From contig JAIEMQ010000007.1 of the NCBI GenBank assembly GCA_019752015.1, positions 1 to 64,000 on the forward strand: a stretch of DNA of 64,000 nucleotides, given 5' to 3'. Under the pieces are notes generated by a model, which worked only from the letters and a program-made list of their open reading frames with translations, had not been told where the DNA came from and did not search any database. Each line of letters begins with the position of its first letter. Positions within the stretch are counted from its first letter, which is position 1. The position numbers were made by a program, and so were the translations under genes. The DNA is from Cyanobacteriota bacterium (lineage in GTDB: Bacteria; Acidobacteriota; Vicinamibacteria; Vicinamibacterales; UBA2999). This document shows, piece by piece, positions 1 to 64,000 of this stretch.

Positions 1-88
1 GGCCACGGCCGGCGTGCTGCCGCTGCTCGCGCTGATCGGCCTCGGCTCGCTCGCCGGCAGCCGCATGGTGCGACGCGCGCGCCAGTAG
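1..88 (+). CDS. C-terminal tail of a probable sortase-anchored surface protein (partial)
   Basis: Only the last 28 codons lie in the window (frame from base 2, stop TAG at 86-88). They read as a short Ala-Thr-Ala-Gly lead, a hydrophobic run (VLPLLALIGLGSLAG) and an arginine-rich end (RMVRRARQ). This is the three-part layout of a sortase sorting signal: recognition motif, membrane helix, positive tail. If the two residues cut off at the left edge are Leu-Pro, the motif would be LPATA, a variant of LPxTG; that is inference. The sortase encoded at 1068-1640 would be the natural partner. It could instead be the last helix of an ordinary membrane protein. Confidence 0.55.
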   Translation, partial: ATAGVLPLLALIGLGSLAGSRMVRRARQ

Positions 89-208
89 AAAGTAGAAAGT
101 TAGAAGGAAGAACGAAAAAGTAGGGGGAGGGAGGACAGAGTATGTCGATTCACTTGTTGATCGCCACGCTCTTAACTTCTTCCCTTTTACTTTTCCCTTT
201 TGACTTCC
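86..208. repeat. Inverted pair of word-repeat arms (AAAGT/GAAGG type)
   Basis: Bases 86-123 are purine-rich and built from variants of 'agaaagt' and 'agaagga'. Bases 171-208 carry the complementary pyrimidine-rich words ('cttcccttttacttttccc'). The left arm begins at the stop codon of the upstream gene. The right arm lies inside the next gene and encodes much of its signal peptide. About 47 bases, including the ribosome binding site, separate the arms. The same two-armed layout recurs at 13671-13735, 22183-22256 and 50201-50268 with different words. Confidence 0.6.
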
Positions 209-1071
209 AAGATCGCCCCACCTTCAAGGCCGGCTCCGAGCTGGTGGTTCTCCACGTTTCGGTTCGCGATCGCGGCGGCCGATACATCACCGGGCTGACA
301 CGCGACGCGTTTACGGTGATCGATGACGCGAAGGCGCAGACGCTTGAAATGTTTTCGGCCGACGAAGTGCCAGCCACCGTTGGTTTCCTGATCGATAACA
401 GCAACAGCATGCGTCCGAGCCGCGAGCGCGTGGTCGCGTCGGCGGTGGCGTTCGCGCAGCATTCGCATCCGCAGGATGAGATCTTCGCGCTGACGTTCAA
501 TGAAACGGTACAGGAAGCCTGGCGGCCGCAGATCGTGTCGCAGATGAATCCGGCGATGTTCGCATCCGCCATGTCGAGCGCGATTACTGCCCGCGGCATG
601 ACGGCGATCTATGACGGCATCATGTCGGGACTGGGGCGCCTCGAGCGCGCCAGGCACACGCGCCAGGTGTTGATCGTGGTGAGCGACGGCGACGACAACG
701 CCAGCAAGGCGACGCTCGACACGACGTTGAAGCGCGTCCACGAATCCGACGCGATGATCTACACCATTGCCCTCGACGATCCGCTGACGCGTGACGGTAA
801 CATGGGGCTGATGCGCCGGCTGGCGCGGGCGACCGGCGGTGATTCGTATCAGCCGCGCCAGGTCGAGGACGTGGCGGAGGCCTTCGAGCGCATTTCGAAA
901 GACATCCGCAACGCCTACACGCTCGCCTACACGCCGACGAAGAGCGCCGACGGCGACGTGGCGCGCCGCCGCCGCGCCGTCAAAGTCTACGTGCGCTCGC
1001 ACGACGGACGGATCCTGAACGTGCGCACGCGCGACGGCTACTTCGAAAAGATTCAGGAGGATCGCCAATGA
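142..1071 (+). CDS. Secreted VWA-domain protein (VWFA-related acidobacterial family)
   Basis: This 309-residue exported protein has a short hydrophobic signal segment (residues 4-20) followed by a von Willebrand factor A domain. The metal-ion-dependent adhesion motif DxSxS is visible as DNSNS at residues 85-89 (GFLIDNSNSM). The length and the opening beta-rich segment fit the acidobacterial VWFA-related family (TIGR03436). A purine-rich GGGAGGGAGG stretch just upstream serves as ribosome binding site. The stop overlaps the sortase start (ATGA), so the two are translated together; the role is probably metal-dependent protein binding at the cell envelope. Most of the signal peptide is encoded by a pyrimidine-rich repeat arm (171-208), which is unusual. 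Confidence 0.85.
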   Translation: MSIHLLIATLLTSSLLLFPFDFQDRPTFKAGSELVVLHVSVRDRGGRYITGLTRDAFTVIDDAKAQTLEMFSADEVPATVGFLIDNSNSMRPSRERVVASAVAFAQHSHPQDEIFALTFNETVQEAWRPQIVSQMNPAMFASAMSSAITARGMTAIYDGIMSGLGRLERARHTRQVLIVVSDGDDNASKATLDTTLKRVHESDAMIYTIALDDPLTRDGNMGLMRRLARATGGDSYQPRQVEDVAEAFERISKDIRNAYTLAYTPTKSADGDVARRRRAVKVYVRSHDGRILNVRTRDGYFEKIQEDRQ

Positions 1072-1640
1072 GGGCGTTCCGCCTGTGGCTGCTTCACCTG
1101 TTCGAGTGGGTGCTGCTTGGCTTCGGCCTCGGGTGCCTCGGCATGTATGGCTACGAGACCGTCGCGGCGCGCCGATTCCAGGCGGAGCAGGCGTTGGCGT
1201 TCGAGCGCGAAGCGAAGGCGCATACCGCGCCGTCGATACGAGCGGGCGGCTTGATCGGCATGCTGGATGTCCCGCGTCTGCAGTTGTCGACCGTGGTGAT
1301 CGAGGGCGACGACACGCGCACGCTGAAGCGCGCGGTCGGCCATTTGCCTGACACACCCATGCCGTGGGATGACGGCAACAGCGCCATCGCCGGTCATCGC
1401 GACGGCCTGTTCCGCCCGTTGAAGGACGTCAAAGCCGGCGATGAGATCCGCTTTCGCACGACCAGCGATGAGTATCGCTATCGCGTGACGAAGACGACGA
1501 TCGTGAAGCCCGATGATCTGTCGGTGCTGGCCTCGCGGCCGGATGAGAAGACCCTGACGCTGATTACCTGCTACCCGTTCTATTACGTCGGCACGGCGCC
1601 CCAGCGCTTCGTCGTCCACGCCACGCGACTCAGCAACTGA
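1068..1640 (+). CDS. Sortase (class D-like cysteine transpeptidase)
   Basis: A 190-residue protein with an N-terminal membrane anchor (about residues 7-28) and a sortase beta-barrel. The catalytic triad can be read directly: His110 in SAIAGHRDG, Cys168 in LTLITCYPF and Arg180 in APQRFVVHA. Sortases cleave a C-terminal sorting motif and transfer the protein to an amine acceptor in the envelope. The gene overlaps the VWA gene by four bases. A sorting-signal-like tail is encoded just upstream at 1-88, so this looks like a substrate-plus-enzyme locus. Sortases in Gram-negative-type bacteria are known but much less studied than in Firmicutes; the acceptor here is unknown. Confidence 0.85.
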   Translation: MRAFRLWLLHLFEWVLLGFGLGCLGMYGYETVAARRFQAEQALAFEREAKAHTAPSIRAGGLIGMLDVPRLQLSTVVIEGDDTRTLKRAVGHLPDTPMPWDDGNSAIAGHRDGLFRPLKDVKAGDEIRFRTTSDEYRYRVTKTTIVKPDDLSVLASRPDEKTLTLITCYPFYYVGTAPQRFVVHATRLSN

Positions 1641-1662
1641 CCGCTGCTTGCCCTGAGCGAGC

Positions 1663-1686
1663 AATTGGGCGGGCATCCGCCCAATT
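1663..1686 (+). terminator. Perfect hairpin after the sortase gene
   Basis: A 10-base perfect stem (aattgggcgg / ccgcccaatt) with a four-base loop lies 22 bases after the sortase stop. There is no T-run after it, so it may be a factor-dependent terminator or an mRNA-stabilising hairpin rather than a classic intrinsic terminator. Confidence 0.45.
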
Positions 1687-1724
1687 TCGAGTCGAAGGGA
1701 TAGAATCGTAAGCGGTTCGGGCTG

Positions 1725-3224
1725 ATGAAGAAGATTCTGATCGCCAACCGCGGCGAGATCGCCGTGCGTGTCATCCGCGCGTGCCGCGACATGGGCATCG
1801 CCACGGCGGCGGTCTATTCGGAATGCGATCGCGCCGCGCTGCACGTGCGCCTGGCCGATGAAGCGTGGGCGGTCGGCCCGAGCGCGCCCCGCGACAGCTA
1901 CCTGCGAATCGACGCCATTATCGACGCCGCGAAGAAGGCGGGCGCGGATGCCGTGCATCCGGGCTACGGCTTCCTTGCCGAGAACGAGGATTTCGCGGCC
2001 GCGTGCCGCGATGCGGGTCTCACGTTCATCGGACCATCGCCCGAAGCGATCGCGCTGATGGGCAGCAAGACCGCCGCGCGGCAGGCGGCGATCAGGGCGG
2101 GCGTGCCCGTGGTGCCCGGCACCGAGGAGCCGCTCAGCGAGACAGCGTCCGGCGCGGAAGTGCAGGAGGCCGCTGAGCGCGTCGGCTATCCGCTGATGTT
2201 GAAAGCGGTCGCGGGTGGCGGCGGCAAGGGCATGCGCCTGGTGGCGTCGGCCGCCGATCTGGCGAGCGCGCTGCGCGCCGCGCGCTCGGAAGCGCAATCC
2301 GCATTCGGCGACGGCGCCGTGTATATGGAGCGGCGCATCATGGCGCCGCGTCACATCGAAGTGCAGCTGCTCGGCGATCACCACGGCACGGTGCTGCCGT
2401 TTGTCGAGCGCGAATGCTCGATTCAGCGTCGTCATCAGAAGGTCGTCGAAGAAAGCCCGTCGCTCGCGGTGTCTGCGGAGCTGCGCCGGCGCATGACGTC
2501 CGCGGCGGCGTCGGTGGCGAAAGCCGTCGGCTACACCAACGCGGGGACGATCGAGTTCCTGCTCGACGAGGACGGAGCGTTTTACTTCCTCGAGATGAAC
2601 ACGCGCCTGCAGGTCGAACATCCGATCACCGAGATGGTCACCGGCGTCGATCTCGTGCAGTGGCAGATTCGCATTGCGCGCGGCGAGCGTCTCGATCTCA
2701 ATCCCGAGGCGTTGCTCAATCCGAAGGCGCACGCGATTGAGTGCCGCATCTACGCCGAGGATCCGGAGAACGGATTCCTGCCGTCGCCTGGGCGCATCCA
2801 GGGCCTGCGCGTGCCGCAGGGCCCCGGCGTGCGCGACGACAGCGGCGCGTACGAGGGCGGCGAAGTGCCGATCTTCTACGACCCGATGATCTCGAAGCTG
2901 ATCACGTGGGGCGATTCGCGCGAGCACGCCATCCGGCGGATGCGCCGCGCCCTCGCTGAATATCAAGTGCGCGGCATCCGCACCACGATTCCGTTTTTTC
3001 AGTGGCTGCTCGAAGACGGCGACTTCAAGGCGGCGCAGTTCGATACCGGTTTCATCGATCGCAAGCTTGGCAAGACCCCGCTGCAGTCGATCGATCAATC
3101 GGACGAAGATCTCGCTGCGATCGCCGCGGCCGTCCATCTCTTCACCAAGCCGGTCGCCAACGGCGTGGCCGCGCCCGCAGCCAGCCGCTGGCGTGATGCC
3201 GGGCGCACGGAAGCGTTGCGATGA
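1725..3224 (+). CDS. accC: Biotin carboxylase subunit of an acyl-CoA carboxylase
   Basis: A 499-residue ATP-grasp enzyme that carboxylates the biotin carried by the next gene's product, using ATP and bicarbonate. The N-terminus MKKILIANRGEIAVRVIRAC is the classic biotin carboxylase start. The glycine-rich ATP loop is at residues 163-170 (AGGGGKGM), and the active-site EMNTRLQVEHPITE segment is present near residue 295. Length is slightly above E. coli AccC (449) and typical of the carboxylase part of acyl-CoA carboxylase alpha chains. It is coupled by an ATGA overlap to the biotin carrier gene. No carboxyltransferase gene is present nearby, so the substrate (acetyl-, propionyl- or methylcrotonyl-CoA) cannot be told from this locus. 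Confidence 0.9.
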   Translation: MKKILIANRGEIAVRVIRACRDMGIATAAVYSECDRAALHVRLADEAWAVGPSAPRDSYLRIDAIIDAAKKAGADAVHPGYGFLAENEDFAAACRDAGLTFIGPSPEAIALMGSKTAARQAAIRAGVPVVPGTEEPLSETASGAEVQEAAERVGYPLMLKAVAGGGGKGMRLVASAADLASALRAARSEAQSAFGDGAVYMERRIMAPRHIEVQLLGDHHGTVLPFVERECSIQRRHQKVVEESPSLAVSAELRRRMTSAAASVAKAVGYTNAGTIEFLLDEDGAFYFLEMNTRLQVEHPITEMVTGVDLVQWQIRIARGERLDLNPEALLNPKAHAIECRIYAEDPENGFLPSPGRIQGLRVPQGPGVRDDSGAYEGGEVPIFYDPMISKLITWGDSREHAIRRMRRALAEYQVRGIRTTIPFFQWLLEDGDFKAAQFDTGFIDRKLGKTPLQSIDQSDEDLAAIAAAVHLFTKPVANGVAAPAASRWRDAGRTEALR

Positions 3225-3760
3225 TTTTCGAAGTCGCGATCGGCGATACGGTCCGCACGGTCGGCATCGTGCGCAAGGGCGCCATGTTCCACGTCGATCT
3301 CGACGGCCGCACGCATGTCGTCGACGCCCGCCGGGTCAGCGACGCGATCGTATCGATGCTGGTGCAGCGCGACGGCTCGGCGGCGCCCTCACGATCGGTC
3401 GATGCCGCGTTCGCATCGAAAGCGGTTGCGGGTGACTTCGACGTGCATCTGGACGGCCTCGCGATCCCGATCCAGATCCGCCCGGCGGGCTCGTTCGGGC
3501 GTCAGAAAAAAGCGGGCGGCGCCGCCCAGGCCGCGGGACCGCAGCGCGTCACCGCACCCATGCCGGGCAAAGTGGTGCGCGTGCTCGTCAAACCGGGCGA
3601 TGACGTGAAGGCCCGCCAGGGCCTGGTCGTCGTCGAAGCGATGAAAATGGAGAACGAACTGCGTGCGGCTCGCGATGGCCGCGTGCGCGACGTCGCCGTC
3701 ACCGAGGGCCAGTCGGTTGACGCCGGCGCCGTCTTGCTGGTGGTGGAGGAGAAGACGTGA
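3221..3760 (+). CDS. Biotin carboxyl carrier protein
   Basis: A 179-residue protein with an N-terminal region resembling the BT (linker) domain of acyl-CoA carboxylase alpha chains and a C-terminal biotinyl domain. The biotinylation motif VEAMKMENE is clear, with the acceptor Lys142. Together with the upstream carboxylase it forms a split alpha subunit: in many bacteria these domains are fused in one chain. The start ATG overlaps the upstream stop, and the stop overlaps the GTG of the TamB gene, so all three genes are translationally coupled. Coupling of a carboxylase to envelope biogenesis genes may be only an operon coincidence. Confidence 0.85.
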   Translation: MIFEVAIGDTVRTVGIVRKGAMFHVDLDGRTHVVDARRVSDAIVSMLVQRDGSAAPSRSVDAAFASKAVAGDFDVHLDGLAIPIQIRPAGSFGRQKKAGGAAQAAGPQRVTAPMPGKVVRVLVKPGDDVKARQGLVVVEAMKMENELRAARDGRVRDVAVTEGQSVDAGAVLLVVEEKT

Positions 3761-6700
3761 GCCGCATGCGACGCATGGGGACGGCAATTCGTGAGGCCGG
3801 CCGGACTGCGTATCGCTACGGCCGGAGGTTTGCCGTCACGATCGGCATCATCGTCGCGGTCATCGTCGTCTCGGTGCTGACGCTCGATCTTGGTCCAACG
3901 CTCAAAGCCCGCGCCGAACGGGCGGGCAGCAACTGGCTCGATCGCAAGATGACGATCGGCCGCCTCGGCGTGAAGATCGGCAGCGGCAAGTTCGTCATCG
4001 AGGACCTGAGGATCGACGGCATGCTGCCGAACGAGCCGCCGTGGCTCGTCGCGAAGCGCATTGACGTGTCGCTCAAATGGAGCGCGCTGTGGCACCGCGA
4101 GATCCTGCTTGAATCGATTGAGATGACCGACTGGGAGATGGTGGTCGAATCGTATCCGAACGGCCGCCAGACGTTCCCGCGTCTCACCGGTCCGCCACGC
4201 GCGCCGCGCAGCGGCCCGCGCGTCGTCGTCACGACCATGCAATTCGTCCACGCCTCTCGCGGCCTGTTGAAGTTCAATGACTACGGATCGGACTGGTTCG
4301 CGGTCGCGCCAAACCTCGACGTGACCGTCACCAGGGCGGCCGAGTATCGCGGCCAACTGCGCTACTCGAACGGTTCGATCCTGGTGCAGAAGTACGAGCC
4401 GATGACCGCCGACATGACGGCCGGCTTCAAGATCGTCGACAACAAGGTGATGTTCGACCGCATCGACCTCATCACCGACGGCGCGGTCTCGACGATGACC
4501 GGTGTCGTCGACATGAAGAACTTCCCCGAGCAGATCTACTACATCAAGTCGAAGGTGCAGTTTCCGAAGCTGCGCGAGATCTTCTTCGCGCGCGACCGGT
4601 TCTCGCTGTTCGGCGAAGGCGACTTCACCGGCACCTTCCACTTGTTCAAGGGCGGCCGCGAACTGAAGGGCGATTTCCGCAGCGCGCTGGCCGGCGTCAA
4701 CGACTATCGCTTCCCGAATCTCGAAGGATCGCTGGTGTGGGTTCGCGATCGCATGGAAGTGACGCGCGCCACCGCGGACTTCTACGGCGGCCGCGCCGAC
4801 TTCAAGTTCCTGATGGCGCCGCTCGGCAAGAAAGATCAGCCGGCCCGCGCGGTGTTCGACGTCAATTACCGCGACGTCGATCTCAACGCGCTCACGGACT
4901 TCTACGAGACACGCGGACTCCGTCTCGCCGGACGCGCGAGCGGCCGCAACGAGATGTCCTGGCCGCTGGGGCGTTACTCCGAGCGCCGCGGCTCGGGAAC
5001 CGCGACGTTCGCTTCGATCGGCGGCCTGCAGGGGCCACAGCTCGCGGCCGACGCCGCCGCCGAGGCGCGGGATCGATACCGCATCGCGGGGCCGTTCAGC
5101 ACGCACACGCCGCTGGCGCCGGTCGCGGTTGCCGGTGACCTCACGTATGAATTCGATCCCAGGGAGATCCGTTTCGAGCCGAGCCGGATTTTCACGCCGG
5201 ACACGTACATCGCCTTCGAGGGTTCGACCGAGTACGGCGAACGATCGAAGATGCCGTTCCACCTGACCAGCCGCAACTGGCAGGAGAGCGATCGCTTCCT
5301 GGCCGGGATCATGACGGCGTTTGGCGCGCCGACGCGCGCGATTCCGATCGACGGCGTCGGCCAGTTCGACGGCGTCATGCTGGGCGCGTTCCGCCGGCCG
5401 CGCATCGAAGGGCGCTTCACCGGATCGGAAATGCTCGCGTGGGACGTGAACTGGGGCGACATCGACGGCGACTTCGTCGTCGAGAACTCGTACGCCAACA
5501 TCAGCCGCGCCGTGATCCGGAAGGGCCTGTCGCGGATGGATGTGACGGGTAAGTACTCCCTTGGTTATCCGCGCGCCGACGGCGGCGAACAGTTCGACGC
5601 GCGAATCAAGGTCGCGGAGTTCCCGGTCGCGGATTTCCGTGAGGCGTTCGATCTGCAGGATTACGACGTCGACGGCTTGGTCACCGGCGACTTTCATCTC
5701 TACGGCGACTACGAAGGGCCGCACGGCTTCGGCAGCATGACGATCTCGCGCGGCATTGCCTACGACGAGCCGTTCTCGGAGGCGTCGGCATCGCTGGAGT
5801 TCGAAGGCACCGGGGTGCGCCTCAACGGCATCGAGATGAAAAAGGGCGGCGGCACGGTCAACGGCGCGGCCTATGTCGCCTGGGAAGGCTCGTACTCGTT
5901 CGACGTGGCGGGACGCGGCATTGCCACCGACACGCTGACGCTGACGGCGTTCCCCGGCTATCCCGCGCTCTACGGATCGCTCGACTTCACCGCGACCGGC
6001 CGCGGCACGTTCGAGGAGCCCCGCTACGACGTGAAGTGGAACGTCGGCGATCTGTTCTTCGGTGACGAAGGCATCGGCGAGATGACGGGGCGCCTGGCGA
6101 TGCGCGGGCTGCTCATGACCTACGAGCTGGAGGCCGCGTCGCCTCGTCTCGCCGTATCCGGCACCGGCCGCGTCGAGCTCAATGACGAAATGGATGCGGA
6201 GCTGTCGTTCCGCGTCACAGACACATCGCTCGATCCGTACTTGCGCGTGCTGCAGCCGACCTTCTCGCCGTTCACGTCGGCGATCACGAGCGGCACGATT
6301 CGCGTCGTTGGCGAGCTGTACAACCCGGACGCGCTTCGCATCGACACCAACATCGAAGCGGTGAATCTGCGGATGCTCGATTACCGGCTGCGCAATCAAT
6401 CGCCGATCCGTTTGAGCGTCGAGCACCAGGTCCTGCAGGTTGATGCGCTGAAAATGGTCGGCGACGACACCGGATTGGATCTGACCGGCTCGGTGAACCT
6501 CGTCGATCAATCGCTGGCGCTGCAGGCGAACGGCGCGGCGAATCTCGCCGTGCTGCAGGGATTTCTTCCGGACCTGCGCAGCTCCGGCCGCGCGGAGGTC
6601 ACCGCGCGCATCACGGGCACGGCATCAGCGCCGGTGGTGGCCGGCAACGCGCTCCTGACCAACGGCCGCATCCGCCAGCTCTCGTTCCCGCACGCGCTCG

Positions 6701-7863
6701 AAGAAGTGAACGGCATTGCGACCTTCGACGCCGGCGGTCTTCGCCTCGACGGCATCACCGCGCGTCTTGGCGGCGGACCGGTGCGCTTTCGCGGCCGCAT
6801 CGGGTTGTCGTCGTATCAGCTGAGCGAGTTCGACGTCACCGCCACCGGCCAGGACATGACCCTCCGGTATCCCGAAGGCATGCGCTCGCTCGTTGATGCG
6901 GAGCTCGGCCTGCAGGGCGCCGCGACCGCGCCGATCGTCACCGGCCTGGTGACCGTCAAGAGCGCGAGCTGGGCGCGCGGTTTCGGCGCATCGGGCGGGC
7001 TGTTCAGCGGCCTCACCGGCGGCGAAGCGGCGCTGCCGTCGGTGGAAGGACAAGTGGCTGCCGCGTCGAACGTGCGGTTCGACGTGCGGCTGGTCGCGCC
7101 GTCGACGCTGCGCATCGACAACGATCAGGCGCGCATTGTCGCCAGCGCGGATCTCACCATGCGCGGCACGCTCGACCGTCCGCTGTTGTTTGGGCATGCG
7201 GAAATCGATCGCGGTGAAGTGGAATTCGAAGGACGCCGTTACCTCGTCACGCGCGGCAGCCTGGATTTCGCGAACGCGACGCGCATCCAGCCGTTCTTCG
7301 ACATCGAAGCGGAGACCCGCGTGCGCGCGCCGGGGCAGACCTATCGCGTGACGATGCGAATGGCGGGCACCACCGAGCGCATGCAGCCGCAGTTCACGTC
7401 CGATCCGCCGCTGCAGACACTCGACATCCTGACGCTGCTCTTCAGCGACCAGGCGCCGAGCGGCGACATCGAGCTGGCCCGCCTCCGCAATCCCGAACAG
7501 CGGCAGCAACGCCTCGTCGAGGCCCGCGCGACGCGCGCGCTGACCGGCGCGCTGTCGGCGGAAGTCGGCCGCGTCGTCGAGCAGAGCTTCGGCGTCGATA
7601 CCTTCCAGATCACGCCGCTGCTCGGCAACCGCGACCCGTATCAACAGTCATCGAGCCTCAGCCTCAATCCGACGGCGCGGGTGACGATCGGCAAGCGCAT
7701 TTCGAACCGCATCTACCTCACCTACGCGCGCAGCCTGTCGTCGACGACGCGCGATCAGATCATCCTGCTCGAGTTCGACGAGAGCGAATCGCTGTCGTGG
7801 GTGCTGTCGCAGAACGAGGATCGCACCTACGCGCTCGAGGTCAGGAAGAGGCACGCCTTCTGA
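3757..7863 (+). CDS. tamB: TamB-like translocation and assembly module / AsmA-like lipid-transfer protein
   Basis: A 1368-residue protein with a GTG start that overlaps the preceding stop. One membrane helix (about residues 27-45, TIGIIVAVIVVSVLTL) anchors a very long beta-rich periplasmic body of repeated AsmA/DUF490-type segments. The C-terminal conserved TamB block includes RYLVTRGSLDF and the hydrophobic end typical of the family. TamB-type proteins bridge inner and outer membrane and act in outer-membrane protein insertion or lipid transport. The stop shares a base with the start of an Omp85 gene, the usual TamA/TamB pairing. Family assignment is firm; whether the job is protein assembly or lipid transfer is open. 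Confidence 0.88.
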   Translation: MSRMRRMGTAIREAGRTAYRYGRRFAVTIGIIVAVIVVSVLTLDLGPTLKARAERAGSNWLDRKMTIGRLGVKIGSGKFVIEDLRIDGMLPNEPPWLVAKRIDVSLKWSALWHREILLESIEMTDWEMVVESYPNGRQTFPRLTGPPRAPRSGPRVVVTTMQFVHASRGLLKFNDYGSDWFAVAPNLDVTVTRAAEYRGQLRYSNGSILVQKYEPMTADMTAGFKIVDNKVMFDRIDLITDGAVSTMTGVVDMKNFPEQIYYIKSKVQFPKLREIFFARDRFSLFGEGDFTGTFHLFKGGRELKGDFRSALAGVNDYRFPNLEGSLVWVRDRMEVTRATADFYGGRADFKFLMAPLGKKDQPARAVFDVNYRDVDLNALTDFYETRGLRLAGRASGRNEMSWPLGRYSERRGSGTATFASIGGLQGPQLAADAAAEARDRYRIAGPFSTHTPLAPVAVAGDLTYEFDPREIRFEPSRIFTPDTYIAFEGSTEYGERSKMPFHLTSRNWQESDRFLAGIMTAFGAPTRAIPIDGVGQFDGVMLGAFRRPRIEGRFTGSEMLAWDVNWGDIDGDFVVENSYANISRAVIRKGLSRMDVTGKYSLGYPRADGGEQFDARIKVAEFPVADFREAFDLQDYDVDGLVTGDFHLYGDYEGPHGFGSMTISRGIAYDEPFSEASASLEFEGTGVRLNGIEMKKGGGTVNGAAYVAWEGSYSFDVAGRGIATDTLTLTAFPGYPALYGSLDFTATGRGTFEEPRYDVKWNVGDLFFGDEGIGEMTGRLAMRGLLMTYELEAASPRLAVSGTGRVELNDEMDAELSFRVTDTSLDPYLRVLQPTFSPFTSAITSGTIRVVGELYNPDALRIDTNIEAVNLRMLDYRLRNQSPIRLSVEHQVLQVDALKMVGDDTGLDLTGSVNLVDQSLALQANGAANLAVLQGFLPDLRSSGRAEVTARITGTASAPVVAGNALLTNGRIRQLSFPHALEEVNGIATFDAGGLRLDGITARLGGGPVRFRGRIGLSSYQLSEFDVTATGQDMTLRYPEGMRSLVDAELGLQGAATAPIVTGLVTVKSASWARGFGASGGLFSGLTGGEAALPSVEGQVAAASNVRFDVRLVAPSTLRIDNDQARIVASADLTMRGTLDRPLLFGHAEIDRGEVEFEGRRYLVTRGSLDFANATRIQPFFDIEAETRVRAPGQTYRVTMRMAGTTERMQPQFTSDPPLQTLDILTLLFSDQAPSGDIELARLRNPEQRQQRLVEARATRALTGALSAEVGRVVEQSFGVDTFQITPLLGNRDPYQQSSSLSLNPTARVTIGKRISNRIYLTYARSLSSTTRDQIILLEFDESESLSWVLSQNEDRTYALEVRKRHAF

Positions 7864-10853
7864 TGCTCGTCATCACCGCCGCTCTTCTCGTTGCACTGGC
7901 GGGAGCGGATCCACAGGAATACCTCGGCAAGACGATTGTCGACGTGCGCGTCGAGATCGCAGGCGTGCCCGCCGTCGATGCGGGTGTCATCGAGCTCGTC
8001 GAAACGCGCGTCGGCGAGCCGCTCAAGATGCACGACATCCGCTCGACGATCGATCACCTCGTGGGCCTCGGACGTTTCGAGGATGTCCGGGTGCAGGCGG
8101 CGACCACCGATCAGGGCGTCACGCTCCGCTGGCAGCTGGTGCCGGTCGCGCGCATCACCAGGATCACGATCAGCGGCAATGCCATTCTGCCGCCGGCGGA
8201 TATTCGACGTGAAATTGCGGATCGATTCGGCGCGACGCCGTCGACGAACCGGATCGTCGAGATCGGCCGCCGCGTGACCGGCTTTTATCGCGAGCGCGGC
8301 TTCGATCGCGCGTCGGTGCTGCCGCGAATCCAGGACGAAGATCGGGCGCCGGAAGCATCGGAGCTGGTGCTGACGATTGACGCGGGCCGGCGCTTCACCA
8401 TCGGCAGCGTGTCGGTGGCGGGAGCGCCGCTCGAGCCCGAGTCGGAGGTGCGCCGGCTGTTGGGCGTTCAACCGGGGCGGCCGTTCGATCCGGTTGCGGT
8501 CGATGCGCGCATCGCGGCCTATGAAGAGTCGCTGCGCGAACGCGATTACTACCAGGCGCGCGTTCGCGAATCCCACGTCAACGGCGCCGACGGCTCGGTC
8601 GACGTGACCGTCTCCGTCGAGCCCGGCCCGCACGTCAGCCTGGTGTTCGCCGGCGATCCGTTGCCCCACGGCGATCGCGAGGCGCTGGTGCCGATTCGCG
8701 CCGAGCGATCCGCCGATCAGGATCTGCTCGAAGACGCCAGCCTCAACATCGAGAACGCGCTGCGCGAGCAGGGCTACCGCACCGGCCGGGCGCCGTACAC
8801 GCGCGTCGAGAAGGGCGGCGAGCTGGTGCTGACGTTCACGATCGCGCGCGGGCCCCTGCACCGGGTCGGCTCGATCGAGACGCGGGGCAACGCCAGGATT
8901 CCGCATACCGATCTCGCGCCGCTGCTGCAGATCAAGCCGGGCGATTCGTTCGTTGATGCGCGCGCCGCGCTGGTGGGCTCGGCGATCACCGAGCTGTATC
9001 GCGTCCGCGGCTTCGCGCAGGCGATCGTGACGCCGAATCTGCAGGTGTGGCCGGAGACGACCGCCGCAGGCGTGGCGTATCGCCCGGTCGCGATCCGCTA
9101 CGACATCGAAGAGGGGTCGCAGACGATCGTCAAGTCGGTCGAGTTTTCCGGCCCCAGCGACTCATTGGAAAGAACGCTGCGCGAGCAGATCGGCCTCGGC
9201 GGCGGCAAGCCGTTCTACCGGCCGCAGCTGTCCGTCGATCGCGACATGATCGAGCGCGCTTATCGCAATCGCGGCTTCCACAGCGTTGGGGTGACATCGC
9301 AACTGCATTTCGAAAGCGATCAGCAGCTGGTCGGCATTGTCTGGACAATTCGCGAGGGCGAGCAGGTCACCGTCGATCGCGTCCTCATCAACGGCAACGC
9401 GCGCATCTCCAGCGAGCTGATCCGCCGCGAGCTGACGATTCAACCGGGCAGCCCGATGAGCGAGGAGGCGATGCTCGAGAGTCAGCGCAATCTCGCGGCG
9501 CTGGGCTTGTTCAGGCGCGTGCGCATCAGCGAGCTGCCCCGCACCGGCTCGCTGCAGCACGACGTGCTGGTCGATGTCCAGGAAGCGGCGACGACGACGC
9601 TGGATTACGGGGGCGGCCTCGAGGTCAGCGGCATCGGTGGCCGCGCCGCCGACGGCACCGGCGCGGTCGACAAGATCGACATCGGCCCGCGCGGCTTCTT
9701 CAGCATCAGCCGCCGCAACCTCTGGGGCAAGAACCGGTCGGTGACGCTGTTCGGGCGGCTGACGGTTCGCCAGCGCGAACGCGGCGCCGATGACCCCAGG
9801 GCGATCGAGGGCCGCACCTACGGCTTCAACGACTACCGCGGCCTGTTCACGTTTCGTGAACCGCGCGCGTTTGGCACCGCCGGCGACGCGCAGTTGACGA
9901 CGTTCGTCGAACAGACCTTGCGAACCAGCTTTACGTTCAACCGCCAGGGCGTCACCGCCGACTATGCGCGCCGGCTGCGCACGTTCACCGTCACCGGCCG
10001 CTACACCTACGACTACACCAAGGTGTTCGACGCGAAGATTGGCGAGCAGGATCAGCGCTTGATCGACCGGCTGTTCCCGCAGGTCAAACTGTCGAAATTT
10101 TTTGGCGGCGTGCTGCGCGATTCCCGAGACGACGTCCTCGATCCGCAGCGCGGGTCGATCATCGGCCTCGATACGTCGGTGGCGTCGAAGATCTACGGAT
10201 CGGAAGTCGGCTTCGTCAAGTCGTTCGCGCAGGGGTTCATCTACCGCCGGCTGCCGGGCCGCCGCGTCGTGGTGGCGGCCGGCGCGCGATTGGGCGTCGC
10301 CGTCGGCTTCAAGCAGGCGGTGCCGCCGCCGCTCGAGATCGCCCGGCTTCGCCCCGCCTCCGCCACGGCTCCGGCGGGCTCCGGCGAGGCAGGCTCCGCC
10401 GGGGCGAATGGCCTGACCCGTGCGGTTGACCGCGCTGAGGAACTGTTTCCCACAGAGATTCGCGAAATCCCCGCGAGCGAACGCTTCTTCGCCGGTGGCG
10501 ATACGACCGTGCGCGGCTTCGCGCTCGATCGCCTCGGCACCGGCGAGACGCTCGATCCGCAGGGCTTCCCGCAGGGCGGCAACGGCATGGCGATCTTCAA
10601 TTTCGAAACGCGCGCGCCGTACTGGAAGAGCCTGCAGTTGGTATGGTTCCTCGACGCCGGCAACGTGTTCGAGAAGGCGACCGACATCCGCCTCGATGAG
10701 CTGCGCGTATCGAGCGGACTCGGGTTCCGCTATCGATCGCCGATCGGTCCGATCCGCGTCGACTGGGGCTGGAAGCTCAGCACGCGGTTGCTGCTCGCCG
10801 GCGGCCGGGAACGATCGAACGTGCTGCACATCTCATTGGGCCAGGCGTTTTGA
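7863..10853 (+). CDS. Omp85-family outer membrane assembly protein (BamA/TamA type), seven POTRA domains
   Basis: A 996-residue protein; ATG at 7863 overlaps the TamB stop (TGATG), and the N-terminus MLVITAALLVALAGA is a signal peptide. By eye seven consecutive POTRA domains can be counted (boundaries near residues 20, 100, 178, 258, 333, 421 and 502), followed by a C-terminal 16-strand-type surface-antigen barrel from about residue 580. The chain ends in Phe (LHISLGQAF), the usual outer-membrane beta-signal. Family members fold other barrel proteins into the outer membrane. TamA has three POTRA domains and BamA five, so this is longer than both. One barrel loop carries a low-complexity Ala/Gly/Ser insert encoded by a GC-rich repeat at about 10354-10410. 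Confidence 0.88.
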   Translation: MLVITAALLVALAGADPQEYLGKTIVDVRVEIAGVPAVDAGVIELVETRVGEPLKMHDIRSTIDHLVGLGRFEDVRVQAATTDQGVTLRWQLVPVARITRITISGNAILPPADIRREIADRFGATPSTNRIVEIGRRVTGFYRERGFDRASVLPRIQDEDRAPEASELVLTIDAGRRFTIGSVSVAGAPLEPESEVRRLLGVQPGRPFDPVAVDARIAAYEESLRERDYYQARVRESHVNGADGSVDVTVSVEPGPHVSLVFAGDPLPHGDREALVPIRAERSADQDLLEDASLNIENALREQGYRTGRAPYTRVEKGGELVLTFTIARGPLHRVGSIETRGNARIPHTDLAPLLQIKPGDSFVDARAALVGSAITELYRVRGFAQAIVTPNLQVWPETTAAGVAYRPVAIRYDIEEGSQTIVKSVEFSGPSDSLERTLREQIGLGGGKPFYRPQLSVDRDMIERAYRNRGFHSVGVTSQLHFESDQQLVGIVWTIREGEQVTVDRVLINGNARISSELIRRELTIQPGSPMSEEAMLESQRNLAALGLFRRVRISELPRTGSLQHDVLVDVQEAATTTLDYGGGLEVSGIGGRAADGTGAVDKIDIGPRGFFSISRRNLWGKNRSVTLFGRLTVRQRERGADDPRAIEGRTYGFNDYRGLFTFREPRAFGTAGDAQLTTFVEQTLRTSFTFNRQGVTADYARRLRTFTVTGRYTYDYTKVFDAKIGEQDQRLIDRLFPQVKLSKFFGGVLRDSRDDVLDPQRGSIIGLDTSVASKIYGSEVGFVKSFAQGFIYRRLPGRRVVVAAGARLGVAVGFKQAVPPPLEIARLRPASATAPAGSGEAGSAGANGLTRAVDRAEELFPTEIREIPASERFFAGGDTTVRGFALDRLGTGETLDPQGFPQGGNGMAIFNFETRAPYWKSLQLVWFLDAGNVFEKATDIRLDELRVSSGLGFRYRSPIGPIRVDWGWKLSTRLLLAGGRERSNVLHISLGQAF
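10354..10410. repeat. GC-rich repeat inserted in an Omp85 loop
   Basis: Repeated 'ggctccggcg' / 'ccgccacggctccgg' words with near-palindromic ends (gccccgcctccg ... ctccgccggggc) code for an Ala/Ser/Gly-rich stretch of the barrel. The base pattern and amino acid composition differ sharply from the flanking barrel strands. Confidence 0.5.
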
Positions 10854-11467
10854 TTGTCATTTTGATTCTTGCTCTTGCGGCTCCCGACTCCCGGCTCCCG
10901 GTTCCCGGCATGCAAGAGCTTCTCGATCGCACGCTCGCGCTGGTCGGGGGGCAGCCGATCACACTGAGCGATACCAGGGCGGCGCTGGCGCTCGGGTTGA
11001 TCGCGCCTGGCGCGGCGGCGCCGGACGGCGATGCGACGGCGCAGTTGATCAGGCGCGAGCTGATCCTGCGAGAAGTGCAGCGTTACGCGCCGGCGGCGCC
11101 GTCGGAATCCGCCGTCGAGGCGCGGCTGGCGGAGATCCGCAAGCGGTTTCCCGCCGCGGCCACGCTGGCGCGCGTGCTCGAGGCCCACGCGTTCAGCGAG
11201 ACGCGGTTGCGCACGTGGGTCCGCGATGACTTGCGCACCGAGGCGTATCTCGCGCAGCGATTCGCGTCGGCCAGCACGCCGACCGATGCGGAGATCTCGA
11301 CGGCGTACGCGCGCTCGAAAGCGGAATTCGACAGGAGCAACACCTCCTTCGAGCAGGCCGCGCCGATCATTCGCGATCGATTGATCGCCGCACGCCGCGT
11401 CGAATTGATCTCGGACTGGGTGTCGGACCTGCGACGCCGCACCGAGGTCGTCATCCTGCAGCAGTAG
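10850..11467 (+). CDS. SurA-N-like periplasmic chaperone without a PPIase domain
   Basis: A 205-residue exported protein. The TTG start overlaps the Omp85 stop (TTGA). A short hydrophobic leader is followed by a segment resembling the SurA N-terminal domain (RTLALVGGQPITLSD, then helices with TAQLIRRELILREV). No parvulin domain is present: the chain ends soon after a helical stretch. SurA-type proteins escort outer-membrane proteins to the BAM complex, so the place directly after Omp85 and TamB is fitting. Part of the leader (PDSRLPVPG) is encoded by a GC-rich word repeat shared with 15737-15755. An alternative in-frame ATG is at 10910, after that repeat, but it would leave no signal peptide. 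Confidence 0.65.
   Translation: MIVILILALAAPDSRLPVPGMQELLDRTLALVGGQPITLSDTRAALALGLIAPGAAAPDGDATAQLIRRELILREVQRYAPAAPSESAVEARLAEIRKRFPAAATLARVLEAHAFSETRLRTWVRDDLRTEAYLAQRFASASTPTDAEISTAYARSKAEFDRSNTSFEQAAPIIRDRLIAARRVELISDWVSDLRRRTEVVILQQ
10891..10909. repeat. 19-base repeat copy 1 (ccggctcccggttcccggc)
   Basis: This lies in the leader of the SurA-like gene and is preceded by another partial copy (ctcccgactc). An identical 19-mer is at 15737-15755, 4.8 kb away, outside any gene. Confidence 0.7.
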
Positions 11468-11487
11468 CATCCGCGTCAGGCGGATGG

Positions 11488-12297
11488 TCAGCGCAGAAAT
11501 ATCAGAAACAACTGGCCGACGTTGAAGAGCGAGTGACTCACCACCGGCGCCATGGCACTGCCACGCGTCAAATACATCGTGCCCCAGAGCGCGCCGAGTG
11601 ATCCGGTGATCAGCGCGGCGTCATAGCCTTGAATCGTGTGGCCCAGGCCGAATGAGATGCTCGTGATCAGCAACCCCATCCACGGCTGTCCGAGGTCGCC
11701 CTTGAATCGATGCAGCAGGAAGGCCCGCTGCAATTCCTCGCGAATGCCTCCGGCAACGATGACGACGAACAGAAACATCCAGATGCTGCCCTGATCGCCG
11801 ATCAGGGCCTCGAGCGGATTGTTCTGCACGTTGTGAAGCGACGGCGCGACCCGTTGGATGAGCAACGTCACCGCGACGACGAACAGGATCACCAATGGCG
11901 CCGCAAGCACGCCAACCGCCGCTTCCCGAGCGGCGGGCGCCTCGCCAAAAAACACCCGCCGCGGACTCTCGTTGCGGCGGACGATGCACGCCAGGACGAT
12001 CGACAGCAGGAGGATCGTGTCCAGCGTCAAGAGTGTGAACACGAACCGCGGCGGCAAACTGGTTCCCGACGACAGGTCGAAGCCCACGCCAACCAGGACG
12101 GCGCCGATCAGCAGCTGCGTCGGATAGCCGGAACAGAGGAGGATTTCGACCCAGGCCGGCCAGGTGGGCCGCGGCCGCGTCGGCGGCGGCGAATCTGGTG
12201 GAGCGTAACCGGGCGGAATGCTCGTGGACGGGTCGATATCCGATGATAGGCTAAAAAAAGTGGCCGAACCGTCACACTCCGCCGAACGCGTTCTCAT
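11488..12297 (-). CDS. CAAX-type (CPBP) intramembrane metalloprotease
   Basis: A multi-helix membrane protein of the CPBP/Abi family. All three family motifs are present: EELQR (in GGIREELQRAFLL), FGLGH and HSLFN, which hold the putative catalytic Glu and His residues. The family includes prenyl-protein proteases and bacterial proteins involved in regulated membrane proteolysis; the substrate is unknown. The start is uncertain. The proline-rich N-terminal segment (PPGYAPPDSPPPTRPRPTW) is family-like but has no ATG, GTG or TTG just before it. The first in-frame ATG is at 12297, which overlaps the divergently transcribed regulator gene. Confidence 0.75.
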   Translation of the reverse strand: MRTRSAECDGSATFFSLSSDIDPSTSIPPGYAPPDSPPPTRPRPTWPAWVEILLCSGYPTQLLIGAVLVGVGFDLSSGTSLPPRFVFTLLTLDTILLLSIVLACIVRRNESPRRVFFGEAPAAREAAVGVLAAPLVILFVVAVTLLIQRVAPSLHNVQNNPLEALIGDQGSIWMFLFVVIVAGGIREELQRAFLLHRFKGDLGQPWMGLLITSISFGLGHTIQGYDAALITGSLGALWGTMYLTRGSAMAPVVSHSLFNVGQLFLIFLR

Positions 12298-13675
12298 CGT
12301 TGAAGACGATCCCGCGACCCGCAGCGGGCTGACCGAGCTCGTTCGCACCTGGGGATTTACCGCGGACGAGGCCGCGGATGGCGCCGAGGCCCTGGAGAAG
12401 GTCACCGCCTTCCGCCCGTCGATCGTCGTAACCGATCTCGTGATGCCGAACATGAGCGGCATCGAGCTGTTGAAAGCGCTGCAGCCCGAGATCGAAAACA
12501 TCAAGGTCATCCTGCTGACCGCGCAGGGTACCGTTGACACCGCGGTCGAGGCGGTGAAGGCCGGCGCGGAGGACTACCTCACCAAGCCGCTCGATCCAAA
12601 CAAGCTGCAGCGGCTGCTCGAGCGGCTCGCGGAGATCAACCGGCAGAAGCGCGAGAACCAGGCGCTGCGCCGGCAGCTGAACGATCGCGGCCGCTTCGGC
12701 CGCATCATCGGGCACAGCCCCGCGATGCGCTTGCTGTATCAGGTGCTCGAGCAGGCGGCGCCAACGCCCGCGTCGATGCTGATTCTCGGCGAGTCGGGCA
12801 CCGGCAAGGAGCTGGTCGCGCAGACCATCCACCAGCTCAGCCCTCGCGCGCACGCGCCGTTTGTCGCCATCAACTGCGCCGCGATCCCCGACACGCTGCT
12901 CGAGAGTGAAATCTTCGGCCACGAGAAAGGCGCGTTCACGGGCGCGACCGATCGCCGCGCCGGATGTTTCGAGCTCGCCGATCGCGGCACCTTGTTCCTC
13001 GACGAAATCGCGGAGATGACGCCGGCGACGCAGGTCAAGCTGCTGCGCGTTCTTCAGGAACGGAAGTTCCGCCGGCTCGGCGGGCGCACCGAACAGGAAG
13101 TCGACGTGCGCGTCCTCGCCGCCACCAACATCGATCCGGTGACGGCGATCCGCGAGGGCAAACTTCGCGAGGACCTTTACTATCGCCTCAACGTTTTCTC
13201 GATCTCGCTGCCGCCGCTGCGCGAGCGCCGCGACGATCTGCCGCTGCTGATCCAGGCGTTCATCGAGGAGTTCAACTCGCGCGACAATCGCAACGTCAAG
13301 AGCGTCTCGCCGCCGGCGATGCGCCAGCTCGAGCAGTACGAGTGGCCCGGCAACGTCCGCGAGCTTCGCAACGTCATCGAGCGGGCGACCATCCTGGCGC
13401 GCGGCAATCAGATCGAGCCGGCGCATCTGCCGGTGTTCGGGCACGGCTCGTTTGCGGCCGCGCCCGCGCCCGCCGCGGCATCCGCGGCCGCGCCCGCCAA
13501 CGGCGTCACGATCGCGCCCGGCATGACCGTCGACGAAGCCGAACAGAAACTGATCATGGCGACGCTCGATTCGGCCGGCGGCAACAAGACGCGCGCCGCC
13601 GAAATGCTCGGCATCTCTTTGAAAACGCTTCATAACAAACTGAATCGCTTCAAGACGGAAGCGTCTGAGAGTTAA
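12260..13675 (+). CDS. NtrC-family sigma-54-dependent response regulator
   Basis: A response regulator with three domains: receiver (phospho-acceptor Asp in VVTDLVMPNMSG), AAA+ sigma-54 activation domain (Walker A GESGTGKE, the sigma-54 contact loop GAFTGA, and LFLDEI), and a Fis-type helix-turn-helix (NKTRAAEMLGISLKTLHNKL). When phosphorylated it should open sigma-54 promoters. I prefer the GTG at 12260 because the receiver starts just after it; an in-frame ATG at 12218 would add 14 residues. A low-complexity Ala/Pro linker (about residues 405-425) joins AAA+ and DNA-binding domains. The histidine kinase that follows after 62 bases is the likely partner. Confidence 0.9.
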   Translation: MAEPSHSAERVLIVEDDPATRSGLTELVRTWGFTADEAADGAEALEKVTAFRPSIVVTDLVMPNMSGIELLKALQPEIENIKVILLTAQGTVDTAVEAVKAGAEDYLTKPLDPNKLQRLLERLAEINRQKRENQALRRQLNDRGRFGRIIGHSPAMRLLYQVLEQAAPTPASMLILGESGTGKELVAQTIHQLSPRAHAPFVAINCAAIPDTLLESEIFGHEKGAFTGATDRRAGCFELADRGTLFLDEIAEMTPATQVKLLRVLQERKFRRLGGRTEQEVDVRVLAATNIDPVTAIREGKLREDLYYRLNVFSISLPPLRERRDDLPLLIQAFIEEFNSRDNRNVKSVSPPAMRQLEQYEWPGNVRELRNVIERATILARGNQIEPAHLPVFGHGSFAAAPAPAAASAAAPANGVTIAPGMTVDEAEQKLIMATLDSAGGNKTRAAEMLGISLKTLHNKLNRFKTEASES

Positions 13676-13735
13676 AAGTAAAAAATGAAAAGTTAAAAGC
13701 GATGTTTTCAACTTTTCACTTTGAACTTTGAACTC
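13671..13735. repeat. Inverted pair of word-repeat arms (GTTAAAA / TTTGAACT)
   Basis: The left arm (13671-13700) repeats 'agttaaaa' and 'aaaatgaaaag'. The right arm (13704-13735) repeats the complementary words 'tttcaac', 'ttttcac' and 'tttgaac'. It fills the whole gap between the regulator stop and the kinase ATG and is strikingly AT-rich in a GC-rich genome. It could form a long imperfect hairpin in the mRNA between two partner genes. Confidence 0.65.
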
Positions 13736-13737
13736 CT

Positions 13738-15186
13738 ATGCGCCTGTCACTCAAGCACAAGCAGGTGCTCGGCGTCACGCTGATGGTGACGCTGATTGTC
13801 ATCGCGCTCAGCCTGCTGCACCTCAGCAACACCGCCGGAATGCTGCTCGACGAAAGCCGCGATCGGTTCGAGCTGTTTGCGAGCGCCGTGTATTCGCAAA
13901 CCGCCGCGGCGATCACCACCCAGGAATCCGCCTACAACGACGTTCGCACCAGTAAGTTCGTCCAGTCGGCGCTGCAGTCCGCCCTGTATTCACAGGACAC
14001 GCTCGATGCGTCGATCGTCGATCCGGCCGGCGTGGTCATCGCATCGAGCGATCCGGAGCAAATCGGCACGACGGTCCCGCGGCGGCCCCAGCTGAACGAT
14101 CTGATCGCGCAGAACGGTTTCGCCCGCCTCCGTGCGATCTATTCGAGCAACAACAACATCGAATGGACCCAGCCGATGGCGCTCGGCGAGACGCCGTTCG
14201 GCGAGATTCGCATCGGCCTGACCATGGCGCTGGTGCGTGAAGATCTCTACGAATCGCTGTGGCCGGCGATGTTCGCCGCCGGCATTGCGCTGCTCGTCGC
14301 CGTCGCCACGTCGTTGCTGCTCGCGCAGGTGGTGTTGCGGCCCATGCACGTGATCCGCAGCAGCCTGTCGCGCCTCGGCCGCGGCGATCTCGGCGCGACG
14401 CTCGATCTCCGCGACGACGCCGAGTTCCGCGAGCTCGGCGACGTCTTCGATCAGGTCAGCGCGCAGCTGCGGGCGGCGACGCCCGAAGGGATCAAGCCGG
14501 CGCAGCTCGCGGAGCTGTCGCGGCGAATTTCAATGGTCGGCCGCCTGACTGCCGGTGTCGCGCACGAGATGAAGAACCCGTTGAACGCGATGACCATTCA
14601 TCTCGAGCTGCTGAAGCAGAAGCTCGCGGCGGGGAGGCCGGCGACACAGCACGTCGAGATCATCGAACAGGAGATTCGGCGGCTCGACGAGCGCATCCAG
14701 GGATTCCTGAAGTTCGTCCGTCCCGATGAAGCGAAGTTCGGCCCGGTGGCGATCGCGCCGCTCGCCGGCAGCGTCCTCGAAGCGATGGCGCCGGAAGCCC
14801 AGCGCGCCGGCGTCGCCATCGATCGCGGCTGCACCGATGATTCGATCCAGGTCGTCGGCGACGCGGCGCAGCTGCGTGACGTCTTTCTCAACCTTGCGCA
14901 GAACGCGATCCAGGCGATGCCCAGGGGCGGACGCCTCACCGTGACGTGCGCCGCGCTCCCAGACCGCCGCGTCCGCGTGCGCGTCGAAGATACAGGGGTC
15001 GGCATTGCCCCGGAGAACCTGACGAAGATTTTCGAGCTGTATTACACGACCAAGGAACGCGGCACGGGTGTGGGTTTGTCGATGGTTTACCGCACGATCC
15101 AGATCCACAACGGCGAGATCGACGTGGAATCGACGGTCGGGGTTGGCACCACGTTTATCGTCGTCCTCCCCGCGGCAGCGGCATAG
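13738..15186 (+). CDS. Membrane sensor histidine kinase
   Basis: A 482-residue kinase: membrane helix (about 10-30), periplasmic sensor region (about 35-170, PAS/CHASE-like), second helix (about 175-198), HAMP linker (to about 252), dimerisation and phospho-acceptor domain with His276 in GVAHEMKNPLNAM, and the ATPase domain (N box FLNLAQNAIQAM, G1 box EDTGVGIAP, G2 box GTGVGLSMV). The NtrB-like layout and the place right after an NtrC-type regulator make a two-component pair very likely. The signal sensed cannot be inferred. It starts three bases after a two-armed AT-rich repeat, and no good Shine-Dalgarno site remains there. Confidence 0.88.
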   Translation: MRLSLKHKQVLGVTLMVTLIVIALSLLHLSNTAGMLLDESRDRFELFASAVYSQTAAAITTQESAYNDVRTSKFVQSALQSALYSQDTLDASIVDPAGVVIASSDPEQIGTTVPRRPQLNDLIAQNGFARLRAIYSSNNNIEWTQPMALGETPFGEIRIGLTMALVREDLYESLWPAMFAAGIALLVAVATSLLLAQVVLRPMHVIRSSLSRLGRGDLGATLDLRDDAEFRELGDVFDQVSAQLRAATPEGIKPAQLAELSRRISMVGRLTAGVAHEMKNPLNAMTIHLELLKQKLAAGRPATQHVEIIEQEIRRLDERIQGFLKFVRPDEAKFGPVAIAPLAGSVLEAMAPEAQRAGVAIDRGCTDDSIQVVGDAAQLRDVFLNLAQNAIQAMPRGGRLTVTCAALPDRRVRVRVEDTGVGIAPENLTKIFELYYTTKERGTGVGLSMVYRTIQIHNGEIDVESTVGVGTTFIVVLPAAAA

Positions 15187-15187
15187 A

Positions 15188-15733
15188 ATGATGCGGATGC
15201 GCGCGGTGGCGATCGTGCTCCTGTCGGTGTCACTCGGCGCGTGCGCCGCGAAGGCACAGGTGCGCACCGAGATCGAAGTGCCGCTGCTGGATCCGCCGCC
15301 GCCGCCACCGCGTGTGGTGGCGATCTACGCGCCGGAGCCTGAACCGCTTCCGCTGACTCCTGCCGTGGAGCCCGCGACGCCCGTGCGGCCGCCGGCGCGC
15401 CCACCGCGGCCGGAGCAGCGGCCAGAGCCGTCGACGACGACGGAGCCGGTGGAGTCGGCTACGCGTCCGTCTCCCGGGCCGTCGCTCACGCTCACTCCGA
15501 CAGCAGGCTCAGAGTCGCAAACCGTGGCGGCGATCCGCGATCTCCTCGGCCGCGCGACACGCGATCTCGCGCGCGTGAATTCCGCCACGCTCAACACCGA
15601 CGGCCGCGCGCAATACGACACCGCGCGCCGCTTCATTCAGCAGGCGGAAGACGCGCTGCGCGCGCGCAATATCGTTTTCGCCGGCAAGCTCGCAGATAAA
15701 GCGGCGACGATGGCCGCTGTTCTGGTTCGTTAA
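15188..15733 (+). CDS. Proline-rich lipoprotein of unknown function
   Basis: A 181-residue protein that starts one base after the kinase stop. The N-terminus MMRMRAVAIVLLSVSLGACA ends in a lipobox (LGAC), so it should be a lipoprotein. A long Pro-rich low-complexity region (about residues 35-100, PPPPPPRVV and repeated PEPEPLPL-like words) is followed by an alpha-helical C-terminus with heptad-like spacing (ATRDLARVNSATLNTDGRAQ). Similar small lipoproteins are often found beside two-component systems, but I do not recognise the family. The Pro-rich segment could span the cell wall. Confidence 0.65.
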   Translation: MMRMRAVAIVLLSVSLGACAAKAQVRTEIEVPLLDPPPPPPRVVAIYAPEPEPLPLTPAVEPATPVRPPARPPRPEQRPEPSTTTEPVESATRPSPGPSLTLTPTAGSESQTVAAIRDLLGRATRDLARVNSATLNTDGRAQYDTARRFIQQAEDALRARNIVFAGKLADKAATMAAVLVR

Positions 15734-15736
15734 TAT

Positions 15737-15755
15737 CCGGCTCCCGGTTCCCGGC
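15737..15755. repeat. 19-base repeat copy 2 (ccggctcccggttcccggc)
   Basis: Identical to 10891-10909. Here it is intergenic, just after the lipoprotein stop. Confidence 0.7.
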
Positions 15756-15905
15756 CGTTGGAGCCGTTGTGGTTTACGTTTAGGCGACAGGGATCATCCC
15801 CATTGAGAAGTGAAGTCGTCGGCTGTAGTCTGGCGTCACCTTTCTAAGCCTCCCGCCAGGTCCGGTGGGTTCCTTTCCAAGGCAGTACCGTGAAGGACCC
15901 CCGAA

Positions 15906-16136
15906 ATGTCTCAATCGATTTCGGACGGACAGAGGTTCCCGATGGCTTGTCCCGCCTGTCATCGCGTGGCCGGGATGCCGTTCATGGCTGGAACGCAGCT
16001 ACAAAGTGGAGCAATCAAGGTGGGGATGCGCTGCCAGAATTGCGATCACGAGTGGCACTACGACATGCCCATCACAACCGAACGGAAGCGCGAGAGCCGC
16101 ATTCATTCGGTTTTCGAGAAACAGGAGGGCCCCTGA
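15906..16136 (+). CDS. Mini zinc-ribbon protein 1
   Basis: A 76-residue hydrophilic protein with two Cys pairs, CPACH (residues 15-19) and CQNCD (residues 43-47), spaced like a zinc ribbon. An aGGA ribosome binding site (gaaggac) lies before the ATG. The stop shares a base with the start of a second mini zinc-ribbon gene (TGATG). The function is unknown; such small ribbons often bind nucleic acids or act as accessory subunits. The gene is not part of the kinase operon by spacing (about 170 bases). Confidence 0.6.
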   Translation: MSQSISDGQRFPMACPACHRVAGMPFMAGTQLQSGAIKVGMRCQNCDHEWHYDMPITTERKRESRIHSVFEKQEGP

Positions 16137-16417
16137 TGTCCCAGATGGCGTGCGTGAAGTGTGCAGCCTCGGATGTGCGCGTGACGCACGTCGCTGCTCG
16201 CTCATACCCGTTGGTGCTCTTTCTGGAATGTCAGAGCTGCCGACAGCGTTGGCAGATCGAGCGTGAGCCACCGCATTTTCGGCCGAAGCGCGACCGTCGC
16301 AAGGAACCGCGCACCGCATCCATGGGCTCCATGGCGAAATGCGAACCGCCGTGCATCCTCAAGCGCGGTATTACGCGCACCCACCGCGTCGGCAGGCTTG
16401 ACGACAACGCGATTTGA
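16136..16417 (+). CDS. Mini zinc-ribbon protein 2
   Basis: A 93-residue protein starting MSQMACVKCAASDVRV. Two CxxC pairs (CVKC and CQSC) make a second zinc ribbon, followed by a basic tail. A strong AGGAGG site sits inside the end of the upstream gene, six bases or so before the ATG, and start and stop overlap (TGATG), so both are made from one message. The two proteins share the opening MSQ and the ribbon layout, which suggests an old duplication. The basic C-terminal part could bind RNA or DNA; function unknown. Confidence 0.6.
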   Translation: MSQMACVKCAASDVRVTHVAARSYPLVLFLECQSCRQRWQIEREPPHFRPKRDRRKEPRTASMGSMAKCEPPCILKRGITRTHRVGRLDDNAI

Positions 16418-16594
16418 TCGCAGTCAGCAAGGATTACAGCGTCCCCGCACATTCCGAAATCGGTGATCCGCGATCCGACATCTAATAATCAGTGTTGCCG
16501 CGGATGCACGCGACTGCACGGTCGAGGTGCGTTACCTTGCCGAAAAATTGTTGTTAAACGAAAATAGGGCGAATGGTTCCATTTTGGCCAAAAA

Positions 16595-16642
16595 CACCGA
16601 CATATTGCGGACGACCTAAAAGAAAAACGCAACATGTAGTGT
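16595..16642 (+). promoter_or_regulatory. Pair of NrdR-like boxes
   Basis: Bases 16627-16642 (acgcaacatgtagtgt) match 13 of 16 positions of the NrdR box consensus ACACwATATATwGTGT and are nearly palindromic. A weaker match (9 of 16) is at 16595-16610. The start-to-start distance is 32 bases, the usual three-turn spacing of NrdR box pairs. The strong box ends ten bases before the -35 element, so NrdR binding could repress the promoter. Match counts were made by eye. Confidence 0.6.
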
Positions 16643-16651
16643 TCTAAGTGC

Positions 16652-16680
16652 TTGACAACAAATGGTTACAAGTTCATATT
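16652..16680 (+). promoter_or_regulatory. Sigma-70-type promoter for nrdJ
   Basis: TTGACA at 16652-16657, a 17-base spacer and CATATT at 16675-16680. The -35 is perfect and the -10 has four consensus bases. Confidence 0.6.
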
Positions 16681-16884
16681 GGGCGTCGCGCGCGAAAACG
16701 ACTCTTCGATCGTCAGGCACTCCCAGTTGCCGGGCGATTGAGCCGGATCGCAAGCACCAAACAACAGTAGAGCAGCGATTCAGGACGAAGTCGGACCGCG
16801 CGTATCACAAAATTTTAGTAAGTCCCGTTTAGTTCAGGGCGATTGCCCGTTAGGGGAGGGGTGTCGCTATGCGGAGGAAGAAGC

Positions 16885-19779
<2,895 letters not shown>

Positions 19780-19781
19780 CG

Positions 19782-19820
19782 TAGAGGCGGGACTGTAGAG
19801 GCGGGACTGTAGTCCCGCCT
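19782..19820 (+). repeat. 'gaggcgggact' hairpin repeat
   Basis: Two direct copies of 'tagaggcgggactgtag' precede the complementary 'agtcccgcct', giving a perfect 10-base stem (19799-19808 with 19811-19820) and a two-base loop. The same hairpin, with 'aa' in the loop, is at 41483-41504 after the engB/lon junction, so it is a dispersed element and not just a local terminator. Confidence 0.65.
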
Positions 19821-19844
19821 TTGTTAGAGGCTGACTAGGGGAGC

Positions 19845-19870
19845 GCCGGGAGAAATCCCGGCCCTTTTCT
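19845..19870 (+). terminator. Intrinsic terminator after nrdJ
   Basis: Stem gccggg / cccggc with a six-base loop, followed by 'ccttttcttt'. It lies between the convergent nrdJ and CotH genes. Confidence 0.7.
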
Positions 19871-21112
19871 TTATCCTCCGCAGGCGCGATCGCCCTGCGC
19901 CAGCGCGCACTTGACGTAGGCGATTCGCTCGCGGGCGAACGAAAGCATCATCCCGGCCTCGCCTTCGTAGCTGTTCGTCGAGTATGGCTTATAGACGTCT
20001 TCCCTCATCGCGCCGTCGATCGTTTGAATCTGGCGGATGATCTCCGTATCGAGCCAGCCGTCGGCCTCCGCGATCTGGTTCGTGCGCGCGAGCTCGGCAT
20101 ACCAGAGCGCTTCGTATTCCGGGATGCGCATCAACTTCGCCATCAGCACGTTGTCCGTCGGCGGCCGCACCGGGAACGTCGATCCCCAGAACGTGTTGTC
20201 GGTGTCCCACGCGATCAGCACGTGCTTGATCTGGTTTTCGAGGCGATACAGGTAAAAATTGTTCATGCCGAACGCGCCGAGGAAGCCGTCGGTGTCGCCG
20301 AGATACGCCTGCGCGGCGACGAAGCGGATGAATCCCGGGATGTCGAATCGCGGCCCGATCACTTCGTTGTAGCGATTCTCCGGTGTGCTGTTGGCGAGCG
20401 AGATCAATTCCTGGATCGGACGATATTTATCCTCATCCGACTTCGATTCGTGCGTCGTCGCGTCGAAGCGCAGCTTGTATTCGGCGAGGTCGGTGCCGAA
20501 ATCCGTGAACAGGTAGTGATCCTGCCAGACGAATTCGTAGAGCCAGCCGTCGTTCTGCGTGTCGTTCTCGATGACGCCGTAGGTGCGCGCGAGAAAACTC
20601 TTGTCGATCGATTCGATCAGCGCGTAGAGGCCGATGTATTCGCCGCGGACGTATAACCGGACGTGCGTTTCGCGCGGCGCGGGAATGCCGAGCCGCTCGT
20701 AAAACGCCATCGACACCGTCTCGTGAATGCCGGACGGATCCTGCGCCAGGTTGTCGAGCACCAGCGACTTCAGCCCGAGGAATTTCTGGTTGGACGAATA
20801 TTTGTCGAAGTCGATCTTGAGGCCCGGCTTGTTCGCGTTGCGCGAGCCGCGGCCGCGCGACCGGATGCCGGCGTTGTAGACCGTCTGGCCGTTGATCTTG
20901 AAGTCGGCCGGGTAGAACGTGTTGGTCTGGAAGTTTTCCTTGAGCTTGGCCCAGTCGGCGCTGTGCAATTCCAGGTCAACGCGCTGGAGCGAGGATTTGC
21001 TGAATAACTCCTCGGTCGTCGTTTGAGCGGCGGCGGGGACCGCTGCAAAAGCGAGCAGACACAGGATGCCGGCCCGTAGGGCACGTGTGCTCGAGCTGGT
21101 CACGACGATCAA
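19871..21112 (-). CDS. Secreted CotH-type protein kinase
   Basis: A 413-residue exported protein (signal peptide ALRAGILCLLAFAAVPAAAQ) of the spore-coat CotH kinase family. CotH proteins are atypical kinases that phosphorylate secreted proteins. Family features include the early basic segment SRGRGSRNANKPGLKIDFDK, the central HVRLYVRGEYIGLYALIES and the metal-binding aspartates in LIAWDTDNTFWGS. The start is a TTG at 21112 (next in-frame GTG three codons later). The gene is divergent from a metallophosphoesterase gene with 63 bases between, a possible kinase/phosphatase pair at the cell surface. Its substrate is not evident. Confidence 0.85.
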   Translation of the reverse strand: MIVVTSSSTRALRAGILCLLAFAAVPAAAQTTTEELFSKSSLQRVDLELHSADWAKLKENFQTNTFYPADFKINGQTVYNAGIRSRGRGSRNANKPGLKIDFDKYSSNQKFLGLKSLVLDNLAQDPSGIHETVSMAFYERLGIPAPRETHVRLYVRGEYIGLYALIESIDKSFLARTYGVIENDTQNDGWLYEFVWQDHYLFTDFGTDLAEYKLRFDATTHESKSDEDKYRPIQELISLANSTPENRYNEVIGPRFDIPGFIRFVAAQAYLGDTDGFLGAFGMNNFYLYRLENQIKHVLIAWDTDNTFWGSTFPVRPPTDNVLMAKLMRIPEYEALWYAELARTNQIAEADGWLDTEIIRQIQTIDGAMREDVYKPYSTNSYEGEAGMMLSFARERIAYVKCALAQGDRACGG

Positions 21113-21128
21113 TAATGCCTATAGGGTC

Positions 21129-21166
21129 TTATCGGACGTCAAGCCCCCATCAGGTAGGACCGATAA
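21129..21166. promoter_or_regulatory. Inverted repeat between divergent CotH and phosphoesterase genes
   Basis: TTATCGG (21129-21135) and CCGATAA (21160-21166) form a perfect 7-base inverted repeat with a 24-base spacer, in the short shared promoter region. It may be an operator for both genes. Confidence 0.35.
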
Positions 21167-21175
21167 TTTACCGAA

Positions 21176-22174
21176 ATGTCACTTCGCGTCCGGCCGGCGC
21201 TCGGCGTAGCCCTCCTGCTGGGGAGTGCGATGGCATTGTCGCAATGCGGTGGCGGGGGTTCGCCCACGTCGCCCGCGCCGGTGGTCACGGTCGACCCGAA
21301 TACACCGGTGACGCAGCCGCCGGTGTCGTCGACTCCGGATCCCGATCCGGTCGTGCCGACGGCGCCGCCGGTAATTCCCGCGCCCGGCACGAGCTCCACG
21401 TCCGTGAACGTGCTGGGCGATACGGGCTGGTGCGGCTCTCCCGCGCTGGCGCCGCTCGCGCGCATGTTCGAGCGCTTCGATGGCGACATCCTGCTGGCCG
21501 GGGACCTCGCGTATCCGAGCGGCACGATGGAGGAATTCCGCAACTGCTTCGAGCCGAGCTTCGGCAGGTTCAAGTCGCGGATGCGCGCGTCACCGGGCAA
21601 TCACGATTACGTCGCGTCGGTCAGCGCGAACTCGTACTTTGATTATTTCGGCGATCGCAGCGGTCCGAACCGTCTCGGTTACTACAGCGTCAAGGCGGCG
21701 GAGTGGACGGTGCTGATGCTGAACTCGAACGTGCCGATCGGCCGGAACTCGGCGCAGTACCAGTTCGTGCGCACCACGATGCAGCAGACGCCGACGCGCT
21801 GCACGATGGCGGTGCTGCACCATCCCTTCGACAGCTCCGGCATCAACGGGCCGACGCCGTCGCTGCGCGACATCTGGGAGCTGATCTACAACCTGGGCGG
21901 TGACGTCGTCATCGCCGGCCACGATCACTTGTATGAGCGCCACGCGCCGGTCAACGCCGATCAGCGCCGTGACGACGCGAAGGGCGTCCGCCAGTTCACG
22001 GTCGGCACCGGCGGCGCGCCGCTCTACAACAAGGTCCGCCAGGCGCTCAACTCTGAATTCTTTGCCGCGAACTTCGGCGTGCTCCGCCTGAAGCTCGATC
22101 CCGCGCTCTACGAGTGGCAGTTCATGGACATCAACGGCAATGTGCTCGATCGCGGCCTGAACGTTTGTCACTGA
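21176..22174 (+). CDS. Lipoprotein metallophosphoesterase (purple acid phosphatase-like)
   Basis: A 332-residue protein. The N-terminus ends in a lipobox-like LSQC followed by Gly/Ser and a Pro/Thr-rich linker (residues 24-80), so it should be anchored in the membrane. The calcineurin-type metal site is complete: GDTG (residues 82-85), AGDLAY, SPGNHDY, VLHHPF and AGHDHLYERH. Such enzymes split phosphate esters or bis-phosphates using two metal ions. The divergent neighbour is a CotH protein kinase. A two-armed AT-rich repeat follows its stop. Confidence 0.85.
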   Translation: MSLRVRPALGVALLLGSAMALSQCGGGGSPTSPAPVVTVDPNTPVTQPPVSSTPDPDPVVPTAPPVIPAPGTSSTSVNVLGDTGWCGSPALAPLARMFERFDGDILLAGDLAYPSGTMEEFRNCFEPSFGRFKSRMRASPGNHDYVASVSANSYFDYFGDRSGPNRLGYYSVKAAEWTVLMLNSNVPIGRNSAQYQFVRTTMQQTPTRCTMAVLHHPFDSSGINGPTPSLRDIWELIYNLGGDVVIAGHDHLYERHAPVNADQRRDDAKGVRQFTVGTGGAPLYNKVRQALNSEFFAANFGVLRLKLDPALYEWQFMDINGNVLDRGLNVCH

Positions 22175-22182
22175 CAATCGGG

Positions 22183-22256
22183 ATCTCAGATTTCAGATTT
22201 CAGATTTATTTTCTGATTCCAAAAATAAATCTAAAATCTAACTTCTGAGATCTGCA
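22183..22256. repeat. Inverted pair of word-repeat arms (CAGATTT / AAATCTAA)
   Basis: The left arm (22183-22207) is 'ctcagatttcagatttcag' and its continuation. The right arm (22227-22256) carries the complementary 'aaatctaaaatctaac' and 'tctgagatctg'. It fills the gap between the phosphoesterase and recQ and runs into the apparent start of recQ. Confidence 0.7.
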
Positions 22257-24065
22257 ATCGACTCCCTATCGGCAATCCTCGAACGCTATTGGGGCTACCA
22301 CTCCTTTCGCCCGCTGCAGCGCGAAGCGATGGAAGCGGTGTTGTCGGGCGGCGACTCGCTGCTCGTCCTGCCCACCGGCGGCGGCAAGTCGCTGTGCTTC
22401 CAGGCGCCCGCGATCGCGCGCGACGGGCTGGCCATCGTCGTCTCCCCGCTCATCTCGTTGATGAAGGACCAGGTCGACACGCTGGTCGGCAACGGCGTGG
22501 CGGCGGCCTGCTACAACAGCTCGATGCCGTCGGAGCAGAAGAGCGAAGTGGCGCGCGGTGTGGGCGACGGCAAGTATCGATTGCTTTACGTCGCTCCCGA
22601 GCGCCTGGTCGGCGACGGCGGCGACGGGTTCCTTGACATGCTCTCTTCCCGTCCGATCAGCTTCATCGCCGTCGACGAGGCGCATTGCATCAGCCAGTGG
22701 GGCCATGACTTCCGTCCCGAATACCGGCAGCTGGCGCGGCTGCGCGATCGCTGGCCGGACATCGGCCTGCACGCCTACACCGCCACGGCAACCGCGCGCG
22801 TCCGGCGCGACATCGTCGCGCAGCTGGGGCTTCGCAACGCGACGGAGCTGGTCGGGTCGTTCGATCGTCCGAATCTCGTCTACCGCGTGCTGGCACGATC
22901 GGCGCTGAAGACGCAGATCCTCGAAGTGCTCGAGCGGCATCGCGGCCAGGCCGGCATCATCTATTGCTCATCTCGCAAGGAAGTGGATGCGATCGCGCAA
23001 TGGCTGCAGGACACCGGGTGGCGCGCGCGTCCGTATCACGCCGGCATGGCAGACGACGAGCGGCACGCCAACCAGGATGCGTTCCTGAACGAAGAGATCG
23101 ATCTGATCGTCGCCACGGTCGCGTTCGGGATGGGGATCGATCGATCCGACGTGCGCTTCGTGATTCACGCCGGCGCGCCGCAATCGCTCGAGCATTATCA
23201 GCAGGAGTCGGGCCGGGCGGGGCGAGACGGCCTCGACGCCGAGTGCGTGCTGATCGCGTCAGGCGCGGATTTTCTCAAGTGGCGCATGATGCTCGAGAAA
23301 AACGGCGAGCTGTCGGACGCGCGCCGCGGATTGCTGCGCGACATGGAACGCTACGCGGCCAGCGTCGGCTGCCGCCACAAGCGCCTGGTCGGCTATTTCG
23401 GCGAGACCTTTACGAAAGACGATTGCGGTGCGTGTGACTATTGCCTCGGCGAGCTCGAACGCGTCGCCGACCCCGTCACGATCGCGCGCAAGATCCTGTC
23501 GTGCGTGGCCCGCGTCGGCCAGCGCTTCGGCGCCGCCCACGTGACCAACGTGCTGCGCGGCAGCGACAGCGAGCAGGTGCGCTCGCGCGGACATCACCAG
23601 CTGTCCGTATTCGGCCTGATGAAGGACGCGACGATCGACGAGCTGCGTGGCTATGTTGATCAGCTGCTCGCGAATGGCTTGCTGCAGCAAGGCGGCGATG
23701 AGTATCCGATCCTGCAGATCACGAGCGACGGTCACGCGCTGCTGAAGGACGCGGGCGCTGCGCCGGATCTGTCGCTGGCCAGGCAGAAGCGTCCGGATCG
23801 CCGGATGCCGAAGCGCGCGAGGGTCGAGACCGAAGGGTGGGAGGGCGTCGATCGCGAGCTGTTCGAAGAGTTGCGCGTGCTTCGCCTCGAGATCGCTCGC
23901 CGCCGCCGCGTGCCTCCCTACGTGATTTTTCACGACACGACGCTGCGTGAGATCGCGCGCTCGAAGCCGAAGACCAAGGAGCAGCTTCGACATGTGTACG
24001 GTGTGGGCGATCGCAAGGCCGAGGATCTCGGCGACCTGGTGTTGGCGGTCGTCTCGAAGAACTAA
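22245..24065 (+). CDS. recQ: RecQ-family ATP-dependent DNA helicase
   Basis: A DNA helicase of about 606 residues acting in recombination and fork repair. Walker A LPTGGGKS, the DEAH-type box VDEAHCISQWGHDFRPEY, and QESGRAGRDG are present; a zinc site follows (CRHK, then CGACDYC), then a winged-helix/RQC region and an HRDC domain at the C-terminus (LRLEIARRRRVPPYVIF). The RecQ motif 0 (YWGYHSFRPLQREAM) lies upstream of the first in-frame ATG at 22329, so translation must begin earlier. No ATG, GTG or TTG exists in that frame after the stop at 22239. The candidates are CTG at 22245 or ATC at 22257, inside or beside the repeat. The start is therefore uncertain by a few codons. Confidence 0.88.
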   Translation: MRSAIDSLSAILERYWGYHSFRPLQREAMEAVLSGGDSLLVLPTGGGKSLCFQAPAIARDGLAIVVSPLISLMKDQVDTLVGNGVAAACYNSSMPSEQKSEVARGVGDGKYRLLYVAPERLVGDGGDGFLDMLSSRPISFIAVDEAHCISQWGHDFRPEYRQLARLRDRWPDIGLHAYTATATARVRRDIVAQLGLRNATELVGSFDRPNLVYRVLARSALKTQILEVLERHRGQAGIIYCSSRKEVDAIAQWLQDTGWRARPYHAGMADDERHANQDAFLNEEIDLIVATVAFGMGIDRSDVRFVIHAGAPQSLEHYQQESGRAGRDGLDAECVLIASGADFLKWRMMLEKNGELSDARRGLLRDMERYAASVGCRHKRLVGYFGETFTKDDCGACDYCLGELERVADPVTIARKILSCVARVGQRFGAAHVTNVLRGSDSEQVRSRGHHQLSVFGLMKDATIDELRGYVDQLLANGLLQQGGDEYPILQITSDGHALLKDAGAAPDLSLARQKRPDRRMPKRARVETEGWEGVDRELFEELRVLRLEIARRRRVPPYVIFHDTTLREIARSKPKTKEQLRHVYGVGDRKAEDLGDLVLAVVSKN

Positions 24066-24205
24066 CGCAGTCGCACGCGCCACGTGCCGCGGCCATGCGT
24101 GAACGCGAACAGGTATTTGTTCCCGTCCGTCGCGTTCACGATCTGCAGCCACACTGTCACCGCCGGCCCGAATCCGGTTTTCTTCGCTGAGCCTGGTCGA
24201 AACAT
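24062..24205 (-). pseudogene. C-terminal relic of a BNR/sialidase-like secreted protein
   Basis: On the minus strand 47 codons read without interruption into a TAG that overlaps the recQ stop: AVTVWLQIVNATDGNKYLFA, then FTHGRGTWRVRLR. The ending FTHGRGTWRVRL resembles the last strand of BNR/Asp-box beta-propeller proteins that I know from acidobacterial genomes. The rest of the gene is absent. The upstream break is at a perfect palindrome (24205-24233), which suggests loss by rearrangement there. Confidence 0.5.
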
Positions 24206-24233
24206 TGAAGTTGGTGCCTGGCACCAACTTCAA
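24205..24233. repeat. Perfect 29-base palindrome (ttgaagttggtgcc)
   Basis: A 14-base stem (ttgaagttggtgcc / ggcaccaacttcaa) with a single-base loop. The core GGTGCC-t-GGCACC reappears as GGTGC-tta-GCACC at 24364-24382. Confidence 0.7.
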
Positions 24234-24313
24234 CCCTCGGGAAGACCGTGAACAGCAGGGCCCCGACCGAGGCTTGCGACCAAAACGACCCACAAACAGG
24301 CCTTCGCGTGCAT

Positions 24314-24340
24314 GAGGTGGCAGATTCTGCCACCTCTTTT
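24314..24340 (+). terminator. Hairpin gaggtggcag / ctgccacctc with T-run
   Basis: A perfect 10-base stem with loop 'att' followed by 'tttt'. It has the form of an intrinsic terminator, although no complete gene precedes it on this strand after recQ. It lies in the 346-base gap 24066-24411 with two other palindromes. Confidence 0.45.
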
Positions 24341-24363
24341 CGGCAATTCCTGCCACGGTCGTC

Positions 24364-24411
24364 GTTGGTGCTTAGCACCAACCACGCCCTATGTAGTATT
24401 ACTGTATAGCC
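24364..24411 (+). promoter_or_regulatory. Palindrome and putative PadR operator upstream of padR-like gene
   Basis: The palindrome gttggtgc-tta-gcaccaac (24364-24382) is followed by 'atgtagtattactgtatag' (24391-24409), which contains the symmetric core agtattact and ends two bases before the ATG. With so little room for a leader the message may be leaderless, and the symmetric AT-rich core is a likely autoregulatory site. Confidence 0.4.
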
Positions 24412-24717
24412 ATGAGGCGAATGTCCATTACCGCCGTTTGCGTGCTGCAGGCCGTTGCCGACGGCTTTCAGTACGGCTTCGACATCATCGACCACACCGG
24501 GCTGCCGAGCGGCACGGTGTATCCGGCGCTCAGCCGGCTCGAGCGAGATGGGCTCGTCAAGTCGGCGTGGGAAAACGATCAGGACGCGCACGCCGAGGGC
24601 CGCCCGGCTCGGCGCTATTACAAGCTGACCGCGCCAGGCGTGAAGTCGCTGTCGGAGTCGGCGGCGTTTTATCGATCGCTCCTGCCCGCGGGCAAGCCGC
24701 GAACGGTGCGCGGATAG
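24412..24717 (+). CDS. PadR-family transcriptional regulator
   Basis: A 101-residue winged-helix repressor. The family pattern is clear: helices ending in YGFDIID, then SGTVYPALSRLERDGLV (recognition helix) and the wing PARRYYKLTAPG. PadR regulators usually repress a neighbouring gene and themselves. In Acidobacteriota they very often precede large MacB-like permeases (ADOP). Here the following gene is exactly such a permease, but collapsed to 105 residues. The regulator itself looks intact, so it may now act elsewhere or simply be a leftover. Confidence 0.85.
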   Translation: MRRMSITAVCVLQAVADGFQYGFDIIDHTGLPSGTVYPALSRLERDGLVKSAWENDQDAHAEGRPARRYYKLTAPGVKSLSESAAFYRSLLPAGKPRTVRG

Positions 24718-24719
24718 CC

Positions 24720-25037
24720 ATGCTGCGCTGGTGCGATCTCGTCCTTCGCGCAGCGGCGCCAATGGTGCCGTTCGACATCCGCCGCGACTGGCTGCGCGAA
24801 TGGCGCGCGGAGTTTGCCTATACCGCCGCGCGAGCCGCGCGGCCCAACAAGCCGCTGCCGATCGCGTCGCTGATGCGCGCGCTCGGCGCGATCGCGCACG
24901 CCGCGTGGCTGCGCTGCGACCGTTGGAGGATCGACATGATGGGTATCGGGCCGTTGATCGTGGCGCTCGTCGCCCCCTGGATTCCGGCGCGCCGCGCGTC
25001 GCGCATTGATCCGCTCGCGGCGCTCCGTCATGATTGA
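24720..25037 (+). pseudogene. Internally deleted ADOP (MacB-like) permease
   Basis: A 105-residue frame starting two bases after padR. Residues 1-75 match the N-terminal cytoplasmic segment of acidobacterial ADOP permeases (FDIRRDWLREWRAEFAY). Residues 76-105 are the extreme C-terminus of a MacB-type permease (VAPWIPARRASRIDPLAALR). The roughly 700-800 residues that normally lie between, with the membrane helices and periplasmic domains, are missing, yet the frame stays open. This points to one in-frame deletion. The product can hardly transport anything; it might persist as a small membrane-associated peptide. Confidence 0.65.
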
Positions 25038-25040
25038 CGC

Positions 25041-25739
25041 ATGACCGACATCCTTGCTGATTTCGACTGGACCACTCCGTTCATCGCCGATGCCTGCGTC
25101 CAGTTGTCGCTGCCGGTGCGCGTTGGTCCGCCGGGCATGCGCTGCAACTTCCCGGGCAGCAAGGTCAGCGGCGTGGCACGTCCGGCGCGGCACGCCGGCA
25201 GCACCGACGTCTTCCTCGAGGCGATCGCCGCCCCCGACACGGGTGATATGCTCGTGATCGACAACGGCGGCCGCACCGACGAGGGATGCATCGGCGATCT
25301 CGTGGTCGGCGAAGCCTTCATGAGCGGGATTGCCGGCACGATTTGCTGGGGCACGCATCGCGATACCGCGGCAATCCATGCGATGGGCGCGCGTGTCTGG
25401 AGCCTCGGCACCTGCCCGAATGGTCCGCTCGAGCTGCGGCGACGTGTAGCGACGGCGCTCGAAGCCGCCAATCTCGGCAAGATCACGGTGACGCACGACG
25501 ATTACATCTTCGCGGACGACGATGGCGTCGTGGTGGTGGCGAGCGCCGACCTCGGGAAAATCGCGGATACCGCGCGGGACATCGCCACGCGCGAAGGCGC
25601 GCAGGCAGTGCGGCTGCTCAAGGGCGAATTGCTCCGCACCCAGTTCGATCTCGAGAGTTACGTGTCCAAACGCAACGCGGATCCCAACTACACCTTCCGC
25701 GATCACTTGAAAACGTTCGGCGGTGCTATAGAAATTTAA
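25041..25739 (+). CDS. RraA-family protein (HMG/CHA aldolase-like)
   Basis: A 232-residue protein of the RraA/dimethylmenaquinone-methyltransferase-like family. Members include 4-hydroxy-4-methyl-2-oxoglutarate aldolases and the RNase E inhibitor RraA; many are misnamed methyltransferases. Visible features are TGDMLVIDNGGR, the family block GDLVVGEAFMSGIAG and DDYIFADDDGVVVV. The aldolase-type active site usually has an Arg and Asp after the GD/E segment; here THRDTA follows. It starts three bases after the ADOP relic. The exact substrate is unknown. Confidence 0.8.
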   Translation: MTDILADFDWTTPFIADACVQLSLPVRVGPPGMRCNFPGSKVSGVARPARHAGSTDVFLEAIAAPDTGDMLVIDNGGRTDEGCIGDLVVGEAFMSGIAGTICWGTHRDTAAIHAMGARVWSLGTCPNGPLELRRRVATALEAANLGKITVTHDDYIFADDDGVVVVASADLGKIADTARDIATREGAQAVRLLKGELLRTQFDLESYVSKRNADPNYTFRDHLKTFGGAIEI

Positions 25740-25768
25740 AGTTGTAAGTTTCAAGTTTTAAGTTCAGT
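25734..25768. repeat. One-armed word repeat (AAGTTTT / TTTAAGTT)
   Basis: Tandem variants of 'aagttt' begin at the RraA-like stop and end about 20 bases before the next ATG: 'ttaaagttgtaagtttcaag' and 'ttttaagttcag'. The word resembles that at 13704-13735. Confidence 0.55.
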
Positions 25769-25787
25769 ACAATGCCGTCCGCCCCGC

Positions 25788-26603
25788 ATGACGCGCCAGT
25801 ACACGCACATCGGCTCCCGCACCATCGCGTATCTCGATTCGGCCCCCGGCCATCACGATCTGCGCACGCTGGTACTGCTGCACGCCTTCCCGATTGGAGC
25901 GAACCTCTGGGAGCCGCAGATCAAGAGCATTCCGAAAGGCTGGCGGCTGATCACGCCGGACTTGCGCGGCTTCGGCGGCAGCACCGAGCTCGATTCACTG
26001 AGCGCGCTCTCGATGGCCGATTACGCCGAGGACGTCGTCGATCTGCTGCAGGACCTCGGCGTGACGCGCGCGGTGATCGGCGGCTGCTCGATGGGCGGCT
26101 ACGCATCGCTGGCGCTGTATCAGTCGAGGCCGGAGATCTTCGACGGCCTGGTGCTGGCGAATACGCGCGCCGGAGCGGACTCGCCTGAATCAAGAGCCAA
26201 TCGCCGCAACATGCTCGCGCTGGTCGATCGCGAAGGTCCGTCGGGCGTCGCGCGCGAGATGATGCCGAAGCTCCTCGGCAAGACGACGCACGAGACCAAG
26301 CCCGACGCGGAGGCGACGGTGCGCCGGCTGATCAAGCAGCAGTCGCCGATCGCGATCCGCAGCGCGATTCACCGCATGATGCATCGCCCCGATTCCACGG
26401 CGCTGCTAGCTCAAGTGTCGGTGCCGGCTCTTGTCGTCACGGGCGCGGAAGATGAGATGATTCCAGTGGAGGAGTCGCGCCGGATCGCCGGCGGGATCAC
26501 GGGCGCCAAGCTGGTCATCATTCCCGGCGCCGGACATCTCGCCAACCTCGAGCAGCCTGAAGCATTCAACAAAGCGCTCAACGAATTCCTGGCCGCGCTG
26601 TAA
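25788..26603 (+). CDS. Alpha/beta hydrolase
   Basis: A 271-residue hydrolase. Nucleophile Ser101 lies in the elbow GGCSMGGYAS. The oxyanion region LLHAFPIGANLWEPQ, the acid in TGAEDEMIP and the His in GAGHLANLEQPEAF complete the set. The shape is that of 3-oxoadipate enol-lactonase or haloperoxidase-like members, but substrate cannot be assigned. It ends at 26603, directly followed by the DUF547 gene with a one-codon gap, so the pair is probably cotranscribed. Confidence 0.85.
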   Translation: MTRQYTHIGSRTIAYLDSAPGHHDLRTLVLLHAFPIGANLWEPQIKSIPKGWRLITPDLRGFGGSTELDSLSALSMADYAEDVVDLLQDLGVTRAVIGGCSMGGYASLALYQSRPEIFDGLVLANTRAGADSPESRANRRNMLALVDREGPSGVAREMMPKLLGKTTHETKPDAEATVRRLIKQQSPIAIRSAIHRMMHRPDSTALLAQVSVPALVVTGAEDEMIPVEESRRIAGGITGAKLVIIPGAGHLANLEQPEAFNKALNEFLAAL

Positions 26604-26606
26604 TTG

Positions 26607-27461
26607 ATGAAACTGTTTGTTCCCACCCTGTTGATCGCGCTGGCCGTGAACGCCGCGGTCTTTTCCGCACCCGCCGCGCAGCTGTCCGGCCCAACGCCCG
26701 CCGATGTCGACGCGCTGCACCGCCCGTACGACGAGATCCTCGACACGTACGTGCGCGATGGCCTGGTGTATTACAACGCGCTCCGCATCGAGCGCGCCAA
26801 GTTCGATCGCTACGTGACGGCGCTCGGCGAGGTCAGCGCCGACACGCTCAAGAGCTGGCCGCCCGATCGCCAGCTGGCCTACTGGATCAACGCCTACAAC
26901 GCGTTCGTGCTGCGGACGGTGATCGACAACTATCCGATCCGCGGCAAGTCGCCCGACTACCCGGCGAACAGCATCCGGCAGATCCCGGGCTCGTTCGAGC
27001 GGCGGCAATTCCGCGCCGGCGGACGGATGCTGACGCTCGATGCGATCGAGAAGGATGTGATCGGCGAGTTCAACGACGCGCGCGCGCTGCTGGCGCTCGG
27101 CCGCGGCGCGATGGGCGGGCCGCGGCTGAAGAGCGAGTCGTATGTGACGGCGCGACTCGATTCGCAATTACAGCGGATGGCCACTGAGCTGGTCGAAAGC
27201 CGCGAGCTGGTGTTCGTCGATATCGCCAACGAGCGGCTGTCGGTCAATCCGATCTTCTCGTGGCGCGAGCCGATCTTCACCAAGTCGCTGGCCGACCGCG
27301 CGCCGGCCGTGTATGCGGCGCGCAGCCCGATCGAGCGCAGCGTGCTGGCCCTGATCGATCCGCTGCTCGTGCCGAACGAGGCAGAGTTTCTCCGCAAGAA
27401 CACCTTCCACATGGCGTTCCACGACTTCGACTGGAAACTCAACGACCTGACAGGGCGATAG
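26607..27461 (+). CDS. Secreted DUF547 protein
   Basis: A 284-residue protein with signal peptide (LFVPTLLIALAVNAAVFSA) and the DUF547 domain, visible as LAYWINAYNAFVLRTVIDNYP and the end MAFHDFDWKLND. DUF547 has a papain-like appearance in some analyses, but no activity is established. I start at ATG 26607, three bases after the preceding stop; a TTG just before it would add one residue. It is followed closely by an SDR gene. Confidence 0.8.
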   Translation: MKLFVPTLLIALAVNAAVFSAPAAQLSGPTPADVDALHRPYDEILDTYVRDGLVYYNALRIERAKFDRYVTALGEVSADTLKSWPPDRQLAYWINAYNAFVLRTVIDNYPIRGKSPDYPANSIRQIPGSFERRQFRAGGRMLTLDAIEKDVIGEFNDARALLALGRGAMGGPRLKSESYVTARLDSQLQRMATELVESRELVFVDIANERLSVNPIFSWREPIFTKSLADRAPAVYAARSPIERSVLALIDPLLVPNEAEFLRKNTFHMAFHDFDWKLNDLTGR

Positions 27462-27464
27462 GGG

Positions 27465-28241
27465 ATGGATCTCGGATTAGCAGGCAAGGTCGCAATCGTC
27501 ACCGGCGGCAGTCGTGGATTGGGCCGTGCCGCCGCGCACGCGTTGATCGCGGAAGGCGCGAACGTGGTGGTGTGCGCGCGCGGTGAAGACGCGCTCCAGA
27601 TCGCCGCTCGGTCGCTACGGAAATCCGCCGCGTCCGGCGCACGCGTCGCGCACGCGGTGGCTGACGTATCCACCGAGGCCGGCGTCACCGCCGTCGTCGA
27701 TACGGCGGTTCGCGAGTTCGGCGGCATCGATGTCGTGGTCAACAACGTCGGCCTGGCGAAGGGCGCCGATCTCGAAGCGACCACGGACGCCGACTGGCAG
27801 GAGGCGTTCGATCAGACCCTGTTCCCCGCGATCCGGATGTCGCGGCTCGCCGTGCCGCACATCCGCAAGCGCGGCGGCGGCGCGATCGTGATCGTGTCGT
27901 CAATCTTCGGACGCGAATCAGGCGGCCGCATGACCTACAACGCCGTGAAGGCCGCGGAGATCAGCCTGACGAAGTCGCTGGCGCAGCAACTGGCAAAGGA
28001 TCAGATTCGCGTGGTCTCGGTCGCGCCCGGATCGATCCTGTTCGAAGGTGGATCGTGGTGGAAGCGGCAGCAGTCGGATCCGGAAGGCATTGCGAAGTTC
28101 GTCAAGCAGGAGCTGCCGTTCGGGCGGTTCGGGAAGCCCGAAGAAGTCGGCGCGGCGATTGCGTTTCTGGCGTCGCCGAAAGCGAGCTGGATCAGCGGCA
28201 CTACTGTGGTTGTGGACGGCTGCCAGTCGCGGATGTTCTAA
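27465..28241 (+). CDS. Short-chain dehydrogenase/reductase
   Basis: A 258-residue NAD(P)-dependent oxidoreductase. The cofactor motif TGGSRGLG is at residues 13-20, NNVG at 93-96, and the catalytic Ser145/146, Tyr158 and Lys162 are all in place (MTYNAVKAAE). The likely chemistry is a 3-oxoacyl or sugar/alcohol oxidation-reduction of the FabG type, but the substrate is unclear. It is three bases after the DUF547 gene. Its 3' end overlaps the convergent permease gene by 41 bases, unusual for two unrelated genes. Confidence 0.85.
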   Translation: MDLGLAGKVAIVTGGSRGLGRAAAHALIAEGANVVVCARGEDALQIAARSLRKSAASGARVAHAVADVSTEAGVTAVVDTAVREFGGIDVVVNNVGLAKGADLEATTDADWQEAFDQTLFPAIRMSRLAVPHIRKRGGGAIVIVSSIFGRESGGRMTYNAVKAAEISLTKSLAQQLAKDQIRVVSVAPGSILFEGGSWWKRQQSDPEGIAKFVKQELPFGRFGKPEEVGAAIAFLASPKASWISGTTVVVDGCQSRMF

Positions 28242-29547
28242 AGAACAGGTAATAGACCGGCAGTCCCAGCAACACGACGCCGAAGGTTCCGATCGTGCGC
28301 CACGTCGGATCCGCCATCAGCGAATTGACCACCAGATAGATCGCCGCGGCGATGAACACCGCCGGCACGACCGGATACCCAACGACCTTATACGGGCGGC
28401 TCAAGTTCGGCTGTGAGCGCCGCAGCGTGTAAATGGCGGCGACGCTGAGCGCGTAGAACGGCCACATCGCCAGCACGAAGGTATCGGTGAGCTCCTCGAA
28501 GGTCTGCGTCATGGTCATCGCCACGCCGAGCACGCAGGCCAGCGAGATGGCGACATACGGCGTCTTCCACTTCGGGTGCACGCGCGCGATCGGCTCGTAG
28601 AGCAGCTGGTCGTCGGCCATGGCGAAGAAGATGCGCGGCGAGGCGAGCATGCTGCCCATCAGCGATCCGAACGTCGAGATCATCACGATCACCGACACGA
28701 ACGACACGCCGATCTGCCCGAACAGCGCGCCCATGGTGTCGGCGGAAATCAGCCGCGACTTCGCCATCAGGCCGATCGGATTGATGTAGAGATACGCGGC
28801 GTTGGCGGTGAGATAGATCGCGATGATCAGCAGCGTGCCGATGATGATCGCGCGCGGCAGGTTGCGCTGCGGATCCTTGACTTCGCCGCTCGCGAAGGTC
28901 AGGTCGGCGAAGCCGTCGTAGGCCCACATCACCGAGATGAGCGCGAGGCCGAACAGCCCCGCATCGACCGATCCACCGGTCGAGGCGAAGTTGTCGAACG
29001 ACCCGCCGACGCTGCCGCCCATGGCGAACGACGCCAGCACCAGCAGGGCGAGCGCGCCGAATTTGGCGATCGTCGAGATGCCGGCGAAGAGCGCGCCGAA
29101 CTGCACGCCGACGATGTTGGTGACGGCGGCGACGATGATCGCGCCCGCAGCGAGCGCGTCGGCCAGTCGTGGCTGCACCGACGGATCCTGGCCGATGACG
29201 CGCAGGAAATATTCGCCGAAGACCGACGAGATGCCGCCGAGCGCGGCGGCGCGAATCAGGACCAGCTGCGCCCAGCCATAGAGAAAACCAAACGGCCGGC
29301 CCCAGCCTTCACGCAGGTAGACGTACATGCCGCCGGTCTCGGGCATCGATGCCGACAACTCGGCGAACGCCAGCGCGCCGCACAGCACGATCAGGCCGCC
29401 GAGGACCCAGACGCCGAGCATGAACACCGGGTCCGGCACACGCTCCGCGATGCGCGCCGGCGTGCGGAAGATGCCGCCGCCGATGGTGATGCCGATCACG
29501 AGACCGATCGAGCTCAACAGCCCGAGCCTGCGCACGAGGGTCGCCAT
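28201..29547 (-). CDS. APC-family amino acid permease
   Basis: A 448-residue membrane transporter with about 12 helices. The signature of the amino acid-polyamine-organocation family is at the N-terminus: SSIGLVIGITIGGGIFRTPA, and later helix 6 SVMWAYDGFADLTFASGEVK. Likely substrate is an amino acid, by exchange or proton symport; LAT-like or serine/threonine exchangers resemble it. The ATG is at 29547. The last 41 bases overlap the SDR gene on the other strand. Confidence 0.85.
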   Translation of the reverse strand: MATLVRRLGLLSSIGLVIGITIGGGIFRTPARIAERVPDPVFMLGVWVLGGLIVLCGALAFAELSASMPETGGMYVYLREGWGRPFGFLYGWAQLVLIRAAALGGISSVFGEYFLRVIGQDPSVQPRLADALAAGAIIVAAVTNIVGVQFGALFAGISTIAKFGALALLVLASFAMGGSVGGSFDNFASTGGSVDAGLFGLALISVMWAYDGFADLTFASGEVKDPQRNLPRAIIIGTLLIIAIYLTANAAYLYINPIGLMAKSRLISADTMGALFGQIGVSFVSVIVMISTFGSLMGSMLASPRIFFAMADDQLLYEPIARVHPKWKTPYVAISLACVLGVAMTMTQTFEELTDTFVLAMWPFYALSVAAIYTLRRSQPNLSRPYKVVGYPVVPAVFIAAAIYLVVNSLMADPTWRTIGTFGVVLLGLPVYYLFFRTSATGSRPQPQ

Positions 29548-29637
29548 TGGCGTGGATACTATCCCGATAACCCCAGCGGTTGTTTGCCTTTAGCGCCCGC
29601 GCCCTTGGTTTTGATGAATTTTCGCTTTCGGCTGATG

Positions 29638-29659
29638 ATCGTGTAGCATTTCACACGAT
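29638..29659. promoter_or_regulatory. Inverted repeat upstream of the MrfA-type helicase
   Basis: ATCGTGT (29638-29644) and ACACGAT (29653-29659), spaced by eight bases, end five bases before the helicase ATG. It could be an operator. It is not a recognisable LexA box. Confidence 0.35.
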
Positions 29660-29664
29660 TACTC

Positions 29665-32049
29665 ATGGCTCTGCCTGCTCTGCGCCCTTCAGAACATAAG
29701 CAGGTCGCGCTGCAGTCCGCACTGCAGGTGCTGAACTCCGGTGAGGCCCTGGACCGCCCGGACACGCCCGACGAGGTCGTCACCGCCGTCCGCCGCCTGC
29801 CGGCGATTGAGGCGGCCTACGCGCCGTTTCCGGCCGACATCGACCCGCGACTGCGCGCCGCGTTCGAGTCGCGCGGAATTACGCAGCTCTACACGCACCA
29901 GGCCGAGGCCTTCGAGCACGTCCTCGGCGGCCGTCACGTCGTCATCACGACGCCGACCGCTTCGGGCAAGACGCTCTGCTACAACCTGCCGGTCCTCGAT
30001 CGCATTCTGAAGAAGCCTTCGGCGCGCGCGCTGTATCTGTTTCCGGCCAAAGCACTCGCGCAGGATCAGATGGCGGAGCTGCACGAGCTCACCAGGTCGA
30101 TCAGCGACGTCGGCGGCGACGCGATTGGCGTGCACACCTACGACGGCGACACGCCGCAGGATGCGCGCCGCACGATCCGCACGCGCGCCCACATCGTCCT
30201 CAGCAATCCCGACATGGTGCACTCCGGGATCCTGCCGCACCATCCGCGATGGGCGAAGCTGTTCGAGAACCTCGACTTCGTCGTGATCGACGAGCTGCAC
30301 GCGTATCGCGGCGTGTTCGGCAGTCACCTGACGAACGTGCTGCGGCGACTGCAGCGCATCTGCCGGCACTACGGATCGCATCCGCAATTCATTTGCTCCT
30401 CAGCGACGATCGCGAATCCGGCCGAGCTCGCCGAGCGGCTGGCGGAAGAACCGTTCTCGCTGGTGCAGAAGAGCGGCGCGCCGAGCGGCGAGAAGTTTTT
30501 CGTGTTCGTGAATCCGCCCGTCGTCAATCGTGAGCTGGGCATCCGGCGTTCATACATCGCGGAATCGCGACGCGTCGCGGGCGAATTCCTGCGCCGCAAC
30601 CTGCAGGTGATCGTCTTCGCGCAAAGCCGTCTCTCAACGGAAATCCTCACCACGTATCTCAAGGAGGATTTCGAGGATGTGCCCGGCATGCCCGAGCGCA
30701 TTCGCGGCTATCGCGGCGGATATCTGCCGCTGCGGCGCCGCGAGATCGAGAAGGGCTTGCGCGCGGGCCAGGTGCGCGGCGTGATTTCGACCAACGCGCT
30801 CGAGCTCGGCATCGACATCGGCGCGCTGGATGTGTGCGTGATGGCGGGATATCCGGGCACGATCGCCTCCACGTGGCAGCGCGCCGGCCGCGCCGGGCGC
30901 CGCACCGGCCAGTCGGCCGCGGTCATGGTGGCGTCGAGCTCGCCGATCGATCAGTTTGTGGCGCGGCACCCGTCGTACTTCTTCGACGCGTCGCCGGAGC
31001 ACGCGCTCGTCAATCCGGACAACCTGCACATCCTCGTCGATCACGTGAAGTGCGCGGCGTTCGAGCTGCCGTTCACGACTGAAGAGAGCTACGGACAGGT
31101 GAACGTCCAGGAAGTGCTGGGCGTGTTGCAGGAATCCGGCCTCGTGCATCGATCGGGCGGTGAGGATGCGGCCGGCCAGTGGCACTGGACCAGCGAGTCG
31201 TATCCCGCGAATGCGGTGAGCTTGCGATCGGTCTCGTCCGACAACTTCGTCGTGGCCGATCACACGAGCGGTGCGCGGGTGATCGCCGAAACGGATTTCA
31301 CCAGCGCGCTATCGATGCTGCATCCCAAAGCCATCTACATGGTCGAAGGGAAGATCTACCAGGTCGAAGAGCTGGATTTTGTCGGCCGCAAGGCGCACGT
31401 CCGCGAAGTCGACTGCGATTACTACACGACCGCGATCACGTATACGAAGGTCACCATCCTCGATCGCTTTGCGGAAGATGCGCCGAAAGTCGCGCTGCAC
31501 GGCGAAGTCCACGTCGTTTCTCGCGTGGTCGGCTTCAAGAAGATTCGCTTCCAGACCAACGAGAACGTCGGCTCCGGTGAGCTCGATCTGCCCGAGCAGC
31601 AGATGCACACCACGGCCTACTGGCTCGAGATTCCGCTGTCGATCATCAACGCGCTGCCGTATGCGACCGACGATCGGCGCGACGGCGTGATCGGGCTGGC
31701 GTTCGCGATGAAGCAGGTCGCACAGCTCCTGTTGATGTGCGACGCCCGCGACATTGGCTTGTCGGTCAACGCCGGAGAAAGCGACGGCGACGATACGCCG
31801 CGCATCTTCCTCTACGATGCGTATCCGGGCGGCATTGGCTTCAGCGCGCCGTTGTGGGGCATGCAGGCGGAACTACTGTCGAAGACCAGCGTGCTCGTCG
31901 CCAGCTGCGATTGCGACAACGGCTGCCCGATGTGCGTCGGCCCGATCGGCGAGACCGGTCCGCTCGCGAAGACCGTGGCGCTGCGTATCCTCGAACATCT
32001 CCTTACGGGCACGCAGGCGATTGTGCGCGAAGAAGAAGTGCCGTTCTAA
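29665..32049 (+). CDS. mrfA: MrfA-like DEAD/DEAH helicase with C-terminal DUF1998 metal-binding domain
   Basis: A 794-residue superfamily 2 helicase. It has Walker A TPTASGKT, the DExH-type box VIDELHAYRG, motif VI QRAGRAGR, and the C-terminal DUF1998 domain with the four-cysteine cluster CDCDNGCPMC. This matches B. subtilis MrfA (YprA), a 3'-5' helicase that works with the nuclease MrfB in UvrA-independent repair of mitomycin-type lesions. The next gene encodes an MrfB-like exonuclease, so the pair is conserved here. Its role in this organism is an inference from that pairing. Confidence 0.88.
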   Translation: MALPALRPSEHKQVALQSALQVLNSGEALDRPDTPDEVVTAVRRLPAIEAAYAPFPADIDPRLRAAFESRGITQLYTHQAEAFEHVLGGRHVVITTPTASGKTLCYNLPVLDRILKKPSARALYLFPAKALAQDQMAELHELTRSISDVGGDAIGVHTYDGDTPQDARRTIRTRAHIVLSNPDMVHSGILPHHPRWAKLFENLDFVVIDELHAYRGVFGSHLTNVLRRLQRICRHYGSHPQFICSSATIANPAELAERLAEEPFSLVQKSGAPSGEKFFVFVNPPVVNRELGIRRSYIAESRRVAGEFLRRNLQVIVFAQSRLSTEILTTYLKEDFEDVPGMPERIRGYRGGYLPLRRREIEKGLRAGQVRGVISTNALELGIDIGALDVCVMAGYPGTIASTWQRAGRAGRRTGQSAAVMVASSSPIDQFVARHPSYFFDASPEHALVNPDNLHILVDHVKCAAFELPFTTEESYGQVNVQEVLGVLQESGLVHRSGGEDAAGQWHWTSESYPANAVSLRSVSSDNFVVADHTSGARVIAETDFTSALSMLHPKAIYMVEGKIYQVEELDFVGRKAHVREVDCDYYTTAITYTKVTILDRFAEDAPKVALHGEVHVVSRVVGFKKIRFQTNENVGSGELDLPEQQMHTTAYWLEIPLSIINALPYATDDRRDGVIGLAFAMKQVAQLLLMCDARDIGLSVNAGESDGDDTPRIFLYDAYPGGIGFSAPLWGMQAELLSKTSVLVASCDCDNGCPMCVGPIGETGPLAKTVALRILEHLLTGTQAIVREEEVPF

Positions 32050-32050
32050 C

Positions 32051-33421
32051 ATGGCCACGCTCGATCGACTTCGCGAGATCGTCAAGCATCACCGGCCGTC
32101 TGCCGTGCCGGTGGTTGCAGACGACGTTCGTTTGGAGGGCGATGGCTTTAGCCGTCGCCATATCGAATCGGCGGGCGTTGCCGGAGGGGCTGAAGCCCCC
32201 GCCCTCCAAACGATCACGACTGCCGCCTTGGAGCTTGGCGGAGCGCTGGTCGAGCATTCCGATGGCGCCGTGATCGTGGTCGATCGCGAGTATCGCGCCG
32301 GCGATCTCCATGGCCGCATGCCGATCGGCGAGATCGTCTCGACGATCGCCGACGGCGAAGACGCGATGCAGCTGATGGCGAAAGCCTGGCCGTCGTCAAA
32401 GGGCATCGGCGGACGGCTGCTGTTCCTCGATCTCGAAACGACGGGTCTGTTCGGCGGCGCCGGCACGCAGGCGTTCCTGGTCGGCTGCGCCTCGATCGAG
32501 GGCACGTCGATCCGCGTGCGCCAATTCCTGATGCCGGGCTTCGAGCACGAGCGGATCGTTCTCGCCGAGTTGCAGGCGTGGGCGAACTCGCACGGCGCGT
32601 TGTGCACTTACAACGGCCGCACTTTCGATGTGCCGCTGATCGAGACGCGCTTCATGTTCCACCGCGTGCCGTGCCCGCTCGACGGCGTCCCGCATCTCGA
32701 CATGCTCCACCCGGCGCGGCGGATGTGGCGGCAGCGGCCGCTCGCGGCCGGCACCCCCGATCCCGATGATTCGAGCTGCTCGCTCGCGGTGCTCGAGAAA
32801 CAGCTTGCCGGCCTGCATCGGGTGGGCGATGTCCCCGGTTACGAGATTCCGTCGCGCTTCTTCAAGTTCGTCCGCACCGGGGATGCGCGGCCGCTCGAGG
32901 CGGTGATGGAGCACAACCGGCTCGATCTGCTCTCGCTGGCGGCCGTCCTGGCGCGCGCGATCGTGCTGATCACGCGCGGACCGTCCGCGGCGATGACGGC
33001 GCAGGAAGCGTACGGACTGGCGCGCGTCTACGAGCGCGGCGGCGCGTACGAGAACGCCGAAGCCTCGCTGCTTCGGACGATCGAATTCGCGAAGCGCGTC
33101 GGCGCCGAGCCCGAAGTGCACGGCGAAGCGTTGCGGCGCCTGGCGTGGATTCGGCGTCGCGATCGCCGCCCGCATGAAGCCGCGCAAGCGTGGAATGAGC
33201 TCGCGATTTTGCCGCGATGCGCGGCGGCGCTGCGGCGCGAAGCCAGGGAGGCGCTGGCGATCCATCACGAGCACCGGCTGAAGGATCTGATCACGGCGCG
33301 CGAGCACGCGCTTGACCTGCTGGCCGACGGCGTCAGCAATCGCGGCCGCGTCCAGCATCGTCTCGATCGCCTCGAGCGTAAGCTGGCGAGGTATTCCGAA
33401 GCCCGCCTGCCGTTGAATTAA
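32051..33421 (+). CDS. mrfB: MrfB-like DEDD exonuclease with TPR-like C-terminus
   Basis: A 456-residue protein with an RNase H-like exonuclease domain (about residues 120-300): DLETTG, TYNGRTFDVPLIETR and HNRLDLLSLA carry the acidic metal ligands. Helical repeats like TPR follow (about 320-440). B. subtilis MrfB has the same layout and is the nuclease partner of MrfA; the ATG here is one base after the mrfA stop. Codons 27-54 are unusual: an 84-base hairpin element lies in frame there (32129-32212) and gives a segment absent from the normal architecture. Function is unlikely to be lost, because it precedes the nuclease domain. Confidence 0.85.
   Translation: MATLDRLREIVKHHRPSAVPVVADDVRLEGDGFSRRHIESAGVAGGAEAPALQTITTAALELGGALVEHSDGAVIVVDREYRAGDLHGRMPIGEIVSTIADGEDAMQLMAKAWPSSKGIGGRLLFLDLETTGLFGGAGTQAFLVGCASIEGTSIRVRQFLMPGFEHERIVLAELQAWANSHGALCTYNGRTFDVPLIETRFMFHRVPCPLDGVPHLDMLHPARRMWRQRPLAAGTPDPDDSSCSLAVLEKQLAGLHRVGDVPGYEIPSRFFKFVRTGDARPLEAVMEHNRLDLLSLAAVLARAIVLITRGPSAAMTAQEAYGLARVYERGGAYENAEASLLRTIEFAKRVGAEPEVHGEALRRLAWIRRRDRRPHEAAQAWNELAILPRCAAALRREAREALAIHHEHRLKDLITAREHALDLLADGVSNRGRVQHRLDRLERKLARYSEARLPLN
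32129..32212. repeat. 84-base nested hairpin element inside mrfB
   Basis: Terminal inverted repeats CGTTTGGAGGGC (32129-32140) and GCCCTCCAAACG (32201-32212) are perfect over 12 bases. Inside are two more hairpins: ggcgatggct-tt-agccgtcgcc (32138-32159) and ggggct-ga-agcccc (32186-32199). It begins on a codon boundary and is exactly 28 codons long, so the frame is kept. It resembles a miniature or REP-like element, but no family is assigned. Confidence 0.75.
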
Positions 33422-33430
33422 GATCCGCGC

Positions 33431-34858
33431 GTGAACGACGAGCCCGGTTTGGTCGCTCGCGCCGCGCTGCGCCTGACCGTGTGGACCGAGCGCTGGATTC
33501 CCGACGCCTTCATCTTCGCGCTGCTCGCGACCGTCCTCATCTTCATTGCCGCGCTCGTCTGGACGCCGTCCACACCCGGCCAGGTGATCGATGCGTGGGG
33601 CGGCGGCTTCTGGGACCTGATCCCGTTCACGCTGCAGATGTCGCTGATCATCATCACCGGCCACGTGCTGGCGACATCGGGTCCGATGCGCGCCGCGATT
33701 CGCGCGATCGCGGGCTGGGCGAAAACGCCGCGCGGCGCGGTGGCGCTCGTCACCTTCTTCGCGCTCGTGACGTCGTGGTTCAACTGGGGCTTCAGCCTGA
33801 TCTTCTCCGCGGTCCTCGCCCGCGAAGTCGCGCGCCGGGTCGCCGGCGTCGATTACCGGGCGCTCGCCGCTGCCAGCCTGCTCGGCATCGGCAGCATCTG
33901 GGCGCAGGGCCTCAGCGGATCGGCGGCGCTGCAAATGGCGACGCCCGGGGCGCTGCAGCCGCAGATCCGCGAGATCGTCGCAGCCGGCGGTGTGGTTCCC
34001 GGCGGCATGATCCCGTTCCGCGACACCATCTTCCTCTGGCAAAGCCTCGCGTCGGTCGCGATCGAGATCATCGTCGTGGTGGTCGTGATGTGGCTCGCGA
34101 CCCCGCCTGCCGCCAAGGCGAAGACGGCGCCGATGCTGGGTGTGAATCTCGCGGATGAGGGAGGTAGTACCCCAAGCCCCAAGTCCCAAGCCCCAGGTCC
34201 CATACCTCCTGGTGCCTGGCTGGAGCATTCGCCGCTGCTCAACATCCTGATCGTCGCGATGGGCGCGGTCTTCCTGTTTCGTTACTTCGATCGTGCGGCC
34301 GAGCCGCTCAACGCGCTCAGCGTCAACATCATCAACTTCTCGTTCCTGATGATCGGCATCCTGTTGCATCGCACCCCCGCGCGGTTGATGCACGCGGTCG
34401 CCGCGGCCACGCCCGCGGCGTGGGGCGTGATCCTGCAGTTTCCCTTCTACGCCGGCATTGCCGCGATCATCACGACGACGCATCTCAATGAGCGGCTGGC
34501 GAATGCCTTCGTCAGCATTTCGTCGCCGTACAGTTTTCCGGCGGTCGTCGCGATCTATTCAGCGGTGCTGGGCGTGTTCGTGCCGTCGGGCGGATCGAAG
34601 TGGGTGATCGAGGCGCCGTACGTGATGGCGGCGGCGCACGAGCTCAAGGTGCATCTTGGCTGGGTGGTGGCGTCGTACGATCTCGGCGAGGCGATCGCGA
34701 ACCTGCTGCAGCCGTTCTGGATGCTGCCGACGCTCGGGATGCTGGGGCTGCGCGCGCGCGACGTGATGGGCTACACCTTCATCGTCGCGCTGGCGCTGTT
34801 TCCGCTGGTGATCCTGCTGGTCACGTTGCTCGGCGCAACGCTGCCGTACCCGCTGTAG
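33431..34858 (+). CDS. atoE: Short-chain fatty acid transporter (AtoE-like)
   Basis: A 475-residue integral membrane protein of the AtoE family (TIGR00366), which takes up acetoacetate and other short-chain fatty acids in a secondary transport mode. Around 12 helices; family stretches such as WIPDAFIFALLATVLIFIAA and GFWDLIPFTLQMSLIIITGH are visible. A GTG start is used. Residues about 248-262 form a Pro/Ser-rich linker encoded by a word repeat (34170-34203) inside the central cytoplasmic loop. It follows mrfB by nine bases, so it may be in the same operon although the functions differ. Confidence 0.85.
   Translation: MNDEPGLVARAALRLTVWTERWIPDAFIFALLATVLIFIAALVWTPSTPGQVIDAWGGGFWDLIPFTLQMSLIIITGHVLATSGPMRAAIRAIAGWAKTPRGAVALVTFFALVTSWFNWGFSLIFSAVLAREVARRVAGVDYRALAAASLLGIGSIWAQGLSGSAALQMATPGALQPQIREIVAAGGVVPGGMIPFRDTIFLWQSLASVAIEIIVVVVVMWLATPPAAKAKTAPMLGVNLADEGGSTPSPKSQAPGPIPPGAWLEHSPLLNILIVAMGAVFLFRYFDRAAEPLNALSVNIINFSFLMIGILLHRTPARLMHAVAAATPAAWGVILQFPFYAGIAAIITTTHLNERLANAFVSISSPYSFPAVVAIYSAVLGVFVPSGGSKWVIEAPYVMAAAHELKVHLGWVVASYDLGEAIANLLQPFWMLPTLGMLGLRARDVMGYTFIVALALFPLVILLVTLLGATLPYPL
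34170..34203. repeat. Direct word repeat (CCCCAAG) inside the fatty acid transporter gene
   Basis: Tandem 'ccccaagccccaagtcccaag' type words code for a Pro/Ser/Gln linker (SPKSQAPGP) between two membrane segments. The word class is different from the repeats elsewhere in the window. Confidence 0.6.
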
Positions 34859-34882
34859 CGGCCGGCTTCACTCGGCCGGCCG
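34859..34882. terminator. Hairpin between convergent atoE and rpmE
   Basis: cggccgg (34859-34865) and ccggccg (34876-34882) form a stem with a ten-base loop directly after the atoE stop and before the rpmE stop. It is a possible bidirectional terminator, without a clear T-run. Confidence 0.5.
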
Positions 34883-35164
34883 TCAAGCAGATTTCTTCTT
34901 CGCGGGCGCCTTCTTGGCCTTGGCGTCCTTCTCGGCCTTGGCGGCGACCTTGCGCTTCTCCACGGTCTGCGCGCCGAACTTCTTGGTGAAGCGATCGACG
35001 CGGCCTTCGGTGTCGATCAGCTTCTGGCGGCCCGTGAAAAACGGATGGCAGTTGGAGCAGATGTCGAGGTGCAGCTCCTTGCTGGTGCTGCGGGTCTGCC
35101 ACGACGCGCCACACGCGCAGTGGACAGTGATCTCTTTGTATTCCGGATGAATGTTCGGCTTCAC
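34883..35164 (-). CDS. rpmE: 50S ribosomal protein bL31
   Basis: A 93-residue ribosomal protein with GTG start. The N-terminus [20 protein letters not shown] and the second pair CSNCH supply the zinc-binding cysteines of the C+ form. The [17 protein letters not shown] segment is diagnostic. The C-terminus carries an unusually long Lys/Ala-rich tail (about 25 residues), which is absent from the 70-residue E. coli protein. It is a stand-alone gene between convergent atoE and the cardiolipin synthase gene. Confidence 0.95.
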
Positions 35165-35234
35165 GATCGGGTCCTTTCGCCGGATCCGAGGCTCTAGGCC
35201 TGCTTACCGGCAGTCTTACGAAACCTCGATCATA

Positions 35235-36752
35235 TCACGCGTGCCGATGCGACCTCGTGTTGACCGCCTCAGTCGTATCTTCAGTCTTCTCAACAGTTTC
35301 GAGCGTGGCCCGGCGATACAGCCGCCACGCCTGGCAGAGCCCCGAGACGGCGAACCAGACGGCCAGGACGCCGAGCGGGAACGCGATCGACTTCGGCCAT
35401 TTCAACCAGAGCAACCCGAGGGCCAGGAAGATGAGCGAGCTCCAGAACAGGCTATAGGCCTCGGCGGCGCCCACTTCGCGGCGTTTGGTGATGGCCGCGC
35501 CCAGCGTGCGGCCGATGCGGATCGCGCCTGCGGCCGCCGCTCGCCTCGTGGTGCGCCCGCGGCTGCGCCATTCGGCGATGCGCGTGCGTGGCGTGCGGCG
35601 CCGTTCGACCGGCTGCCCGCTGCTGTCGAGCGGCAGCCCTTCGACGCCCCGCCATGAAAACATCCGCCGCGATCGCGCCACGACCTCGGTGGAGTTCTGG
35701 AGATCGCGCTCGTACATCTCCATCATCTGGCGGCCGAACGGTTCGTCTTCGATCGCGACGTCGAGCTCCCAGTTGCCGAACCAGCTGGTGATGTTGGCGT
35801 TGGTCGATCCGACGCGCGCCCACTTGCCGTCGGCGACGGCGGTCTTGGCGTGGAGCATCACGCCGTTCCATTCGAAGATGCGCACGCCGCCATCGAGCAG
35901 GGCGCGGAAGCCGGCGCGGCTCATGCCGCCGACGCCGAACACGTCGACCGTGCCGGGCACCAGCAGCCGGACATCGACGCCGTCTTTCGCGGCGGCGATC
36001 AGCGCGTTGACATAGGCCGACACGCCGACGAAATAGGCGTCCGTGACCCACAGGGTTTCGCGCGCCACCGATGCCACCAGCTGATCGAGCTTGAACACAC
36101 CCATCGTCGACGGCATCGTCGCGATGACGCGCATTGCCACATCGCCGGCCGGCGGGATCAGGTTGGCGGCGGGCAGCTCCTCGAGCGGCACCGGGGCGCC
36201 GCTGGTCGCCCACGATTCGGCGAACGCGGCTTCGACATCCGCGACCGCGGGTCCCTGGATCATCACGCCGGTGTCGCGCTGCGCCTCGTGGCCGTCGTCG
36301 GTCCAGTCGTCACCGACGCACAGGCCGCTGACGAACGCGACGCGGCCGTCGATGATCAGCGACTTGCGGTGATCGCGCGAGACCCAGCCGAGCGGCGAAT
36401 CGATGGTCGGATAACCGAAGCTTCTCGCCTCGACGCCGGCGTTCCGCAGCATCCGCCAGAACTTCGGCGACGTCTTCATGATGTTGCCGAGCCAGTCGAT
36501 GAGCAGCCGCACCTTGACGCCGGCCCGGGCGCGCTCGCACAACGCCTCGGCGAAGACCTTGCCGATTTTGTCTTCGTGGAGGATGTAGGTCTCGAAGTGG
36601 ATCCAATGCTGAGCTGACTTGATGGCGTCGAGCCAGCTAGGGTAATTCTCGCAGCCGTCCTTGAGCAGACGTACGGCATTTCCGCCCACAAGTGGCGCGC
36701 CGGCGGTCCGGGAAAAGGCCTGATCCGCAAGCAACTGGAACTGCCGCGTCAT
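35235..36752 (-). CDS. Cardiolipin synthase-like phospholipase D protein
   Basis: A 505-residue protein with two PLD HKD motifs, HRKSLIIDG (residues about 127-135) and HAKTAVADG (about 302-310), each followed by the expected GSTN-like element (VGSTNANITSW). It lacks the N-terminal membrane helices of E. coli ClsA, so it is more like ClsB-type or soluble PLD proteins. The C-terminal part (about 430-490) instead has two hydrophobic segments (SLFWSSLIFLALGLLWL, SIAFPLGVLAVWFAVSGL). Probable reaction: phosphatidyl transfer to make cardiolipin. The last 20 residues are charged and Thr-rich. Confidence 0.85.
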   Translation of the reverse strand: MTRQFQLLADQAFSRTAGAPLVGGNAVRLLKDGCENYPSWLDAIKSAQHWIHFETYILHEDKIGKVFAEALCERARAGVKVRLLIDWLGNIMKTSPKFWRMLRNAGVEARSFGYPTIDSPLGWVSRDHRKSLIIDGRVAFVSGLCVGDDWTDDGHEAQRDTGVMIQGPAVADVEAAFAESWATSGAPVPLEELPAANLIPPAGDVAMRVIATMPSTMGVFKLDQLVASVARETLWVTDAYFVGVSAYVNALIAAAKDGVDVRLLVPGTVDVFGVGGMSRAGFRALLDGGVRIFEWNGVMLHAKTAVADGKWARVGSTNANITSWFGNWELDVAIEDEPFGRQMMEMYERDLQNSTEVVARSRRMFSWRGVEGLPLDSSGQPVERRRTPRTRIAEWRSRGRTTRRAAAAGAIRIGRTLGAAITKRREVGAAEAYSLFWSSLIFLALGLLWLKWPKSIAFPLGVLAVWFAVSGLCQAWRLYRRATLETVEKTEDTTEAVNTRSHRHA

Positions 36753-36804
36753 GCAGCACTTAGAACTTGCAAACAGGGTACCCGCCGGTTGACTGCTGAG
36801 GTCG

Positions 36805-37200
36805 TTACTTCACGACTTCGATTCGGACCGTCGTAGCGGTGCCTCGGGCCAGGCGGCCGTCGCAGGTCACCAAGGTCGCGTCGAGTGCCTCCGCGAGCGC
36901 TACATACACCGCGTCGTAGGCGCTGACGCTCTGACGCAGCGCCCAGACGCGTTCGAGCAGCCCTTCGTGCGAGTGCCGGTGGAGGTCGAGCGCGAGCAGA
37001 TTTTCGATCGCCGCCGCGGCTTCGTCCTCTTCGACGATACGCTCGCGCGCGAAGCGCCGCAGCGTGCTGACGGCTTCGACATCGAGCAGATGAGGGACAT
37101 GCAGTCCCATGCCGGCGTCGCCGATCAAAATCGCGATCCTGCGGCCGGCGACCGTGTCGAGCAAGAGCTCGACGACGGCGGAGGCGTCGAGCACGATCAT
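36805..37200 (-). CDS. PIN-domain toxin (VapC/FitB type)
   Basis: A 131-residue PIN-domain ribonuclease. The acidic metal-binding residues are present: Asp5 (MIVLDASAVVELLL), Glu42 (LLDVEAVS), Asp96 (SAYDAVYVALAEA) and Asp114 (VTCDGRLA). VapC-type toxins cut tRNA or rRNA and are held by the cognate antitoxin. The ATG overlaps the antitoxin stop by four bases. The toxin looks intact. Confidence 0.88.
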   Translation of the reverse strand: MIVLDASAVVELLLDTVAGRRIAILIGDAGMGLHVPHLLDVEAVSTLRRFARERIVEEDEAAAAIENLLALDLHRHSHEGLLERVWALRQSVSAYDAVYVALAEALDATLVTCDGRLARGTATTVRIEVVK

Positions 37201-37430
37201 CGGGCGTCGCGTTCCTCGCGAATCACGTCCGCGGCCTTGCGGCGCAGCTTGCGTGGCGCCGGCCCGCGCAGCCGCTCGAGGACTTCCGCGCGCGTCGGGC
37301 GGTCCAGCGCCTTGCCGACTTCGCGCAGGATGTAATCCGACATCGACATCCCCTCAATGGCCGCCCGCGCCTTCAGGCGCCGGTGGAAGTCGATCGGCAC
37401 GTTGCGGATCTGGACCATCGTGATGGGCAT
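37197..37430 (-). CDS. Ribbon-helix-helix antitoxin (FitA type)
   Basis: A 77-residue antitoxin whose N-terminal ribbon-helix-helix starts MVQIRNVPIDFHRRLKARA and continues MSMSDYILREVG, typical for FitA. The C-terminal Arg-rich part should wrap the toxin. A second in-frame ATG (four codons later) could be the start. It is the first gene of the pair and lies in its own operator (37428-37461). Confidence 0.85.
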   Translation of the reverse strand: MPITMVQIRNVPIDFHRRLKARAAIEGMSMSDYILREVGKALDRPTRAEVLERLRGPAPRKLRRKAADVIREERDAR

Positions 37431-37461
37431 GATAAAAGGATATTTTCATCTCTTTATCATG
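37428..37461 (-). promoter_or_regulatory. Operator of the toxin-antitoxin operon
   Basis: A perfect 9-base inverted repeat, CATGATAAA (37428-37436) and TTTATCATG (37453-37461), with a 16-base AT-rich spacer. The left half covers the antitoxin ATG. Antitoxins of this type bind such palindromes to repress their own promoter. Confidence 0.65.
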
Positions 37462-37488
37462 TCAAGCCGCCGCTGTGACGCGCTGGGT

Positions 37489-38616
37489 TCAGAACAGCGG
37501 CTGTTGTTGCGTGAAGCAGTGAATCGCGCCGAGGCCCCAGATCAATTTGCGGCAGTCGACACCGGTCACCCTTCGTTTTGGCAGGTGCTCCTGCAGGACC
37601 GCGATCGCCTTCCGATCGCGGTCGCGCTGGCCGAACGTCGGCACCAGCAGTGAGCGGTTCGCGAAATAGAAATTGACGTAGGTCGCGGGCACCCGCTGGC
37701 CGTGGTAGGCGATCGGCCGCGGCATCGGCAGCTCGACGATCTCGAACGGATTGCCGTCCTGATCGCGCACCTTGTCGAGCGCGCGGCGGGTCTTCTGAAG
37801 AATTGCGTAATTCGGGTCGCGCCCGTTGGTCTCGATACCGATCGCGATGGTGCGCTCGTCGATGAAACGCGCCAGGTCATCGATATGGCCGTCGGTGTCG
37901 TCGCCCTCGATGCCTTCGCCCAGCCAGATGACGTGCTGCTGTCCGTAGTAGTCGCGCAGATACTTCTCGATGCGGGCCTTCGACAACCCTCGGTTGCGAT
38001 TCCTGTTCAACAGGCACGACGTCGTCGTCATCACGGTGCCGGCGCCGTTGAAATCCACGGCGCCGCCTTCCATGACGATGCCTGGATAGAAGACCGGCAG
38101 CTTTAATTCCTCCGCGATCCGGGTCGGAACGTTGTCGTCCGCATCCCATGGGGGATACTTGTCGCCCCACGCATTGAAGCCCCAGTCGACGATCGCCGCC
38201 TGCGCCTTGCCGCGACGCTTTCTCAACACGAACGCCGGGCCATGATCGCGCGCCCAGGCTTCGTTGGTCGGAATGAAATGGAAGAAAACGCGGCGCATGT
38301 TGACGCGGCGAGCCTTCAGGAAATCCCTGACGATGCGCCGGTAGTTCTCGTTGGGAACGTTGAGGTGCACTTCCTCGAGCGCCACCAGCGTCTTGATCAG
38401 GCCGGCGATGTCTTCGATCGCTTCGTTGTATTTGCCCGGAAACGAAATGCCCTCCGGACGAGGCCACGACATCCAGGTCCCTCGACGCGGATACCACTCG
38501 GGTGGAAAAGAAAAACCCCGGCTGAGCGGTGTACCCTTGAGAATCTGCGCCTTCTGCGGCCCTGGTATTCTCGTTGCCTTCTGCGGCCCTGGTATTCTCG
38601 TTGCCTTCTGCGGCAT
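37489..38616 (-). CDS. aguA: Agmatine deiminase
   Basis: A 375-residue enzyme of the peptidyl-arginine deiminase fold that turns agmatine into N-carbamoylputrescine and ammonia. The active site is seen as WLGEGIEGDDTDGHIDD and the catalytic Cys367 near the end (GAIHCFTQQQP). The start ATG overlaps the aguB stop (TGATG), so both are co-translated. The first 22 residues are an odd Pro/Gln/Lys-rich run made by two and a half copies of a 27-base direct repeat (residues PQKATRIPG); homologues normally begin near GFSFPPEWYPRRGTWMSWP. The enzyme core is complete. Confidence 0.9.
   Translation of the reverse strand: MPQKATRIPGPQKATRIPGPQKAQILKGTPLSRGFSFPPEWYPRRGTWMSWPRPEGISFPGKYNEAIEDIAGLIKTLVALEEVHLNVPNENYRRIVRDFLKARRVNMRRVFFHFIPTNEAWARDHGPAFVLRKRRGKAQAAIVDWGFNAWGDKYPPWDADDNVPTRIAEELKLPVFYPGIVMEGGAVDFNGAGTVMTTTSCLLNRNRNRGLSKARIEKYLRDYYGQQHVIWLGEGIEGDDTDGHIDDLARFIDERTIAIGIETNGRDPNYAILQKTRRALDKVRDQDGNPFEIVELPMPRPIAYHGQRVPATYVNFYFANRSLLVPTFGQRDRDRKAIAVLQEHLPKRRVTGVDCRKLIWGLGAIHCFTQQQPLF
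38549..38614. repeat. 27-base tandem repeat at the aguA N-terminus
   Basis: Two exact copies (38549-38575 and 38576-38602) and a 12-base third copy. As 27 is a multiple of three, each copy adds nine residues (PQKATRIPG) and keeps the frame. Confidence 0.85.
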
Positions 38617-39527
38617 CAGTCGTGGAAGCGCTTCGTCAGCGGCCCGTACGCGTCGATGCGCCGATCGCGCAGGAACGGCCAGTGGGTGCGGCTGAATTCG
38701 ACCTTTGCCAGGTCGCAGTCGACGACCAGGACCGCTTCCTTGTTGACGGGCGCGCGCTGCACGACCTGGCCGTCGGGTGAGGCGACCAACGACTGCCCCC
38801 AGAACACGATGCCGTCCTTGTCGACCGGCTGGCCCTTCGTATCCTTGATGATCTCGCGGCCGATGCGATTCGGCGCGCACACGAAACAACCGTTGGAGAT
38901 GGCGTGGCTGCGCATCATGACTTCCCACGAATCGTGCTGCGCCGCGCCGTACTGCTTGCGCTCCGACGGATGCCAGCCAATCGCGGTGGGATAGAACAGA
39001 ATCTCGGCCCCCTGCATCGCCGTCAGCCGCGCGCCTTCGGGGAACCACTGATCCCAGCAGACCAGCGTTCCGATCGTCGTCACCTTCGTCTTCCACGCAA
39101 TGAAGCCGGTGTCGCCCGGCGTGAAGTAGAACTTCTCGTAGAAGAGCGGATCGTCGGGGATGTGCATCTTGCGATAGACGCCCATCAGCGATCCATCCGC
39201 GTCGATGATCGCCGCGGTGTTGTGGTAGACGCCCGCGGCGCGCTTCTCGAACAGCGACGCGATGATCACCGCCTTGTATTTCTTCGCGAGCTTCGCAAAC
39301 GCGTCGGTCGAAGGACCGGGGATCGTTTCCGCGAGCGCGAAGAAGCGATGGTCCTCGACCTGGCAGAAATACTGGGAGCGAAACAGCTCCTGCGTGCAGA
39401 AGATCCTGGCGCCCTTCTTGAGCGCCTGCTCGGCGAGCGCGAGTTGATTGGCGAGGTTCCGCTTCGGATCCTCGCCGCACGCCATTTGTGACAGACCGAC
39501 TTTGACGACCGTGGAAGGCGTTTTCAA
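38616..39527 (-). CDS. aguB: N-carbamoylputrescine amidase
   Basis: A 303-residue nitrilase-family enzyme that splits N-carbamoylputrescine to putrescine, CO2 and ammonia. The triad is Glu47 (CTQELF), Lys120 (VYRKMHIPDD) and Cys157 (LVCWDQWFPE). With aguA it makes the two-step agmatine to putrescine route. No arginine decarboxylase is nearby. The start is a TTG at 39527 that lies in a 'cctcaagac' repeat; there is no other plausible start before the conserved VKVGLSQMACG. Confidence 0.92.
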   Translation of the reverse strand: MKTPSTVVKVGLSQMACGEDPKRNLANQLALAEQALKKGARIFCTQELFRSQYFCQVEDHRFFALAETIPGPSTDAFAKLAKKYKAVIIASLFEKRAAGVYHNTAAIIDADGSLMGVYRKMHIPDDPLFYEKFYFTPGDTGFIAWKTKVTTIGTLVCWDQWFPEGARLTAMQGAEILFYPTAIGWHPSERKQYGAAQHDSWEVMMRSHAISNGCFVCAPNRIGREIIKDTKGQPVDKDGIVFWGQSLVASPDGQVVQRAPVNKEAVLVVDCDLAKVEFSRTHWPFLRDRRIDAYGPLTKRFHD

Positions 39528-39555
39528 GACCTCAAGACCTCAGGACCTCAAGACG
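39525..39555. repeat. Direct word repeat (CCTCAAGA) between rho and aguB
   Basis: Three and a half variants of 'aagacctc' fill the gap between the rho stop and aguB and contain the TTG start of aguB (minus strand). Confidence 0.65.
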
Positions 39556-40917
<1,362 letters not shown>

Positions 40918-41482
40918 AGTTCATCCAATCCTTCGCCGGTTTCCGCCGAGACTGGCGTAACCGGGCCTGAGTAAAGCCGTTCGAGTTCCCCGAGATGACG
41001 CTGCCTTTCTGACCGCGTCAGTTTGTCCACCTTCGTCGCCACGACGTGACGTACTACGCCGTGGCTGTCCAGCCAGTTCCACGTGCGGCGATCGCTGTCG
41101 AGGCCGGGATGCCGGCTGTCGACCAGGACGAACACGCCGCGAAATCGCGGATCGTTCACGCGCGCGCCGAAATAATCCGCCGCCAGCGCGTCAAACTCCT
41201 CGCGCGCTTTGTCACCCCCGCGTGCATATCCAAAACCGGGGAGGTCCACCAGGTAAAACGGCGGACGCGGCTCGACGACGACCCGATAAAAATTGGCCAG
41301 GCGTGTCTTGCCGGGCGCGGCGCTCGTGCGGGCAACTGTCTTCCGGACGAGCGCGTTAATCAGGGACGACTTGCCGACGTTGGATCGGCCCACCATCGCG
41401 AGCTCTGGCAGACCGTCCTTGGGAAGCCCTTCGGCTCCAGCGGCGCTAGTGACAAACTCTGCGACTACCTTCAAAACACTCC

Positions 41483-41504
41483 AGGCGGGACTAAAGTCCC
41501 GCCT
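41483..41504. repeat. 'aggcgggact' hairpin, second copy
   Basis: aggcgggact-aa-agtcccgcct: a perfect 10-base stem between lon and engB, followed by 'ctacgttag'. It is nearly identical to the hairpin at 19799-19820 after nrdJ. Confidence 0.7.
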
Positions 41505-41509
41505 CTACG

Positions 41510-43894
<2,385 letters not shown>

Positions 43895-43904
43895 ATTTAT
43901 ATAA

Positions 43905-43944
43905 GGTGCCTAGGGTGCCTAGGTGCCTGGAGTGCCTGAGTGCC
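43905..43944. repeat. Direct word repeat (GGTGCCTAGG) between clpX and lon
   Basis: Tandem 'ggtgcctagggtgcctagg' words that continue as 'tgcctggagtgcctgag'. It is the same word class as in rho (40823-40873), 3 kb away. Confidence 0.7.
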
Positions 43945-43949
43945 GACTA

Positions 43950-45200
43950 CTAACCGGCTTTCTCAATCACTTCAAGCCCGGCCGACTTGCTGACCACCAT
44001 TTCTCTCGTGATGACGCACTCGCGCGCCTTCTTCTGTCCGGGGATCTGGTACATCAAGTCAAGCATCAGGTCTTCGATGATCATCCTGAGGCCGCGCGCG
44101 CCGATCTTGCGGGCGAGCGCCATCTCCGCGATCGCGTCGAGTGAGTCATCCGTAAAGCGCAGCTTCACGTTCTCGTACTCGAAGAGCTTCTGATACTGGC
44201 GGGTAATGGCGTTGCGCGGCTGCGTCAGAATCTGCACCAGCGCGGGCCGATCGAGCTCGTGGAGCGTGCCCATGACGGGCAGGCGGCCGACGAACTCCGG
44301 GATCAGGCCAAACTTGATCAGGTCCTGCGGCTCGGTCTGCTCGAGCATCACGCCGACGTCGCGTCCCTTTTGAGACTTGATGTCGGCCTTGAAGCCCAGC
44401 GTCTTCTTGCCGACGCGGCGCTCGACGACCTTATCGAGTCCGACGAACGCGCCGCCGCAAATGAACAGGATATTGGTCGTGTCGATCTGGAAAAATTCCT
44501 GGTGCGGATGCTTGCGCCCGCCCTGCGGCGGAACGTTGGCCACCGTGCCTTCGAGAATCTTGAGCAGCGCCTGCTGGACGCCCTCACCCGACACGTCGCG
44601 CGTGATCGACGGGTTCTCGTCCTTGCGGCCGATCTTGTCGATCTCGTCGATATAGACGATGCCCTGCTGGCACTTCTCGATATCTCCGCCCGACGCCTGC
44701 AGCAGTTTGAGGATGATGTTCTCGACGTCCTCGCCCACATAGCCGGCTTCGGTCAGCGTCGTCGCGTCGACGATCGTGAAGGGCACCGACAGCAGCTTGG
44801 CGAGCGTCTGTGCTAACAGGGTTTTGCCGGTGCCGGTCGGGCCAATCAGCAGAATATTGGATTTGGTCAGCTCGACATCGTGGCGGCTGCGCGGCTGCTT
44901 CTGGATTTCCAGACGCTTGTAATGGTTGTAGACGGCGACCGCGAGCTTCTTCTTGGTCAGCTCCTGGCCGATCACGTACTCGTCGAGGAACTTCTTGATT
45001 TCGGGAGGCGACGGCAGCGACGTGCGCGTGCCGCGCGAGTCAAAGCGGTTGTCGTCGGCGATGATGTCGTTGCAGACCTCGACACACTCGTCGCAGATGA
45101 AGACCGTCGGGCCCGCGATTAACTTGCGGACGTCGTTCTGATCTTTATTGCAGAACGAGCAGCGAAGAATCTCACCGCCGTCCCCGCTTTTCTTGACCAT
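43950..45200 (-). CDS. clpX: ATP-dependent Clp protease ATP-binding subunit ClpX
   Basis: A 416-residue unfoldase feeding ClpP. The N-terminal zinc-binding domain has four Cys (CSFCNKDQ and CDECVEVC). The AAA+ domain has [18 protein letters not shown] and [11 protein letters not shown]; the ClpP-contacting loop is near [11 protein letters not shown]. It follows clpP by 18 bases. Confidence 0.97.
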
Positions 45201-45218
45201 TTGTCCCGTATACCTAGG

Positions 45219-45824
45219 TTACACCCGTTTCCGAATGACGTCGTCAAGAATTCCGTACTGCACGGCCTGCTCGGGCGACATGATGTAATCGCGTTCCGTA
45301 TCCTGCTGGATCCGCTTCAAGTCCTGGCCCGTATGCTTCACGAAAATCTCGTTGATCCGCTCGCGCATGCGCAGGATTTCTTTCGCCGCCAGATCGATAT
45401 CGGTCGCTTGACCACCAAGACCCGACATCCACGGCTGATGGATGAGGATGCGCGAATTGGGGAGCGAAAACCGCTTACCCTTTGCGCCGGCGGCTAACAA
45501 AACTGCGGCGATCGAGGCGGCCTGGCCGATGCAGATCGTCTGCACGTCGGGACGAATGAATTGCATCGTGTCGTAGATCGCAAACCCAGCCGTAATCGAT
45601 CCGCCGGGGCTGTTGAGATAGAGCTGGATGTCCTTGTCAGGATCCTCGGCTTCCAAAAACAACATTTGCGCAATCGCAAGATTTGCAACTCCGTCATCGA
45701 TCGGAGTGCCAATGAAGATGATGTTGTCTTTGAGAAGGCGCGAAAAAATGTCGTACGCACGCTCGCCGCGGTTGGTCTGTTCGACCACCATCGGGACCAG
45801 CTGGTTCTGGGGGTAGACGCTCAT
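45219..45824 (-). CDS. clpP: ATP-dependent Clp protease proteolytic subunit
   Basis: A 201-residue serine protease subunit. The catalytic triad is Ser104 ([11 protein letters not shown]), His129 (ILIHQPW) and an Asp around residue 175 ([13 protein letters not shown]). I place the start at ATG 45824 ([13 protein letters not shown]), which gives the standard length; the open frame upstream has no family similarity. It is the first gene of the clpP-clpX-lon run. The upstream gene tig is separated from it by an unrelated plus-strand gene. Confidence 0.95.
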
Positions 45825-45982
45825 AAGTGACTGTCGTTGGTGTTGGGGAGGCCCGCTGAACTGTGAGGAACGAACACGCTCAGTGTACCACGCCAGCACC
45901 GCTCCTCTCTTTATCGGCTGACGCGCCGGAAAGTGCAATAGCCGAATGGGTGGGTCTGCACGGCGGCTAAGTTGTTGGCCCC

Positions 45983-47065
45983 GTGGTAGATTGCGGCGGC
46001 GTGGGCCGACTCAAGCTGGTCGTGATCAACCTGGTCGTGCTGGCGGGCCTCCTGAGCCTCGCCGAGGGCGCCGCCAGTTTTGCCTCGTTCTACCGTCACT
46101 ACGCACGCGGCAGCGATCTCGCCGAGCGCCGCCATACCGAATACGACCCGCTGCTTGGTTATGTGAACCTGCCGCACGCCAACGTGCCGAACATGTACGG
46201 CGCGGGGCGATCGCTCACGACCAACGGCCAGCGGTTCAGGAACGACCACGACTTTACGCCCGGCGTGCCGGCCGGCCGCGTGCGCGTCATCTGCTCCGGC
46301 GATTCGTTCACGATCGGCTACGGTGTCGGCGATGCCGACCCATGGTGCCGTCAACTGGAGGCGCTCGATCCGCGCCTCGAGACGGTCAACATGGGCCAGG
46401 GCGGCTACGGCATCGATCAGGCGTACCTCTGGTATCAACGCGACGCGGCGGCGCTCAAACACAACGCGCAACTGTTCGCGTTCATCACTCCCGACATCCA
46501 GCGCGCGATCGAACCCGGCGAGGGCTACAAGCCGTTTCTCACCGTCGAGAACGGCGCGATCGTCGCGAAGAACGTGCCGGTACCCGTGTCGCGTCGCCTG
46601 CAGCGTGAGCTGCCGCGCCTTCACACCGTTGGCGCGCTGCACGAGATCGCGCTGAGGCTCGGCTTCGCCGAGCCGGGTGCGCAGCTGCAGCCGTGGCTTG
46701 AAGGGCAGGACGCTGCGCGCCGGCTGGTGACGGCGATTCTCACCGACCTCAAGAAGATCAACGACGAGCGATCGAGCAAGTTGATCCTCGTGCACCTGCC
46801 GATCGAAGGCGAGCTGCGCGCGCGCCAGACCGATCCGTGGGTGGAGTTCATCGACGGCGAGGCGCGCCGTCTTGGCGTGCCGATGGTGACGCTGATCGAT
46901 GCCTTCGATGCCCTGCCGCCGCGTGACGCGGCGGCGATGTTCATCAAGGAAGGTGAGATCGATTACCCCGGCAGCGCGGGGCACTACACCGCCGCGGGGA
47001 ATCGTTTTGTCGCTGGACTGATCTACGAGCGGATCAAAGCGCTGCTGCCGCTCAACCCTTCTTGA
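45983..47065 (+). CDS. SGNH/GDSL-fold hydrolase-like exported protein
   Basis: A 360-residue protein with an N-terminal signal or anchor helix ([19 protein letters not shown]). SGNH-type features are present: [10 protein letters not shown] (nucleophile Ser block), [11 protein letters not shown] (Gly/Asn block) and GHYTAAGN (His block). Such proteins are esterases or acetyltransferase-related modifiers of envelope polysaccharides. Start may be GTG 45983 or GTG 46001. It is on the opposite strand to tig and clpP and its 3' end overlaps the tig stop by 14 bases, so it looks inserted into the usual tig-clpP-clpX order. Confidence 0.75.
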
Positions 47066-48341
47066 TGTTCGCCTTCGACATCACGTGCGTCACCGCCTTC
47101 TCGCGGCGCAATCCCGCCGCGAGCCGGCCGAGCTCGCCGTCTTTCTGCAGCCGCGCCCGGATACTCGCGACGCTGTGGCCGGTCTGTTCGGCGTAGCGCT
47201 GCAGCTCGGCGTCGAGATCCTCGTCGGTGACTTCGATCTGATCGCGCTTCGCGATTTCGTCGAGCACGATCGCCGAGGCGACGGCTTCCGTCGCGCCGGC
47301 GCGCTGGCCTTCGCGGAACGCGTTCCAGTCGATGTTGGCCTGGCGCGGATCGATGCGCTGTTCCATCAGGCGCCGCGCGAAGTCTTCCAGCCGCCGATCG
47401 ATCTCCCGCTCGACCAGTGACGGCGGCACGGCGAACGGCACGCGCGTCGCGAGTTGTTTCATCACGTCCTGCCGCAGCTGGCGCTCCGCCGCATGCAGGG
47501 CCTCGTGCTCGAGATCGTCGCGCACGCGCTTCCGTAATTCTTCGAGCGACGAGAAATCGCCGAGGTCCTTCGCGAGCTCATCGTCGAGCGCGGGGACGAC
47601 GCGCTTCTTGATCTCCTTGAGGTTGACCGTGTAGTCGACCGTGCCGCCGGCGAGCTCGGGGATCGCGTAGTCCGCTGGATACGTGATCGTGAAGCTCTTG
47701 CTCGCGCCGGGCGTCATGCCGATCACTTCGGCGTCGAAGCCGGGCGGATTCGACGGCGCGCCGAGCTCGATGTTGACCTGCTCGTGCCTGTCGAGCTCGC
47801 CCTGCTTGCCGTCCTTGTCGGTGCCGCGGCGCTCGAGGCCGACGACGACGGTATGGCCGGCTTCGACGGCGCCGCTTTCAACGGCTTCGTAGCGCGCGTT
47901 GCGATCACGGAGACGCTCGAGTGACTGGTTGACGGCCTCATCCTCGATCGCGCGCGACGGCTCGGTCGCTTCGATCGTCGAGAGGTCGCCCGGATCGAAG
48001 CTGGGGACGACGTCGAACGACGCCTTGAAGGTGAGCGGCTTGCCTTCTTCGAGGACGAGATCCTTGATGTCGGGCGTCGCGATCGGCTCGACGCCTTTTT
48101 CGACGAGCGCGTCGCCGACCGCCTTCGAGACGAGGTGCTCGGCAACGTCCTGCATGATCTGCGGCTTGAAGCGCTGGCGGATCACGGTCACCGGCACCTT
48201 GCCGGGACGGAAGCCGGGGATGCGCGCCTGCTTGCCCAGCTTCGCGGCGGCATGGCCGATGGCTTCATCTACCACATCGCTCGGGACCTCGATCGAAAGG
48301 TCGCGGCGGGTTTCGTTGACGTCGACGAGTTCTGCTTTCAT
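47052..48341 (-). CDS. tig: Trigger factor (ribosome-associated chaperone)
   Basis: A 429-residue chaperone that meets nascent chains at the ribosome. The ribosome-binding motif is seen as ARIPGFRPGKVPVTVIRQRF. A central PPIase-like region follows (VVVGLERRGTDKDG) and then the helical C-terminal domain. I set the start at ATG 48341 (MKAELVDVNETRRDLSIEV). The open frame goes on upstream but that part is tRNA-Leu read as protein. tig-clpP-clpX is the normal order; here an SGNH gene divides it. Confidence 0.93.
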   Translation of the reverse strand: MKAELVDVNETRRDLSIEVPSDVVDEAIGHAAAKLGKQARIPGFRPGKVPVTVIRQRFKPQIMQDVAEHLVSKAVGDALVEKGVEPIATPDIKDLVLEEGKPLTFKASFDVVPSFDPGDLSTIEATEPSRAIEDEAVNQSLERLRDRNARYEAVESGAVEAGHTVVVGLERRGTDKDGKQGELDRHEQVNIELGAPSNPPGFDAEVIGMTPGASKSFTITYPADYAIPELAGGTVDYTVNLKEIKKRVVPALDDELAKDLGDFSSLEELRKRVRDDLEHEALHAAERQLRQDVMKQLATRVPFAVPPSLVEREIDRRLEDFARRLMEQRIDPRQANIDWNAFREGQRAGATEAVASAIVLDEIAKRDQIEVTDEDLDAELQRYAEQTGHSVASIRARLQKDGELGRLAAGLRREKAVTHVMSKANIKKG

Positions 48342-48385
48342 GAGTCGTGGAATCGTGTGTTCATGATCCTCGCCGCAGGCGAGGC

Positions 48386-48470
48386 ATGCGAAAGAGGGGA
48401 CTTGAACCCCTACGGCCTTTCGGCCACCGGCTCCTAAGACCGGCGCGTCTGCCAGTTCCGCCACTTTCGC
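48386..48470 (-). tRNA. tRNA-Leu (anticodon UAG)
   Basis: An 85-base class II tRNA. The acceptor stem GCGAAAG pairs with CTTTCGC, the D arm contains TGGCAGACGC, the anticodon loop reads CTTAGGA (anticodon TAG at loop positions 34-36), the long variable arm is TGGCCGAAAGGCCGT, and the T loop is GGTTCAAGTCC. The discriminator base is A, and CCA is not encoded. It lies 44 bases upstream of tig and may be cotranscribed with it. Confidence 0.95.
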
Positions 48471-48504
48471 GCGCGGACTAACCTGTCAAGGTTAGCACGG
48501 CCGG

Positions 48505-49266
48505 TCACTTGCCGCCGAAGACGCGGCGCAGCGACTTCTCGAGGCCGGCCCAGCGGATCACGAAATTCTGGAACATCGGATCCGGCAGGCGTTCGGCCCA
48601 TTTCCTCGGCCGGTTGATCATCCGCCGCAGCAACGTTGGCGAGGCCTGGTCGGCGGCGACGAGCGTGTTGGCCCCGGCGAGCTCGGTCCACAACGCGGGC
48701 AGATCGAGCCGCAGCGGCCGGTTCGCGCCGCCGGGCTTTCGGCCGATGAAATACAAATCCTTCGACACGTCGTTCCGGTAAAAGGCGTGGCTCTCGAACA
48801 TCGAGGCGAGCGGCAGTTGCCGCTCGAAGTCTTCGCGATTCAGGTTGCGGTAGTAGTCCCAGCCGATCGACAGGCTGCCGGGTGAATCGAACGGCCGCGT
48901 GCGTGTCGTGCCATGTTCGAGCCGGCCGCGCGATGCGCATGTCATGATCACGATGCCGCCCGGCTTCGTCATGCGATGCATGTTCACGAACGTCTCGCGC
49001 CACATCGGGTTGTGCTCGAAGCACTCGCACGAAATCGCGAGGTCGACGCTGTCGGGGGGCAGCGCGACTTCGTGCCCCGACGCGATCAGGTCGACGTCCG
49101 GGCCCGGCGCGAGATCGACGCCGGTGTAATGGCTGCCGGTGAAGAACGGCCGAATCGAGCCGTTGACGTTGGCGGATCCGATCTCGACGATCGACAGTCC
49201 GATCCAACTGCCGGCAAGGTGGCGCGCGGCCATCGAGACGAACTGCAGCTGCTGGAAATGCGCCAT
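48505..49266 (-). CDS. Class I SAM-dependent methyltransferase
   Basis: A 253-residue protein with a Rossmann methyltransferase core in its first half: motif I VEIGSANVNGS, acidic residue VDLAPGPDVD, and the C-terminal motif KPGGIVIMTC. A second half (WDYYRNLNREDF) has no clear family. It follows the Dam gene after two bases and is probably cotranscribed. The substrate is unknown; the shape suggests small-molecule or glycan methylation, not DNA. Confidence 0.75.
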   Translation of the reverse strand: MAHFQQLQFVSMAARHLAGSWIGLSIVEIGSANVNGSIRPFFTGSHYTGVDLAPGPDVDLIASGHEVALPPDSVDLAISCECFEHNPMWRETFVNMHRMTKPGGIVIMTCASRGRLEHGTTRTRPFDSPGSLSIGWDYYRNLNREDFERQLPLASMFESHAFYRNDVSKDLYFIGRKPGGANRPLRLDLPALWTELAGANTLVAADQASPTLLRRMINRPRKWAERLPDPMFQNFVIRWAGLEKSLRRVFGGK

Positions 49267-49268
49267 GG

Positions 49269-50204
49269 CTAGAGGATTCCGGCGGCCTCCGGCGGCTCGA
49301 CGTTCGAGACGACCAGCTCCTCGACGGCGCCGCGGCGAGTGGCGTTCGAGTTGATCGAGCGGCGTGCCGGGACGCGCACCGCGCCGAGTCCGGCGTCCCG
49401 CGCGTCGCGATTGTTTTCGTACAAGCCGGCGACCGACGCCGCCGTCGAATTGCTCAACAACACGTTCACGCCGCGCCGCGCCAGCTCGATCACGACGCGC
49501 TGCAGCGTTTCCTGATCGCGATCCGAAAAGCCGCGGCCGGTGTAGGCGCGAAAATTCGCCGTCGCGCTGACCGGCGCGTACGGCGGATCGAAATAGACGA
49601 AGTCGCCTTCGCGCGCCTCGTCGAGGACGCGATCGAAGGCCCAGTGCCGCAGCGTCACGCCCGGCGACGCCAGCGCCTGTGAGGCCGCGGTCAGCAGCGC
49701 GCGATCGAGGATCTTCGGCTTGTCATACCGTCCGGGCGGCACGTTGAATTCACCGGAGGCGTTGACGCGGAACAGCCCGTTGTAACCGGTGCGATTGAGA
49801 TAGATCAGCATCGCGGCGAGCTCCGCCGGATACTCGTCGAGGTTCGCGCCGCGATCGCGCCAGGCCGCGCGCATCGGGTTGAAGCGCCGATCGCGGACCT
49901 CCAGGTAGCACTCGCGGCCGCGGCGGGCATGCTCTTCGGCGAGCGGCTCGAGCGCGGCGAGCACTTCAGCAAGCGAGTGGCCGACGCGGCGATAGCAGCC
50001 GATCAGATCGGCGTTGTCGTCGCCGAGCACCGCGCCGTGGCCGTTGATCCGATCGCGATTGAGCAGATCGAAAAAAACCGCGCCGCTGCCGACGAAGGGC
50101 TCGAAGTAGCGGCCGATGGAGGCGGGATAGTAGCGGCGCAGCTCAGGCAGCAGCTGTCGCTTGCCCCCGACCCACTTGAGAAACGGCCGCAACTTCACGG
50201 CCAC
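49269..50204 (-). CDS. dam: DNA adenine methylase (Dam/D12 class)
   Basis: A 311-residue D12-class N6-adenine methyltransferase. The SAM-binding start LRPFLKWVGGKRQLLPEL and FEPFVGSGAVFFD, and the catalytic DPPY box (VYFDPPYAPVS) are clear. No restriction enzyme gene is nearby, so it is an orphan methylase, likely for GATC-type sites, with possible roles in repair, replication timing or gene control. The GTG start is the first base group of a 'cacagatt' repeat on the other strand. C-terminus is about 30 residues longer than E. coli Dam. Confidence 0.88.
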   Translation of the reverse strand: MAVKLRPFLKWVGGKRQLLPELRRYYPASIGRYFEPFVGSGAVFFDLLNRDRINGHGAVLGDDNADLIGCYRRVGHSLAEVLAALEPLAEEHARRGRECYLEVRDRRFNPMRAAWRDRGANLDEYPAELAAMLIYLNRTGYNGLFRVNASGEFNVPPGRYDKPKILDRALLTAASQALASPGVTLRHWAFDRVLDEAREGDFVYFDPPYAPVSATANFRAYTGRGFSDRDQETLQRVVIELARRGVNVLLSNSTAASVAGLYENNRDARDAGLGAVRVPARRSINSNATRRGAVEELVVSNVEPPEAAGIL

Positions 50205-50268
50205 AGATTACACACAGATCCACAGATTAAACACAGATGAACGTTTTTTGTCTGTGTGTCTGTGGATC
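50201..50268. repeat. Inverted pair of word-repeat arms (CACAGATT / GTCTGTG)
   Basis: The left arm (50201-50239) is made of 'cacagatt', 'cacacagatc' and 'aaacacagat'. The right arm (50250-50268) is the complementary 'gtctgtgtgtctgtggatc'. The left arm covers the dam start codon on the minus strand. A run of Ts lies between the arms. Confidence 0.7.
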
Positions 50269-50272
50269 CTGT

Positions 50273-50604
50273 TTAATCGGTGGCCGCTTCCGCCCACCAC
50301 CAGAGAACGAGTGCCATCGTGAGCAACACTGCGGACATCGCGATCGTCTGCACTTGCGACAGCACGCGGCCGGTGACGTCGGTATCGAGCGCCTGCCAGA
50401 CGGCGGCGAGATCGATCGTGATGTCGAGGAACCCGAGCGACCACGCCAGGCCGGCGGCGGCGCGGCGATCTCGCGCATCGAGAGCAGGCTGTCGATCGAT
50501 CGCGCGCGCTCGAGCCGCGCGCTGCATCGCCCGCACGAGGCCACGTGCGCCGCGTGCTCCGCGGACATCACGTGCGATCCATCGGCGATCGCTTCGATCA
50601 GAGT
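50273..50604 (-). pseudogene. Frameshifted zinc-finger anti-sigma-like membrane protein
   Basis: On the minus strand two halves in different frames look like one protein. The first half reads SAEHAAHVASCGRCSARLER, an anti-sigma-type HxxxCxxC zinc finger, and ends with SLLSMREIAAPPPAW. The second half, in a shifted frame, reads SLGFLDITIDLAAVWQAL and ends in a membrane helix (TIAMSAVLLTMALVLWWWA). The switch is in a Gly/Ala-coding GCC run (about 50450-50465). Either the gene is dead or the assembly has an indel there. Together with the dam repeat it explains most of the gap 50205-50615. Confidence 0.45.
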
Positions 50605-50615
50605 CTAACTCCCAC

Positions 50616-51023
50616 ATGTCAGGTGAACTGTTCGCGGCCGTCTTCTGTCTGGGCATGTTTCTCGGGGTGTTCATCATTTACCTCGGCCTCAAGCAGCGCT
50701 CGCAGCAGCTCGAGATGCACCATCGCGAGCGCATGGCGATGATCGAGAAGGGGCAGATTCCCCTCGACGAGCCGTCGTCTCATTTTCACGAGCGCAGTCC
50801 GATTGTCAGCGGCGCCGCGCGGTCATCGCGGTCGCTGTCGATCGGCATCATCACAGTGGGACTTGGCCTGGCGATCATGACGATCATCAGCGTGGCCGCC
50901 GAGGCTCCCGAAGTCGGCATCGGCGTGGGCGGCGCGATTGCGATTCTTGGCGGCGCGTTCGTCGCGCGAAGCCTCGTGGTTCGCCCCCAGACGCCGCCCG
51001 CCGCTTCGGATGACCGTCTCTAA
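50616..51023 (+). CDS. Small membrane protein (DUF6249-like)
   Basis: A 135-residue protein with a membrane helix at residues 4-23 (LFAAVFCLGMFLGVFIIYL), a charged segment QQLEMHHRERMAMIEKGQIP, and two more hydrophobic stretches (about 70-118). The ERMAMIEKG segment followed by helices is typical of the DUF6249 group found in sigma-factor and anti-sigma loci. Function unknown. It is divergent from the broken anti-sigma-like gene, which supports a former sigma/anti-sigma locus. Confidence 0.65.
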   Translation: MSGELFAAVFCLGMFLGVFIIYLGLKQRSQQLEMHHRERMAMIEKGQIPLDEPSSHFHERSPIVSGAARSSRSLSIGIITVGLGLAIMTIISVAAEAPEVGIGVGGAIAILGGAFVARSLVVRPQTPPAASDDRL

Positions 51024-51190
51024 ACTCCTGTCGTGCCTAGTAGTTAACCGGCATCGCCCAACCGACCGATAAGACCAATCGAAGAAAATAGCCGGACGAC
51101 CGTGTTAACATGACCTAAAGAGTCATATTGAGTCGTCTATTTTCCCGTTCGATTACGGTTCTGTGTGTAATCGACAGGGCGAAGCTGTGC
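51024..51190 (+). promoter_or_regulatory. Presumed promoter region of the polysaccharide cluster
   Basis: A 167-base AT-richer region before the first gene of the cluster. It contains atgac (51110-51114) and gtcat (51122-51126), a five-base inverted repeat around 'ctaaaga', and several 'tta' / 'tat' words. I do not see a convincing -35/-10 pair, so the promoter class is open. Confidence 0.35.
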
Positions 51191-51847
51191 ATGGGCCCGC
51201 AACTTAGAGAACTGATCGCCACCGGCTGCATCGCGGTCGTCGCAGGGTGCGTCGAGGCTCCACAGCAGCGCCGTGCGGTGCCGAGCTACGACGATTTCAC
51301 GGGCAAGTTGATCCAGTTGAACGCCGATCAGAACGGCGACGGCCGCATCGACCAGTGGACCTACATCGAGGGTAATCAGCCGATACGAGGTGAAGCCGAT
51401 ACGGATGGTGATGGGCGGATCGATCGCTGGGAGTACTTCGACAAGGCGGCCACGCTGACGCTGGTCGGCACGTCGAGCCGCGGCGACGGCATCGAGGACA
51501 CGTGGACGACTCCGGCGCCGTCGGCGGATGGCGAAACCATGGTGGTGACCTCACGGCATCGCGATCGCGCGTTCGACCATCGCGAGTTTTATCGCGGGCA
51601 AACGCTGGTGCGTTCGGAAGACGACACCAACAACGACGGGCGGATCGACAAGTGGGAGCGTTACGACGGCGCGGTGTTGCGTGAGGCGGCGTTCGATACC
51701 TCGTTCACGCGCGGCCGCGCCGACCGCCGCGTTCAGTACGACGAGAAGGGCCGGTTCGTGCTGGTCGAGGAAGATCCCGATGGTGACGGCAAGTTCGTTC
51801 GTGTGGACGGCGGCGCGCCGAAGCCGCCCGATCCACCTGGAGCCTGA
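51191..51847 (+). CDS. EF-hand-like calcium-binding lipoprotein
   Basis: A 218-residue protein. ATG 51191 gives a signal peptide ending in a lipobox (VVAGC). The rest carries at least four DxDxDG-type calcium loops: DQNGDGRIDQW, DTDGDGRIDRW, DTNNDGRIDKW and DPDGDGKFV. These resemble the loops of thrombospondin or EF-hand-type surface repeats. It is the first gene before a beta-barrel and a Wza-like gene, so it may help organise the polysaccharide export site or bind acidic glycan by calcium. An upstream TTG (51128) is less likely. Confidence 0.75.
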   Translation: MGPQLRELIATGCIAVVAGCVEAPQQRRAVPSYDDFTGKLIQLNADQNGDGRIDQWTYIEGNQPIRGEADTDGDGRIDRWEYFDKAATLTLVGTSSRGDGIEDTWTTPAPSADGETMVVTSRHRDRAFDHREFYRGQTLVRSEDDTNNDGRIDKWERYDGAVLREAAFDTSFTRGRADRRVQYDEKGRFVLVEEDPDGDGKFVRVDGGAPKPPDPPGA

Positions 51848-51851
51848 AGAG

Positions 51852-53105
51852 ATGATGCGTAATCCAGTCCGACTGGCGACCACGGTCGTCCTGATCTGTA
51901 TGGGCCTGATGGGCGTGCCGCGCGCGGCCGGCGCGCAGTCGGCGGTCGGCACCGGTCCGCTGACGGCCGCGCTGGGCGAGACGGAGCCGACGACGGGCGT
52001 GTTGATCGCCGGGCCGGTTCGTTTTGCGCCGGGCATCACGGTCCGCGAGCTCGGCTACGACTCCAACGTCTTCAACGAACCGCCTGAGAAATCGCCGAAG
52101 GAGGACTATGTCGCCGCGGTCAATCCTGATCTGTCGCTGTTCGCGCGGCTGAGGTTCTTCCGGATTTCTGCGTATGGCGGATCCGAGCTCACCTACTACC
52201 AGAAATACGAGAGCGAGCGGTCGGCCGGGTATGCCGGCCGCGCGCGCGTCGACGTGTTGTTGAGCCGCGTGCGGCCGTTCTTCGGCGGCGGACGCACCAA
52301 GACCCGGACGCGTCCGAACGGCGAGATCGACGTGCGCGCCGACCGCATCCAGGACGAATGGTCGAGCGGCCTGGCGTTTGATTTGTCGGCGCATTCGCTG
52401 GTCTACGGCTCGTGGTCGCGCAGCCGTACCGCCTATCAGAACTCCGTGCAGGACGGCGTCGACCTGAGCCGGGTGCTGACGCGCTCACGCGACGATTATC
52501 AGGCCGGCTTCAAGACCGATCTGACGCCGCTCCTGTCGCTGCAACTGCACGGCGGCCAGCAGGAGGACGTCTTCGAGTTCGAGCCGCTGCGCAACACCCG
52601 GAGCACGCTCGGCGTCGCGACTTTCCGCATCGACGCCGCCGCCGTGGTCACCGGCGCGGTGACGGTTGGCTACAAGGACATGCGCCCGGTCGATCCCACG
52701 TTGAAGCGGTTCCGCGGCCTGACCGGCAGCGCCGCGATCACGTATCCGTTCCTCGAGTTCGGCCGCTTCACGCTGACGGCGAACCGCGGCACGGAGTACT
52801 CGTTCGACGCGGCGGAGGCGTATTACGTGGAGAATTCCGCGATGCTGACCTACACCAACCGCCTGTTCAGAGCGGCCGACGCGCAAGTGCGGCTCGGCCG
52901 GTCGCTGTTCGACTACAGCGCGAGGCCGGACAGTGCTGCGCACAAAGACACGCTCGACGTGGCCGCCGGCAGCCTCGGCTATAATCTTCGTAATCGGACG
53001 CGCATCGCAGTCAATTACGAATACTCCAGGCGGCGGTCGCCTGAAATTCCGCGGCGTAATTACGATCGCCGGCGCATTTATCTGTCGTGGCTGTTTGCGT
53101 TCTGA
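51852..53105 (+). CDS. Outer-membrane beta-barrel protein of the polysaccharide cluster
   Basis: A 417-residue protein with a signal peptide (VRLATTVVLICMGLMGVPRA) and a series of amphipathic beta strands ending in Phe (YLSWLFAF). The segment RELGYDSNVFNE and repeated aromatic strands are typical of outer-membrane porins of the type encoded beside exopolysaccharide genes. Probably the outer-membrane pore for the polymer or a secretion channel. It starts four bases after the lipoprotein stop. Confidence 0.75.
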   Translation: MMRNPVRLATTVVLICMGLMGVPRAAGAQSAVGTGPLTAALGETEPTTGVLIAGPVRFAPGITVRELGYDSNVFNEPPEKSPKEDYVAAVNPDLSLFARLRFFRISAYGGSELTYYQKYESERSAGYAGRARVDVLLSRVRPFFGGGRTKTRTRPNGEIDVRADRIQDEWSSGLAFDLSAHSLVYGSWSRSRTAYQNSVQDGVDLSRVLTRSRDDYQAGFKTDLTPLLSLQLHGGQQEDVFEFEPLRNTRSTLGVATFRIDAAAVVTGAVTVGYKDMRPVDPTLKRFRGLTGSAAITYPFLEFGRFTLTANRGTEYSFDAAEAYYVENSAMLTYTNRLFRAADAQVRLGRSLFDYSARPDSAAHKDTLDVAAGSLGYNLRNRTRIAVNYEYSRRRSPEIPRRNYDRRRIYLSWLFAF

Positions 53106-53107
53106 TC

Positions 53108-53974
53108 ATGCTTACCACACTGCTCTCGCTCGTCGTGCTCATCACCGCGCAGACCGCGGCGCCCGCACAGGCGCCCGCCCCCGTTGCGCAGCCGCCGGCC
53201 GCGTCCTTCAACGCCACCTATCGCATCGGCGTGTCCGACGTGCTGGCGATCAGGGTGTTCAACGAGGACCAGCTGACCGACAAGTACACCGTCGACACCG
53301 ACGGCAGCATCACGTTCCCGTTGATCGGGCGCTTCCAGGTCGGCGGCAAGACGACGCGCCAGATCGAGCAGGATCTGACCAGGGCGCTCGAGCCCGACTG
53401 GTTGAAGCGCGCGCAGGTCTCGGTCGAGATCGCGCAGTACCGCAGCCGTTCGATCTACGTGCTCGGTGAAGTGCGCACGCCGGGCCGCTACAACATCGAG
53501 GGACCGATGACGCTGCTCGAAGTGATCGCCAACGCCGGCTCGACGACGTCGGCGGCGAGCAACACGATCATCGTGCAGCGCTACAAGGACGGCCTGGCCG
53601 CCGCGGTGTCGGCGCCGGTCGGGCCCGACGACAAGCGCTTTGCTGAAGTCATGCGCGTCAATCTTGACGACCTGCGTGAAGGCAAGCTGTCCGCGAACCT
53701 GCTGCTGCAGGACAGCGACATGATCGTCGTGCCGCAGGCCGAGCGCATCTATGTCAGCGGCGCGGTCAAGACGCCGGGGTCGTTCGTGCTGCGTCCCGGC
53801 ATGACGGTGCGCCAGGCCATCACCGAAGCCGGCGGGCTGACCGAGCGCGGCTCGACGCGCGGCATCAAGATCATCCGCAAGGATGCCAAGGGCCGCGAAA
53901 TCGAGGTCAACGCGAAGATGTCGGATCCGGTCCGTCCCAACGACACCATCCGCGTCCGCCAGCGCCTGATCTGA
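53108..53974 (+). CDS. Wza-like polysaccharide export lipoprotein (Poly_export/SLBB)
   Basis: A 288-residue protein with signal peptide (LTTLLSLVVLITAQTAA) and a Poly_export domain (YRIGVSDVLAIRVFNEDQLT, VDTDGSITFPLIGRFQVGGK) followed by two SLBB domains (YVLGEVRTPGRYNIEG and YVSGAVKTPGSFVLRPG). Wza-type proteins form the periplasmic-to-outside channel. Here no lipobox Cys is evident, unlike E. coli Wza. No Wzc tyrosine kinase gene is in the window. The stop overlaps the CTG of the next gene. Confidence 0.85.
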   Translation: MLTTLLSLVVLITAQTAAPAQAPAPVAQPPAASFNATYRIGVSDVLAIRVFNEDQLTDKYTVDTDGSITFPLIGRFQVGGKTTRQIEQDLTRALEPDWLKRAQVSVEIAQYRSRSIYVLGEVRTPGRYNIEGPMTLLEVIANAGSTTSAASNTIIVQRYKDGLAAAVSAPVGPDDKRFAEVMRVNLDDLREGKLSANLLLQDSDMIVVPQAERIYVSGAVKTPGSFVLRPGMTVRQAITEAGGLTERGSTRGIKIIRKDAKGREIEVNAKMSDPVRPNDTIRVRQRLI

Positions 53975-54783
53975 ACGCTCCACTCATCATCGAGCCTGGC
54001 CGATCGGCCGCGCATTACTGGCGCGATCTGTGGCGCTACCGCGAGCTGATGTCGTTTCTCGCGTGGCGCGACATCGCCGTCCGCTACAAGCAGACCGCCA
54101 TCGGCGTGCTGTGGGCGATCCTCCGGCCGGCGCTGACGCTGCTGGTGTTCGTCGCGTTCCGGCGGATGGCCGGATTGCGGCAGGACGGCACCGACGACGT
54201 GGTGCTGGTCCTCGCGGCGGTGCTGCCGTGGCAGTTGTTCTCGTCGGCGCTGTCTGACGCATCGACGAGCCTGATCGGCAACACCAGCCTGATCTCGAAG
54301 GTCTACTTCCCGCGGCTGATCGTTCCGCTCTCGGCCGTGGCGACGGCGCTCGTCGACTTCCTGATCACGCTGGTGCTGCTGGCGGCGGTGATGGTGTGGT
54401 ACTCGACGCCGCTCGATGCCCGCGTGCTGGCGCTGCCGCTGTTCGTCGCGCAATGCGCGCTGCTGGCGCTCGGCCTCGGTACGCTGCTGGCTGCGCTGAC
54501 GGTGAAGTATCGGGACTTCCGATACGTCGTGCCATTCGGCATCCAGCTCGGACTGTTCGTCTCGCCGGTGGGATTCGAGACGGCGCAGGTGCCCGAACGC
54601 TGGCGCGCGGCCTACTCGCTCAATCCCGTCGCCGGCATCATCGATGGATTTCGCTGGTCGCTGCTCGGCGCGCCGCTCGAAGCAAACGTCGTCGTCGCCT
54701 CGATGGTCATGACGGTGCTGTCGCTCGTCGCCGGCGTGTGGTACTTCAGGCGTACCGAGCGGGGCTTTGCCGATGCGATCTGA
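53971..54783 (+). CDS. Polysaccharide ABC transporter permease (Wzm type)
   Basis: A 270-residue permease with six helices. Family segments: RYKQTAIGVLWAILRPALTL, ISKVYFPRLIVPLSAV and the end YFRRTERGFADAI. It exports undecaprenyl-linked glycan across the inner membrane with the next gene's ATPase. The conserved N-terminal part (EPGRSAAHYWRDLWRYRELMS) lies before the first ATG (54049), so translation likely begins at CTG 53971, which overlaps the upstream TGA. Other starts (ATC codons) are possible. Confidence 0.85.
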   Translation: MNAPLIIEPGRSAAHYWRDLWRYRELMSFLAWRDIAVRYKQTAIGVLWAILRPALTLLVFVAFRRMAGLRQDGTDDVVLVLAAVLPWQLFSSALSDASTSLIGNTSLISKVYFPRLIVPLSAVATALVDFLITLVLLAAVMVWYSTPLDARVLALPLFVAQCALLALGLGTLLAALTVKYRDFRYVVPFGIQLGLFVSPVGFETAQVPERWRAAYSLNPVAGIIDGFRWSLLGAPLEANVVVASMVMTVLSLVAGVWYFRRTERGFADAI

Positions 54784-54792
54784 TCGCGTGTG

Positions 54793-56028
54793 ATGGGCAC
54801 ACCGGTTCTCTCAGTGGAGCGGCTGGCCAAGCAGTACCGGCTGCGTCATCGCGAAGACGACGCGGCGTACGCGACGCTGCGCGACACGATCGCCGGCGCC
54901 GCGGCGGCGCCGCTGCAATGGTTGCGCGGCACACGGCGGCCGGCGGTGTCCTTCGACGAGTTCTGGGCGCTGCGCGACGTCAGCTTCGACGTTGCGGCCG
55001 GCGAGGTGGTCGGCATCATTGGCCGCAACGGCGCGGGCAAGAGCACGCTGCTCAAGATTCTCAGCCGCATCACGGAGCCGACGAGAGGCCGCGTCACGCT
55101 GGGCGGGCGAGTGGCGAGCCTGCTCGAAGTCGGAACGGGCTTTCACCCCGAGCTCTCCGGGCGCGAGAACATTTTCCTGAACGCCGCGATTCTCGGCATG
55201 TCGCGAGCCGAGACGACGCGCAAGTTCGACGAGATCGTGGCGTTCGCGGAGGTCGATCGATTTCTCGACACGCCGGTCAAGCGCTACTCGTCGGGCATGT
55301 ATGTGAGGCTGGCGTTCGCGGTTGCGGCGCACCTCGAACCCGAAATCCTCGTCGTCGACGAGGTTCTCGCCGTCGGCGATGCCGAATTCCAGAAGCGCTG
55401 CCTCGGCAAGATGCACGAGGTGAGCCGCGGCGGCCGCACCGTCCTGTTCGTCAGCCACAACATGGCGGCAATCCAGGCGCTCTGCAGCCGCGGCATCTGG
55501 CTCGATCGCGGGTCGGTCTCTGCCGACGGCACCGCCGCCGACAGCATTCGCCGTTATCTCGCGTCGTCCAGCGATCGATCGGCGACCAGCAACGGACCGC
55601 TTTCGCTGGGTCCGGCGCTCGACCTGTTGCGGTTCGAGTTGTCGCCCAACCCGGTGACGAGCGGCGGCCCGGTCGATTTCACGATCGAGTTCCAGGCGCG
55701 ATCGGCCACCAGGATCAGCGAGCTCGCCTTGATGATCTACTCGCCGCTCGAAGTCCGTGTCGGCCTCGTCGACCTGCGGCCGAGCGGTTTTCCATTGGCG
55801 CTGGCGGCGAACGAGCGACGCACGCTTCGCGGCGTGATCAAGTCCCTGCCGCTCGTTGAAGGCGAGTACGACTGCGGCTTCGGCATCAACAGCACCGACT
55901 ACGTGGGCGACAAGCTGAATCTGTTCGCGCTGACCGTCGCGGCGCGTCCTCCGCTCGGCGGCGTCGTGCCGTATGCAGCGGTCGATCGCGGCTACGTCGA
56001 GGTCGAGTTCGCGATGCATCAATTATGA
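54793..56028 (+). CDS. Polysaccharide ABC transporter ATP-binding protein with Wzt C-terminal domain
   Basis: A 411-residue ATPase: Walker A GRNGAGKSTLLKIL, signature YSSGMYVRLAF, Walker B LVVDEVLAVGDAEF. The C-terminal 150 residues form the Wzt-type beta-sandwich that binds the polymer's end group and decides which glycan is exported. It is paired with the permease upstream. I use ATG 54793; a GTG directly before it is also in frame. Confidence 0.88.
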   Translation: MGTPVLSVERLAKQYRLRHREDDAAYATLRDTIAGAAAAPLQWLRGTRRPAVSFDEFWALRDVSFDVAAGEVVGIIGRNGAGKSTLLKILSRITEPTRGRVTLGGRVASLLEVGTGFHPELSGRENIFLNAAILGMSRAETTRKFDEIVAFAEVDRFLDTPVKRYSSGMYVRLAFAVAAHLEPEILVVDEVLAVGDAEFQKRCLGKMHEVSRGGRTVLFVSHNMAAIQALCSRGIWLDRGSVSADGTAADSIRRYLASSSDRSATSNGPLSLGPALDLLRFELSPNPVTSGGPVDFTIEFQARSATRISELALMIYSPLEVRVGLVDLRPSGFPLALAANERRTLRGVIKSLPLVEGEYDCGFGINSTDYVGDKLNLFALTVAARPPLGGVVPYAAVDRGYVEVEFAMHQL

Positions 56029-57029
56029 GCAACCCTCGATTCGCGGTCGTCATCCCGGCCTACAACCAGCCGGCGTTCCTGCGTGAAGCCCTGACGAGCC
56101 TTTGCGATCAAGGCCTGAAGCGCGAGGAGTACGTCGTCGCGATCTGTGACGACGCGTCGCCGACGCCGCTGACCTACGTGATTGACGAATTCCGCGACCG
56201 GCTGCAGATCGTGTTCCACCGTCAAGAGCGGAACGTCGGACACCTCGTGAACTGGGACACCGCGTGGCAGCTCGTGGATGTTCCGTTCGTGTCGTTTCTT
56301 TCGCACGACGACGTCGTGGCGCCGGGGCATTTCGCTCGAGCGTTGGCGGCGCTCGAGGGACAGGACGACGACGTGGTGCTGCTGTCGTCGCTGGTGCTGT
56401 GTCAGAACCATCCGGGCGCGCTCAAGACGCATCAACAGGGTGTGCTGCTGCGCTCTCGCGATGCGTCGTGGATGCAGCCGTATCGCTGGGGCCGCGCCGA
56501 ATGGATGGCGTTGTCGATGGTCGAGACGCCAAGCTCGCTGGTCGGCTCGCTGCTGCGCACCGACGCGTTTCGCAAATGCCGTATCTGGACGTCGTACGCG
56601 ATCTGGCACGATCGCCTGATGGTGGCCGAAATGGGACTGCATGGAAGCGTGATGACGCTGCCGTGGATTGCCGGCACCTATCGCACGGGCGACTGGCAGC
56701 TGAGCGGGCTGATCTGGCAGACCGACATGAGCGAGTTCCACAAGGCGAGCGGTGAAGTTCGCGCGTGGTGTGCCGCGAACGACATCGACGTGATGCAGTT
56801 CTGGATCGATCACATCTGCCAGGCGCCGACCGATCGCGACCGCCTGATGTATCTGCAAATGGTGCGAAGCGCCGTCGATGTGCCGACGTTCGATGCGGTC
56901 CGGAAAGAGTGCGAAACGCGACTGAACAAGCGCCTGCCGATCGGCCGGCTCGAGCGGCTGGGCGTGCCGGCGCCGGTCGCCGCGGCGCTGCGATATGTCG
57001 ATCGGCAGCTGCTCGCCGGCCGGCCGTAA
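56025..57029 (+). CDS. Family 2 glycosyltransferase
   Basis: A 334-residue GT-A enzyme. N-terminal FAVVIPAYNQPAFLREALTS is the nucleotide-sugar fold start, and ICDDASPTPL and FLSHDDVVAPG give the DxD-type metal site (SHDD). The stop/start overlap with the ABC ATPase (ATGA) and the next gene shows operon membership. Donor sugar unknown. Confidence 0.85.
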   Translation: MSNPRFAVVIPAYNQPAFLREALTSLCDQGLKREEYVVAICDDASPTPLTYVIDEFRDRLQIVFHRQERNVGHLVNWDTAWQLVDVPFVSFLSHDDVVAPGHFARALAALEGQDDDVVLLSSLVLCQNHPGALKTHQQGVLLRSRDASWMQPYRWGRAEWMALSMVETPSSLVGSLLRTDAFRKCRIWTSYAIWHDRLMVAEMGLHGSVMTLPWIAGTYRTGDWQLSGLIWQTDMSEFHKASGEVRAWCAANDIDVMQFWIDHICQAPTDRDRLMYLQMVRSAVDVPTFDAVRKECETRLNKRLPIGRLERLGVPAPVAAALRYVDRQLLAGRP

Positions 57030-57041
57030 CCAACAGTGACC

Positions 57042-58109
57042 ATGAGCGCACAGACCATACTCGTCACGGGATCGTCGGGGTTGATCGGCTCCGAAGTCTG
57101 CACCTACTTCGCGCGCGAGCTTGGCTGCAACGTTCACGGTGTCGACAACAACCAGCGCGCGGTGTTCTTCGGCGAGCAGGGCGACACGCGCTGGAATCAG
57201 CAGCGCCTGCAGCGCGAGCTCAAGGGCTTCACGCATCACGAGCTCGATGTCAGGGATCGCACCGGCATCATCGAGCTGGTCGCTTCGCTGAAGCCGAAAG
57301 TCATTGTCCACGCCGCGGCGCAACCGAGCCACGATCGCGCGGCGGCGATTCCCTTCGACGACTTCGATACCAACGCCGTCGGCACGCTGAACCTGCTCGA
57401 AGCGGCGCGACGAGCCTGTCCCGAATCGCCGTTCATCCACATGTCGACCAACAAGGTCTATGGCGATGCGCCGAACCTGATTCCATTGACAGAGCTCGAG
57501 ACGCGGTGGGACTACGCCGATCCGGCGTTCGCGCACGGCATTCCCGAAACGTTCACCATCGATCAGTCAAAGCATTCGCTGTTCGGCGCATCCAAGGTCG
57601 CCTCGGACGTGATGGTCCAGGAGTACGGCCGGTATTTCAACATGCCGACGTGTTGCCTGCGCGGTGGCTGCCTCACGGGCCCGAATCACTCGGGCGTGGA
57701 GCTGCACGGCTTTCTCTCGTACCTGGTGAAGTGCAACGTCGAGCGGCGGCAGTACACCGTGTTCGGCTACAAGGGCAAGCAGGTGCGCGACAACATTCAC
57801 GCGCTTGATGTGGCGCGCTTCATTGCCGCCTTTGCATCGGCGCCGCGCATCGGCGAGGTCTACAACCTCGGCGGCGGCAAGCAGAACTCGTGCTCGATCC
57901 TCGAGGCGTTCGCGATTGCCGGGGAGATGACGGGGCAGAAGCAGGTCTACAGCTACGTCGATCAGAATCGCGCCGGCGACCACATCTGCTACTACTCCGA
58001 TCTCCGCAAAATGCGGAGCCACTATCCGGACTGGGACATCACCAGGTCGCTGACGCAGACGATGCGTGAGATCGTGGACGCCTGGCAGCTGACGCGCGCG
58101 CATGGTTGA
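57042..58109 (+). CDS. NAD-dependent sugar epimerase (CDP-tyvelose/paratose 2-epimerase-like)
   Basis: A 355-residue extended SDR. The cofactor motif TGSSGLIGS is at residues 9-17. Segments [37 protein letters not shown] and [16 protein letters not shown] are typical of the RfbE-type CDP-paratose 2-epimerase group. The usual catalytic YxxxK is here FxxxK (Phe181, Lys185, in [12 protein letters not shown]). The enzyme probably makes a nucleotide sugar for the surface glycan; the Phe may indicate a changed mechanism. ATG 57042 is preferred to GTG 57036. Confidence 0.8.
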
Positions 58110-59286
58110 TGCGGTCATGCCGCGATTGCTGTATGTGGCGGATGTGCCGGTCGAGTCATCGCAACACGGCTCGGCGCTGATGTTCCGCGCGCTCGAGACC
58201 TATCCGGCCGATCGTCTGCGAATCATTGAAACCGGATGGCCGTCACAACCGGAGCGGCGCCTGGCCGGCGTCGCCTACGCGAGTTTGCCGATCGGCCGCC
58301 GGCGCTGGCTTGATTCACGGCTGCACGGGATCTATTCGGCGTGGCTGACGTGGACGGCCGGAGATCGCGCCAGTCACGTGTTGGCGTCGCTCGCGGGATT
58401 CGAGGTCGATGCCGTCGCCACGGTCGGACACGGGTTCGGCTGGATCACCGCCGCGGAAGTCGCGACACGGCTGCGTGTGCCGCTGCACGTGATCGTGCAC
58501 GACGACTGGCCAAGGCTGTCGGCGATCAGCGGCGCACTGCGGCCATGGCTCGAACGCCGGTTCGGCCGCATCTATCGCAACGCCGCCTCGCGGCTGTGCG
58601 TGTCGCCGTTCATGGCGGAGGAATACGCGCGCCGCTATGGCGCCGCCGGATCGGTGATGTATCCGTCGCGATCGAAGGACTGCCCGGTGTTCGAGCCGAA
58701 AGCGGCGCGGTCGATTGCCGGCGGCGAGATCGTGATCGGCTATGGCGGCAACAGCGGCCCCGAGATGATGGCGTGCCTGCGAACGCTGGCAGCGTCGCTG
58801 CCTGAGACTGGCGCCCGCCTGGCGATCTTCGGACCCTTCGCCGACGAGGCGCAACGCGAATTGCTCGCGCTGTCGCCGGCGATCGCGTTTCACGGCTTCG
58901 TACCGTTTCGCCAGATGATTCGCGAGCTTCGCGACATCGCCGACGTATTGTTCGTACCGATGACGTTCGCGGCGGCGGATCGCGACAATCAAACCGTGTC
59001 GTTCCCCAGCAAGCTTGCCGACTACACCGCGACCGGCTTGCCGCTGTTGATCTACGGACCGGACTACTCGTCGGCGGTGCGCTGGGCGCGCAGCTTCGAC
59101 GACGCCGCCGAGATCGTCGATCGCGAAGGCATCGACGCGTTGCGATCGGCGATCGCGCGGCTTGCCGCCGATCGCGATCGGCGAGCGGCGCTGGCGGCCC
59201 GTGCCGCGGCGATTGGGCGGCAGTGTTTCGATGCGTCGGGCGCGCGCGCGTCGCTGTCGGCGGCCCTCGCCGCCGGGCACGCGTGA
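58102..59286 (+). CDS. Glycosyltransferase (GT4-like)
   Basis: A 394-residue GT-B type enzyme. N-terminal [20 protein letters not shown], middle [20 protein letters not shown] and C-terminal [20 protein letters not shown] (the nucleotide-binding ExxxxG-like region) fit the family. It overlaps the epimerase gene by eight bases. Sugar specificity unknown. Confidence 0.8.
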
Positions 59287-60281
59287 TGCCGGGCCTGGCC
59301 GACGTCCGCGTCTACCTGTTCACGTACCGGCGCAATCACCTGCTGCCGCGCGCGTTGAACAGCCTGCTCGCGCAGACGCACACCAACTGGATCTGCGAGG
59401 TCCACAATGACGATCCCGCGGACCCGTTTCCGCGGACGCTCGTCGCGCAGGCGAACGATCCGCGGCTGATCTACGTCCCGCACGAACGCAACCTCGGCCC
59501 GACCGAGAACTTCAATCACGCGTTCAGGCCGGTGCGCGAACCGTTCGTCAGCCTGCTCGAGGACGACAACTGGTGGGAGCCCGGACTGCTGGCCGCTCTT
59601 CTCGAGGCAATTCGGCCGCACCCCTCGATCAACGTCGCGTGGGCCAACAGTCACTTGTGGCGCGAGACCGAGACCCGCGACTGGGAACGCGCCGGCACGA
59701 TCTGGCCGGTCGAGGGCCAGGAGCCCGTCACCATTTTCCATCTTCCAGATCCGCGCCAGGCCTGCCGCGCCGTGCATTCACACGGCGCGATGGTGCTGCG
59801 TGTCACGCCCGACACGATGATTCCGTCGCCGCGCTCGATGCCGATTGTCGTGATCGAGCCGGTGCGTGAGCGCGCGTATCCGGGCCCGCTGTTGCTGGTT
59901 CGTGAGCCGCTCGCCAACTTCGCGATCACCCGCGAGTCGTGGCGCACCGACACCGCCGACGAAAACATGCAGCTGCTGGTGTTGCTGGCGCTGACGTTGA
60001 TGAGGCGCTGTCCGGACACCGCCGATTTTTATTCGCGCATGTGGGCCGCGTGTTCCGGCTCTCGTGGACACAGCCAGCGCAGCCTCGTCGTCGCCGGCGC
60101 GATGGCCGGCCGGTTTTGGCGCGTGCTGACATCCGCGGCGCCGGGTGAGCTCGCGGTCGTCGCTGCGTGGGCGATTCTGAATCCGCGCCGCTTCGCGAAG
60201 CTGTTTGCGGCGCGCGAGCGCTTCGCGGAAGTATTCGAATTCCTGCAGGCCGCCGACGCGCGCGTGGCGGCGGCGTCGTGA
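59286..60281 (+). CDS. Family 2 glycosyltransferase
   Basis: A 331-residue GT-A enzyme (VYLFTYRRNHLLPRALNSLL, ICEVHNDDPADPFPR, LLEDDNWWEPGLLAALL). EDD is the likely metal-binding site. The ATG shares a base with the preceding stop (TGATG). The C-terminus has a hydrophobic helix (GELAVVAAWAIL) perhaps for membrane binding. Confidence 0.82.
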   Translation: MPGLADVRVYLFTYRRNHLLPRALNSLLAQTHTNWICEVHNDDPADPFPRTLVAQANDPRLIYVPHERNLGPTENFNHAFRPVREPFVSLLEDDNWWEPGLLAALLEAIRPHPSINVAWANSHLWRETETRDWERAGTIWPVEGQEPVTIFHLPDPRQACRAVHSHGAMVLRVTPDTMIPSPRSMPIVVIEPVRERAYPGPLLLVREPLANFAITRESWRTDTADENMQLLVLLALTLMRRCPDTADFYSRMWAACSGSRGHSQRSLVVAGAMAGRFWRVLTSAAPGELAVVAAWAILNPRRFAKLFAARERFAEVFEFLQAADARVAAAS

Positions 60282-61204
60282 GAGATCGATTGTTGACGGC
60301 GGCGCTCAACGCGGTGCCGGCGCCGCTGGCGCGGCACATGATGTTCCTGCTGCGATCGAATCCGGCGATCACGGATCGCTGGGGGCATCACGTCCGGCCG
60401 ATTCATTACTATGAGCCGCTGCCCGACTTTCGCCAGATCGCGACGGAGGAGGCCAATCGTCGACGCGAACCGGTATCGATCAACTTCGCCGTCCAGGAGC
60501 AGCGCGCGCTCGTGTCACGCCTTGGTGCTGAATACGGATCTGAGTTGCAGGCGCTTCAGTCGGACGGCTTCGACTTTCGCAACGGCTATTTCGACGGCCT
60601 GGATGCCGCGATCTATTACTCGCTGATTCGTGATCTCAAACCCCGGCGCATCATCGAAATCGGCTCGGGCTTTTCAACGCGCATCGCCGCCCGGGCGGTC
60701 GAGCACAATCACGCCGGCGGCGTCGCGGCCGAGCTGATTTGCATCGAGCCGTTCCCGCAGCCGCGCCTGACGGATGCGAAACTGCCGATGACGCTGGTGC
60801 GCGAGCGCGTCGAGCGGATCGGCCTCGAGCGGTTCGACGAGCTGCAGGCCAACGACGTGCTGTTCATCGACTCCAGCCACGTCGCGACGTTTGGCGGCGA
60901 TGTGTGCCGGGAATTCCTGGACATCCTGCCGCGCCTGAAGCGCGGCGTGTGGATTCACGTCCACGACATCTTCTTTCCGCACGATTACCCGGCAGACTGG
61001 GTGACGAAACTGCGCCGGGCCTGGAATGAACAGTATCTGCTCGAGGCGTTTCTCGCCTTCAACTCGTCGTTCGCGCCGGCGATCGCTCTGCATTGGCTGT
61101 GGTCGGATCATCGCGATGAGCTGCGCAAGCAGTGGCCTGCGGCGATCGTCGATGCCGCCGGCCCGCAGGGCCCGGCCAGTTTCTGGATGACCCGCGTTGC
61201 CTGA
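60278..61204 (+). CDS. SAM-dependent methyltransferase of the glycan cluster
   Basis: A 308-residue protein. GTG start overlaps the previous stop (GTGA). The SAM motif is IIEIGSGFSTRIAA and the acidic loop LICIEPFPQPRL; HIDSS-like (VLFIDSSHVATFGGD) follows. This fits class I methyltransferases that modify sugars or capsule O-antigen ends (Methyltransf_24 type). End modification of the chain would agree with the Wzt C-terminal domain, which reads such caps. Confidence 0.75.
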   Translation: MRDRLLTAALNAVPAPLARHMMFLLRSNPAITDRWGHHVRPIHYYEPLPDFRQIATEEANRRREPVSINFAVQEQRALVSRLGAEYGSELQALQSDGFDFRNGYFDGLDAAIYYSLIRDLKPRRIIEIGSGFSTRIAARAVEHNHAGGVAAELICIEPFPQPRLTDAKLPMTLVRERVERIGLERFDELQANDVLFIDSSHVATFGGDVCREFLDILPRLKRGVWIHVHDIFFPHDYPADWVTKLRRAWNEQYLLEAFLAFNSSFAPAIALHWLWSDHRDELRKQWPAAIVDAAGPQGPASFWMTRVA

Positions 61205-62189
61205 GGCCGCATCCCTCGATAGCGGAATTGCCGTCGTCATCGCGACGATTGGCCGCGCCGGCGCTTTGCGCGTGTGCCTCGACAGCCTCGCGAAGCAAAC
61301 GATGCGTCCCGCGGAGATCGTGGTGGTGCACAGCGGCTCCGATCCGGAGACGCGCGCGCTTTGCGAAGAGGACTGGGCGTCTCGAGGACTCCACGTCGAG
61401 TACTTCGCCTATCCGCACAAGAGCGCCGCGCTGCAGCGTGACTTCGCGGTTCGCCGCACGCGCCAGCCGCTGATCATGTTCGCCGACGACGACATGGAGT
61501 TCGAGCGTGACTGGGTCGAACAATTGCTGCGGGAGCTGATCAAGGAGCCGGGCATCGGCGCGACGATGGGCCGGATCATGAACCAGACGATCGCGGTGCC
61601 GACTGCTTTGTGGCGTTTCTATCGTCGTCTCGTGGCGAGCGCGGCTCGGGGCTTCGTGCCCGGCGCGGTGATTGGCGCGCTCGTGCCGAACGGCTTTCCC
61701 GAGGATGCGGCGGCGCCGATTCCGGCCGAATGGGTTGGCGGCTGCATCACGCTGCTGCGGAAAGACGCGTATTTGTCGGTGAACGGCTTCGCGCCGCATT
61801 TTCGCGGCAGCTCGCCGGGCGAGGATGTCGATTTGGGCTATCGCATCAGCCGGCGGTGGAAGGTCTACTACGTGCCCTCGGCGCGCTGTCTCCATCACCA
61901 GTCGCGATCGGGCAGAGAGAACATCGGACGTCATCAGTACCTCTCGATGCGATCGCGGTTCGCGTTCTGCCGTGCCAGCGCGGGGATGGGGACGCTGCGA
62001 TCGCTCTGGCACATCACGTTGTGGGCGCTGTTTCAGACCGCCAGCGAGCTGAGCCAGATCAGGCGCGGCCGCCTGCGCCGCGATTTTCTTGCCGCGATCG
62101 GCGGACGCATCCGCGGCGCCTGGTCGTGCGCCGGCTGGGATCCGACGGCGGAGCAGTTTCCCGAGTGGCATGACACGCATGTCGCGTGA
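61197..62189 (+). CDS. Family 2 glycosyltransferase
   Basis: A 330-residue GT-A enzyme: VVIATIGRAGALRVCLDSLA, FADDDMEFERDWVEQLLREL (DDD metal site), and EDVDLGYRISRRWKVYYVP with the catalytic ED. Start is TTG 61197, eight bases before the methyltransferase stop. It ends inside the next gene (20-base overlap). Confidence 0.85.
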   Translation: MPEAASLDSGIAVVIATIGRAGALRVCLDSLAKQTMRPAEIVVVHSGSDPETRALCEEDWASRGLHVEYFAYPHKSAALQRDFAVRRTRQPLIMFADDDMEFERDWVEQLLRELIKEPGIGATMGRIMNQTIAVPTALWRFYRRLVASAARGFVPGAVIGALVPNGFPEDAAAPIPAEWVGGCITLLRKDAYLSVNGFAPHFRGSSPGEDVDLGYRISRRWKVYYVPSARCLHHQSRSGRENIGRHQYLSMRSRFAFCRASAGMGTLRSLWHITLWALFQTASELSQIRRGRLRRDFLAAIGGRIRGAWSCAGWDPTAEQFPEWHDTHVA

Positions 62190-63375
62190 GGGCCGTCTGC
62201 TCGTGATCGGCGACTATCCGATCAACTATGCGAACGGCATCGGCGAGACGCTTTCGAATCTGCTCGCGGATCACCCGGACGCGACGCTGTTTCAATCGCA
62301 TCCGGACCACCTGCGGCCACTCGACGGTCAGGCCAGAGGCCGCGCGGTGACGTTCACGGTACCGCGCCGTCCGGAGGCCTGGCCCGGCTGGGCGTCGCGT
62401 TGGTATCAACCCATTCTGAAATTGCGGCAGTCGGCCGCGGAAGACGAGTTATTCAGCACGGCATCCGCGCTGATCGAACGCGAACGGATCGAAGCGGTGC
62501 TGTCGTATCCGGTCACGCCGTGGGTATTGTTCGCCGTGGTGCGATTGCGGCGCGCCTTCCCGAAAGTCCGATTCGTGTTTTACGTGATGGACGACTGGGA
62601 GGGCCATCACACGTGCTTTGGCCTGCCGTTCACCGCAAAGCGCCGCGCGGCGTTGTCGGAAATCGTCGAGACGAGCGACGCGCGATTCGCCTGCTCGCAC
62701 TTGATGGAGCAGGACTACGAGCAGCGATTCCACAATCAGTGGGACGTGCTGCACAAAGGCGTCGATGCCGGCGTACCGCTGCCGGCCGCGACGCCGTTAC
62801 GCATCGACAACATTCTCTACACCGGTGCGATGAACATGTTCCGGTTCGACGCGGTGCTGGCGTTTGCCGAGGGGCTGCACCGCTATCGCGCCAGGAGCGG
62901 CCATGACGTCACGCTGACGCTGCTTGGCCCGGAGCCCGATCGTGAATACGCGACGGCGCTGGCTCCGTACCCGTTCATCAAGACCGAGCCGTGGGTCGAC
63001 AACGAGGCGTGCCAGCGGCGGATGGCGAAGGCCGACCTGTTGTATCTGCCGCTGTCGTTCGAACGGAGGCTCGATCGGATTGCCAACCTCGCGATGCCGA
63101 CGAAGTTCTCCGAATATCTCGCCTCCGGGCGTCCGACGATCTTCCATGTGCCGCGCGAATCCGAGGTCCATGCACTCGCCGCGCAGCAGGGACTGCCGCT
63201 GACGTTGACGACGGTCGATGCGGATGCGATCGCCGCGTTCTTCGACACGCTTCGCAGCGGCGGGTTCGATGCCGCCGCATATCGCAACAAGGCGGCGGCG
63301 CTGCTGGCGGCTGAATTCGATCAGCTGGCGTTGCGGCGCCGCCTGCGAGAGGCCTGCTTTACATGCGCGTCCTGA
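62170..63375 (+). CDS. Glycosyltransferase (GT4-like)
   Basis: A 401-residue GT-B-like enzyme. The N-terminus RLLVIGDYPINYANGIGETL and C-terminal FSEYLASGRPTIFHVPRESE resemble GT4 capsule enzymes. Two ATGs (62170, 62179) are in frame; either is inside the previous gene. It overlaps the following gene by 13 bases. Confidence 0.8.
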   Translation: MTRMSREGRLLVIGDYPINYANGIGETLSNLLADHPDATLFQSHPDHLRPLDGQARGRAVTFTVPRRPEAWPGWASRWYQPILKLRQSAAEDELFSTASALIERERIEAVLSYPVTPWVLFAVVRLRRAFPKVRFVFYVMDDWEGHHTCFGLPFTAKRRAALSEIVETSDARFACSHLMEQDYEQRFHNQWDVLHKGVDAGVPLPAATPLRIDNILYTGAMNMFRFDAVLAFAEGLHRYRARSGHDVTLTLLGPEPDREYATALAPYPFIKTEPWVDNEACQRRMAKADLLYLPLSFERRLDRIANLAMPTKFSEYLASGRPTIFHVPRESEVHALAAQQGLPLTLTTVDADAIAAFFDTLRSGGFDAAAYRNKAAALLAAEFDQLALRRRLREACFTCAS

Positions 63376-64000
63376 TCCTCGGCGGTTCGGGCATGCTCGG
63401 CCACAAGCTGCTGCAGGGGCTGCGCAAAGCGGGGCACGAGGTGAGCTGCACGGTTCGCGAGACGCAGCCATCGCCGCTCTCGCGGCTGCCGCTGTTCGCG
63501 TCGCACGTGTTCTGGGGGATCGACGTGATCGACTGGCCGTCGCTGCGCGCGCTGCTGCGGGCCCATCAGCCCGACGTGGTGATCAATGCCGTCGGCATCA
63601 TCAAGCAGCGGCAGCTGGCGACGTCCGCCATCCCGTCGATTCAGATCAACGCGTTGTTGCCACATCAACTCGCCGAAACGCTGTCGGCCTGGAACGGCCG
63701 CCTGATTCACTTCTCGAGCGACTGCGTGTTCAGCGGCGATCGCGGCAACTACACCGAAGCCGACAACTGCGACGCCGACGATCTCTACGGCCGCAGCAAG
63801 TTCCTCGGCGAGGTGACGGGCGCGGCGAACGCCGTCACGCTGCGCAGCTCGATCATCGGGCGCGAGCTGCAGCATCACCAGTCGCTGCTCGACTGGTTCC
63901 TGTCGAACAATCATCGCGAGGTCAAGGGCTTCACGCGCGTGATCTATTCCGGGTTGACGACCAATGAGTTCAGTGCGGTGGTCAACCGCATCATCACGCG
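63363..64000 (+). CDS. RmlD-like sugar-nucleotide reductase/epimerase (partial)
   Basis: The start of a gene that runs off the window (about 212 residues seen). The extended SDR Rossmann motif GGSGMLGHKLL is at residues 7-17; the catalytic YGRSK is present (DDLYGRSKFLGE) after SSDCVFSGDRGNYTE. This is the dTDP-4-dehydrorhamnose reductase group, so rhamnose or a related 6-deoxy sugar may be a component of the glycan. The ATG overlaps the preceding gene by 13 bases. Confidence 0.82.
   Translation, partial: MRVLILGGSGMLGHKLLQGLRKAGHEVSCTVRETQPSPLSRLPLFASHVFWGIDVIDWPSLRALLRAHQPDVVINAVGIIKQRQLATSAIPSIQINALLPHQLAETLSAWNGRLIHFSSDCVFSGDRGNYTEADNCDADDLYGRSKFLGEVTGAANAVTLRSSIIGRELQHHQSLLDWFLSNNHREVKGFTRVIYSGLTTNEFSAVVNRIIT

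Follow-up and report, generated by a model that had tools for sequence, protein, structure and literature searches.

REPINs are inverted doublets of REP hairpins that are dispersed over the genome, occur together with singlets and are accompanied by a small tyrosine transposase gene beside the same REP (excerpt of PMC3116915). RepRanger defines REPs as seldom overlapping with coding sequence (excerpt of PMC12306157). Intragenic REPs and REP dimers of the GTAG/CGTC type are described in open reading frames of Opitutus terrae, Rickettsia conorii, Thauera and others, where dimers or groups encode 20-30 residues, the host genes include tRNA synthetases and repair genes, and one shared intragenic site is noted, in recB of two Xanthomonas species (PMC3733652). 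RPEs are palindromes of approximately 150 bp that are located in frame in many unrelated genes, and their homologues in other species are also in frame (excerpt of PMC10969869). REP dimers that lie in frame inside genes (PMC3733652) have therefore been described before, as have Rickettsia palindromic elements (RPEs).

The repeat family described here has a CGTTYGGAG head and is represented by an 84-nt segment of mrfB in a genome of the Vicinamibacterales, within the window, i.e. the whole stretch of 64,000 nucleotides that was analyzed (Table 1). With a probability of about 0.88, this segment is a REP doublet of a family that is served by a small Y1 transposase of the RAYT class, whose gene lies at another place in the genome. 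The CGTTYGGAG repeats are a new REP family that is found inside genes unusually often for repeats of this kind, which normally avoid them; among the matches listed, no title or abstract start deals with this family or with in-frame REPs in Vicinamibacterales. Similar to the REPIN/BIME and RAYT systems of Pseudomonas and E. coli, as far as the excerpts describe them, the family has doublets, singlets, an adjoining transposase and dispersed copies. However, the CGTTYGGAG head sets it apart from the Pseudomonas and E. coli REPINs, and whereas those were analyzed in extragenic space, according to the excerpts, 53 of 117 CGTTYGGAG elements are located in frame inside genes. It has the same in-ORF dimers as the intragenic GTAG/CGTC REPs, but it is a different repeat family, whose intragenic share is near half, which has several sites common between species and which is contrasted by a second family. 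The likeness to the RPEs, namely in-frame insertion into unrelated coding genes, is one of behaviour. RPEs are approximately 150 bp long and the excerpt states no link to a RAYT, whereas CGTTYGGAG units have 31 nt and a likely cognate RAYT and, as a further difference, use mainly three reading frames.

Table 1. Features of the mrfA-mrfB region, with positions in the window.
Feature	Position	Strand	Description
mrfA (DEAD helicase with MZB domain), upstream partner	29665..32049	+	Pfam DEAD, Helicase_C, MZB
mrfB (exonuclease), host gene of the element	32051..33421	+	456 aa; insert = residues 27-54
Probable REP doublet (REPIN/BIME type)	32129..32212	.	Heads outward, 84 nt, in frame in mrfB
REP unit 1	32129..32159	+	CGTTTGGAG head + hairpin, translated RLEGDGFSRR; R1 53.0 bits, E 4.3e-24 (unit also in the alignment of the R1 model)
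Spacer between the two REP units	32160..32181	.	22 nt, read from sequence
REP unit 2, inverted	32182..32212	-	Slightly decayed hairpin, translated ...GAEAPALQT; R1 41.5 bits, E 7.2e-18 (unit also in the alignment of the R1 model)

The original prediction had correctly delimited the element, and the perfect terminal inverted repeats that it described are present, albeit with a length of 13 nt instead of 12 (14 nt if T32128 and A32213 are included); the arms reach 26 nt at 88% complementarity. Both inner hairpins also exist, but they are imperfect: the stem of unit 1 contains one G-T pair, and that of unit 2 has one mismatch and one wobble in eight pairs. Since the mrfB ATG lies 78 nt before the element, the latter starts on a codon boundary, and all of its 28 codons (RLEGDGFSRRHIESAGVAGGAEAPALQT) are open, so that mrfB is unbroken, as had been proposed. 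Compared with dinucleotide shuffles the element folds with z = -5.96 as DNA and z = -6.27 as RNA, none of 200 shuffles being as good. A 20-mer of unit 1, searched with up to three mismatches, has no place in the 64-kb window other than the two ends of the element, with 0 occurrences expected. An Rfam search of 32000-32350 gave 11 matches at E values up to 10, none of which reaches its gathering score.

The host protein has a Pfam RNase_H_2 domain at residues 124-301, and its sole PDB match is Exonuclease MrfB (8un9, E 2.8e-27, residues 78-299). AlphaFold2 (nine sequences) gives a pLDDT below 50 over residues 1-50, which comprise most of the insert, so that according to the model the nuclease fold probably does not include it. 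For MrfB of B. subtilis the N-terminal domain is predicted to be unstructured, and the first 32 residues were left out of the constructs (excerpt of PMC11194089). As the insert lies in the N-terminal stretch preceding the exonuclease fold, it is probably a neutral passenger. The idea of a mobile insert would have been contradicted by a segment conserved in MrfB across genera; of six aligned MrfB sequences that come from other genera, three cover the region, and all three are without the element, whereas genomes of the genus itself have it complete, in part or not at all.

The two halves of the mrfB element are two copies of one unit of approximately 31 nt, placed head-outward, in which the CGTTYGGAG head is followed by an 8-bp hairpin with a loop that is usually TTTA or TTCA. 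With a covariance model built from 20 units (R1), 103 rows were obtained in the own genome (G000), of which 48 units in 40 elements were kept after opposite-strand shadows, rows with E above approximately 1e-6 and one overlapping unit (C64:8410) had been dropped; G005 and G008 gave 61 and 73 rows, all 134 of which were used. The anticipated miniature element with inverted ends is borne out, and its unit is found throughout the own genome. In the 137 full units of these three genomes the stems pair in 1048 of 1096 cells (95.6%), compared with 885.5 +/- 6.7 in 500 shuffles (maximum 906), and the paired stems differ widely in sequence (e.g., GCGACGGC, GCGGGGGC, and GCCGGGGC). The flanks outside the head show no preference other than a weak one for GA (G 53%, A 47% of 135 heads). 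Within the genus the N-terminal linker of MrfB varies in length and sequence, and the linkers of G001, G003, and G004, which contain no unit, are unrelated; a GC-rich linker that is palindromic by chance and not mobile could therefore be imagined, but given a unit at 48 places of the genome, with a fixed head, a covarying hairpin and a position beside a transposase gene, its probability is practically negligible.

Doublets are a minority of the family: of the 117 elements of G000, G005, and G008, 73 consist of a single unit, 32 are doublets with their heads outward and 6 with their heads inward, and 6 are arranged otherwise. These single units, each a hairpin with a one-sided head, also make it very improbable that the mrfB element, although short, with inverted ends and devoid of a gene of its own, is the MITE of a DDE-type insertion sequence which duplicates its target upon insertion. 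Moreover, the unit adjoins a Y1 transposase, and no direct repeats of at least 8 nt flank the mrfB element, shorter target duplications being possible. Like REPs and REPINs, the CGTTYGGAG family combines a short tagged palindrome, many dispersed copies, inverted doublets and a RAYT flanked by the same REPs. Since 53 of the 117 elements are internal and in frame instead of extragenic, it is filed as a variant of REP/REPIN.

The own genome has 13 Y1_Tnp matches, and one of these genes, on contig C16, is located between two oppositely oriented CGTTYGGAG units. Its orthologues of 168-171 aa in G008, G005, and G001 likewise lie between units or arrays of opposite orientation. The Pfam family Y1_Tnp matches the RAYT, and in the PDB the G008 protein has a single match, TnpA-REP (4er8, E 7.5e-10). 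Judged from sequence, this Y1/RAYT protein of approximately 168 aa, which is related to E. coli TnpA-REP, is likely the transposase of the CGTTYGGAG family. That it acts on CGTTYGGAG REPs and transposes the doublets is suggested by their co-occurrence. Among the nine genomes of the genus (G000 to G008), a RAYT of at least 56% identity is present in G000, G001, G005, G007, and G008, which have 61, 36, 72, 66, and 105 raw R1 matches, respectively, in counts that include opposite-strand shadows here and for the other genomes; G006 has a RAYT fragment of 51 aa and 30 raw matches, and G002, G003, and G004, without a RAYT at E 1e-10, have 16, 6, and 7. As the genomes are fragmented, the absence of a RAYT may be an assembly gap. 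In a wider set of 60 relatives, 49 have one or more R1 matches at 1e-5 and 31 have a related transposase at 1e-10. Outside the genus most genomes have few R1 matches, G011 with 119 weak ones being among the exceptions, and most of the transposases are less than 50% identical.

IS200/IS605-type and RAYT enzymes act on single-stranded DNA. In the same manner, the RAYT would excise and insert the doublet as single-stranded DNA. Insertions that shift the frame, add a stop or strike a folded core would then be purged, and in-frame insertions in disordered ends and loops would survive as extra peptides.

The gene beside the RAYT has an N-terminus that is encoded by a REP array (L180:4865-6514, plus strand; L175:1711-3186, minus strand; L211:3641-5077, plus strand), which is read as six repeats of 16 residues in G008 and as five of 12 residues in G005, whereas G001 has one unit. 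By eye it had been taken for an aminopeptidase, but Pfam gave no such family, and the proteins of G008 and G005 have no informative Pfam match.

For the location of the elements, a classifier of flanking codon bias, trained on the same loci, assigned 51 of the 117 elements as internal, which means the same open frame on both sides of the element, 13 as C-terminal, 29 as possibly N-terminal and 24 as other; the internal ones amount to 17/40 in G000, 15/37 in G005 and 19/40 in G008. The total of 53 includes the two mrfB elements of G000 and G005, which were added by hand, since both were misfiled because the short upstream part of the gene scores low. Host genes of G000 that pass NCBIfam cut-offs are pheS, pheT, gyrB, gcvP, ilvB, the ispD and ispF parts of ispDF, FPP synthase and larC; in the same genome a penicillin amidase gene has Pfam support, as have, in G005 and G008, purD, a class I tRNA synthetase gene and the gene of an mfd-type protein, which contains two REPs. 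Compared with solved relatives, the inserts of FPP synthase and GcvP fall into a gap or a weakly aligned stretch. Among eight cases with coding flanks in different frames on one strand, none is clearly a broken gene; their appearance is that of gene junctions or of spurious ORFs.

A second REP type (AGGCGGGACTAAAGTCCCGCCTCTACG; CGTAGAGGCGGGACTTTAGTCCCGCCT on the other strand) is located at 41483-41509 of the window, with a related pair at 19777-19820. This family has 43 matches in the genome, including the query, and two copies flank a Y1 gene on contig C44. With the same classifier, only 4/40 of its elements in G000 are internal compared with 17/40 of the CGTTYGGAG elements (p = 0.0018), or 18/40 if the mrfB element of the window is counted (p = 0.0009), in a comparison where the sets come from different methods (BLAST and covariance model, respectively) and the classing is by codon bias only.

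Several further observations concern individual loci. The copy of the second type at 41483-41509 lies directly next to the stop codon of an ORF on the minus strand (41510-43894) that is Lon-like as judged by eye. On contig C34 of G000 an RND permease and a TolC-like protein form a single ORF of 1487 codons (L118:913-5373, plus strand) with two inverted REP units at the junction, which is possibly a REP-linked gene fusion or may be two genes with an unseen boundary. The linker between IspD and IspF in ispDF is largely a REP unit in G000 (L105:3404-4564, plus strand) or a pair of units in G005 (L160:2553-3749, minus strand). A low-complexity repeat in a coding loop of the window (CCCCAAGCCCCAAG) was rejected, being exact in just 3 of 263 loci, namely the window's own place once and one other place twice. 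At 34170-34201 of the window, the ORF 33431-34858 contains the low-complexity sequence CCCCAAGCCCCAAGTCCC, read as STPSPKSQAPGP, and proline-rich loops of similar look occur in larC of G007 and G008.

The length of full head-outward doublets is a multiple of three in 9/11 coding cases (9 gene sites) versus 1/13 non-coding cases (p = 5e-4), a contrast that depends on three elements moved to coding by hand (two in mrfB, one at the C-terminus of mrfA) and in which equal-length orthologues or paralogues were merged (3 merges), three doublets with truncated units were omitted and two coding doublets of 67 nt, which are doubtful, were not counted. For mrfB and pheT one doublet was counted in each species, as their lengths differ. 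With the doubtful doublets counted as coding the contrast has p = 0.0036, with one doublet per gene site it is 7/9 versus 1/13 (p = 0.0015), and with the classifier label alone and without merging it is 8/13 versus 4/15, which is not significant (p = 0.12). The 13 doublets judged non-coding are 62-97 nt long, and with 12 of them not being multiples of three, the element itself cannot be called frame-preserving, as had been suggested. Neither are all coding insertions multiples of three, which had been named as a check, since several head-to-head lengths are 67 nt, e.g., in larC; the frame stays open in such cases, yet an open frame is the definition of the internal class. For the larC doublet of 67 nt, extra or lost bases must therefore be assumed. 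Of the tandem arrays beside the RAYT, the translated one has a period of 48 nt in G008, where it comprises six units, and of 36 nt in G005, but the array on the other side of the RAYT has a period of 37 nt in G008, with 16 units, and of 34 nt in G005, with two units. The element is therefore not intrinsically a multiple of three. It is likelier that the frame-keeping of the coding copies is due to selection on the host genes.

The unit can be read in four always-open frames, which are unevenly used by the 27 distinct coding singles (chi-square p = 3.5e-4): ATAKAVALRT 16 times, RSEGDGFSRR and VRRATASAVA five times each and the basic peptide RRLKPSLSER once, in counts that include C64:8419, which the automatic matcher had left unassigned. 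This is likely the result of selection on the peptide, but a bias in insertion phase may be an alternative. An orientation bias of the coding singles was not significant (17/27 reverse, p = 0.25).

Whole doublets are found at approximately the same place and in the same frame of mrfB in G000 (84 nt), G005 and G006 (72 nt each), and G007 (66 nt), a half or doubled half in G008 and a head remnant in G002. In a tree built on MrfB, LarC, and PheS the pairs are G000/G004, G001/G002, G003/G007, and G005/G008, so that the presence of the mrfB element is scattered. Ancestral gain with losses is the simplest explanation, and repeated gain at a tolerant site may be another. As the nearest MrfB compared are 78-80% identical and an empty site from a close strain is lacking, the boundaries of the insertion are not fixed. 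Neither does larC yield fixed boundaries, because its loops are too variable; an R1-type unit is present there only in G000, and G001 has a hairpin of another type. This hairpin (L228:2339-2368) and others in L141 and L143 are perfect, have different stems and TTTA/TAAA/TGAA loops, and suggest that the genus contains further REP-like families. Despite the presence of the RAYT, no CGTTYGGAG unit is seen by eye in mrfB or pheS of G001.

At approximately the same position, eight gene sites, in pheS, pheT, ilvB, gyrB, ispDF, gcvP, mrfB, and a tRNA synthetase gene, are common to at least two of G000, G005, and G008, between which the host proteins are approximately 65-93% identical. Several insertions seem to predate the species split and later to lose one arm or erode in frame. 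The ilvB copy is head-inward in G000 and head-outward in G005 and G008, and therefore some turnover has happened. In pheT, an R1-type unit or doublet is present in G000, G001, G005, and G008, a hairpin with a decayed head in G002 and G006, where that of G002 is still paired without a RAYT being found, and an eroded doublet in G004; G003 has no hairpin or remnant, which makes 7/8 genomes with one, G007 not being among them. Such persistence at common sites and in pheT, together with coding units that still pair in 491/520 stem cells and one of the four open frames being nearly unused, is what would be expected if the coding copies had been recruited for a function, as an mRNA or DNA hairpin or as a useful peptide, and were kept by selection. 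We nevertheless consider such a recruitment unlikely: the host proteins are unrelated, insert length and arm number vary, the unit is absent from several orthologues of the genus, and pheT of G004 eroded without loss of the gene. REP doublets spread by a RAYT-class transposase remain the preferred reading for mrfB.

A tentative and rather doubtful extension of this reading is that the RAYT system might continually generate and maintain peptide insertions in frame; it would seed hairpin doublets in loops and disordered ends of essential proteins and renew them by re-copying, so that coding REPs would stay palindromic while the RAYT is kept and erode once it is lost. The eroded pheT doublet of G004, where no cognate RAYT was found, speaks for it, but G002 is also without a RAYT and yet has a paired pheT hairpin. 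If it were true, coding loops would be a main habitat of the CGTTYGGAG REP population.

REPs are named and usually defined as extragenic, but here they are located in core enzymes and in the repair nuclease MrfB. Two REP families in one genome are a natural paired comparison for where RAYT elements can live, and the in-gene copies are ready-made insertions that are tolerated by essential proteins. For annotators it follows that stretches of 10-28 residues in these proteins, such as RSEGDGFSRR and ATAKAVALRT, derive from the repeat.
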